Of a stretch of DNA of 40,633 nucleotides, positions 1-40,633 are shown in pieces. Made by a program: the position numbers and the translations under genes. Numbering within the stretch: position 1 is the first letter of the stretch; every line of letters begins with the position of its first letter. Origin of the DNA: Pirellulales bacterium (lineage in GTDB: Bacteria; Planctomycetota; Planctomycetia; Pirellulales; Thermoguttaceae); NCBI GenBank assembly GCA_013360685.1, contig JABWBD010000014.1, positions 1 through 40,633 of the forward strand. The letters are read 5' to 3'. The notes under the pieces are model-generated. The model worked only from the letters and a program-made list of their open reading frames with translations, was not told the origin of the DNA and did not search any database.

Positions 1-1064
1 ATCGCATCGTGCTTCTCGCGCCTCGTGCGGTAGACCTCGTCGTCTTCGTCAAGGCGGCAGACCGGCCGGTTGGTCGGGATCTCCAGCACTTCCAACTTGG
101 TCGAGACCTGGTGCAGGCGGTCCGCAAGATCGGAACCCAGGCCGCTTCCGCCGATGAGAAAGGTCAGTGCATAGTCGGCATTGTTCGCATGCCAGCCGTG
201 GACGCCGAAGCGGCTGACGATGCTGACGAAACGGTATCCCTCGTAGGCAAGCACCGGCAGCAGAAAGCCGGCCGCGATCAGAGCCAGGCCGATCCGGGCG
301 GTCCTCCGCTCCAACCGGCGGCGCACCACCTGCCACTCCAGGTGCAGCACCACGGCCGCGGTGGAAATCAGGTAGAGATTCTTCGTCCAGCAGGATGCCC
401 CGAGCAACATCCCGGCCCCAAGCCAGAGCAATCTCCTCCGTGGCTGGCCTGCGACGGCCAATCCATAGGCGCAAAAGGCCAGAAGACTATAGAACAGGGC
501 CACGTGCTCCGAGTACGCCTCGTAGGCGAAATTGAACGTCACGGTCGGCAGGAGCCAGAGCCACGCTTGCAGCAGGAGCATCGCCACGTAGCCGCCGCGC
601 AGGTAGGCCAGCGCCGACAAGAGCACCAGCAAGCAGAACATCACCGTCAGAGGAAAGAGCCGGAACTGCCACCAGCCGACACCCAAGAGCTTGAGTACCA
701 TCGCCTCGGGCACGACAAAGCCGGGTCCCACGGTGACACCTGCCGGGAAGTAGGTGTAGCCCTCCTCGTCCTGGAGCGTCGGCCGGTTGTGAAATCCCTT
801 GCCCCTGGAAACCGCCTCATTCGAAAGCGCCACGTTCGTGCTGGAAGCGTAGATGCCGCGCTCGGCGAGATTCCTCGCCACGCCCAGGTACCAGCCGCTG
901 TCGTGCTCGATCCCCCCATCGGTCGCTGCAAAGGCTGCATAGCGGTGGATCTGAAGTGCAGGACACGCCAACAACAACAGCGGCAGAACCACAGCCTGCA
1001 GCCGGGATATCCTTGCGACTGTCTGTTCACGCTTCGCGCCGACTAAAGGCCGTATCTTCGACAT
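1..1064 (-). CDS. GT39/ArnT-like membrane glycosyltransferase, 3' end beyond the window
   Basis: An uninterrupted minus-strand frame runs from an ATG at 1062-1064 to the window edge, giving 354 residues of an incomplete protein. The start reads [20 protein letters not shown], followed by a first hydrophobic helix (about residues 22-36). A loop then carries [17 protein letters not shown] at about residue 54, which resembles the acidic first-loop motif that PMT/ArnT-type lipid-linked sugar transferases use for catalysis. Several further hydrophobic segments follow (about 135-155, 158-180, 187-205, 212-235 and 258-275). The gene starts 38 bp after the stop of the upstream family 2 glycosyltransferase, so the two are probably one operon. 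Inferred role: transfer of a sugar from a polyprenyl-phosphate donor at the outer face of the cytoplasmic membrane. The acceptor cannot be told. Family confidence is moderate; that this is the coding frame is clear from its hydrophobic pattern. Confidence 0.8.
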
Positions 1065-1102
1065 GGATCGCTAACCGCCGGTTCTGTCCTGTTGGCGGCC
1101 AA

Positions 1103-2149
1103 TCATACGCATCGTGCATAGAGCCACCTGTCGCTGTCGACGAAGTACTGCCAATCGCGGACAGGCAGGAATTGTGCATGGCTGCGCGACTGGGTAACGA
1201 AAAGTACGAACATCATGGCCAGGCTGAAGAGGTTCATCAACAGCACTGCGAGGATGCCCGCCGCGGTGGTGGCCCAGCCCGGAATAGCGGCGGCCGTGAA
1301 TATCCGGATATAGACCACGGCGCCGAGTCCCCCTGTCAACAGCAACATCAACAAGCCGAGCACAACCAAGATCCGTACGCCGACCGTGTCTCCAAACACC
1401 GAAATCGCGCTGAGACCGTGGACCACCAGCGACACCAGGTTCATGTGTGATTGCCCGCCCAAGCGTTGCCCCCGGTCCACCGGGACGGTCTCGACGGGTA
1501 GTCGGGCGTGGAACACGGCAGCCGCGTAGTGGTTCCAGAGTTCCGAGACACTCATCAGCCGCCGCAGCAGTGGAAAGGGAATGACGCTGAAGTTCCCCAC
1601 GTCAACGGTCCGCCCAGTCAGCACGTAGTGAACCAGCCGATACGCCTGATAGCCCATGCGAAACCAGTAAGGCTCATTCCGTTTTCCCCGCTTCGCAAAG
1701 ACGATTGCGGGCGATGAGCACTGCCGGCTCTGCCGAAGCAACTTGGGAACGGCTTCGGGCGGGTCCTCGCCGTCGCCGTCCATGACCAGCACTTCACGAC
1801 AAGCAATCCGTTCGCAAATGAAAGCCAGGCCCAGGGCGATCGCCCGCTGATGGCCCACGTTTCGCCGAAGCGTGAGCAGGCACACGCCTTCCAGGGCTCG
1901 CGGCTCGCGCGCGACGATTTCGGAAGGACGAGAGGTAGAGCCGTCGTCCACGAGGACTACGAGAATCGGATCGGGGAGGCTGGCGGCCACCTCATCGAGG
2001 CGGTCAATGAGCTGGCCCGTCGCTTGCCAATCGTTGAAAACCGGGATGCAGATCACGACGCGCGGATCAGCCTCCGGATGAGCCGACGACAACGACGGCT
2101 CTGCCGTGTCCGGAAGGCGGCCAATCGGTTCGTAAGCGTGTGGATCCAT
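1103..2149 (-). CDS. Family 2 glycosyltransferase with C-terminal membrane anchor (DPM/GtrB-like)
   Basis: The protein has 348 residues. The N-terminal GT-A domain (about 28-240) shows VVICIPVFNDW, the nucleotide-sugar site LVVLVDDGSTSRPSE, and a metal-binding motif in REVLVMDGDGEDPPEAVPKL, all typical of polyprenyl-phosphate sugar synthases. Two hydrophobic helices follow (about 260-285 and 290-320), as in GtrB/DPM1-like enzymes that load a sugar onto polyprenyl phosphate at the inner membrane. A GAGGG sequence sits just before the ATG. The gene lies between a polytopic membrane protein and a GT39-like transferase. An attractive inference is that this enzyme makes the lipid-linked sugar donor that the downstream membrane transferase uses. 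The sugar and the glycan built are not identifiable from sequence. The family assignment is firm. Confidence 0.9.
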   Translation of the reverse strand: MDPHAYEPIGRLPDTAEPSLSSAHPEADPRVVICIPVFNDWQATGQLIDRLDEVAASLPDPILVVLVDDGSTSRPSEIVAREPRALEGVCLLTLRRNVGHQRAIALGLAFICERIACREVLVMDGDGEDPPEAVPKLLRQSRQCSSPAIVFAKRGKRNEPYWFRMGYQAYRLVHYVLTGRTVDVGNFSVIPFPLLRRLMSVSELWNHYAAAVFHARLPVETVPVDRGQRLGGQSHMNLVSLVVHGLSAISVFGDTVGVRILVVLGLLMLLLTGGLGAVVYIRIFTAAAIPGWATTAAGILAVLLMNLFSLAMMFVLFVTQSRSHAQFLPVRDWQYFVDSDRWLYARCV

Positions 2150-2255
2150 GTACCCTCAATTCCCGGAAGATACGACCTGCGAGACGAAAACAAACCTCCT
2201 TTTGTTGATTCTAACTTACCCCAAGCGCAAGGGGAAGGAAAAAGGGCCGCCCTCC

Positions 2256-3701
2256 CTAAGGCGCCAGGTGCCCAAAGAAGAAAGAGCTGGGACGGCCAAG
2301 ATATTGCGGTAGAAACTTCCCCTGAACATGGGCAATACTGAGGTTAGGCGTGCTGCCCGCGAATTCGAGATGCCGCGGGGTGCCGACCACTTGCACACCG
2401 AGCTGATAAGAGGGCTGGATGGCGCCGATCAAGAGGCAGAACAACAGGAGCGACGAATACCAGGTCTCCCAGCGGAAAGCCGGCGACGAAATCACCCGCA
2501 ACAGGACTACCCAGAACACGAACAGGGCCGGAATCGACGCGCGCATGACGAGGTCGTTCAAGATGCCGATCCGGTAGAGCGGAAGCAGGGTGAGCACGGC
2601 GATGGCCATCCAGAACCAGGAGCGGTTCCACGAAGTTCCGGGCAGGCGCCCGTCGCGATCCGAGCGGAGGTTGGGATATATCAGCATCGCGTAGAACCCG
2701 AACTCCAGCAGGCAAAACACCGGCCAGGCTTTGGCGAACCACTGCGATTCGTACCACGTGATGTTCCACTGGTTGGGGACTTGCCCCCGATCGACCGAGG
2801 CGAGGTAGGCCGCGCTCATGAACAGGACCACCGGCGCGGCGACGAGGTTTGCGAAGCCAAACACGGTGCGCCACCGGGCGCGGAACAGAACCAGGAGCAC
2901 GACCGGCGCCAGGCCGATCGTGACGAACGGAGACCACAGCCCGGTGAGCGCCGCGGCAAAGCCGGCCAACGAGAGATCCGCCTCGCGTTCGGCACGGTCG
3001 ACGACGAGCGCCGTGGCGATCCAGCCGGGCAAGGCATGTTGCGGCACCCAGACCAGCAGGCTCGTGTTCGAGGAATACTGCCCGAGCGATGCCCACCATT
3101 CCAGAAACGTCCAATCGCCGCCTCCGCGAAGCGCCACTCCGGCCGCGTCCATTCCGCTGAGGGCGAACCAGGCCGCCCAAAGCATCCATACCCGGCTCCG
3201 GAGCAACCGCCCCAGCCACGCTGCCACCAGCAGCAGTCCGCAGAGCGTCCAGGCGAACAGGGCCAAGTGAGCGGGGATCAAACCGCAGAGCCGGCCCACG
3301 ACCGCCGCCGGCAGATAGTAGGCGATGTAATAGGTGAGATAGCGGCCCTGCGGCACGCCGGCGGTGTCGGTATAGCGGACTGGCCAATCCATCGTGGACA
3401 GGTCGTGCAGGATGGCATTGTGCTTGACCCAGTCGCCCGGCTGCTGGTAGCCCAATCCGCCCACGCCGCTGAGATACGCCAGCCCCACGGTTGCGGCGGT
3501 GACGAGCACGGGGTGGATCCAACTCGGGTCGCCCGGTGCGGGTTTCTCCGGCCCGCCCCTGCCGAGCAGAGTCCGCCCGGTCAAGGCGAGTGCGGCGATG
3601 ACGGCCAGCCAGACCACCGCAGCGTAGGGCCGCCACAGCCAACCGTAGGCAAAGATGAGATAAGGCAGGGCCAGGTAAACAAGTGACAAGAAAGGGAGCA
3701 T
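2256..3701 (-). CDS. Polytopic membrane protein, first gene of the glycosyltransferase operon
   Basis: The 481-residue protein is hydrophobic along most of its length, with roughly ten or eleven predicted membrane helices. Examples are residues 4-18, 28-42, 62-78, 145-165, 205-230 and several in the C-terminal half. A conserved-looking periplasmic loop at about 90-125 contains KHNAILHDLSTMDWPVRYTD followed by GRYLTYYIAYYLPAA. That layout resembles lipid-dependent glycosyltransferases (GT-C fold) or O-antigen polymerase-like proteins, but I do not recognise a defined family and give no symbol. It is followed by a family 2 glycosyltransferase (106 bp gap) and a GT39-like protein on the same strand, so envelope glycan synthesis is a reasonable inference. 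Only a weak ribosome binding site precedes the ATG. A promoter candidate lies just upstream. Confidence 0.82.
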   Translation of the reverse strand: MLPFLSLVYLALPYLIFAYGWLWRPYAAVVWLAVIAALALTGRTLLGRGGPEKPAPGDPSWIHPVLVTAATVGLAYLSGVGGLGYQQPGDWVKHNAILHDLSTMDWPVRYTDTAGVPQGRYLTYYIAYYLPAAVVGRLCGLIPAHLALFAWTLCGLLLVAAWLGRLLRSRVWMLWAAWFALSGMDAAGVALRGGGDWTFLEWWASLGQYSSNTSLLVWVPQHALPGWIATALVVDRAEREADLSLAGFAAALTGLWSPFVTIGLAPVVLLVLFRARWRTVFGFANLVAAPVVLFMSAAYLASVDRGQVPNQWNITWYESQWFAKAWPVFCLLEFGFYAMLIYPNLRSDRDGRLPGTSWNRSWFWMAIAVLTLLPLYRIGILNDLVMRASIPALFVFWVVLLRVISSPAFRWETWYSSLLLFCLLIGAIQPSYQLGVQVVGTPRHLEFAGSTPNLSIAHVQGKFLPQYLGRPSSFFFGHLAP

Positions 3702-3753
3702 TGCTCGGGTCGAAAGAGCCGCGGGTCAGATCGCGTGGGAAGGCATTCTCTTC

Positions 3754-3782
3754 ACAATACCTAGCCTGCTTGCGTAAGGCAA
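3754..3782 (-). promoter_or_regulatory. Sigma-70-like promoter candidate for the glycosyltransferase operon
   Basis: Reading the minus strand, TTGCCT (3777-3782) and TATTGT (3754-3759) are separated by 17 bases. Each matches the consensus hexamers at four of six positions. The -10 lies about 53 bases before the ATG at 3701. This is a pattern match only. Confidence 0.35.
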
Positions 3783-3846
3783 ACCCCCCGTGTCGGAGTG
3801 TGCGGCGGGAACCGTGAGGTTCTTCCAGTTTCCAGAGGATGCGACC

Positions 3847-4053
3847 ATGATTGATGACGCTCAGGCCAGGCTCATCTTGGAGACTACCGGCACCGTTGAA
3901 ATCCGCGACCGGCAGGGGAGGCATCTCGGATACGTCGCGCATGGCTTCTCTGACGAAGACCTTGCCATCGCGAAGCAGCGTCTTGTTTCGAACGAGCCTC
4001 GCTACACGACGAGGGAAGTGATGGAGCACCTGAAAGCGATGGAAACCGCTTGA
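3847..4053 (+). CDS. Small protein of unknown function (68 aa)
   Basis: The ATG at 3847 is chosen because GAGGA lies about seven bases upstream; a GTG at 3790 in the same frame has no such site. The predicted protein starts MIDDAQARLILETTGTVEIR and ends in REVMEHLKAMETA. The middle contains DRQGRHLGYVAHGFSDED. The beta-rich first half followed by a charged helix resembles short planctomycete proteins that sometimes look like antitoxins. No toxin-like partner gene is visible on either side, so that reading stays speculative. It is transcribed towards the large minus-strand gene at 4199, and two hairpins lie between them. I do not recognise a defined family. Confidence 0.6.
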   Translation: MIDDAQARLILETTGTVEIRDRQGRHLGYVAHGFSDEDLAIAKQRLVSNEPRYTTREVMEHLKAMETA

Positions 4054-4126
4054 CGCCGCGTGCACCCACGAAGTCCTCGACCCACGGTACCGGGAGGTTC
4101 AAGTGGGAGCAATAACGAAGAGAAGA

Positions 4127-4175
4127 GCAGGCAGAGCCTGCAAGACCGTGCGCTCCCAGGCAGAGCCTGGGAGCG
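4127..4175. terminator. Two tandem hairpins with identical AGA loops between convergent genes
   Basis: The first hairpin has perfect 6-bp arms (GCAGGC 4127-4132, GCCTGC 4136-4141). The second has perfect 11-bp arms (CGCTCCCAGGC 4151-4161, GCCTGGGAGCG 4165-4175). Both loops read AGA, so the two share a core. They lie between two genes that converge and could stop transcription from either side. There is no long T run, and the core looks like a dispersed repeat, so a pure repeat is the alternative. Confidence 0.55.
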
Positions 4176-4198
4176 AGTGTCATTCATGAAATCGTGTT

Positions 4199-7100
4199 CT
4201 ACGGTTGTCCAACCGTGATTACTTGAAACACACGCTCGACCTTCACGCCCGACAGCACGTCGCGAATCCTCGCCGTCCAGGGGCCGGGTGGATCATTGAG
4301 CGCCAAGGGGATTGAGACTTCGCTCTGCGCGCCCGGCGCCAGCACGTTTCGGGTGTAGTGCCAGATCGTCCGGCGGTCGGGCCCCAGCAACTCGACGTGC
4401 AGAACGTGATCTCCGCTGGCGGGCGGATCGGCTTGGACCGCCACTTTCAGCGGCAGAATCCGGCCCGCAGCAATCTCGGCCGGAACAACGGCGTCGACCG
4501 CCTCCACTCGGTAGGGCAGACACGCAACCAGCGCGGTCTCGCCCGGCGGCAACACGGTCTCCACGCGATCGGTCCGGCCCAGGTAACGGCCGGCGCGGAC
4601 GTCGTAGACGTGCGAGGTCTGCCCGAGGACGAAGCGGACCGGATCCGTGTCGCTCGCCCGGCGATGGTCGCGGATGAAGCCGTGGACCGTGACCGGGCCG
4701 CGCGTGAACGTGTTGCGCTCGTAGCACCGCGGGACGGAATCGCCCGTAACCGCCTCCGCGACGATCTTGCGGTCGATGCCGGCTCGGCGGACCAGTTGAG
4801 CCGCCAGCTCCCGCGTCACCGGGTCGTACTCCGGCAGGCAGAAGTTCAGGTACACCGCGAGCCCCTTTCCGCGGGGCCGCACCAGCACGGCCGGCTCGCC
4901 GGTGGCGTGCGAGGCCAGCGGTACGGCATTGACGGCCGCAATGGCCTCGCGGCCATGAAGATCAACCTCGCGATTGCCAAGATCGATCCCAGAGCCCGCG
5001 GCGGTGAACTTCACCTTCGTGGCGCCGTAGGCGGCCTCGCCATCGCCTCGCTTCACGCCGAAAAGCCGCTCCAGCGGGCCGGAATCGCCGAACGGTTTGC
5101 CGTGTTCGTCGGTCCGCAGGCATCGCAGATCGCCGAGGAGAATGCCGCCGCTTTCCACGAACTTCTCGAGTTTTTCGGCCAACGGCCGGGAGATCGCCAC
5201 CGTGAAGGGAAGCATGAGGAGCCGATAGCGCCCCAGGCGGTCGCCGTCGAGGATTTGCTCGGGAGCCAGGTAGTCATAGTCGAGCTGCAATTCGTCCACG
5301 TGCTGCCGGAAATGGAGCGCACTGCGGAAGTGCGTGCCGTAGCTGTCCGTGCCCGGCCGCTCGTTGGGCTCGGGCTCGTCCCATTTCGATTCGCACCAGG
5401 CCACGAGCATCGAGGGATACGACCACAACAGGGCGATAGGCGGCTGCTGGCGCGTGTACTCGAGGAGCAGCTTGCCGCAGCCGGCGCGCAGGTCGCGCAG
5501 GCCTTCCTGCGCCGCCAAGGAGTAAGGCGTAAATTGCAGCGACGGATAGACCAGCGACCACGAAGTGCCCCGGCCGGGATCCATGGAGTCGATCGCGTAC
5601 CAACTCAGCCCGCGGGCGCCGTGGAGGGCCAGCCACCACGGTTCGTAGTGGGCGGCGGGCGCCGAATGGTCGTAGCCGATCCAGCCGTAGTTGAAAAACG
5701 GGGCCGCCGAATCGGGCTTGCCGTCGGGCGAGCGGGCCCGGCGCGACTCGTGCGTTTCCACGAAGCTCCGCCAGGGCTCGAAGATCGCCTTCTGCCCCTG
5801 CGGCTTGATTGCCTCCGAGTATTCCTGGCCCCATCCGAAACCGGCCTGCGTCGCGAGCTTCCAGTAATCGTTGCCGTTGAACGGCTCCGCGCCGAACGTG
5901 TTCGTGTGGCCGACGGGCGTCTCGGGGGCAACCTCGTGGTAGGCACCGGTCACGGTCTTGCACGCGTCCACCCAGACGTCGGTCATGAACGTGCGGAAAT
6001 CGACGAATGGGGCGAAATTCCTTTTGCCGCGAACGTCTTCCGTGCGGGCGCCGCGGATCTCGCTCCACGAGGTGTAATCCGTCTCCCACTCGGCGTTGAG
6101 GGCCTCGAGCGTGCCGTGCCGCCCCTGGAGCCATTTGCGGTAGCGCTCTTGGCAGTGGGCGCTGAAGCAAACTTCGTCGCGCCGGTGACGCGAGGTGAGA
6201 AACGCCTCGTCGGTGATGCCGACGGCAATCATGCCGTAGGGACGCTGTTGGGCTGCCGCCTCGCGGGCCTGCGAAGTGTACTTCTCAACCACGGCCGGAT
6301 CGCTCAGGCACTGGGACCGGACCCCGTTTTCCGAGTGCTTCTCCAGCCGGAAAACGCCGCCGGGCGGGTTGATGTAGCCGCCGCACGGCGCGCCGTGCTC
6401 GCTGGCCGCGTAGAGACTGCTGGCGAACTCGGAATTCAGGCCCAACTCCCGTCCGCGCGAAGCATAGAGCGACAAGAGCGCCGGATGCGTCATCCCGGGC
6501 GACCAGGCGGTGGCCGTGAAATCGGCGGCCGCCAGGCGGGGGCCGACCTCCGGTACGAGCACGTCGATCCAGCGGCTGTCCTGCTCGCAGCCGTCGACCA
6601 CCAACCGCACCTCGGCCCGATGGTGCACACAAAGCGGATCGCGGACCGGCAACGCACAAGCGACCGCCTGCTCGCCTTTGGCAAGCTTCTCGACGCGTCC
6701 GCATGCCGAAACGACCCGGCCGAAGGCATCCACCAGTTGCCCCGCGACGGTGACCTCCGGCGCGGTCCCATCCGCCGCGATGGTCAGGCCCAGTTCGACC
6801 CGGTCGCCGGGCCGGTACCCTTCGCGATCGGCACGGAGCCGAGCGATCCGGACGTGCTGCGCCGCCTCGGCAACATAGCTGCCCCATGTGAGCGCCGCCC
6901 CTTGAGCGTCGACCAGAACAACATCCGCGATCACCGGTCCTGCCGGCATCTCCGGCGGGATCGGGATCGCAAGGCGGCCGTCCGCGTCAAGCGGGAGTTC
7001 CTTGGGCGGAGTGCGCAGCAGCGGCCGGTCGAAGCGGATCTCGCGGCCGCTGCGGAGAATAACCCGCGCGCGTGCGCCGGCCGGAGCGCCTTCCGCAGCC

Positions 7101-8365
7101 ACGGTGATGTCGGAATCGGCCGCTCGGACCAGGCGGAGGCGGGCGTTCCCCTCGCGGTGGGCCGCCCAGACGATCGCCTTGGCCAGGAGCGAGTGCCACC
7201 ATTCCCAGTAATCAAACTGCCGCGTCTGGTACGCCTCCATCGAGTTTTCCATCGGCAGGAAGCCCCAGACTCGCGACTTGTCGAGCGGAAACACAAGGCG
7301 TACCGCCCGTCCGCGGCCGATCTCCGCCGTCTGCACCGCGCCGAGGATCTTTTCCGGCATGAGGCCCCAAGGGATGCCGTTGCGGAGGGCGTGTTCCGGA
7401 TCGGCGTCGTTCCACGATTTGGGCTCGGCAAACTTGGCGCCTTGACCGAAACCTTCGAGGACCACCAGCCCCGCGCCTGCCTCGACGCGTTTGCGGATCG
7501 TCCCGGCCAGAATATCGGTCGCGCGGCTGGAAACCACGTAGACTTCATAATCGCCCGCCTCGAGCCGGCCGGTCGCGCGCCGCCCGGTTTCGGAGACCGA
7601 CTCGTCGCCGTCGTAGCCGGTGTGGACCAGGTCGTAGTCGAGATCGATCCGCTGGGCCAACTCGAACATGTCGGCCGCGCAGACGAAATTGCGAATCGTG
7701 AAAAATGCCTTGATCGGTCCGCCGCAGAGCGGCGCGGCCCAGTCGATATGGCGGGTCGGAACCGCGTTGCCGATCGGACGATCGATGGCCTTCAACGTGA
7801 ACGTGCCGATGAAGGGGCGGTCGGGCGAGCCTTCGCGGAGCGAGACGTGGTCGTAGCAGATCGTGCCCTTGCGAGCGACGTTGTAGAGGTACAATCGCGC
7901 CACCGGGTCGGGAGCGATGAAACTGGCCACGTAGAGTTCGTGCTCGGCCGCCGGATCGATGTTCCAAACGATGGGCTTTTCAAGCGTCGGCTTGTCCGGG
8001 CCGTGCAGCAGCAGTGCTCCGCCCATGGCTCCGCCTTCGCCTTTGAGCGTCAGCAGGAGCGTGTACCGTTGGCCCGGTTTGAGCGAGACGGACTGCGTGG
8101 CCAGCACATACGCCTTCGGCTGGGAGACGATCTCGAAGTCCTTGCTGAGGTCGGCCTTTTCGCACCAGGCGGCTGCATCGGGCGAGATCGACCACCCGTC
8201 GGGCAGGCCGTTGCCGTCGGCGTCCTCGTTGAAACCTGGATTCTTGAGCAGTTCGCCGCCCGACTCCTGGGCCGCGGCAAGAAAAACACGCGGCGACGCA
8301 AGCAGCAGCGCCAAGGCCGTCACGAAACGAGTGCCGATACGCGAGGTCATGGCAAGGTCGTTCAT
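4199..8365 (-). CDS. Secreted beta-galactosidase-like (GH42-type) protein with trimerisation-like domain
   Basis: The ATG at 8363-8365 is preferred to one 33 bases upstream because AGAGGGTGA precedes it at a normal distance, giving 1388 residues. A signal peptide follows (hydrophobic VTALALLLASPRVFLAAA). Residues about 30-180 contain LLKNPGFNEDADGNGLPDGW and look like a carbohydrate-binding jelly roll. A region around 620-950 resembles the GH42/GH-A barrel, with VGITDEAF near 717 and WGQEYSEA near 845 as candidate acidic sites. Around 1055-1100, RLLMLPFTVAISRPLAEKLE followed by SGGILLGDLR looks like the amidotransferase-like trimerisation domain of GH42 enzymes. Beta-rich domains end the protein. 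Inferred role: degradation of an extracellular or periplasmic galactoside-type glycan. The substrate is unknown and the catalytic residues are tentative. The next gene upstream on this strand is an epimerase (8498-9565). Confidence 0.82.
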   Translation of the reverse strand: MNDLAMTSRIGTRFVTALALLLASPRVFLAAAQESGGELLKNPGFNEDADGNGLPDGWSISPDAAAWCEKADLSKDFEIVSQPKAYVLATQSVSLKPGQRYTLLLTLKGEGGAMGGALLLHGPDKPTLEKPIVWNIDPAAEHELYVASFIAPDPVARLYLYNVARKGTICYDHVSLREGSPDRPFIGTFTLKAIDRPIGNAVPTRHIDWAAPLCGGPIKAFFTIRNFVCAADMFELAQRIDLDYDLVHTGYDGDESVSETGRRATGRLEAGDYEVYVVSSRATDILAGTIRKRVEAGAGLVVLEGFGQGAKFAEPKSWNDADPEHALRNGIPWGLMPEKILGAVQTAEIGRGRAVRLVFPLDKSRVWGFLPMENSMEAYQTRQFDYWEWWHSLLAKAIVWAAHREGNARLRLVRAADSDITVAAEGAPAGARARVILRSGREIRFDRPLLRTPPKELPLDADGRLAIPIPPEMPAGPVIADVVLVDAQGAALTWGSYVAEAAQHVRIARLRADREGYRPGDRVELGLTIAADGTAPEVTVAGQLVDAFGRVVSACGRVEKLAKGEQAVACALPVRDPLCVHHRAEVRLVVDGCEQDSRWIDVLVPEVGPRLAAADFTATAWSPGMTHPALLSLYASRGRELGLNSEFASSLYAASEHGAPCGGYINPPGGVFRLEKHSENGVRSQCLSDPAVVEKYTSQAREAAAQQRPYGMIAVGITDEAFLTSRHRRDEVCFSAHCQERYRKWLQGRHGTLEALNAEWETDYTSWSEIRGARTEDVRGKRNFAPFVDFRTFMTDVWVDACKTVTGAYHEVAPETPVGHTNTFGAEPFNGNDYWKLATQAGFGWGQEYSEAIKPQGQKAIFEPWRSFVETHESRRARSPDGKPDSAAPFFNYGWIGYDHSAPAAHYEPWWLALHGARGLSWYAIDSMDPGRGTSWSLVYPSLQFTPYSLAAQEGLRDLRAGCGKLLLEYTRQQPPIALLWSYPSMLVAWCESKWDEPEPNERPGTDSYGTHFRSALHFRQHVDELQLDYDYLAPEQILDGDRLGRYRLLMLPFTVAISRPLAEKLEKFVESGGILLGDLRCLRTDEHGKPFGDSGPLERLFGVKRGDGEAAYGATKVKFTAAGSGIDLGNREVDLHGREAIAAVNAVPLASHATGEPAVLVRPRGKGLAVYLNFCLPEYDPVTRELAAQLVRRAGIDRKIVAEAVTGDSVPRCYERNTFTRGPVTVHGFIRDHRRASDTDPVRFVLGQTSHVYDVRAGRYLGRTDRVETVLPPGETALVACLPYRVEAVDAVVPAEIAAGRILPLKVAVQADPPASGDHVLHVELLGPDRRTIWHYTRNVLAPGAQSEVSIPLALNDPPGPWTARIRDVLSGVKVERVFQVITVGQP

Positions 8366-8497
8366 CGGGTCACCCTCTGGATCGTGGAAAGCAGTCAACC
8401 ACCTTCACGCCGGACTGGCATCACCGTAGTCTTCCGATCATGCGACACACACTCAAGACGTTTGCGGTCTAACGAGCCGCTTTCCTCCGCTGGCGAC

Positions 8498-9565
8498 CTA
8501 ACCCCGCAGTTCAAACCCCAATCCCGGCTGGTCGTTGGGAAAGAGCGTGCCGGCGTGGAGTCGAACGGCGCCGTCGCCGGGGTCGCCTTCCAGGCCGAGG
8601 TGGCCGTCGAGGTCGGCGTAGGCAACGCTGGGGTCGGCCAGGGCAACGTGCAGGCCGGCGGCGATGCCCAGGGCCGATTCGTCCATGCTGCCGATCATCA
8701 CGTCGAGCCTGGCCGCGCGGGCAACGGCGCAGATCTTCAGGGCCTCGGCGATCCCGCCCACTTTCATCAGTTTTACGTTGAGCATGTCGACCAGGTTGTC
8801 GCGCGCCAGTCGGAAGGCGCCGCGGAGCGTGGTCACGCTCTCGTCGGCCATGATCGGCACGGAGCCCCGGCTGGCCACGCGGCCCAAGAGGTCGGGGTGG
8901 GCCTGGATCGTCGGCTGTTCGAGCGTTTCCAGGCCGGCGTCGCGGACCTGGTCGAGAAACCGCAGGGCCTGTTCGGCGGTGTAACCCTGGTTCGCGTCGA
9001 ACCGCAAGGCGATTTCACTGCCGACCGCTTCGCGCACCTCGCGGACCCGTGCCACGTCCGCCTCGACGTCCAGCCCTCCCTTGATCTTCAGCGCCTGAAA
9101 GCCCTGGTCAACGAAGTACCGCGCCCGCTCGACGGTCTCGTCCACCGGTTCGATGCCGATGGTCACGCTCGTCCGGATCGACTCGCGGTACCCGCCGAGC
9201 AACTTCCAGAGGGGCAATTCGCAGCGTTTGCCGACAATGTCGTACAAGGCCATGTCGACGGCCGCCATGGCCGACGGTTCGTCGCGGAGCAGCGGCTCGA
9301 GCCGTTCGCGCAGGAGTGCCGACCGCAAGGGGTCGACTCCTTTCACGACAGTCTCGACCATGGTCCGGAGCGTGTTGAGCACGCCCTCGGCGGTCTCGCC
9401 AGTGGCCTGCTGGTCGGGTGCGGCGCAGCCGCAGCCGACGACCCGCCGGTCGGTCACAATCCGCAGGAAGACGTTGGTCGTCGACTCCAGCACGTCGTAG
9501 GCGGCCGTATAGGGCTCGGTGAGCCGCATCGTCACCGGCCATGCTTCGACGCGAGTGATTTTCAT
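8498..9565 (-). CDS. Enolase-superfamily enzyme, dipeptide epimerase / muconate-lactonizing type
   Basis: The start is placed at the ATG 9563-9565 (MKITRVEAWPVTMRLTEPY), where the family begins; a GTG-type start 66 bases upstream adds an untypical arginine-rich tail. The protein has 355 residues, the usual length. The N-terminal capping domain is followed by a barrel with the KxK acid/base pair (K160, K162 in QALKIKGG), metal ligands D190 (RFDANQGY), E216 (LETLEQP) and D241 (MADES), the second-side lysine K265 (NVKLMKVGG), and GSMDES at 292-297. All key residues are present. These features suit the Ala-Glu/dipeptide epimerase and chloromuconate cycloisomerase branch. Substrate cannot be read from sequence; a role in recycling cell-wall peptides or in acid-sugar metabolism is possible. 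A good promoter candidate lies upstream. Confidence 0.88.
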   Translation of the reverse strand: MKITRVEAWPVTMRLTEPYTAAYDVLESTTNVFLRIVTDRRVVGCGCAAPDQQATGETAEGVLNTLRTMVETVVKGVDPLRSALLRERLEPLLRDEPSAMAAVDMALYDIVGKRCELPLWKLLGGYRESIRTSVTIGIEPVDETVERARYFVDQGFQALKIKGGLDVEADVARVREVREAVGSEIALRFDANQGYTAEQALRFLDQVRDAGLETLEQPTIQAHPDLLGRVASRGSVPIMADESVTTLRGAFRLARDNLVDMLNVKLMKVGGIAEALKICAVARAARLDVMIGSMDESALGIAAGLHVALADPSVAYADLDGHLGLEGDPGDGAVRLHAGTLFPNDQPGLGFELRG

Positions 9566-9657
9566 TGCCGTGCCTCGCCTGTTCCGTCTCGCGGAGCCAC
9601 GCGCAAGATTGCAGCCCCCTCTCCTGACCATCCGGCGAGTGGTTGTTCGCCCAGTCT

Positions 9658-9686
9658 TGTTTAGCCGAGGAGGGGAAACGTGTCAA
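9658..9686 (-). promoter_or_regulatory. Sigma-70-like promoter candidate for the epimerase gene
   Basis: On the minus strand a perfect TTGACA (9681-9686) is followed after 17 bases by TAAACA (9658-9663). It lies about 95 bases before the preferred ATG at 9565. The -35 is full consensus, while the -10 is only partly matched. Confidence 0.42.
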
Positions 9687-10024
9687 CCGGGCAGGTCCGG
9701 CAATGCGGCAAGCTGGTGTGGCAAGACGTAGCCAAGCTGTTTTCGGGCGCCCGTGTCGGAAGTTCCGGCAGGGGGCCGTCGTTTCAGGTTTGGATTCGAT
9801 TGTCAAAAGGGGGGAAGGCCACATGAAGGGTGACGTAAATCGCGAGTCGCCCGACAACGCCGCGGAGTCAAAGGCCCCATGCATGCGTGGAAACTCCATG
9901 CGCGAGAACCGGAAGAGCCAGGCGGTTCCCACATCGGATGGCGATGCGGGACGGTCGGGGAAGGCGCAATGCCGTACGCCCGACATGCACGCCTCCTGGC
10001 AGTCGGACGGTCCCGTAGTACCTG
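9687..10024. other. Intergenic stretch without a supported gene
   Basis: Short frames on both strands run through this stretch, but none has a plausible start, composition or recognisable motif. It lies upstream of the epimerase gene and ends at the direct repeats and palindrome that follow. Confidence 0.5.
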
Positions 10025-10066
10025 GGTCAAGCAGCGGGGTCAGGTCAAGCAGCGGTCAAGCAGCGG
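10025..10066. repeat. Three direct copies of GGTCAAGCAGCGG
   Basis: Exact 13-bp copies lie at 10025-10037, 10043-10055 and 10054-10066, the last two sharing two bases. They run straight into the left arm of the large palindrome, whose outer bases belong to the same core. This looks like stuttered ends of a REP-type element. Confidence 0.8.
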
Positions 10067-10134
10067 GGTCAGGCTTTAGATATCAACTTTGACTCCGCGC
10101 CCCAAACTTGATATTTAAAGCCTGACCCCGCTGC
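10060..10134. repeat. REP-like palindrome, 32-bp arms
   Basis: The left arm (10060-10091) and right arm (10103-10134) are inverted copies with only two mismatches, around an 11-base centre. The arms start with GCAGCGGGGTCAGGC. This sequence matches a type of dispersed palindrome I associate with planctomycete genomes. It lies about 120 bp beyond the stop codon of a truncated transposase of the RAYT type, the class of enzyme that mobilises REP elements, so the pair is probably one element and its decayed transposase. Confidence 0.85.
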
Positions 10135-10254
10135 CGCGTAGTATCTACCAGCTTGGCGAGAACAGCCCACCCTTTTTTCGACAGAGATCGCTCGTGTCGG
10201 AAACGTCCGTCGCTACCGAAGCCTTCAATCAAAAAACCGCCCCTGGCGGCTGCG

Positions 10255-10896
10255 CTATCGGTATGCGCTTAGCTCGAAACTCTCCGTTCCCACATGACAG
10301 CTTTTCTTCCACATAATGGCCGTTAAGGTTTTGCGAACGGCCTCCGTGGCCGTTTCGACCCGCGAAACCGCCGTGCCTACGCCGCCGTGCCCTTGATAAC
10401 CCAAGGCTCGTGCAATCTCCGCAGCGGAATAGCCATATTGACGGCGCGCCAAGTAGGCCGCGACCGAGCGGCTGATGTCGTCGCACCGCGATCCCGCCGA
10501 CCAGCCCTGGCGCCCGCCGCCAAAGTGCGCCATCACCGCGCTGAGGATCTCCTCCAGCGAAGGACGAGGCCCTTCTCTTCGAAGCGAATCGACGTAGGCA
10601 GCCCGCACCGTTCCGCCCTGGCGAGGACAGACCATGCCTTCCCCCATTGCCGCAACCCCCTGGTGCCATGAGCGCGGAAGAACGCCCGGCAATCTCTGTC
10701 CGCAGCGCGGTCCGCAAGACCATTTCTGCAACGCCCCGCGATCGGCTGATGCCAACTTACGAAAATCCCAAGAGCCCCAACTTATGATCAGCACTACACT
10801 TACAGCCACGCCTCTCGTCCGAGATGTTGCACCACCGTCGAAGCTTGTCCCGAAAAAACGCGTCCACATACGCCGGCCGAACCGCGCTCTTTTCAC
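10255..10896 (-). pseudogene. Truncated REP-associated tyrosine transposase (RAYT), DnaA-like C-terminal domain only
   Basis: The frame encodes 213 residues. The last 120 or so look conserved: GTVRAAYVDSLRREGPRPSL, then EEILSAVMAHFG, then SVAAYLARRQYGYSAAEIAR and ALGYQGHGGVGTAVSRVE. This is the helix-turn-helix resembling domain IV of DnaA that ends some IS200-like RAYT transposases. The Y1 transposase domain that should precede it, with its HUH motif and catalytic tyrosine, is missing. The first 80 residues have no recognisable motif and biased composition. I therefore read this as a remnant whose N-terminal half was lost or replaced; whether the rest is expressed is unknown. The adjoining palindrome at 10060-10134 supports this. 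An alternative is a free-standing DNA-binding protein derived from the domain. Confidence 0.6.
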
Positions 10897-10994
10897 TCGA
10901 CTCTGGCCAACTTTGCCGAAGACGCGTGCTATCCTTTACCGATGGCAATAGAAGACACCATAAGCCGCACTGTCGGCCCACGGAGTGCTCGACC

Positions 10995-11186
10995 ATGATG
11001 GACGCGATCAACAGCGTTTTGCAGGCCAGGCAGGCGGAGTTGGATAGCCGGATTCAGTTCGCGGTCGCCAAGAAGGCCCTTGACGTCATGAAAACCCAGG
11101 GCAATGCAGTTGTACAATTGATCGAAGCTGCCGGCCGCGCCGGCAAAGCTGAGGGGGCGGGCGAGCATTTCGACGCAACCGGCTGA
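10995..11186 (+). CDS. Small YjfB-like (putative motility) protein
   Basis: The 63-residue frame begins MMDAINSVLQARQAELDSRI and continues with QFAVAKKALDVMKTQGNAVV and QLIEAAGRAGK. The length and the KKALD...QG..VVQLIE pattern match the YjfB family of short proteins, found in Bacillus and in many planctomycetes and named putative motility proteins although their role is not established. The start is supported by GGAG about ten bases before the ATG. Two ATG codons are adjacent, so the protein may begin one residue later. No flagellar gene is nearby. The next gene on the same strand starts 111 bp downstream and may or may not be co-transcribed. Confidence 0.72.
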   Translation: MMDAINSVLQARQAELDSRIQFAVAKKALDVMKTQGNAVVQLIEAAGRAGKAEGAGEHFDATG

Positions 11187-11297
11187 CCAGCGGCATCCAA
11201 CCCAACGGCCCTGAGACCACAATTGCCGCTTAAGGCATTGGCTTGGGGTTGTCTCGTTTCTTGCGATTCTGCGAGTTACTGCCATCGGAGACGCTCT

Positions 11298-12353
11298 ATG
11301 ACCGAGACGGTCATCTGGATGATCTACGGGGCGAACGGTTATACCGGGCGCAGAATCGCCGAAGAAGCGGTCCACCGGGGCTTTCGTCCGATTCTGGCGG
11401 GACGCAGCCAATCCAAGCTCGATCCGCTGGCCGATGCCCTGAAGTGCCCGGCGCGGGCGTTCTCGTTGGACGACGTGAGTCGAGTCGCGTCGGAACTTGC
11501 GGGATGCCGGGCAGTGCTCCACTGCGCCGGCCCCTTTTCGGCCACGTCGAGGCCGATGCTCGACGCCTGCTTGCGGGCCGGCGCGCACTATCTCGACATC
11601 ACCGGCGAGATCGACGTGATCGAGGCGGCCGCGGCCCGGCATGAGGAGACGGTCCGGGCGGGAATTTCCGTCATTCCGGCGGTCGGGTTCGACGTTGTGC
11701 CCAGCGATTGCCTGGCCGCGATGCTCGCTGCCCGCCTGCCCGCGGCCACCCATCTCCAGTTGGCCTTCAGCGGCGTCGGGCCGCCCAGCCCGGGGACGAC
11801 CAACACCATGCTTGAACGGCTGCACGGCGGAGGGCTGGTCCGCAGCAATGGGCAGATCACTCGAGTGCCGATCGTCTGGAAAACGATGGAGATCCCTTTC
11901 CGCGAAGGGAGGCAAACGGCGGCGACGATCCCTTGGGGCGACGTTGCCGCGGCATGGTATACCACGGGCATCCCGAACATCGAAGTCTACATGGCGATGC
12001 CGGCAGCGCAGATCCGCTGGCTGCGGCGGCTGCAGGGGCTGCTGCCGCTCTTGAAAAACCGGCTGGCGAAATCTCTGGCGAGGCCAGTCTTGCGGCGAAT
12101 GGTAGGCCGCCGAAGCGCCGCGCACCCGGACGGCGCGAGCTCGTTCTGGGGCCGGGTCTTCGACGCCGAAGCAAACTCCGTGGAGGCGACGCTCACCGGC
12201 CCGGGCGCCTATCGGCTCACCGTTCTCACGGCATTGGAATGCCTTGAACGCACGCTTGCGGCCAAGGCGCCTGTCGGCTTCTCGACGCCGTCCAGGGCAT
12301 TCGGCAAGGAGTTCATCCTTGAGGTGTCCGGTATGGAGATCGAGTGGCGCTAA
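11298..12353 (+). CDS. Saccharopine dehydrogenase-like NAD(P)-binding oxidoreductase
   Basis: The ATG at 11298 is chosen because GGAG lies eight bases upstream and the protein then begins directly with the Rossmann fold, giving 351 residues. Residues 6-20 contain IYGANGYTGRRIAEEAV, the glycine-rich dinucleotide site, followed by PILAGRSQSKLDPLADAL, where the arginine after glycine suggests NADP preference. VLHCAGPFSATSRPMLDACL and AGAHYLDITGEIDV are hallmarks of the saccharopine dehydrogenase-like / trans-acting enoyl reductase family. Family members reduce varied substrates, including lipids; the one here is unknown. No signal peptide or clear membrane span is seen, so it is likely cytoplasmic or peripheral. 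A hairpin repeat follows the stop codon and faces the convergent gene. Confidence 0.88.
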   Translation: MTETVIWMIYGANGYTGRRIAEEAVHRGFRPILAGRSQSKLDPLADALKCPARAFSLDDVSRVASELAGCRAVLHCAGPFSATSRPMLDACLRAGAHYLDITGEIDVIEAAAARHEETVRAGISVIPAVGFDVVPSDCLAAMLAARLPAATHLQLAFSGVGPPSPGTTNTMLERLHGGGLVRSNGQITRVPIVWKTMEIPFREGRQTAATIPWGDVAAAWYTTGIPNIEVYMAMPAAQIRWLRRLQGLLPLLKNRLAKSLARPVLRRMVGRRSAAHPDGASSFWGRVFDAEANSVEATLTGPGAYRLTVLTALECLERTLAAKAPVGFSTPSRAFGKEFILEVSGMEIEWR

Positions 12354-12354
12354 A

Positions 12355-12431
12355 AGGCCCTAACAGAACTCCGACTGCCCTCACCCCCTGCCCCTCTCCC
12401 GAAACGGGAGAGGGGAGTTGAGTTAGGGCCT
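12355..12431. terminator. Nested inverted repeat between convergent genes (dispersed repeat, copy 1)
   Basis: An outer 10-bp inverted repeat (AGGCCCTAAC 12355-12364, GTTAGGGCCT 12422-12431) encloses a perfect 11-bp hairpin (CCCCTCTCCCG 12391-12401, loop AAA, CGGGAGAGGGG 12405-12415). It begins at the end of the oxidoreductase gene and ends at the end of the convergent gene, so it could serve both as a terminator. A 45-bp core (12378-12422) recurs almost unchanged at 20887-20931. Confidence 0.65.
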
Positions 12432-13343
12432 CTAAGAATTCCTGTCGAGGCCGAAGTTGTGCTCGATCGGGTCATGCTTTCCCGCCACAATCTCCCTGGG
12501 CATCCAACGATACTTGTAGTTGTGGATGAGTGCGGCAGGGTCGTCGAAATAGTTGGCCATCTGCTGCTTGTCGAGCTCATCGATGAAACCATCGGGAGGG
12601 CGTTGGGCGTGGCGCGAGATGAGCAGCGCGTAGTACTTGCCCGTCAACAGCAGGCCGCTGAATTCGCCCGAGGCACTAGCTCGCAGATAGATGCCGCCCA
12701 GGTTCTGAATGCCCTGGATCGTCCGATGGCTTTCCGGCGGCATCGGGTCGTGGGGACGGATGTCGGTCACCGAGAGCTTCTTGTCCGGCCGTTTTTCCTG
12801 AGGCAGGAGGATGACGACGGCCCCTTCGTCGCCGATGAGTCGCCCCGTGCCCGGATCGTAAACAAGCCTTCCGTCAACGAGTACTTCTTCCTTCGCGCCG
12901 GCCCCGCCTTCGGCAAAGAGTTCGTAGGAGGCATCGCCGCGTCCGACCAGATAGCCGGCGGCGAAGGCGACGATCGCAATGGCGGGAAACAAGACGGCCT
13001 GGGCATAGAGGGTCTGCCGAGGGTAGACCACCAGGTCGGCGGAGGCCCGGTGAGTCCGCGGAGACGCAGGTCTGGGTGAGAGCGAAGCAGCCGCGGCACG
13101 TTTCGGACGCGAAGGGGACTCCAGCGGCACGGGATCGTCGTCGTAGATGGCCAGGTCCGGGACTTCCGTGGCCATCTCGGGCCCTTGACTGAGTTGTCCC
13201 ATGGCAAGAGCCGCGGCCGCAGCCTCTTCGCTGGGGACCGTCTGGAAAAAGCCGCACTTGGGACACTGGATCTCCGTGCCCGCCTTGCGGCTTGCGATGC
13301 TCAGGAATCCCCTGCACTGCGGACAATAGAAGCGAATCGCCAT
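12432..13343 (-). CDS. Zinc-ribbon protein with one membrane helix, unknown function
   Basis: The start is set at the ATG 13341-13343, where the protein opens MAIRFYCPQCRGFLSIASRK. A longer frame adds 33 residues with no sensible signal. The 303-residue protein has two CxxC knuckles (CPQC at about 7-10, CPKC at about 26-29) typical of a zinc ribbon, then a low-complexity linker rich in Ala, Ser, Pro and Arg. A single hydrophobic helix lies at about 112-132 (VLFPAIAIVAFAAGYLVGRG). The C-terminal domain contains VDGRLVYDPGTGRLIGDEGA followed by VVILLPQEKRPDKK, and later residues predicted to be mixed alpha/beta. This architecture (zinc ribbon in the cytoplasm, helix, extracytoplasmic domain) recurs in planctomycete proteins of unknown role. 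The neighbour upstream is a small membrane protein. Confidence 0.82.
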   Translation of the reverse strand: MAIRFYCPQCRGFLSIASRKAGTEIQCPKCGFFQTVPSEEAAAAALAMGQLSQGPEMATEVPDLAIYDDDPVPLESPSRPKRAAAASLSPRPASPRTHRASADLVVYPRQTLYAQAVLFPAIAIVAFAAGYLVGRGDASYELFAEGGAGAKEEVLVDGRLVYDPGTGRLIGDEGAVVILLPQEKRPDKKLSVTDIRPHDPMPPESHRTIQGIQNLGGIYLRASASGEFSGLLLTGKYYALLISRHAQRPPDGFIDELDKQQMANYFDDPAALIHNYKYRWMPREIVAGKHDPIEHNFGLDRNS

Positions 13344-13443
13344 GCATCCAAGATAACCGCATCCGGCCTTGCCGTTTAGGCCCGCATATGAGGCGTCCGG
13401 AAAAACGCGGAGTCGCGCACCAGCAACCCGGTGGCGGCCCACG

Positions 13444-13695
13444 TCACGGCTTTTCCGGGGGGTCGGCGGACATCAGCAAGTGGACTGCCTGAAACAAGAG
13501 GAGGAAAACCAAGTCCAATGCCCAAGTCACGACGAAACCCAAGGCTATTCGGTCCAAGACTGCGCTGCCTTGGCCGTCTCCCATCGCTAGGAGCAGTCTG
13601 CCTATGGCCCAGACCACGATCGTGGCCACCGGCAATAGAAGCGCGACGGCGATCAGAACCAGCAGAACTCGCCCAAGAAAAGTTTTCCCGATCAT
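13444..13695 (-). CDS. Small membrane protein, unknown function
   Basis: From the ATG at 13693-13695 the protein has 83 residues, starting MIGKTFLGRVLLVLIAVALL. A longer frame reaching 13791 adds a stretch without hydrophobic or conserved features, so the inner start is preferred. Two membrane helices are evident, at about residues 8-32 and 46-68 (LGFVVTWALDLVFLLLFQAV). The C terminus reads SADPPEKP. It ends 100 bp upstream of the start of the zinc-ribbon membrane protein on the same strand, so the two could form one transcription unit. No family is recognised, and a short hydrophobic frame in GC-rich DNA deserves caution. Confidence 0.6.
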   Translation of the reverse strand: MIGKTFLGRVLLVLIAVALLLPVATIVVWAIGRLLLAMGDGQGSAVLDRIALGFVVTWALDLVFLLLFQAVHLLMSADPPEKP

Positions 13696-13843
13696 GCAGT
13701 TTTTCCTAACTCCGCCGATTTTGCCGATCGTCAGAGTCAGTGTCAATGGGAGGCCGGATTCGGGGTTGAGCGAGGAAGGGGCTTGGGACAAGCCCGCGGC
13801 GTGCCCTACCCACGGCGCCTCCCCTGTGAGGTGGGGACGTTTC

Positions 13844-13871
13844 TTGACTTGGGGGACCGCTAGGCCAGAAT
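13844..13871 (+). promoter_or_regulatory. Sigma-70-like promoter candidate for the esterase gene
   Basis: TTGACT (13844-13849) and CAGAAT (13866-13871) are 16 bases apart, matching five and four consensus positions. The site lies about 75 bases before the esterase ATG at 13947. Pattern match only. Confidence 0.38.
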
Positions 13872-13946
13872 GAAGCTATTGGGACCCTCCGCTTCGATGC
13901 TCGTCTTGCGTATCGGATGCAACTGCCGACAAGTTCAGGACTCGTG

Positions 13947-16322
13947 ATGAGCCGATCCAGGCTGATACTTCCGCTCGCCTTTGCATGCCTGGCAGTGCCG
14001 GCTTATCGGTCTGCACCGGGCGCAGACATCCTTTTGCACGATGGCCGCCTACTTTCGGGCAAGCTCGGCGAGATCGCCGGAGTGGCGGAAGTGCCGAAGC
14101 CTCCCAGCCCGGACGGGAGCGGCCCCTTGCAGCGGATTGCGTTTCTCGACGACGACCTGCGCCGGACCTTTTTCCCAAAGCGCCAGATTCGCGAGGTCCG
14201 CCAGGAAGATGCCGCCCGGGTCGTCGAGCGCTACAAGATCCACCAGCGGGTGATGAGCAGCGGGCGCACGGTGCAGTACGTTGGGCGGGCGATTCGCATG
14301 CAGCCTTTCGATGAGTTCGGCCGGCGGATCTTTACCATGCAGACGCTGCGGGGCCCCGAGAACGTCATCCAGGGCATCACCGAACTGGCGCCCGCGTGGG
14401 CGAAGGTCGAGGGAATCACGCACGTTTGGGACATGCGGATCGCCACGAGTTCCCTACCGCCCGACGTGCTGGGCAAGATCCTCTCCCATCAAACCAACCC
14501 GACCGACCTCGAACAGCGGAAGCGGGTCGCTCGCTTCTACCTCCAGGCAGAGCGTTACGAGGACGCTTACCAGGAACTCGAACGGATCCTGAAAGACTTT
14601 GCAGGGACCGCGGACATCCAGGAGCAGTTGGAGCCATCCATCCGCGCCATCCGCCAGCTCAGCGCGCAGCGGATCTTGAGCGAGCTGCGCCTGCGGCGCG
14701 ACGCCGGGCAGCACCGGCTGGCCGTGGAGATGCTCAACACGTTCCCGTCGGAGAATGTCGCGGGCGAAATCCTGCAGGCGGTCCGCGAAGCGATGGAGGA
14801 ATACCGGGCTTTCGAGACCCAGCGCGGGGAGGTGCTCTCGCAGTTCGACCAGTTGGTGGAGAAAGTCCAGGACGAAGCGGTCCGCAAACGGATCCAGCCG
14901 ATCCGCGACGAGTTGCACACAAGTCTCAATCTCAACACCATGGACCGCCTGGCGGCGTTCCAGCGGATGGCCGGCGACGACTCGCTTCTGCCCGAGGAAA
15001 AGGTATCGCTGGCAATCAGCGGCTGGCTGGTGGGGAGCAACGCGGCGGTGGTGAAGCTGCCGGTGGCCTTGTCGCTCTACAAGGTCCGCTGGCTGGCGGT
15101 CGAATACCTCAACGCTCAGGACGCCCTGAGCCGGGCGCGGATTCTCGAGCAGTTTCATTCCGAGGAAGGCGCGGTGCCGTCGCTCCTGGCGGAGATCGTG
15201 GGCCACATGCGACCGCCGATCGAGACACCGCTTCCGGCGGACGGCAATCCGGGCTTTTACCAGCTCGAGGTCCCGGGAGCGGGGCAATCCCCGGCGGTCC
15301 GGTATCTCGTGCAATTGCCGCCGGAATACGATCCCTATCGCCGCTATCCGACCATCGTCGCTCTCCACGGGGCGGGGCACACGCCCGAGCAGGAGGTTGA
15401 GTGGTGGGCCGGGGAGTGGACCGAGAAAGGTTTCCGGTTCGGTCAGGCGACGCGCCACGGGTATATCATGATCGCGCCGGCCTGGGCGACGGAGTATCAG
15501 AAAGGCTACGAGTACTCGGCTCGCGAGCACTCCGCCGTGCTGGACTCTCTCCGCGACGCCTGCCGCCGATTCTCCGTCGATACCGACCGGGTTTTCCTTT
15601 CCGGGTATTCCATGGGGGGCGACGCCGCCTGGGACATTGGCCTGGCCCATCCCGATTTATGGGCCGGGGTGGTTCCGGTCGTCGCCAAGGCGGACCGCTA
15701 CTGCGCGCTCTACTGGCCGAACGCGGAGCTGGTGCCGTATTACTTCGTCTGCGGCGAGTTGGACGGCCGAAAGATGATCGAGAACGCGCGCGATCTGGAC
15801 CGCTATCTCAACCGCAATTACAACTCGACGGTGGTCGAGTTCCAGGGGCGAGGCCACGAACACTTCTCCGACGAGATCCAGCGGCTGTTCGACTGGATGG
15901 GCCGCTTCCGCCGCAACTTCTTCCCGCGCGAATTCACCACCAAGACGATGCGACGCTGGGACAATTTCTTCTGGTGGCTGGAACTCGACCAGTTGCCCCC
16001 GAAAGCGATGGTAGAACCGGTCGACTGGCCTCCCGAGCGCGGCTTCCAGCCGGTGGAGACATCGGCCTCGGTGACCGCGACGAACGGGCTGTTCATCAAG
16101 ACCGGCGCCGGAAGCGTGCGAATCTGGCTTTCGCCGGACCTGGTGAAGCTGGATCAAAAGGTAAACATCGTAGTCAACGGCCAGCGGATCAACAGCTCCG
16201 CGCCCTTTATCGAACCGAAGCTGGAAACGATCCTGGAGGACGTGCGGACGCGAGGCGACCGCCAGCATCCCTTCTGGGCGAAGATCGAATCGGCAACCGG
16301 GCGGCTCCAGGCGAGCCGGTAG
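13947..16322 (+). CDS. Secreted alpha/beta-hydrolase (esterase / PHB-depolymerase-like) with long helical N-terminal part
   Basis: The ATG at 13947 is preceded by AGGA six bases upstream and opens a signal peptide (MSRSRLILPLAFACLAVPAY), giving 791 residues. Residues 40-120 look beta-rich, 160-440 are strongly helical with repeat-like segments such as RFYLQAERYEDAYQELERIL, and the hydrolase domain covers about 450-660. There the oxyanion loop IVALHGAGHTPE, the nucleophile elbow GYSMGG with S555, and GRGHEHFSD (H637 or H639) give a complete serine-esterase set. A C-terminal beta domain of about 130 residues ends the protein. Substrate is unknown; feruloyl-type or polyester esters are both possible. 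The gene stops one base before the end of the convergent gene, so they must share termination. Confidence 0.85.
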   Translation: MSRSRLILPLAFACLAVPAYRSAPGADILLHDGRLLSGKLGEIAGVAEVPKPPSPDGSGPLQRIAFLDDDLRRTFFPKRQIREVRQEDAARVVERYKIHQRVMSSGRTVQYVGRAIRMQPFDEFGRRIFTMQTLRGPENVIQGITELAPAWAKVEGITHVWDMRIATSSLPPDVLGKILSHQTNPTDLEQRKRVARFYLQAERYEDAYQELERILKDFAGTADIQEQLEPSIRAIRQLSAQRILSELRLRRDAGQHRLAVEMLNTFPSENVAGEILQAVREAMEEYRAFETQRGEVLSQFDQLVEKVQDEAVRKRIQPIRDELHTSLNLNTMDRLAAFQRMAGDDSLLPEEKVSLAISGWLVGSNAAVVKLPVALSLYKVRWLAVEYLNAQDALSRARILEQFHSEEGAVPSLLAEIVGHMRPPIETPLPADGNPGFYQLEVPGAGQSPAVRYLVQLPPEYDPYRRYPTIVALHGAGHTPEQEVEWWAGEWTEKGFRFGQATRHGYIMIAPAWATEYQKGYEYSAREHSAVLDSLRDACRRFSVDTDRVFLSGYSMGGDAAWDIGLAHPDLWAGVVPVVAKADRYCALYWPNAELVPYYFVCGELDGRKMIENARDLDRYLNRNYNSTVVEFQGRGHEHFSDEIQRLFDWMGRFRRNFFPREFTTKTMRRWDNFFWWLELDQLPPKAMVEPVDWPPERGFQPVETSASVTATNGLFIKTGAGSVRIWLSPDLVKLDQKVNIVVNGQRINSSAPFIEPKLETILEDVRTRGDRQHPFWAKIESATGRLQASR

Positions 16323-16323
16323 G

Positions 16324-18222
16324 CTACCTGGCGAGCATCATTCCCTTGATGAACCAGCCGTCGTCTTCCGTGACGGCAAATGAGCCGGCCGGGCCGAGGT
16401 GGCGGCGGACCACTTCGTACTCGGGCATCTTGCTCCCCTCGATCTCCTGCTTTCGGACGACGCCTTTCTTGCCCGCGCCGAAGATGGTGTTGAGCATCCG
16501 GCCAAACATCGTCTCCGCTTGCGGCATCTTGCCCTGACGGATCAGTTCGTAGGTCGGCCGGACCGCGTCGTCGGTCCGCGAGAAGCTCACGGCGGACTTG
16601 GAGGTTCCTCCGAGTTGCTCCAGCGCCTTGGCGACCTGCTGGTAGTCGACGGTCCGTGCCAGGCTCTGGCGCTCGTCGGTCAATTCGAGGACGCGCACGA
16701 GGAAATCGTAGTGCGAGGCGATCAGCAGGTGCCCATGGGCGACGGTGACCGCTGCATTGGGCAAGAGCGGGTTATCCTGGCCTTGCGCACCACGACCTCG
16801 CTGTCCGCCCCTGCCCTGCTGTCCGCCCAATCCCGGGAAGTCGAGCGAGACGGTGGGGACCTCCGCTTTCTTGGGCGGAATCATTTCCCAGATGACGAAC
16901 TGCTTGAACTCCCGCTTGCGCATTTCCTTGTCGGGTTCCAGGGTCTTCCGGATGGCCTGCGCCGCCTCTTTCTCCTTGGTCGCCTCGACGGCGATGAGCA
17001 ATCGTTCGCTGGTCGTGGTGATCGGCAGCTCATAGGCGGTCACCAGACTCACCCGGTTTCCCAATTTGCGCATCAACTCTTCTTTCAGGTCGATCTGCGG
17101 ACCGTTGGGATCTTCCTTCAGGCTTTCGAGGACGTCCTGCCACACGCCCGTTTCACCCTCCCCGAAGAGCGAGTCGAACAGCGGGCCGAAATTGTCGAAG
17201 GCGTTGAGCACCTCCACGGAGAAGGTGGTGTACGCGGCCACGTCGCGAGGAATAAAGGGTTGCGGTTTGAACTCGTCGACATTCGGAAAGACCATCATCT
17301 TCATCGCTTTTTCGAACGGCTTGGGCGCATAGACCGCCGTGCGATGGAGGATCTGATAACGATCGACGGCGAAGTCGACCTGGCCGCCGGCCCCCTGGAT
17401 CGCGTCGAATCCCTGCTCCTGGAACGTATCGAGGAACGTCTTGCCGCCGCGCCGCTCACGATGGTCTTCCAGGGTGCGGATTGCCTGGAAATACCCCAAC
17501 GGCTGGATGTACCAGCGGAGCTGGGGCTTCGTGTCGCCCGCATCCTTGTTGATCCGCTGGACGACCTGCTGGAACGGCTTCACCTCCGCGAGGATTCCCT
17601 TGGCATCGCCGCCGAGCCGCTGGAGAATTCCCTTGACGACGTCGACGCTGTCCGAGGCGATCAGCAACTCGTCCTTCAGCAGATAGACGGCCTTGTCCAA
17701 CTGCGGGCCGCGGCCGTCGTCGGGCAGATCGAACACCGTGACCTGGGCCCCGGCCGCTTCGACCTGCGACTTTTTCGCGCCGTTCTGGGTCAGGTTGGCC
17801 GAGGCCTTCTCGAGCGTAGCCTTCGCTTTGTCCAGATTGCTCGTAACATCCACCAAGAGAACGACCTCGGCCCGGCCGCTCTTGGGCCGAACCAGAGCGA
17901 GGGCGAGCTCTCCGCCGGCTACGCCCCGCAGGTCGTCGATGGAAAGCCCCAACTTGTCGCCGATCCCGGACCAACGCTCATCGATTTGTCGCCGCACGTC
18001 CTTGACAAACGGATCCATCACGGGATCCTTCATCAACTGCCCGACCTGGGTCTTGTTGAACTGGTCGACCAGGGTCTGAACGTTGGGAATGGACAGGAAA
18101 CCCACGGTGGTATCGGGCAGCAGAGTTTCGCTGGGATTGGCCGCGGAGGCCGCAGAAACCAAGCCGGCCAGCAGCAGACTAACGGCAACGCAACCCACAA
18201 CCCGCTTCCAGATCCTTGGCAC
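16324..18222 (-). CDS. Secreted planctomycete protein of unknown function
   Basis: The GTG start at 18220-18222 has a strong AAGGAGGGA Shine-Dalgarno upstream. The 632-residue protein begins with a signal peptide (KRVVGCVAVSLLLAGLVSAA). It continues with NPSETLLPDTTVGFLSIPNV, then alternating strands and helices across the whole length. Around 455-480 there is a low-complexity GGQQGRGGQRGRGAQGQ linker that splits the protein into two halves. The opening, with an alanine-rich signal followed by LLPDTTVGFLS, resembles long planctomycete exported proteins sometimes grouped with DUF3352. I cannot name a function and assign no symbol. It is convergent with the esterase gene, with stop codons one base apart. 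A hairpin lies just upstream of its Shine-Dalgarno. Confidence 0.82.
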   Translation of the reverse strand: MPRIWKRVVGCVAVSLLLAGLVSAASAANPSETLLPDTTVGFLSIPNVQTLVDQFNKTQVGQLMKDPVMDPFVKDVRRQIDERWSGIGDKLGLSIDDLRGVAGGELALALVRPKSGRAEVVLLVDVTSNLDKAKATLEKASANLTQNGAKKSQVEAAGAQVTVFDLPDDGRGPQLDKAVYLLKDELLIASDSVDVVKGILQRLGGDAKGILAEVKPFQQVVQRINKDAGDTKPQLRWYIQPLGYFQAIRTLEDHRERRGGKTFLDTFQEQGFDAIQGAGGQVDFAVDRYQILHRTAVYAPKPFEKAMKMMVFPNVDEFKPQPFIPRDVAAYTTFSVEVLNAFDNFGPLFDSLFGEGETGVWQDVLESLKEDPNGPQIDLKEELMRKLGNRVSLVTAYELPITTTSERLLIAVEATKEKEAAQAIRKTLEPDKEMRKREFKQFVIWEMIPPKKAEVPTVSLDFPGLGGQQGRGGQRGRGAQGQDNPLLPNAAVTVAHGHLLIASHYDFLVRVLELTDERQSLARTVDYQQVAKALEQLGGTSKSAVSFSRTDDAVRPTYELIRQGKMPQAETMFGRMLNTIFGAGKKGVVRKQEIEGSKMPEYEVVRRHLGPAGSFAVTEDDGWFIKGMMLAR

Positions 18223-18237
18223 GATGTCCCTCCTTCG

Positions 18238-18279
18238 GTTTCTTGGCGTTCAAGAAACGGGGACAGGCGCTTCGCCTGT
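18238..18279. repeat. Two hairpins in the leader of the secreted-protein gene
   Basis: An 8-bp hairpin (GTTTCTTG 18238-18245, CAAGAAAC 18251-18258) sits directly before the Shine-Dalgarno of the minus-strand gene. A 7-bp hairpin (ACAGGCG 18263-18269, CGCCTGT 18273-18279) follows. They could influence translation of that gene or simply be repeats. The rest of the divergent gap to 18540 shows nothing else. Confidence 0.45.
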
Positions 18280-18540
18280 ACACGTTCTTGCGGGTGCTTA
18301 CCGATGTTTGGCTCGGCGCCACTTCCCGCTTCTTGAACCACGCTGGTTTCTTGCCGTGCGGCACACTTGGCTAGCTTACGCAGATCGCAAAGTTAAGAGT
18401 TTAGACACCTGTTTGAGAATACGCCAGATCGGATGGGGGGAAAACCGGATCGAGGCGGATCGGGATCCCGTTGCCCATCTTGCCAGCAACCACAGGATGC
18501 CCTCGTAGACGCAGTCCTTTCCACGAGGCATAATCCGGTT

Positions 18541-19941
18541 ATGGAACGATTCCGCAGCGAAAACTTGAGCCACGACCCCATCCACGGCTATATCCCATTC
18601 ACCTCTTCCGTCGGGATTCCCGACGCAGAGACGTCGGAACGGCAGATTATCGATCACTCCTGGATTCAGCGGCTTCGCCAAATTCACCAGCTTCAGACGG
18701 CATGGTGGGTGTTTCCCTCCGCGGAGCACACCCGTTTCCAGCACGTATTGGGGGCGATGCACTTGGCAAGCCGTGCGGTTCATGAACTGTACGGCAGCTT
18801 GCAAGAAGTGTGCCCCGACGTGCCGAGCCGCGGATACGTCGAATCGCTGATGCGGATGGCCGCGCTGTTGCACGACGTGGGGCACGGGCCGTTTGGACAC
18901 TTCTTCGACCACCATTTTCTGGCCGACTTCGGTCTGACCCACGAGACGCTGGGTGCGCACATCATTCTCCATGAATTGGGCGAGCTCTTGCGCCGCGTCC
19001 GGCGCAATCCGAACAGCCGGCTTGCCGACGGCGAGACGCTCGACCCGGAGCAGATTGCACAGTTGATCATGCGGCCGAAGGAAGGAAGCCGCGACGATGT
19101 TCCGCGGTGGCTCCGGTTTCTGCGGAGCCTTTTCAGCGGGCTGTACACGGTTGATAACATGGACTTCGTGCTCCGCGACGCGTACATGTCGGGCTACAGC
19201 ACGCGGGCGTTCGACCTGGACCGGCTCCTGCATTACAGCATGTTTACGCCGCGGGGCCTGACGGTCCACGAACGGGGGCTCGCCGCGCTGGTGCGGTTCA
19301 TCCTGGTCCGCGCGGAACTATTCCGCGCGGTCTATTTCCACCGGACCGTGCGCGCTATCGACCTCTCGCTGGCCGACCTGTTTGCCGACAGCAAGCATCT
19401 GCTCTTCCCCGGCAATCCGCTGGAACATCTCGACGACTACCTGCACCTGACCGAGTGGTCGCTGCTGGTCCAGGTTTCCGGGTGGCATCGCAGCAGCGAT
19501 CCGGGCGTGCGGGAGCTGGGGCTTCGCTGGCAGCGGTTCCTGCGGCGCGACGTGCGATGGAAGCTGGCGGTGGAACGAACGGTCTATTTCCGGCCGGGCG
19601 AACCGGAGCAGACGAGCATCTTCAGCAGCGAACGGCTCTTTGAGGCGTCGGTGCGGAGCCACCTGCCGCCGGAGCTGCGCGACCTACCGCTGAAATTCGA
19701 GAATCCGCGGCATGTCCACCGGCCCGGCGCCCACACGCCGGCCGCCGGACAGAACTTCGTCTATGACCCGGCCGCCGACCAGATCCGGCGGCTGGACGAG
19801 CGCGAGCTGTTTCGGCAAATCCCGCTCAGCTACCGCATCTGCCGCATCTACGCGGAGGATGACGGCCACAACACGGAGCTTGCCGCAGTGATGGACCGGT
19901 TGATCGGTGCGGACGTGGCGGATGATTTGACGAATATGTAG
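18541..19941 (+). CDS. HD-domain phosphohydrolase (SAMHD1/dGTPase-like)
   Basis: The ATG at 18541 opens MERFRSENLSHDPIHGYIPF, the usual beginning of this family; an upstream extension of 36 residues has unsuitable composition. The 466-residue protein carries the metal-binding HD signature: H68 in HTRFQHVLG, H111-D112 in AALLHDVGHGPFGH, and an aspartate (D205 or D208) in TVDNMDFVLRDA. All expected ligands are present. Family members cleave triphosphate from dNTPs or hydrolyse other nucleotides, and the length fits the bacterial SAMHD1-like branch. The exact substrate is not readable. It lies divergently from a secreted-protein gene and 128 bp before a flavoprotein gene on the same strand, so co-transcription is uncertain. 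Confidence 0.9.
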   Translation: MERFRSENLSHDPIHGYIPFTSSVGIPDAETSERQIIDHSWIQRLRQIHQLQTAWWVFPSAEHTRFQHVLGAMHLASRAVHELYGSLQEVCPDVPSRGYVESLMRMAALLHDVGHGPFGHFFDHHFLADFGLTHETLGAHIILHELGELLRRVRRNPNSRLADGETLDPEQIAQLIMRPKEGSRDDVPRWLRFLRSLFSGLYTVDNMDFVLRDAYMSGYSTRAFDLDRLLHYSMFTPRGLTVHERGLAALVRFILVRAELFRAVYFHRTVRAIDLSLADLFADSKHLLFPGNPLEHLDDYLHLTEWSLLVQVSGWHRSSDPGVRELGLRWQRFLRRDVRWKLAVERTVYFRPGEPEQTSIFSSERLFEASVRSHLPPELRDLPLKFENPRHVHRPGAHTPAAGQNFVYDPAADQIRRLDERELFRQIPLSYRICRIYAEDDGHNTELAAVMDRLIGADVADDLTNM

Positions 19942-20010
19942 AAGGCGGAATGGGGGAATGGAGCGATGTACTTCTGGACTTGCGGGTGCCAATTCGATCC
20001 TTCGATTACC

Positions 20011-20045
20011 TCAATACTCCAATACTCCAACACCCCATCCCTCCA
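20011..20045. repeat. Short imperfect tandem repeat of ACTCCAAT type
   Basis: Between the HD gene and the flavoprotein gene, AATACTCC occurs twice in a row and is followed by the related ACACCCCATCCCTCC. It looks like a dispersed low-complexity motif. No function is visible. Confidence 0.4.
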
Positions 20046-20069
20046 GCTTTTCTCGAACGAAGGTGAACG

Positions 20070-20750
20070 ATGGCAATCCAGGTGCTGGGCATCAGCGGAA
20101 GCCCGATCGCGGACAGTAATACGGACCGCGCGGTAAAGGCCGTGCTGAAGTCTACCGGGCTTCAGACCCAGTTCATCAAATTGAGTGAACTGGAGATCTC
20201 GCCGTGTCGTGCTTGCCTCGGATGCACGGAGAGCAACGAGTGCGTCGTCCAGGACGACGGCCGCTCGCTGGCAGCTTTCTTCCGCCAGGTGCCGGCGTTC
20301 GTGTTGGGAGCGTATACCCCGTACAGCAGTCTCGATGCCCGCACGAAGACGTTCATGGAAAGGATGTATTGTTTCCGGCATCAGATCGGGGGCAACGCCG
20401 GCAAGGTTGGGGGATCGGTGATCACGACGGCCTGCGTGCCGGGCGCAGCGAACTTGCCCGCGGCGGCGGAAACCGCTCGCACGCAGATCGGTTACTGGAT
20501 GATGGAGGAAGGGATGACCGACTTGGGTTCGCTGGTCATCGAAGGCAATGTTCCGTGCATCCGTTGCGGCCACGGAGACGACTGCAAGGTGAGCGGCATC
20601 AAGATGCTCTACGGCCCTGACGCCACCGTGGCGTCGGTCGGCGTCAAGACGTTCGAAGGCGAAGACCGGCTTGCCGCTGCGGCTAAGGCATTGGGAGAGA
20701 AGATCCGGGACGCCTTGCAAAGAGTGGCACCGCGAGAGGCCGTGGAATGA
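20070..20750 (+). CDS. Iron-sulfur flavoprotein / NADPH-dependent FMN reductase-like protein
   Basis: The 226-residue protein begins MAIQVLGISGSPIADSNTDR, the phosphate-binding loop of the flavodoxin-like FMN fold. Four cysteines at 46, 49, 52 and 58 (CRACLGCTESNEC) have the CxxCxxCx5C spacing of iron-sulfur flavoproteins, where they bind a 4Fe-4S cluster. A second group (CIRCGHGDDC, about 163-172) is unusual and might bind another metal. AAGGTGA precedes the ATG. Inferred role: electron transfer or reduction of a small electron acceptor in the cytoplasm, with FMN as cofactor. Partner proteins are not visible. After the stop come about 195 bp with a dispersed hairpin repeat before the adenylosuccinate lyase gene. 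Confidence 0.85.
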   Translation: MAIQVLGISGSPIADSNTDRAVKAVLKSTGLQTQFIKLSELEISPCRACLGCTESNECVVQDDGRSLAAFFRQVPAFVLGAYTPYSSLDARTKTFMERMYCFRHQIGGNAGKVGGSVITTACVPGAANLPAAAETARTQIGYWMMEEGMTDLGSLVIEGNVPCIRCGHGDDCKVSGIKMLYGPDATVASVGVKTFEGEDRLAAAAKALGEKIRDALQRVAPREAVE

Positions 20751-20886
20751 CCGCCGACCACCATCAGCTTTTCGCATTCGATCTGCGGGATGTGCATCGT
20801 CGCGTGCCCGTACACCAGGCGTTATCTTTCCAGGATGGGATGTGCCTCGGAATAAGATCGGTGAGGCGATAACAGGAACCAGACCG

Positions 20887-20931
20887 CCCTCACCCCCGAC
20901 CCCTCTCCCGAAACGGGAGAGGGGAGTTGAG
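20887..20931. repeat. Dispersed hairpin repeat, copy 2
   Basis: This 45-bp stretch matches 12378-12422 at 43 of 45 positions, including the perfect 11-bp hairpin (CCCCTCTCCCG 20900-20910, loop AAA, CGGGAGAGGGG 20914-20924). Here it lies between two genes on the same strand, just ahead of purB, so it is not only a terminator of convergent genes. Confidence 0.8.
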
Positions 20932-20945
20932 CAAGGAAACACACG

Positions 20946-22379
20946 ATGAGCCAGGATTTCAATCAGTACGACAACCCGCTTATCACTCGCTACGCCTCCA
21001 AGCGCATGAGCGAGCTTTGGAGTCCGCAGCGGAAGTTCAGCACCTGGCGGCGGCTCTGGGTGGCGCTGGCGGAGGCCGAGGCCGAGATGGGCCTGGCGAT
21101 CACGGCGGAACAGATCGAGGAACTCAAAGCGCATGTCGACGACATCGACTTCGCGGCGGCCGAGCAACACGAGCGGCGGTTGCGGCACGACGTGATGGCC
21201 CACGTCTATGCCTACGGCGACGTCTGCCCCAAGGCCCGGCCGATTATCCATCTGGGCGCGACGAGCTGCTATGTGACCGACAACACCGACCTGATCCTGC
21301 TTCGCGAAGGGCTCCAGATCATCCGAGACCGCGTCGTGGCCGTCGTCGACCGGTTGGCCCGCTTCGCCGAACAGTACCGCGATCTGCCCTGCCTGGCGTT
21401 CACGCACCTCCAGCCCGCCCAGCCGACCACCGTGGGCAAGCGGGCATGTCTTTGGGCCTACGATTTCGTCCTCGATCTGGCGGAGATCGAGCACCGTCTG
21501 GCCGCGTTCAAGTGCCGGGGTGTGAAGGGAACCACGGGCACGCAGGCGAGCTTCTTGAGCCTCTTCGACGGCGACCACCAGAAGGTCCGGAGGCTTGAAT
21601 CCCTGGTGAACCAGAAGCTCGGTTTCGCCGATTCGTATGCCGTCACCGGGCAAACCTATTCGCGGAAGATCGACGCGCAGGTGGTGAACGTGCTGTCGGG
21701 CATCGCGCAGACATCGCACAAGTTTGCCAGCGACCTGCGGATCCTGCAGCACCGCAAGGAGGTCGAGGAGCCGTTCGAGAAGGAGCAGATCGGCTCGTCG
21801 GCGATGGCTTACAAGCGGAACCCGATGCGGAGCGAGCGAATTTGTTCCCTCGCCCGCTATGTGATGAGCCTGGAGACGAGCCCTGCCATGACGCTGGCGA
21901 CGCAGTGGCTGGAACGGACGCTCGACGACAGCGCCAACCGCCGGCTCGTCCTGCCACAGGCCCTGCTGGCGATCGACGCGATCCTGATTCTTTGCCAGAA
22001 CGTGTCGAGCGGCCTGGTCGTGTATCCCAAGGTGATTGGGAAGAACCTGGAAGCGGAGCTTCCTTTCATGGCGACCGAGAACATTCTGATGGCGGCGGTT
22101 TCTGCCGGCGGCGACCGGCAGGAGTTGCACGAGCGGATCCGCCGGCACAGCCAGGCCGCCGCCGCCGTGGTCAAGCAGGAGGGCGGCCGCAACGACCTGA
22201 TCGAACGCCTCGAGGCCGACGAGGCTTTCGCCGCGGTCGATCTCGGCTCCACGCTCGAACCGTCCAAGTTCGTCGGCCGGGCCCCCGAGCAGGTCGACGA
22301 ATTCATCGCGGAAGTCGTCAACCCGATTCGTGCCCGTTATCCGAACGCTCTGGCGGGCGAAGCGGAGGTGCGGGTGTAA
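20946..22379 (+). CDS. purB: Adenylosuccinate lyase, animal-like type
   Basis: The 477-residue protein catalyses two steps of purine synthesis: SAICAR to AICAR plus fumarate, and adenylosuccinate to AMP plus fumarate. Residues around 283-296 carry the fumarase/lyase signature [14 protein letters not shown], where the usual proline after SSAM is alanine. [12 protein letters not shown] and [15 protein letters not shown] are the other active-site blocks, and [20 protein letters not shown] follows. Along most of its length it looks like human ADSL rather than the shorter B. subtilis enzyme. The cupin gene follows after 11 bp on the same strand, so both are likely one operon. Function is firm; only the substitution needs checking. 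Confidence 0.95.
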
Positions 22380-22390
22380 GGAGACCGATC

Positions 22391-22753
22391 ATGCCCAAAG
22401 TCGTCGAGCATCCGACGGTCATTCAGGCCGCCGGGAACGTGCCGAAGCGGATCGAGGAGTTCGTCGGGCGAGTGAACACCGGCGAGGACCGGATCAGCAT
22501 CGCGAGGATGGTCTCGCCGGCCGGTTGGGAAGAGCCGGGACAGCGGCCCGAGTTTGAGGAGATCACGGTCGTGTTGCGCGGGATGCTGCGCGTGGAGTGT
22601 GAAAGCGGAACGTTGGAGGTCCGGGCGGGCCAGGCCGTCGTCGCAAGCCCGGGCGAGTGGGTCCGCTACAGCAGTCCGGAGCCGGAGGGGGCGGAGTATA
22701 TCGCCATTTGCATGCCGGCGTTTTCACCGGAGACGGTTCATCGGGATCAATAA
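22391..22753 (+). CDS. Cupin-domain protein
   Basis: The ATG at 22391 follows AAGGAGA at a good distance, and the gene starts 11 bp after the purB stop, so the two are probably co-transcribed. The 120-residue protein has the small beta-barrel cupin pattern: PEFEEITVVLRGMLRVE for the first motif, and RAGQAVVASPGEWVRYSSPE for the second. The usual metal-binding histidines are largely replaced (for example EFEE instead of HxH), so it may bind a ligand rather than catalyse. Its substrate and role are unknown. Its stop codon is followed, in the same reading frame, by the C-terminal remnant of a different protein. Confidence 0.85.
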   Translation: MPKVVEHPTVIQAAGNVPKRIEEFVGRVNTGEDRISIARMVSPAGWEEPGQRPEFEEITVVLRGMLRVECESGTLEVRAGQAVVASPGEWVRYSSPEPEGAEYIAICMPAFSPETVHRDQ

Positions 22754-22897
22754 CTCCAGGAAATCTTCCGGCAGGTCTACGAGGACGGCGCGTTTGGACG
22801 CGTAATCGACTATGCCCAGCCGCCGAAGGTCGCGCTCGGGAAGGCGGAAAGTGAATGGGTTGAGGGACTGCTCCGCAACTCCCGCCACCGGCAGTAG
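22754..22897 (+). pseudogene. C-terminal remnant of a DUF4058 protein, in frame behind the cupin stop
   Basis: Starting at the base after the cupin TAA and in the same frame, 47 codons read LQEIFRQVYEDGAFGRVIDY, then AQPPKVALGKAESEW, then VEGLLRNSRHRQ and a stop. The pattern LQ...F..VY...G.....IDY..PP...L....W...LLR is the C-terminal end that I know from DUF4058 proteins, a family common in planctomycetes and cyanobacteria. There is no start codon of its own, and nothing of the rest of that family lies upstream. It is therefore a left-over fragment, probably from a deletion that joined the cupin gene to the end of a lost gene. The family assignment rests on memory of the motif. Confidence 0.6.
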
Positions 22898-22943
22898 TCG
22901 CGGCGTTTCGGTCGTGCGATGCGGGGCCCCAGCCATGCTGCCG

Positions 22944-22998
22944 GCGCTTTCCGGCTTTTTCCCGGTCGGGCTACTCTGCGAGAAAAGCCGGAAATCGC
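22944..22998. repeat. Inverted repeat, 16-bp arms with one mismatch
   Basis: The left arm (22944-22959) ends in TTTCCGGCTTTT and the right arm (22983-22998) begins with AAAAGCCGGAAA, a perfect 12-bp core extended by four bases with one mismatch. The loop is 23 bases. It lies in the gene-free stretch after the DUF4058 remnant. Confidence 0.65.
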
Positions 22999-23115
22999 AT
23001 TCAAACGAAATGCACGCATGGTCGAATTGTCAAAGATCTTCCGATCCTTGTGGACCGGTCGGCAGTTCAGCCGATGGCTGGCGCGAAGGGACGTGGGGCA
23101 CGGAGGTTGAGCAGT

Positions 23116-23166
23116 GTGGCGCGTCGCTCCGCGACGTGCGAATCAAGTCGCGGAGCGACGTGCCAC
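23116..23166. repeat. REP-like palindrome, 20-bp arms
   Basis: The left arm (23116-23135) and right arm (23147-23166) are inverted copies with one mismatch around an 11-base loop. The core GTCGCGGAGCGACGTGCCAC looks like a dispersed planctomycete palindrome. No gene is associated with it here. Confidence 0.75.
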
Positions 23167-23349
23167 TCTGGGCCGCGGCCACGCAACGCCCTTGAGTTGG
23201 TGTTGCATGAGTTACGTCGCGGCGGTTCGTCGGAACCTCTTGTGTTTGAGCAGGTTATGTTTCGAGCGTTCGACACAAGTGGAACCACCCTTTTGGGACG
23301 AGTGTTGCATCGATCTTACTTTCGTGCTTCTGGCGAGGGAGTAAACAAA

Positions 23350-23406
23350 AAGGGCCCGTCGTCTCGGCTGTGCCGGGTTGCAGCACAGCGGAGGCGACGG
23401 GCCCTT
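23350..23406. terminator. Long hairpin in a gene-free stretch, possible terminator or RNA element
   Basis: A perfect 12-bp outer stem (AAGGGCCCGTCG 23350-23361, CGACGGGCCCTT 23395-23406) continues with four further pairs, a mismatch and a 7-bp stem (GCTGTGC 23367-23373, GCACAGC 23383-23389) around a 9-base loop. Five A residues before and a T-rich stretch after it would allow termination in either direction. No gene clearly ends here. Nothing else is seen between 22998 and 23578. Confidence 0.55.
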
Positions 23407-23578
23407 CTTGATACCCGCTTTTGAGCAAAGGCTCTTCAGGTACCCGCGAGATGTTCGCTAGTGTCCATGGTTGGTTCTAGTGATTGCGGCGCGAATTGTC
23501 AAACGATTTTTTTGGGCCACGTGGGCAAGTGGTTTGCCGGCTTTGGTTTGCGCCGAGAGAATCGTTGCGGCCGAGTGA

Positions 23579-24110
23579 GGCGTCCTCCTCCAACTCGCCT
23601 CGCTCGATTGCGCCGATTGGGACAGGAGAGACGGCGGATCGCTATTGCTCGTCGCGGCTAATTATCTTGATGCCGCAGAGGACCGGGGGATCCGGACATT
23701 CGGGGACTTGGCGCGGCGGAAGAAGTACAAATTCATCAACAGCTTCGTCAACGACTTCTTCCCGCACCCTGCGGCGCTGCGTCTTGCTGTATGAGCGGCT
23801 ATGCTCACGGATCGGTCATATTCATGCACCAGCAGCCGATCCGACACGGCAGGCCCTGGCCGCCTACTGGGACGCCATCAGGACCGTGGTCGCCGATCTG
23901 GAAATCACCGACCGTGAAGTCGCTTACGTCCTGGGCGAACAGAATCGACTCGGCCTGACGCCGGACCAGATTCGCTCGGTCCATGCCAAAGCGTTCGCGA
24001 GCGTCATCGCGCAGTTCGCGGAGGACCGATCGGTGGATGACCGCGAGTCCAGAAAGCTCCAACGCCTCCACCAGTGTCTTTCGAGATTGGGGTGGGCGCC
24101 GGGAGAGTAG
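23579..24110 (+). pseudogene. Frameshifted gene remnant, helical C-terminal domain
   Basis: Two different frames each hold natural-looking protein. The first (23579-23794) includes LLLVAANYLDAAEDRGIRTF, then GDLARRKKYKFINSFVND, then FFPHPAALRLAV and a stop. The second (about 23800-24110) reads AAYWDAIRTVVADLEITDRE, then VAYVLGEQNRLGLTPDQI, then FASVIAQFAEDRSVDDRESR, ending LHQCLSRLGWAPGE. The second has the all-helical look of a TerB-like or calcium-sensor-like domain with repeated D/E-rich turns. No start is supported for either. A shift of one base around 23795 would join them, so I read the pair as one decayed gene of unknown family. Two overlapping small genes are less likely. Confidence 0.5.
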
Positions 24111-24897
24111 GCAATGGCGACGGCGTCACGGATGTAAGCTGCCTGCCGGCGGCTTCATGGCAAGCCTGCCCGCTTGCCAGCCGGCAACATAGCCATGGCG
24201 CGCGGAGAAGAGGCCGCAGAGTAAAATCAGCCCTGCGAACAGCGCGATGTAGGGGGCATGTTCGCCTGCGGTGCGGGAGCAATCCGCCAAACGGCAGGAT
24301 CGCATGGAGGAGTTCCAGCTTGACGCCCAGCGGGTTCGCCCCGTTCGCCAGTTGACGCCGTTCGGTTGGGTCCATCGTGTCGGGTGCGATCATGCGCAAG
24401 GGCCAACTTGAATGGGGACGTTTCATTCTCTTCGAACTGGACGAAGAGCGGAGCGGTGGACGCTAATCCGCTGTAAAGCGACAACTACATCTCCGCACTA
24501 ATCTACACTAAAAGCTACCGGTGTTCTGCACGTTCCAGGCAGCCCTTTCTCGAATTCCGAGGTGTCTCATCCGGGCTGGACGGCAATCCTTCCAGCAACC
24601 GTCTATGAATTGCCGCCGGTTTTTCCAGCGTAATCGTTCATGCAATGCAGATCACCTGGCACCCCCCCCCTGGCCGGATGTAGACAATTACTCGGCCAGG
24701 GATTCTTGAACTGCGGCGGAGGGGACCGGGAAAGACGGCTGCCGGATCGACGGTGCTTGCCTTTTCCACCGGGTGGATACCTACCCTCCGGCCGCCGGCT
24801 GGCCAAGCTTTCCATCCGTTCCAATCGGGCGGTTCCGAATTTGACATCGCCGCGTCCAAAATGTCCGCCGTTCACGCTTACTAAGTTAGGCGGCAAC
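24111..24897. other. Long gene-free stretch before the sigma factor gene
   Basis: No frame in this 787-bp stretch has convincing coding features, except a possible short hydrophobic remnant on the minus strand around 24121-24306. A 9-bp inverted repeat (CCCTGGCCG 24668-24676, CGGCCAGGG 24693-24701) follows a run of nine cytosines (24662-24670). TTGACA occurs at 24841 but has no -10 hexamer at a suitable distance. The promoter of the downstream sigma factor operon should lie here but cannot be placed. Confidence 0.5.
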
Positions 24898-25470
24898 ATG
24901 GAGTCCTCAGAACTGTTCCAAGATCCCGGTGCCGGCCTGGAGTGCTACCGAGAGTACCTGTCGTTGCTGGCGCGTCAACAATTGCACCCACGCCTGTGGG
25001 CAAAGGTGGATCTCTCGGGGGTTGTGCAGCAAACCCTCTGGGAAGCGCACCAGGCCTCGGGCCAACTCGAGAAGCGGACCGATGTTGAACAACTCGCCTG
25101 GCTTCGCCGTGCGCTGGCCAACAATCTTACCGACGAAGTGCGGCGTTTCGGTACGATGGCCCGCGACGTCGCCCGGGAACAGTCCATCGAAGTGGCTTTG
25201 GAGGAGTCGTCCGCGCGATTGACCGCGTGGCTAGTGGCCGAACAGTCGTCGCCCAGTTGCCAGGCGATCCGCAAGGAGCAACTGCTGCGGATGGCGGAAG
25301 CGTTGGCCCGCCTGCCCGAGGACCAGCGGCTGGCCATCGAGTTGCGCCACCTGAAGGGTTTGCCCTTGGCCGAAATCGCGCGGACCATGGGGCGCACCCC
25401 CGCCGCCGTCGGCGGACTGCTGGCACGGGGACTCAAACGGCTCCGCGAGCTGCTGCCCATCGAGCCATAG
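24898..25470 (+). CDS. ECF sigma factor of the planctomycete kinase-linked type
   Basis: The ATG at 24898 gives 190 residues and removes a long upstream extension with no coding character. Region 2 (about 15-95) contains [20 protein letters not shown] and [20 protein letters not shown]; region 4 (about 130-185) contains [20 protein letters not shown] followed by [20 protein letters not shown], the DNA-binding helix-turn-helix. No anti-sigma factor is adjacent; instead the next gene, 16 bp downstream, encodes a membrane Ser/Thr kinase with WD40 repeats. In planctomycetes, ECF factors of this kind are thought to be controlled by phosphorylation by their partner kinase; that is established for the group in general and inferred here. 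Target promoters are unknown. Confidence 0.92.
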
Positions 25471-25486
25471 GAGAGGTGGCACGGAT

Positions 25487-28400
25487 ATGCGGCCGAATTC
25501 ACTCAGCGAGCACGAGCAGCGATTGGGCGAGGTGATCGCCGCATACCTGGAAGCGATCGACCGGGGCGATCAGGCTCGGCAGGAGGATTGGCTGGCGCGC
25601 TATCCTGAATTCGCCGCCGAACTCGAGGAGTTCTTTGCAGGGGTCGAACAGGTGGATCAGCTTGCCGCTCCGCTGCGATCGTCGGCAGACGGCCATGACT
25701 CAACGGCAACATGGGCTGTCTACTCTGTGGGGCCTCGAGCGGACGCCGCGTCTGCCACATCGACGCGCAGTCTTGGTGACTACGAATTGCTCGAAGAGAT
25801 CGGACGCGGCGGCATGGGGATCGTCTACAAGGCCCGGCAGAGAAGCCTGAACCGTCTCGTCGCGCTGAAGATGCTGCGCCCCGGCCTGCTCGCCTCGCCG
25901 GCGGACCTCCAACGGTTCCGCAACGAAGCCGCGATCCTGGCCACTCTGGATCACCCCAATATCCTGCCGATCTACGAGATCGGCGAGTGCCACGGGCAGC
26001 CCTATTTCACGATCAAACTAGTGGAAGGCGGCAGTCTGGCCGAGCACCTTGCCGAGTTCCGCGGCGATCCCCGCAATTCCGCCCGGCTGCTGCTGGTGCT
26101 CGCCGACGCCGTCCATCACGCGCATCGGCACGGCGTATTGCACCGCGACTTGAAACCCTCGAACGTCCTGCTGGACTCGCAGCAACGCGCCTACATCACC
26201 GACTTCGGCCTGGCTCGCCAACTCGACCGGGACGAAACTCTTTCCTGTTCCCGGGACATGCTGGGCACCCCCAGCTACATGGCGCCCGAGCAGATCCTCG
26301 GCCGCAAGAAGGCGACGAGCGCCGCGGCCGATGTGTACGGTCTCGGGGCAATCCTCTACTCCCTGCTGACCGGCCGCGCACCGTTCCGCGAACCCACCGT
26401 CTTTGGCACACTCGAACAGGTCCTCGTACAAGACCCGGAACCACCCAGTTCCGCCAACCGCCGCGTCGACCGCGACCTGCAGACGATCTGCCTGAAGTGT
26501 CTTGAAAAGGATCCTCGCAACCGCTACGCCTGCGCGGGCGAACTGATGGACGACCTGGCACGCTGGCTGGACGGCAAGCTGATCCGTGCGCGGTCGGTGG
26601 GCCGCTTGGCCCGTTTCTGGCGATGGTGCAAGCGGTTTCCCGCCGTGGCCGGCCTGACGGCGACCACCGCCGTACTGCTCGTCGCCATCGCCGTCTCCCT
26701 GGCGCTGAGCAATCTCCGCATCTCCCAAGCACAGCGGGAAACGGAGACCGAGCGGCAGAAGGCCGTCTTGGAGGCCCGCGAGGCCGCCCGGCAGCGCGAT
26801 TACGCGCGCGATCAGCAGCAAATCGCCGAACAGCAGCGATCCATCGCCGATTTGAGCGCAAGCGCCGCGCGCCGCAGCCTGTACGCCGCCGACATGAACC
26901 TGGCCCAGTACGCATGGGAAAGCGGCCATGCCGCGCGAGCCCTGGAACTGCTGGAAAGCCATCGCCCGCGCCCCGGCGGACAGGACCTGCGGGGCTTCGA
27001 GTGGTACTATCTCTGGCGCCTATGTCACAGCGACCGTGCGACGCTTTTGGGCCACGAGGGCTGGGTCAGCTCGGTCGCGATCGCTCCCGACGGCAAGACC
27101 CTCGCCACCGCGAGTTTCGACCACACCGTCCGCCTCTGGGATCTGGCCGCCCGCAGGACGCTCGCCGTTTTGCGCGGCCACACGGGATCGATCATCTGTG
27201 TCGCCTTCGGCCCCGATGGCCGGACCCTTGCCTCGGGCAGTGTTGACCGGACCGTCCGCCTCTGGGACGTGGCCACACGCAAACAACGAGCCACGCTGGC
27301 CGGTCACAGCCAGGTCGTCTGGTCTCTGACGTTCCACCCCGACCGCGCCCTGCTGGCCACCGGCAGCCATGACGGATCGATCAAGCTCTGGAATGCAGCC
27401 ACGGCTCGCGAGGAGTCCACCCTCGCCGGACACACAGCCGGCGTGTGGTCCGTAGCGTTCTCGCCGGACGGCCGATGGCTGGCTTCCGCCGGGTACGACT
27501 GCCAGGTGAGACTTTGGGACGTTGCCGCAGCAAAGGAGCAAGGCCCCCTCGGCAGTCATTCCAGTTGGGTCTACGCGGTCGGCTTTTCGCCCGACGGCAA
27601 GCGGCTGGCCAGCGGCGACGTCCAGGGCAACGTCAAATTGTGGGATGTATCCCAACGGCGCGAGCTCGGCGGCTTCCAGGCCCACGCCTATGGCCTCTTG
27701 GCGACCGTCTTCTCTCCCGACGGCGCGACCTTGGCCACCGCCGGCGCCGACCAGACCATCAGGCTCTGGGATCCCGCCGCGCGCCGAGAGTTGGCCACCT
27801 TCCCCGAACACTCCTCGATCAGCAGCCTCGCTTGGGCCGCCGACGGAGAAATGCTGGCGGCGGCCGCCGCCGACAACACGGTCAGGCTTTGGAACGTGAA
27901 GACGGGCAAACCGTGGAGCGGGCCCGAAGTGCACGTCAGCGAACTCCCGCCCACCGGACAAGTGCTCGACCGGCGAACACTGCCGATGGCGAACGTCATG
28001 AGTGTGGCCTTTTCTCCGGATGGACGGATCCTGGCCTCGGGAGGAGGCGCCCTTGGCCAGGATGCGGTCCTCCAGCTCTTCGACGCACGCACGGGAGACA
28101 AAAGAACGTCGCTCCAGGGTCATACCAACAGCGTCCTTTCCGCTGCCTTTGCACCCGACGGGCGCTGGCTGGCCACGGCGAGCATGGACGGCACGGTGCG
28201 GCTCTGGGAGATGCGCGGCGGCAAACCGGTCGCCGCTCTCCACGGCCACTCCGGCCACTGCTGCGCCGTTGCGTTCTCTCCCGACGGTCGCACTTTGGCC
28301 TCCGGCGGCTTCGACGCGATCGTCCGCCTCTGGGATCCCGCGACACGCCGGCCGTGCGGCCAACTGGCCGGACACACGGCCCCGGTCTGGTCGATCGCCT

Positions 28401-28879
28401 TTGCGCCCGACGGCGCGACCCTCGCTACCGGGAGCTTCGACGGTTCGATCAAGCTCTGGGACCTGGCGGCCCGCCGCGCGCGGGCGACGCTTCAGGGCCA
28501 TGCCGGCAATGTCTACGCCCTGGCATTCGCTCCCGGCGGAAAGACCCTGGCCTCCGGCAGCATGGACGGCGCCGCGAAGCTCTGGGACGCGCAAACCGGC
28601 GAGGAGCAATTGACCATCCACGGCCACACGGCGGGCATTTCCTCCATCGCCTACAGCCCGGACGGCCGGACCCTGGCGACTGGCAGCCTCGATCACACCG
28701 CCAGGTTGTGGGATCCGGTCACCGGGCAGCAGCGTGCCACGCTGCGTGGGCACACGCAGATCGTCTACTCCGTGGCCTTCTCTCCGGACGGCCGGACCCT
28801 GGCCACCGGTGGTTCCGACTGCGTGAACCTATGGGAGGCAGACGTCGGCGAAGTCCTGGCCGGGGCAAAGGAGGATTAG
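25487..28879 (+). CDS. Membrane Ser/Thr protein kinase with 14 WD40 repeats
   Basis: The 1130-residue protein starts 16 bp after the sigma factor gene. The kinase domain (about 98-360) is complete: glycine loop GRGGMG at 106-111, lysine K128 in LVALKML, catalytic HRDLKPSN at 219-226, DFG at 239-241 and APE at 266-268. A single membrane helix follows (about 388-408, TATTAVLLVAIAVSLALSNL), then a coiled coil (about 412-465). From about 520 there are 14 WD40 units, such as LRGHTGSIICVAFGPDGRTL and LAGHTAPVWSIAFAPDG, each ending in a form of LWD. Fourteen repeats would make two seven-bladed propellers outside the membrane. Inferred role: sensing a signal or partner through the propellers and phosphorylating a cytoplasmic target, most likely the sigma factor encoded just upstream. 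Confidence 0.95.
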   Translation: MRPNSLSEHEQRLGEVIAAYLEAIDRGDQARQEDWLARYPEFAAELEEFFAGVEQVDQLAAPLRSSADGHDSTATWAVYSVGPRADAASATSTRSLGDYELLEEIGRGGMGIVYKARQRSLNRLVALKMLRPGLLASPADLQRFRNEAAILATLDHPNILPIYEIGECHGQPYFTIKLVEGGSLAEHLAEFRGDPRNSARLLLVLADAVHHAHRHGVLHRDLKPSNVLLDSQQRAYITDFGLARQLDRDETLSCSRDMLGTPSYMAPEQILGRKKATSAAADVYGLGAILYSLLTGRAPFREPTVFGTLEQVLVQDPEPPSSANRRVDRDLQTICLKCLEKDPRNRYACAGELMDDLARWLDGKLIRARSVGRLARFWRWCKRFPAVAGLTATTAVLLVAIAVSLALSNLRISQAQRETETERQKAVLEAREAARQRDYARDQQQIAEQQRSIADLSASAARRSLYAADMNLAQYAWESGHAARALELLESHRPRPGGQDLRGFEWYYLWRLCHSDRATLLGHEGWVSSVAIAPDGKTLATASFDHTVRLWDLAARRTLAVLRGHTGSIICVAFGPDGRTLASGSVDRTVRLWDVATRKQRATLAGHSQVVWSLTFHPDRALLATGSHDGSIKLWNAATAREESTLAGHTAGVWSVAFSPDGRWLASAGYDCQVRLWDVAAAKEQGPLGSHSSWVYAVGFSPDGKRLASGDVQGNVKLWDVSQRRELGGFQAHAYGLLATVFSPDGATLATAGADQTIRLWDPAARRELATFPEHSSISSLAWAADGEMLAAAAADNTVRLWNVKTGKPWSGPEVHVSELPPTGQVLDRRTLPMANVMSVAFSPDGRILASGGGALGQDAVLQLFDARTGDKRTSLQGHTNSVLSAAFAPDGRWLATASMDGTVRLWEMRGGKPVAALHGHSGHCCAVAFSPDGRTLASGGFDAIVRLWDPATRRPCGQLAGHTAPVWSIAFAPDGATLATGSFDGSIKLWDLAARRARATLQGHAGNVYALAFAPGGKTLASGSMDGAAKLWDAQTGEEQLTIHGHTAGISSIAYSPDGRTLATGSLDHTARLWDPVTGQQRATLRGHTQIVYSVAFSPDGRTLATGGSDCVNLWEADVGEVLAGAKED

Positions 28880-28986
28880 ATCTTGGAACTCAGATCTTAG
28901 AACTTAGGGCTTGGAGACTGCCTCAAAGCTAAGCACCAAGCACTGATTACTTTGCCCGCAGCTCATCCGCCTCACGGAGCAATGCC

Positions 28987-29997
28987 ATGAAACCAACAGC
29001 GAGAAACGCCCTGACGCTGGTGGAACTGCTGGTGGTGATCGCCGTCATCGGCATCTTGATCGCGCTGTTGCTGCCCGCGGTGCAGGCGGCCCGCGAGGCG
29101 GCCCGGCGGATGCAGTGCTCCAACCACCTCAGGCAATTCGGCTTGGCGCTGGAGACCTATCATTCCGCGCACCACACCTTCCCGCCGGGCCTGGTCAGTT
29201 CGGACAACGGCCTTGCGGTATATGCCAACGCCAACGCCATGTTGCTCCCCTATTTCGAGCAGACGGGCCTGCACAGTCTCTACGATCCGCACAAGTCGTT
29301 TGCGGACCAATCTCCCGCGGTCGCCCAAAGCATCGTTCCCATTTTCGTCTGTCCGTCGAACTCCAAAGACAATCCCTTCGCCAGTCCGCAACTGGCCCCG
29401 TTGTCCATGCCGATCGGCACGACCTTCAGCGCAGTCGATTACCTCTACTCCAAGGGGCCGAACGACGCCTGGTGCCTTCCTTGGACCGCGATCCCCGCGG
29501 CCCAGCGCGGCATGTTCTCCATCAACCGCGCTTGCCGCATGAGCGAGATCACCGACGGCAGCAGCAACACGATGGCCATGGGCGAGGGCGCCGGCGGCTC
29601 GCGCTGGCCCTTGTGTCGCGGGGCGGGCTGCACGTTGGAGTACAGCGGCCCGGGCGGTCCGATTCCGGCGACCAACGCCTGGATCATCGGCGCGCCGGGC
29701 AACACCATGCTGGAGTCCTTGGGGTTCATCACCGGCAGCATCTGGGGATCGACAATCGAACCGCCCAACAAGCGGCCCGTCACCGACACCTATCTCTCGA
29801 TCCCCGGCGTTCTGGATTGCCGTTCCAGCGTGAGCGGCGGCCCGCACAGCACGGCCAATTTCCGCAGCGACCACCCGGGGGGCGCCCAATTCCTCTTCGC
29901 CGATGGATCGGTGCATTTCCTCTCCGAAACGATCGACCTTTCCCTCTACCGCAATCTCTCGGGCATCGCCGAAGGGATTCCGGCAATGGTGCCATGA
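28987..29997 (+). CDS. DUF1559 protein with prepilin-type N-terminal signal
   Basis: The 336-residue protein has the N-terminal type IV prepilin motif of the planctomycete DUF1559 family: ALTLVELLVVIAVIGILIAL, then LLPAVQAAREAARRMQC. Normally the residue before the cleavage site is glycine in GFTLVE; here it is alanine, which prepilin peptidases may accept less well. The C-terminal end HPGGAQFLFADGSVHFLSET is the typical signature of the family. GGAG lies about eight bases before the ATG. The gene follows the kinase gene after about 110 bp on the same strand, so a link is possible but unproven. Such proteins are found in many copies per planctomycete genome; their role at the cell surface is unknown. 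Confidence 0.93.
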   Translation: MKPTARNALTLVELLVVIAVIGILIALLLPAVQAAREAARRMQCSNHLRQFGLALETYHSAHHTFPPGLVSSDNGLAVYANANAMLLPYFEQTGLHSLYDPHKSFADQSPAVAQSIVPIFVCPSNSKDNPFASPQLAPLSMPIGTTFSAVDYLYSKGPNDAWCLPWTAIPAAQRGMFSINRACRMSEITDGSSNTMAMGEGAGGSRWPLCRGAGCTLEYSGPGGPIPATNAWIIGAPGNTMLESLGFITGSIWGSTIEPPNKRPVTDTYLSIPGVLDCRSSVSGGPHSTANFRSDHPGGAQFLFADGSVHFLSETIDLSLYRNLSGIAEGIPAMVP

Positions 29998-29999
29998 CG

Positions 30000-30122
30000 A
30001 AGTGTAGGCGGGACACTCCGTGGCCCGCTGGAACGAGGGATGGCGGGACAGGGACCGTCCCGCCTACACTTGCGACCATCGTTACGACGCTTGACCATCG
30101 TTACGACGCTTCGCGTCGTAAC
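30000..30122. repeat. Palindromic repeat followed by a tandem duplication and hairpin
   Basis: Perfect 15-bp arms (AAGTGTAGGCGGGAC 30000-30014, GTCCCGCCTACACTT 30057-30071) start three bases after the DUF1559 stop codon. An exact 19-bp tandem duplication follows (GACCATCGTTACGACGCTT, 30074-30092 and 30093-30111). Its second copy forms a perfect 10-bp hairpin (GTTACGACGC 30100-30109, loop TTC, GCGTCGTAAC 30113-30122). The first palindrome could terminate the upstream gene. Confidence 0.7.
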
Positions 30123-30251
30123 GCCCTCTTTGGACGCTTTGCGTCCCCAGCGCCCCGCCCTCTCACCGACTGCCCACCCGCACATCCGTCCCCGCCCAGA
30201 TCGCCCCGTCTCCTTTCGTTTTCTTGAGGCGACGGCGCTGGACCCGTTCCA

Positions 30252-30806
30252 TCACGAGCGTCGTCGACGCCACTCCCAAAGATCTGCAGCGGAGCAGGGC
30301 GGAATGATCCAGAGATACTGCCCGCCTGGTCTCTGAACCGATGGCTGGACTGGGTAAGCCCAGACCTCGACACCCCGGCCGACGGTCGCGCCGGCCGGAT
30401 CGTTGACTACCAGGAAAGCGTCGCCCGACTCACTGACGAAGGAGAGGATCGACTCCCCAGAATCACTTGTGCCGCGATCGAATCTCCCACGGACGGAGCG
30501 TCCCGACCCCACTTCGACAAGTTCCAAATCAGGCGCCACCTCGACTGGTCGCATCGTCGACACGCGGAAGTGTCCCGGTTGCTTGGCCCCGGGCCAGCCG
30601 ATCAAGTGCTGGCCCGGGGGATTGCAGGGTTCACCGGAAACAACAACCTGGCGAGCGGCGAACGCATGGAACGGGGATTGCTCGCTATCGTCGATCACCC
30701 AGACGCTTCCGTCGCTGCACCCGATCGCTGCGCCAAGGAACTGCTTGCCTTGGGCCCTGGGATCAAAGCGCGAAGCGCGGATGACTCCTTCCAACTGAAT
30801 TTCCAA
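30252..30806 (-). CDS. Small protein of unknown function, TTG start with perfect Shine-Dalgarno
   Basis: The start is the TTG at 30804-30806, fixed by a full AAGGAGGTGA ribosome binding site (30810-30819), with GGAGG six bases from the codon. The 184-residue protein opens MEIQLEGVIRASRFDPRAQG. It then contains LGAAIGCSDGSVWVIDDSEQ, SPFHAFAARQVVVSGEPCNP and FRVSTMRPVEVAPDLELVEV, and ends with WIIPPCSAADLWEWRRRRS. It has a beta-rich look and no signal peptide or membrane helix. Similar proteins with VWVID and PPGQHLIGW segments seem familiar from planctomycetes, but I cannot name a function. It lies between the DUF1559 gene and the giant protein, in opposite orientation to the former, and upstream of the latter's stop codon only. 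Confidence 0.75.
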   Translation of the reverse strand: MEIQLEGVIRASRFDPRAQGKQFLGAAIGCSDGSVWVIDDSEQSPFHAFAARQVVVSGEPCNPPGQHLIGWPGAKQPGHFRVSTMRPVEVAPDLELVEVGSGRSVRGRFDRGTSDSGESILSFVSESGDAFLVVNDPAGATVGRGVEVWAYPVQPSVQRPGGQYLWIIPPCSAADLWEWRRRRS

Positions 30807-30809
30807 TGG

Positions 30810-30819
30810 TCACCTCCTT
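30810..30819 (-). promoter_or_regulatory. Perfect Shine-Dalgarno that decides a TTG start
   Basis: On the minus strand the sequence is AAGGAGGTGA, fully complementary to the 16S rRNA 3' end. It stands three bases before the TTG of the gene at 30252-30806 and is the reason for choosing that unusual start codon. Confidence 0.8.
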
Positions 30820-30833
30820 GAGGGCCTTCTGGG

Positions 30834-31033
30834 TCTCTCTTCTCTGCGCCCTCTGCGTTCTCTGCGGTTCACATCTTCTTCTGTCCTGCTCGAAACGGGG
30901 CGGGAGGATAGAACCGCAGAGGTCGCTGAGGACACAGAGGAAAGAGAAAGGTCCGTGGACAGGGAGCCCGAGAAGCAAAGGCGAGCTGCCACTGTCCCTC
31001 TCTTCTCCGCGATCTCCGCGCCCTCTGCGGTTC
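30834..31033. repeat. CTCTGCG-type repeat, one inverted and one direct copy
   Basis: Three related segments of about 36 bp end in CTCTGCGGTTC or its complement. The segment at 30834-30870 and the inverted one at 30911-30947 match at about 30 of 37 positions. A further direct copy lies at 30998-31033. The group fills most of the gap between the TTG-started gene and the giant protein gene. It resembles a dispersed intergenic repeat; no gene lies within it. Confidence 0.6.
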
Positions 31034-31074
31034 TACTCTCCTTTTGACTATCCCCCGAACTCTTTCCAGCCTGC

Positions 31075-34000
31075 TCAGTTCGAGACATCTTTCCTGCCCA
31101 GATCATTCAAATCGTCCGGAAGGGAGAACAGAAACCAATCGTCTCCTCCGTTCCCCTCCAACGCATCCTCTTCCGAATCCTCCAGCACGCTGCCGCCGAG
31201 CGTCAGCCTCGCGGTGCCGTTGCGTCCACCGCCGTTTCGCAGGTTGAAGACGCGGTCCTGGACGCGAAGGTCGCGGCGGTTCCATTCGAGCATAATGGCC
31301 TGCAGGGCCGCGAAGTCGTCATCGTGACTTGTTCGACCGCCAATGAGGATGTCGTCGTCCGGGCCGCCTTGGAGATCGTCTCTGCCAATGCCGCCGAAAA
31401 GCAGATCGCGACCCGCATGGCCGCGCAAGTCGTCGTCGCCGACTCCGCCGACGAGGATATCGTTGCCGGAATTGCCGTTGAGTTCGTCGTCCCCGTCTTC
31501 CCCGATCAGCACGTCGCGTCCGAAATCGCCATAGAGTTTATCGTTCCCGCGGCCGCCGTAGAGCATGTCGTTGCCGCGTCCGCCGTAGAGGCGGTCATTC
31601 CCGTCGCCTCCGTAGAGCTGGGCAATGCTTCCAGCGCGCAGCGGAGCATGGATGACATCGTCGCCCTCCTGGCCATAAATGACGACCGTGTCCACCCACG
31701 AAGTCGCGACCAAGCCAGTCGCCCCGGACGGATGGTAGCGAGATCCATTGATCGTGGCATACATCTGTCGGCCACGATAGCCGACGGAGATTCGGTCGCT
31801 GCCGGTAGTGCCGCCCACGTGCAGGACTCCGCCGATTATCTCCGCCGATTCGATGGTGACCGTGTGCGAGGCGGTTGCCGATTGCCCGGTGGTGTTGTCC
31901 GTTGCCGCCACTTCCACCGTATAGGTACCCGCGGCGGAGAAGACGCGGGCGACGGAGATCTCGCCGCTGCCAGAAACGGTCTCATCGGCCGTGCCATCGC
32001 CGTTCCAATCGACCTCGTACGTGGCGCTGCGGACGGGATCGGTGGACAAGGTAAACGTGAGGGGCTGGCCGCGAACGCCGCGCGTCGGGCCGTGGACGAA
32101 TATGGTCGGGGGAACCGTTTCGAGCCGTCGGTTGCCGAAGTCCACGCCCGTAAGCACCTGACCGCCTGCAAGGGTAATGGTATGGAAACCGGCGGCATGG
32201 ATGGTGCCAGTGCCACCGCCGGCGCCATCGGCCGGGTTGGACGCCGCGTCGCCCGGGGATGCCGGCAGGGCCAGGATGCCGTTAGCCAGCGCGAGCACGT
32301 CGAGACGACGAAAGGTGTCCCCGGTGTTGGCCACGTTGTCGTTTTCGTCGTCGCCGTCCTGAAGGGAAACGCCGCTGGAGGCGAGCAACGATCGGAGCTC
32401 AGCCGCGGTCAGGCGACGGTTCAAATGGGTGGCAGCGATCTGCTGAGCGAGAGCGGCGACACCGGCGACCTGCGGAGCGGCCATGCTGGTACCCGAAAAA
32501 GTGGCAGTCCCACCGCCGAGGCCGGCTCCGGTCATCAAGGCCCCTGGAGCGAAAATCTCTGTCTGCCCGACATCACGCTGAGAGAAGCTCACCAGCCGGT
32601 CCGAGCCGGTTGAGAAGTCAACGCTCCCGCCACGCCATGAATACGGCCCGCCCTCATCGGCCGTCCAGACCGCCCCCACACCAAATGAATTCGGGTCGGC
32701 GGCTGGGTACGCCACGCCTTCTCGGCTATTAGTCGTGTAGTAGTTGTTTCCGGCAGCGGACACAACCATAACGCCCTTCGAGGCGAGAATCGACAGCTCG
32801 TCACCGATCCCATAGAGCGACTGAGCGAAAGCGTAGTTGCCGTTGTCGCCGAACGACATGTTGACGGCGGCGATGTTGTAAGCTGCGGCGTTCGCGGCGA
32901 CCCACTGGAGCGCCTTCTCCACCGAAGACAGGCTCCCGTTGCCTTCGGAATCCAAGACCCGAAGAACAATGAGACCGGCGCCCCGGGCGATGCCGCCGTA
33001 AGCAGCATCCTGGGAGGCGATCAGCCCGGCGACATGCGTGCCGTGGCCATGTTGGTCGTCCGCTCGGCTGTCCCCGTCTACAAAGTCACGCTGGAAAAGG
33101 ATCGAATCGGAGATGCCATTGCCGTCCCGGTCAGGACCGAAGAAGGGATGGTCTTGGTCAATTCCCGTATCGAGCACCGCCACGGCGTACCCTCGCCCGT
33201 CGATCCCGATGAAGCGGGGATCGTTGTGCAGGCCACCCAGTCCGATCAGCGCGCTCCAGTCCCTCGTTCGCACCGCAGCGGCCAGAGCGCCAGCGTCGGA
33301 CACCTGCGTCCCGGTAATCGACACTTGAACGGTGGCCGGGGCGGCCGAGTTGTCGGCGCTCGGGCCAGGGGACGTTTGCTCCCAACCGACCTGTATCACT
33401 TCGCCGATCGTGTACGTCCCGGGCTGAAGATCGGTAAACGTGTAATTGCCCGCCGCGTCGGTCACCGTGCTCGACTCACCATCATCGAGCAGGCCGTTGT
33501 TGTTGCCGTCGATAAAAATCGTCCAGCCTGCCAGCCCCGCTTCCCCGTCGTCCTTCCGACGGTTGCGGTCCAAGTCCTCGAACTTCTGACCTCGGATTTC
33601 TCCAAGTCCGTCGATTTCGTTGCTCCAGGTTTCCTCACCGGCTCCGGTCCCAGAATTGCCGGCGAGGTCTTCGACGCCGGTCCCTAAGACCCTCAGCAGG
33701 TAGACACCGCCCAACTCCGTCAGGCCCGTCAGGTTGCCGATGCGAAACGTGGTCTCCGTCAGAGGAGTGATCGTCACGGCGTCCGTGATCACGTTCGCTC
33801 CACCGTCGCGGTTCAAGGTAACGTCCTGCCAGTCGAAGGTGGCGGGATTGATCCGCTCCGAAAAGATCACATCCACGCTGTCGATAGGCGCGACTCTGGG
33901 GTCGGGGCCGATGTCGACAATGTCTTCGATCACCGGCCTGGCCTCGTCGATGAACAGTTCGATGAAACTGTTTTCCGATACATTCCCGGCCGCGTCGACC

Positions 34001-37000
34001 GCATGAGCCCGCAACTTGTGGATGCCCGCACCGCTCACGAGCACCGAAGCGCTGAAGGTTGTTCCAACAACGGTGGCATGGCCGAGATCCGTGTTGGTCG
34101 TTGCGTCGTCGAGGCGAACGGCCAGCCCGGTCTCGGTGACACTCCCAGCCACGGTGACGGAGCGCGTGTTGGTGAGGCCATCGGTCGCCGACGTGCCCGC
34201 GTCGGGCGCGAACGAGAGATCTGTAGGCGCCGCGGGCCTGGTGGTGTCCATCAGCCAACTTGTTTGCGCCGAATCAGCTCCAATGTTTCCGGCAAGATCG
34301 CGGACGCCGGCGCCCTCGACCGTGACCGTATAGGTGCCCTGCTGCCCGACGAACCAGTTCAATCCCTTGATCCGATAGACACCGCCCCCAACCACCTCGA
34401 TGATAACGCGGTCGTCCGTCGTTACCGCCAGGCCGTCCCGGCTCAAAAGGATGTCGTGTCGCGTAAACGTGCTGGAGTTGATCTGCTCGTTGAAGGTCAC
34501 CTCAAGCGATTGGACGACAATATTGCGGGGATTGGTAGCCAACGTCTCCACCGCCGTGACCTGCGGGGCGAGCGTGTCCATAGTCCATGCCGCCGTTGCC
34601 GTGCGGATTCCTGGCATGCCATCGAGGTCGCTTATGCCGTTGCCTTCGACGGACAGCTCGTACATGCCGTCGGGTGTGGTCTGTGGAGCCAGGTCGGTAA
34701 TACGGAATCGCGTCGGCGATACAAATTCCACTGCGGCTCCAGCCAAGACAACGCTGGACGCGTCGCGGGTCAAGACCAGATCGGCCGTGGTGAAGGTCGC
34801 CGCATCGATTGGTTTTGAGAACGCGACGTCGATCGCGTCCAAGAGCGTGTTTTGGAACTGCGAGACCGGCCCCAACTCTTTGACGTAGGGCGGCGCCGCG
34901 CCGTTGGACCAGACCGCAACGGCCTCGCCGGCGCCGGCGTTGTCGCCGTAATCGCGCACGCCGATGCCGACAATCCTGAATTCGTAGACGCCATCCGCCG
35001 TGGTCAGGTCCGTAAGATTGTCTACACGGTACGTCGCTTCGCTCCCGTCGACCTTGGAAATGGCAACGCCGGACGTCTCGGTAATCGAGTTCGGTCCGCC
35101 GTTGCGCGTGAGAGCGATGTCTTGCCAATCGAACGTCGCAAGGTCGATCTCCTCGGAGAATGTGACGTCGAGCGAATCAAGGGGGACAGTTCTCGGATCT
35201 GGGCTGACGGCCTCGACCGAAATCACCGAGGGCGCGATAGAGTCGTCGCGAACGTAGTAGAACGTGTACTCACCGGTTCCGTCGAAATCGAGCAGGTGCA
35301 GCCGCGGCATCGGGACGAACCGGCTGAGATTGCTGTCGTACTCCTTTGCTGTCTGCCAAACGTTTGGCCCGACCAACAACTCCTTGCCGTCCGAGCGAAC
35401 GACCTGCGCGAGTTTCCAGCCCGCGCCGGGATCAGGGAGCCGCAGATAAGACCATCCCGCTTGCTGTGAGGCGATCAACGTTATTTGGCGATTGCCGGCT
35501 GTTACCGATCCATCGACCGCAACCGACGTGGCGATGTTCACCGGAGCGACGCTACCGTTGCTGAAGTACAGCGCGTCGGGAAGGCCCTCGCTGTCTGGGT
35601 CGTCATTGACCAGGAAGTCCTGGAAGGAATCGTCCCCCGGCCGGTCGGTCCGCACCGGGTGAACGAGTTCATGGATGGTGACGCTATCGATGATTGAAGT
35701 GCGCGCTCCGCCCAGCGCATCGTCGTGCTCGAATGTGGCTGAATAGTCGGTGAAACGCCCCAACACGCTTGAAGTCATCGCCCAGGTCGCGATCTGTGTC
35801 TGCCCGGGGACTAGGTCCCCCAAGTCGACGGTGAGGGAAGGCGACATCGGCTGGTCGCCCACTTGGGCGCTGACAATCCTGAAGTCGACCAGCAGTCCCT
35901 TTCTATTTTCGACGATCTTCGGCTGCGCCGAAGAGATCGAGAAGCCGTTCGCTGTCCCTCGCCCGATGTTCGTTGCCGTCAAGCCAAGCATGAAGGGCTC
36001 GGACGACTCGAGCTCCTCGGTAAACGGATCGTCGGCTATCACATCACGCTGCTGGAAGTAGTTCAGGACAAGTGTCGGTTCGGGGAGGACGGCAAATGTC
36101 GAACTGGTAAGCGGAATCACAACCTCCTGGTGTGTGATCGGGTCAACGTAACGCAGAGTGCCGACGATTGAATACCAAGTCGGCCCAAGCAAAGCAGCAT
36201 CGTCGGTCGGAACAAATGTGAATAGAGCGGTACCCGTGGCACCGGGCAGAATCGTTCCCGTTCCGTCCACCGCCGAAAGGTCTCTTAACTTCGGAGCCAT
36301 GATCACGAACTTGTCCGTGGCAGGATCGCCGTTCTGATCGTTAAACTGAATGTCTAGCCGGACTTCCGTAATCTCGCCGGATTCGTCGCCATTGTAGATA
36401 GCCAGCGACCCGGAGAATGCTGCTCGCGTAACAACCGCTTCCTGGTCGATTTCAATACGAACGGTCGCACACACACCCCCTTCAGCCTCGGGATCGAGCG
36501 ACCCTGCAATCGGCTTTGCCGATGGTGTGACACCGGCAGGGACCCCGCTCAGTTCCATGTCCGACCATGGTGGCAGATTAGGCACGCATTTAGTATCGGA
36601 TGCTAGCAAAGTATCAATATCGATGGGAGCACCCCGGCCGCTGGGAACGATGACGTCATAACCAAAACGACTAGAGATGAAGTTTATCAATTTGGAAAGA
36701 AGACTGAGGTTGGTGACCAAATCGCACCCGTATCGCCCCAACATCATCATCGCCGAACGCTGAATTGCGCTGGCAGCGCATTCGACATAGTAAGTTGAAT
36801 ACCATCCGGTTACGCAAGACGTGTAGTCACTCGATGCCGCAGTGAGTGTAACTGCCGCAGAGGCGTTCGGTGCAAATCGCCGACTGATTAGGACTGGAAC
36901 ACTGACCGCGCTCTTCGCGGGTAACGTACCGAGGTGGTCACTCGCCGGCGTGAAGATATAGTCGCCAGCGTCGGGCAAGTGCAGTCGAACATCCTGCGCG

Positions 37001-40000
37001 CCAATGAGACCATGATTTGTCAATGTCAGTGAAACTTGAACGGACTGGCCCGGATCGAGGTCAGGTAGTTCCGTTGGTCCCGTCATCACTACGACTGGGA
37101 TTGGCACATCCGTATGGAATAGCGATTGCAGGGCGACTCTATAGCGGTCAGCGATCTCGGTAGGGCTGATAATCCATTGATAAGCTACTGTCCGCCGTGT
37201 CAGAAATACTGACTGCTTGTTCACGATCCCGGCCTTAACTTGTACACCCATTCTCTCGGTATTGTGACCGTTCGCGAACGCTTCTAACAGATAGAAGCCC
37301 TCCTGTACGTTGGCGAAGTGCGCGCGCCCAAGCACGTCAGTCAAGGCTTCGGCCACCACGATCGTATTGTCGTACGGGTCGCGGAGAATGACCTCGGCTC
37401 CAGTGACTCTTGGAGCACCCACTGCGAAGTACGTGTATTCGTCCTCAATCGCAATCTCTATGTCGCCGACTGCCGCCGACAGAATACGGAACTCATACCC
37501 GACGCTGTATTGGATGTCAGCGCCGCTCAGGACAATCACTCCATCGAATGTCGCCAGAGCTATATCTTCCGGCGGGGTCAAAGTCAGCGTCACCACGGTC
37601 TTCTGCCCCGGAGCCAACGAAAGAATCGCCGATTCGCTGGCCAAGGCAACCCAAGCGATGTCGTCCGGTAGCTGCACGTGAAGCGGCCCCGTGGGTGCGC
37701 CGCCAATATTGGCTATCTCGAAGCTCACCACTTTCTGTTGCCCGCGGACCACGCCTTCAACAATGCTGCCCGGGTTGCTCACCAGTTGCGGTGTCAAAGG
37801 CACAACGCGCACGTCGAGCGGCACCTCCACCGAAGCCCCTTCCGCCGACGCTACGCGTAGCCGCATGCGCCCCTGCAGGACCGAGGCGTCCCCAGCGGAA
37901 ACCGAGTAGGTCAATCGAACGGCATCGTTTCCGGCAAGGGTGTCCGACGCGAGGACCGACGTAACCACCACGTTTGTCGGGACGTCAAGCGCCTCGACAG
38001 TGAGTTCCGTGAGGGGCACGCTTCCCAGGTTCCGGAGTTCGATCTGCCCGCCCACCGGCGTCCCCGGAGCAACGCGAACGGTCAGTTCGGTCGGTTCGAC
38101 GCGCATCCCAACCAGCGTGAACTGGTCTTGAGCCACATCCTCGACCACTGCCGGGTGCGCCGCAGCGACGGTGTAGACTCCCGCCTCCGTAGGCAGCGGA
38201 GGGAACGTGGCAGTGAACCGGCCGCTCGCATCGGTCGTCGCCGTCAACACGCGGCGAAATCGACCGTCCAAGATCACTCGCACCGTCACAGGTACATTCG
38301 CGGCGGGCGCGCTCGACCCGTGCAGCGTGGCGACCCCAGTGAACTGCACCGGTGTTCCAGCAACCGCCATTTCCGTCTCGGTCGCCACCGTCGCCGTGTA
38401 GGTGGGGCTGACGGCGATGGTGCTCGCCGAGTTGGCCTGGTTGTCCCCCTCGTTCGGTTCGGGAATTGCGCCGGTCGCATCGACCACCACGACCGCGTAG
38501 TAAGTTCCCGGCACTGCAGGCAGAGCCACGGGTGCCGACCGAGGAACCGATGCCTCAGCAGCCAGGCTGGCCTGGGCGGTCAGCTCCGCCGCGAGCACGT
38601 CGCTCGCGTCCAACACGGCGTCTTGCGAAAGGTACACGCGTTCCAGCCAAGAGGCGGAGGCGGCGATGCTGCCGGAGTTCGTCACGGACCAGGTGATTGT
38701 CGCCTGCTGACCCATCACGCCGTCTCCGGGCAGTGCAACGCTGGCGACCCCAAGGTCCGCCGCGTCACGGTCCAGAACCGTGAGGGTGAGGCTGGCCGTG
38801 GCCAGACCCACTGCCGCTGCGGACAGATTCACCTGCTGCGGGCCGCTGCTCAAGCCGTCAGACCCCGTGTCGAGGGCAACGGTCGCCGAGAACTGTCCCG
38901 CCGGAATGGTCACCGTGGGCGGCGCAATCAGCATCGCGGGATCACTCGATGTCAGCGTGACTACCATGTCGGCATCGGTCGGCGTATTGCGCGTGATCGT
39001 GACGGTGAAGGCCCCGGTCACGCGCTCCAGGGCAGCGGACTGATCTGCCGCTAGCCGCAGAGTGGGAGCGTCGTCGTCGATTACTTCCAGGGACGCGGTT
39101 CCGACCCCGGAATGGATCCGACATCCGCACGTGGCGTAGGCCCCATAGGCGCTGATCGTCACGGTTCGGGTCCCGTCGATGAGCGTGTTGTCCACCAGGT
39201 CGACGGTGAAAGTGGCCGATTGCTCACCGGCCGGAATGATCACCGATGAAACGGCCGGCGCGGCGATGCCAGGTTCACTGGAGAACAACGTCACCGTCAG
39301 CGGCGAGTCGACCGCGACCGCGCGGCTCACGGTGAATGTCAACCCCAACGCATTCTCTGCCACGGTCGCGACGGCCGGGCTCAACGTCAGCGTCGGAAGG
39401 TCCGCATGATCGGTGAGCATGAACGACGCCGTCCCGTCGGCGAAGCCTCCCGCCTCCGCGGTGATTGTGAGGGTTCCGTCCTTTTCCGGCAATGTGTCCT
39501 GGATCGTCGTAATGGTGAACGCCGCAGAAGATTGATTCGCGTCGATCACCACCACAGGAAGATTGACCTGCCCGGAAGAGGACGCGGAGAGCGTGATCGG
39601 CAGCGGCGCGGCGGTGATCCAGTTTCGTTCCACGCGTCCGGTGACCGTACCTCCCTCCTCGATCGTTTCAGCATCGACGAAAACTCGTAGGGTGGGAGTG
39701 TCGTCATCCAGCACGGACATTTCAGCGGTCCCCGGCAGGAACCCGACTGCCGAAGCAGTGATCGTGGCCGTTCGGCTTCCATCGACAAGGTCGTTGTCGG
39801 CCGTCGCAATGGTGAAGCTGATCGACGACTGGCCGGCTGGAATCGTGATGATCGGCGGGACCGGGAGCGCCGAGGTGTTGCTGCTGGAAAACGTGACCTC
39901 CAGATCGGAACCCGTCGGAGTATTCCGCGTTACGGTGACCGATGCGTCTGCGCCTTCGACGAAAGCCGACGCGCTGGCATGAAGTGTCAGTGCCGGGGGC

Positions 40001-40401
40001 GGCCCCTGAACGTAAATCGCTGCGTCGTCGATGGCGGTGTTGTTCGAAGCGGATGCGTCGATCTGGCCGTAAATATCGGTCGAGACAACGGCTCGCAGGT
40101 GGCCAACAAGGTCGAGCGGCAGCGTGATCAACTGGGTTTGCGTTACCGACTGCCCGATGGGAATCTCTCCCATGAATTCGAAGTCCGCAATGTGCCGATC
40201 CGAGCCAACGGCCTCGTCAGAGGAGAGGTAAACCCGATCGGTCCACGACCCTGTTGCGATGGCGGTGCCCAGGTTCGTCACCGTCCAGGAGAGGAGTACT
40301 TCATCTCCGATGAGCCCGTCTGCGGGCAGAGAGATGTCCGTAACAAGGAGATCGGGAGCGCCGATCGTGATTGGCAGCATGTCGCGCGATGTGGTCAGCA
40401 A
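31075..40401 (-). CDS. Giant extracellular multidomain protein with subtilisin-like protease and RTX repeats, N-terminus missing
   Basis: The open frame has 3108 residues. Visible order: CARDB-like domain (about 10-130), four Calx-beta-like repeats (130-550) ending in forms of VLDDD or VIDDD, second CARDB-like domain (550-670), Ig-like domains (670-1000), a cysteine-containing block (1010-1450), SbsA/Big-like repeats (about 1720-2250), an SdrD/B-like domain (from 2268) interrupted by a subtilase (about 2390-2680), PKD domain (2768-2847), and RTX calcium repeats (about 2925-3020). Subtilase residues are complete: aspartate in AVLDTGID (near 2410), histidine in GHGTHVAG (near 2454) and serine in GTSMAAPQ (near 2638). 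No signal peptide is present: an in-frame TAG at 40408-40410 precedes the TTG at 40401 and the ATG at 40380. So the 5' end is lost, frameshifted or misassembled. Confidence 0.88.
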
Positions 40402-40633
40402 CAGCCCCTACATTATCGACAGCCTGAACAACCGGGAATGGCTGGGCTGGGATGTGACCAAAGGATTGACCTACGCCCAGACCGTGGCCGCCACCCAAGC
40501 CGGCGGCATGTTTGCCGGGTTTTCGATTGCGCGCAATAACGACGCGCAGTTGTTTGTCGATGCACTGATCGGGGCGGGCAATCCGTGCACACCGGGCCCT
40601 GCGGGTCGCCCTTGGCGAGGAGCTGGCCGTGCA
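40379..40633 (+). other. Plus-strand open frame running off the window end
   Basis: From ATG 40379-40381 the plus strand stays open to the last base: [20 protein letters not shown], then WLGWDVTKGLTYAQTVAATQ, then AGGMFAGFSIARNNDAQLFV. This reads like real protein and lies opposite the 5' end of the giant minus-strand gene. Either a separate gene starts here, which would explain the early stop in the giant gene, or the last 250 bp are joined from another place. I recognise no family. Confidence 0.3.

Follow-up and report, generated by a model that had tools for sequence, protein, structure and literature searches.

TnpA-REP subclass 2.1 has C-terminal Bac_DnaA_C-like domains and has been equated with TIRYT (PMC6006769). 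TIRYTs are terminal-inverted-repeat associated tyrosine transposases. Many of the inverted repeats flanking their genes share GGGGWSAS, and for TIRYT / TIRtron these terminal inverted repeats (TIRs) have also been described at sites without the gene, where they form dimers and clusters (PMC3733652). REP / RAYT (REPtron) falls in the same transposase superfamily; its short palindromes, which are GTAG-tagged and exceed 100 copies per genome, are thought to be mobilised by the Y1 enzyme (PMC2817692).

We examined a window of 40,633 nucleotides (the whole stretch of DNA analysed), which is contig C509 of a 563-contig, 8.0-Mb, 77%-complete genome (G000) whose related named records are Pirellulales metagenome bins. 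The comparison set consisted of 147 related genomes, and G001 is a same-genus genome. Genome-wide counts were obtained from pattern and BLAST searches; since the source genome is in many pieces and incomplete, the numbers of copies are minimum values. As in TIRYT / TIRtron (PMC3733652), the intact relatives of the transposase remnant found here are RAYT-like HUH/Y1 enzymes with long TIRs carrying GGGGWSAS (here GGGGTCAG), and TIRs also occur as dimers or clusters apart from the gene; unlike that system, the window copy has neither a catalytic domain nor TIRs of its own, and the adjoining TIR dimer belongs to another clade. Likewise, the intact relatives show the domain order of TnpA-REP subclass 2.1 (2.1.2; PMC6006769), namely Y1 followed by a C-terminal DnaA-domain-IV-like helix-turn-helix, but the window copy consists of the C-terminal domain only. 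The locus shares with REP / RAYT (PMC2817692) the transposase superfamily and the idea of short palindromes mobilised by a Y1 enzyme; its end motif and the arrangement as TIRs are different, and its copies are few.

No fewer than five relics make up the mosaic that separates the left neighbour gene from the saccharopine-dehydrogenase-like right neighbour (Table 1). From its sequence, the locus reads as abutting pieces of mobile DNA: a group II intron, a TIR dimer, an element end, a transposase tail and a dispersed repeat. The transposase tail is very probably a dead, 5'-truncated TIRYT gene in an intergenic mobile-DNA graveyard, lying beside a TIR dimer from a different TIRYT clade.

Table 1. 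Features of the interval and its left neighbour, in window coordinates.
Feature	Position	Strand	Basis
Left neighbour gene	8498-9631		Mandelate-racemase/enolase family
Degenerate group II intron, 5' part, cut where the palindrome cluster starts	9810-10024	+	91% identical to G001:C517:6539-6753 (L108)
Three overlapping GGTCAAGCAGCGG copies, a partly duplicated left TIR edge	10025-10066	+	Sequence itself
Palindrome, two head-to-head TIRYT TIRs (GGGGTCAGGCTTTARATATCAA.. / inverted); MITE-like dimer, interior deleted, C247 (L004) clade	10060-10134	.	26/27 bp to the C247 TIR
213-aa open frame, chance read-through over three parts (repeated-element end, TIRYT remnant, dispersed repeat)	10255-10896	-	Random-sequence frames
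End segment of repeated element	10136-10309	.	72-73% to four G001 contig starts; 96% to C205
TIRYT remnant, DnaA-domain-IV-like C-terminal part	10315-10593	-	Profile positions 221-313 of 319, E 6.3e-23
Non-coding dispersed repeat of ~410 bp, truncated copy (without left part), by chance forming the frame's N-terminal half	10581-10855	+	At least 17 copies aligned

The initial annotation had recognised, in a frame about 120 bp from a palindrome, the DnaA-like domain of a RAYT that has lost its Y1 domain, and both points were borne out. Residues 115-180 of the frame matched Pfam Bac_DnaA_C (E 3.6e-4; 20.9 bits, below the cut-off of 31.5 bits), and the domain family profile retrieved DnaA chains from the PDB (E 1.4e-6 for 1l8q/2hcb and 2e-5 for 1j1v). 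An AlphaFold2 model of the remnant (mean pLDDT 79) gave a TM score of 0.79 to DnaA domain IV (1j1v and 3pvp), with modest Foldseek E values of 0.005-0.05. The remnant, about 90 aa long, thus resembles DnaA domain IV in both sequence and predicted fold. Its best matches in the 147 related genomes were ~47-52% identical and mostly the C-termini of ~320-aa proteins, and it was 53-56% identical to L056/L057. Profile comparison tied the remnant to intact TIRYTs (Table 1) as well as to DnaA, and intact relatives exist within the same Pirellulales family with their HUH-Y1 domain: they are 317-334 aa long, start with MARPLRIEF..., carry NHxHLF (the NHxH motif) and YIHLNPVR (the Y-motif), and end in the remnant's domain. 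The remnant therefore has the C-terminal DnaA-like helix-turn-helix of TIRYT / TnpA-REP subclass 2.1, homologous to that of intact members. As the domain matches both transposase C-termini and DnaA, its homology identifies it as the DnaA-like C-terminus of such a tyrosine transposase, ~320 aa long when complete.

What is missing from the remnant is the HUH motif, the catalytic Tyr, the last ~6 residues and the stop codon. Eleven relatives, 10 of them full-length or nearly so, were compared by tblastn with window positions 9000-13000. Ten matched solely at ~10300-10600, with nothing but the C-terminal ~90 residues aligning; L004, the one from the other clade, had no significant match in this range, and no piece of Y1 (HUH motif, catalytic tyrosine; PF01797) was detected there with any of them. 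Consistently, the profile of the full-length relatives matched the window only at 10315-10593. Simple interruption of a transposase by the dispersed repeat was rejected, since no Y1 part was found beyond the repeat in this range.

The claim that the frame "keeps only" the DnaA-like domain held for the homology, but not for the frame, a chimera in which two unrelated repeats are joined to the domain. Only about 90 of its 213 codons derive from the transposase; its N-terminal half (approximately residues 13-105) is dispersed repeat DNA, which also supplies an in-frame ATG at codon 84, and its last ~18 codons, up to a stop 120 bp off the palindrome, belong to another repeated element. In random sequences with the same dinucleotide make-up (n = 500), the longest frame averaged 190 codons, and 88 of the 500 reached the observed 226 stop-free codons. 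The length of the frame is therefore what chance produces in GC-rich DNA, and is no evidence for a gene. A PHROGs "terminase small subunit" match (E 0.077) was dismissed as a generic helix-turn-helix match. The case serves as a warning that long open frames between genes in GC-rich DNA may be chimeras of unrelated repeats.

The palindrome itself is as first described, with 32-nt arms (10060-10091 and 10103-10134) that are 94% complementary around an 11-nt loop, and with three exact direct copies of its outer core, GGTCAAGCAGCGG, at 10025, 10043 and 10054. Its region folds as single-stranded DNA at -32.8 kcal/mol, compared with -16.7 +/- 2.35 for shuffled sequences (z = -6.8; none of 200 shuffles was as stable). 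The suggested genome-wide scan showed that it is not unique. On C247, an intact TIRYT of 334 aa has an upstream inverted end with which the end sequence of the palindrome, GGGGTCAGGCTTTARATATCAAGTTT, agrees at 26 of 27 bp; its identity to the downstream end there is 82% over 40 bp. Besides flanking this intact transposase, the end sequence occurs on C301, where a second similar TIR dimer splits another broken TIRYT copy, and on C52, which has single ends. Since its ends are nearly those of the intact C247 TIRYT of this genome and recur at other loci, the palindrome is, as judged from them, a dimer of TIRYT terminal inverted repeats. Its initial designation as a REP was not upheld: a GTAG-type REP was ruled out, because the core is GGGGTCAG, found at just four loci in the 8.0-Mb, 77%-complete genome, and there is no high copy number. 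Rfam microRNA matches on the palindrome, far under gathering scores, were set aside as palindrome artefacts. Since its inner sequence matches the ends of the C247 clade, the palindrome looks like a non-autonomous element of that clade.

The remnant belongs elsewhere in the family. It was placed outside the C247 clade in the tree (support 97), and the members of its own clade with readable ends mostly have GGGGTCAGG(C/G)CG(G/T)(G/T)ATTAG.. (GGGGTCAGGCCGGGATTAGG or close variants), whereas C247 has GGGGTCAGGCTTTAAATATTAA; the GGGGTCAGG core is common to all these TIRYT clades. TIR dimers of the remnant's own clade are found elsewhere in the genome, on C278 and C442. In intact elements, the downstream TIR lies 3-14 bp past the stop in most cases in which both TIRs were found, but beside the remnant the TIR dimer lies 120 bp past the stop, with foreign DNA between, and is of the other clade. 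Because the inner sequence of the palindrome matches another TIRYT clade, it is probably not the cognate partner of the remnant. The earlier suggestion that the surviving domain might still recognise this palindrome thus found no support, given the apparent clade difference. C247-type TIRs also lie within broken TIRYTs of the other clade at G000:C301 (L023:395-595) and G057:C339 (L080, ~1408), much as one lies beside the window remnant, and such TIRs may possibly prefer GGGGTCA-like ends as a target.

The close spacing of palindrome and remnant, together with the GGGGTCAGG core common to both clades, could also be explained by a single former element: the remnant's TIRtron would have decayed where it stood, the palindrome being what its ends collapsed to. 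This is very unlikely: the inner TIR sequence of the palindrome is that of the C247 clade, its edges abut the intron relic (ending at 10024) and the next element (starting at 10136) almost exactly, and that unrelated element separates it from the remnant.

The initial annotation had left a choice between plain decay and recruitment of the domain. Decay fits and is the best reading, and recruitment is unsupported, with no positive evidence for it. From what is known of the family, the intact enzyme would be an HUH/Y1 single-strand transposase whose nicking and joining of DNA takes place at its TIR hairpins, with DNA binding conferred by its C-terminal DnaA-like helix-turn-helix. In the window, the catalytic part is gone and what survives passes into an unrelated repeat at either end; the palindrome, as the identity of its ends suggests, was most likely left as a non-autonomous element by a C247-like transposase. 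Other broken TIRYT copies are common, both in this genome and among its relatives: C132 (with stops), C301 (with the TIR dimer inside), C52, L065, L067 and L080.

Recruitment would mean that the DnaA-like domain is translated, possibly from the codon-84 ATG available in frame from the dispersed repeat, and either binds TIR sequences, in a repressing or architectural role, or interferes with the intact C247 transposase. We consider this extremely unlikely, even though the domain is intact across ~90 codons, keeps the family's conserved positions and has a predicted DnaA-domain-IV fold. The N-terminal half of the frame is non-coding repeat and its C-terminus has been replaced, the neighbouring palindrome is from another clade, and no conserved stand-alone domain was found in the 147 related genomes or in GTDB contigs; in the 147 relatives, a match lay in a full-length transposase, a broken copy or a DnaA-like protein, or else at a contig edge. 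Nor is the site conserved even in the same-genus genome. The left neighbour gene is 81% identical to a copy in G001:C461, but other genes follow that copy and the right neighbour was not found next to it, which leaves neither an intact nor an empty site for comparison. Equally slim is the chance that the fused frame is expressed, its DnaA-like domain acting as a TIR-binding repressor of a related active transposase, in which case fusion of the tail with the repeat would have provided the start codon.

The remnant contains no stop codon. On its terminal branch, the ratio of changes at positions 1+2 to those at position 3 is 0.21, compared with 0.08-0.41 for intact relatives (a range that omits one zero-length branch), a comparison made weak by its 88 codons and their saturated third positions. 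The open remnant and its intact-like codon pattern suggest little neutral drift, so that either the truncation would be recent, if neutral, or the piece would still be constrained. Taken as decay, the locus represents ordinary mobile-element turnover in a repeat-rich Pirellulales genome. The analysis also contributes clear intact TIRYT cases with clade-specific terminal repeats in Planctomycetota.

The remaining relics were traced through their copies. The G001 counterpart of the intron segment (Table 1) matches the Rfam group II intron family RF02005 (E 5e-50) and RF00029, and the RF02005 match within the window itself scores 15 bits only. Another copy, on C413, carries a truncated RVT_1 reverse transcriptase and shares 75% identity with the window segment. 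The repeated-element segment was matched at the starts of contigs C437, C447, C327 and C564 of G001 (L107, L106, L110 and L109); three of these have the segment in common and differ from each other beyond it. Its part at 10214-10306 accounts for the match to C205 of the source genome. These contig starts represent a multi-copy element end (..GCTTTTCCCCATGGCAGGCTT), of which the window has a diverged copy; on G001:C564 it adjoins a gene that by eye looks like cas1.

The dispersed repeat, judged by its alignments, is not a coding family, because DNA identity among the copies (67-81%) exceeds translated identity (mostly 31-67%) in most copies and several contain stops. Full-size copies are present at G000:C413:11209-11620 (L026/L027) and C136:312-720 (L015/L178). 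In about eight copies, the left module of the repeat contains a conserved sigma70-like promoter, TTGAAATTGGGCCAC-N7-TATACATACG, and the right ~140 bp gave no Rfam match and no consensus fold as a structured RNA. Several copies face unrelated genes (by eye ferredoxin-, Gfo/Idh-, methyltransferase- and sulfatase-like) from a position ~60-430 bp upstream, and the repeat may possibly be a promoter-leader module. On G000:C52 (L152:1486-1960) its left edge (AGGTCTCCCGACCTCGCC) adjoins a truncated TIRYT C-terminus, and on G000:C413 (L026:1490-1703) this edge adjoins a group II intron reverse transcriptase, again truncated. Downstream of the repeat in the window, a small ORF at 10996-11187 (+), MMDAINSVLQARQAELDSRIQFAVAKKALDVMKTQ..., resembles the putative motility protein YjfB (PF14070, E 2.5e-5, just under the cut-off). 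Farther on, a short repeat at 12347-12438 has dozens of matches at 84-95% identity in many related genomes and is probably a common planctomycete interspersed palindrome.
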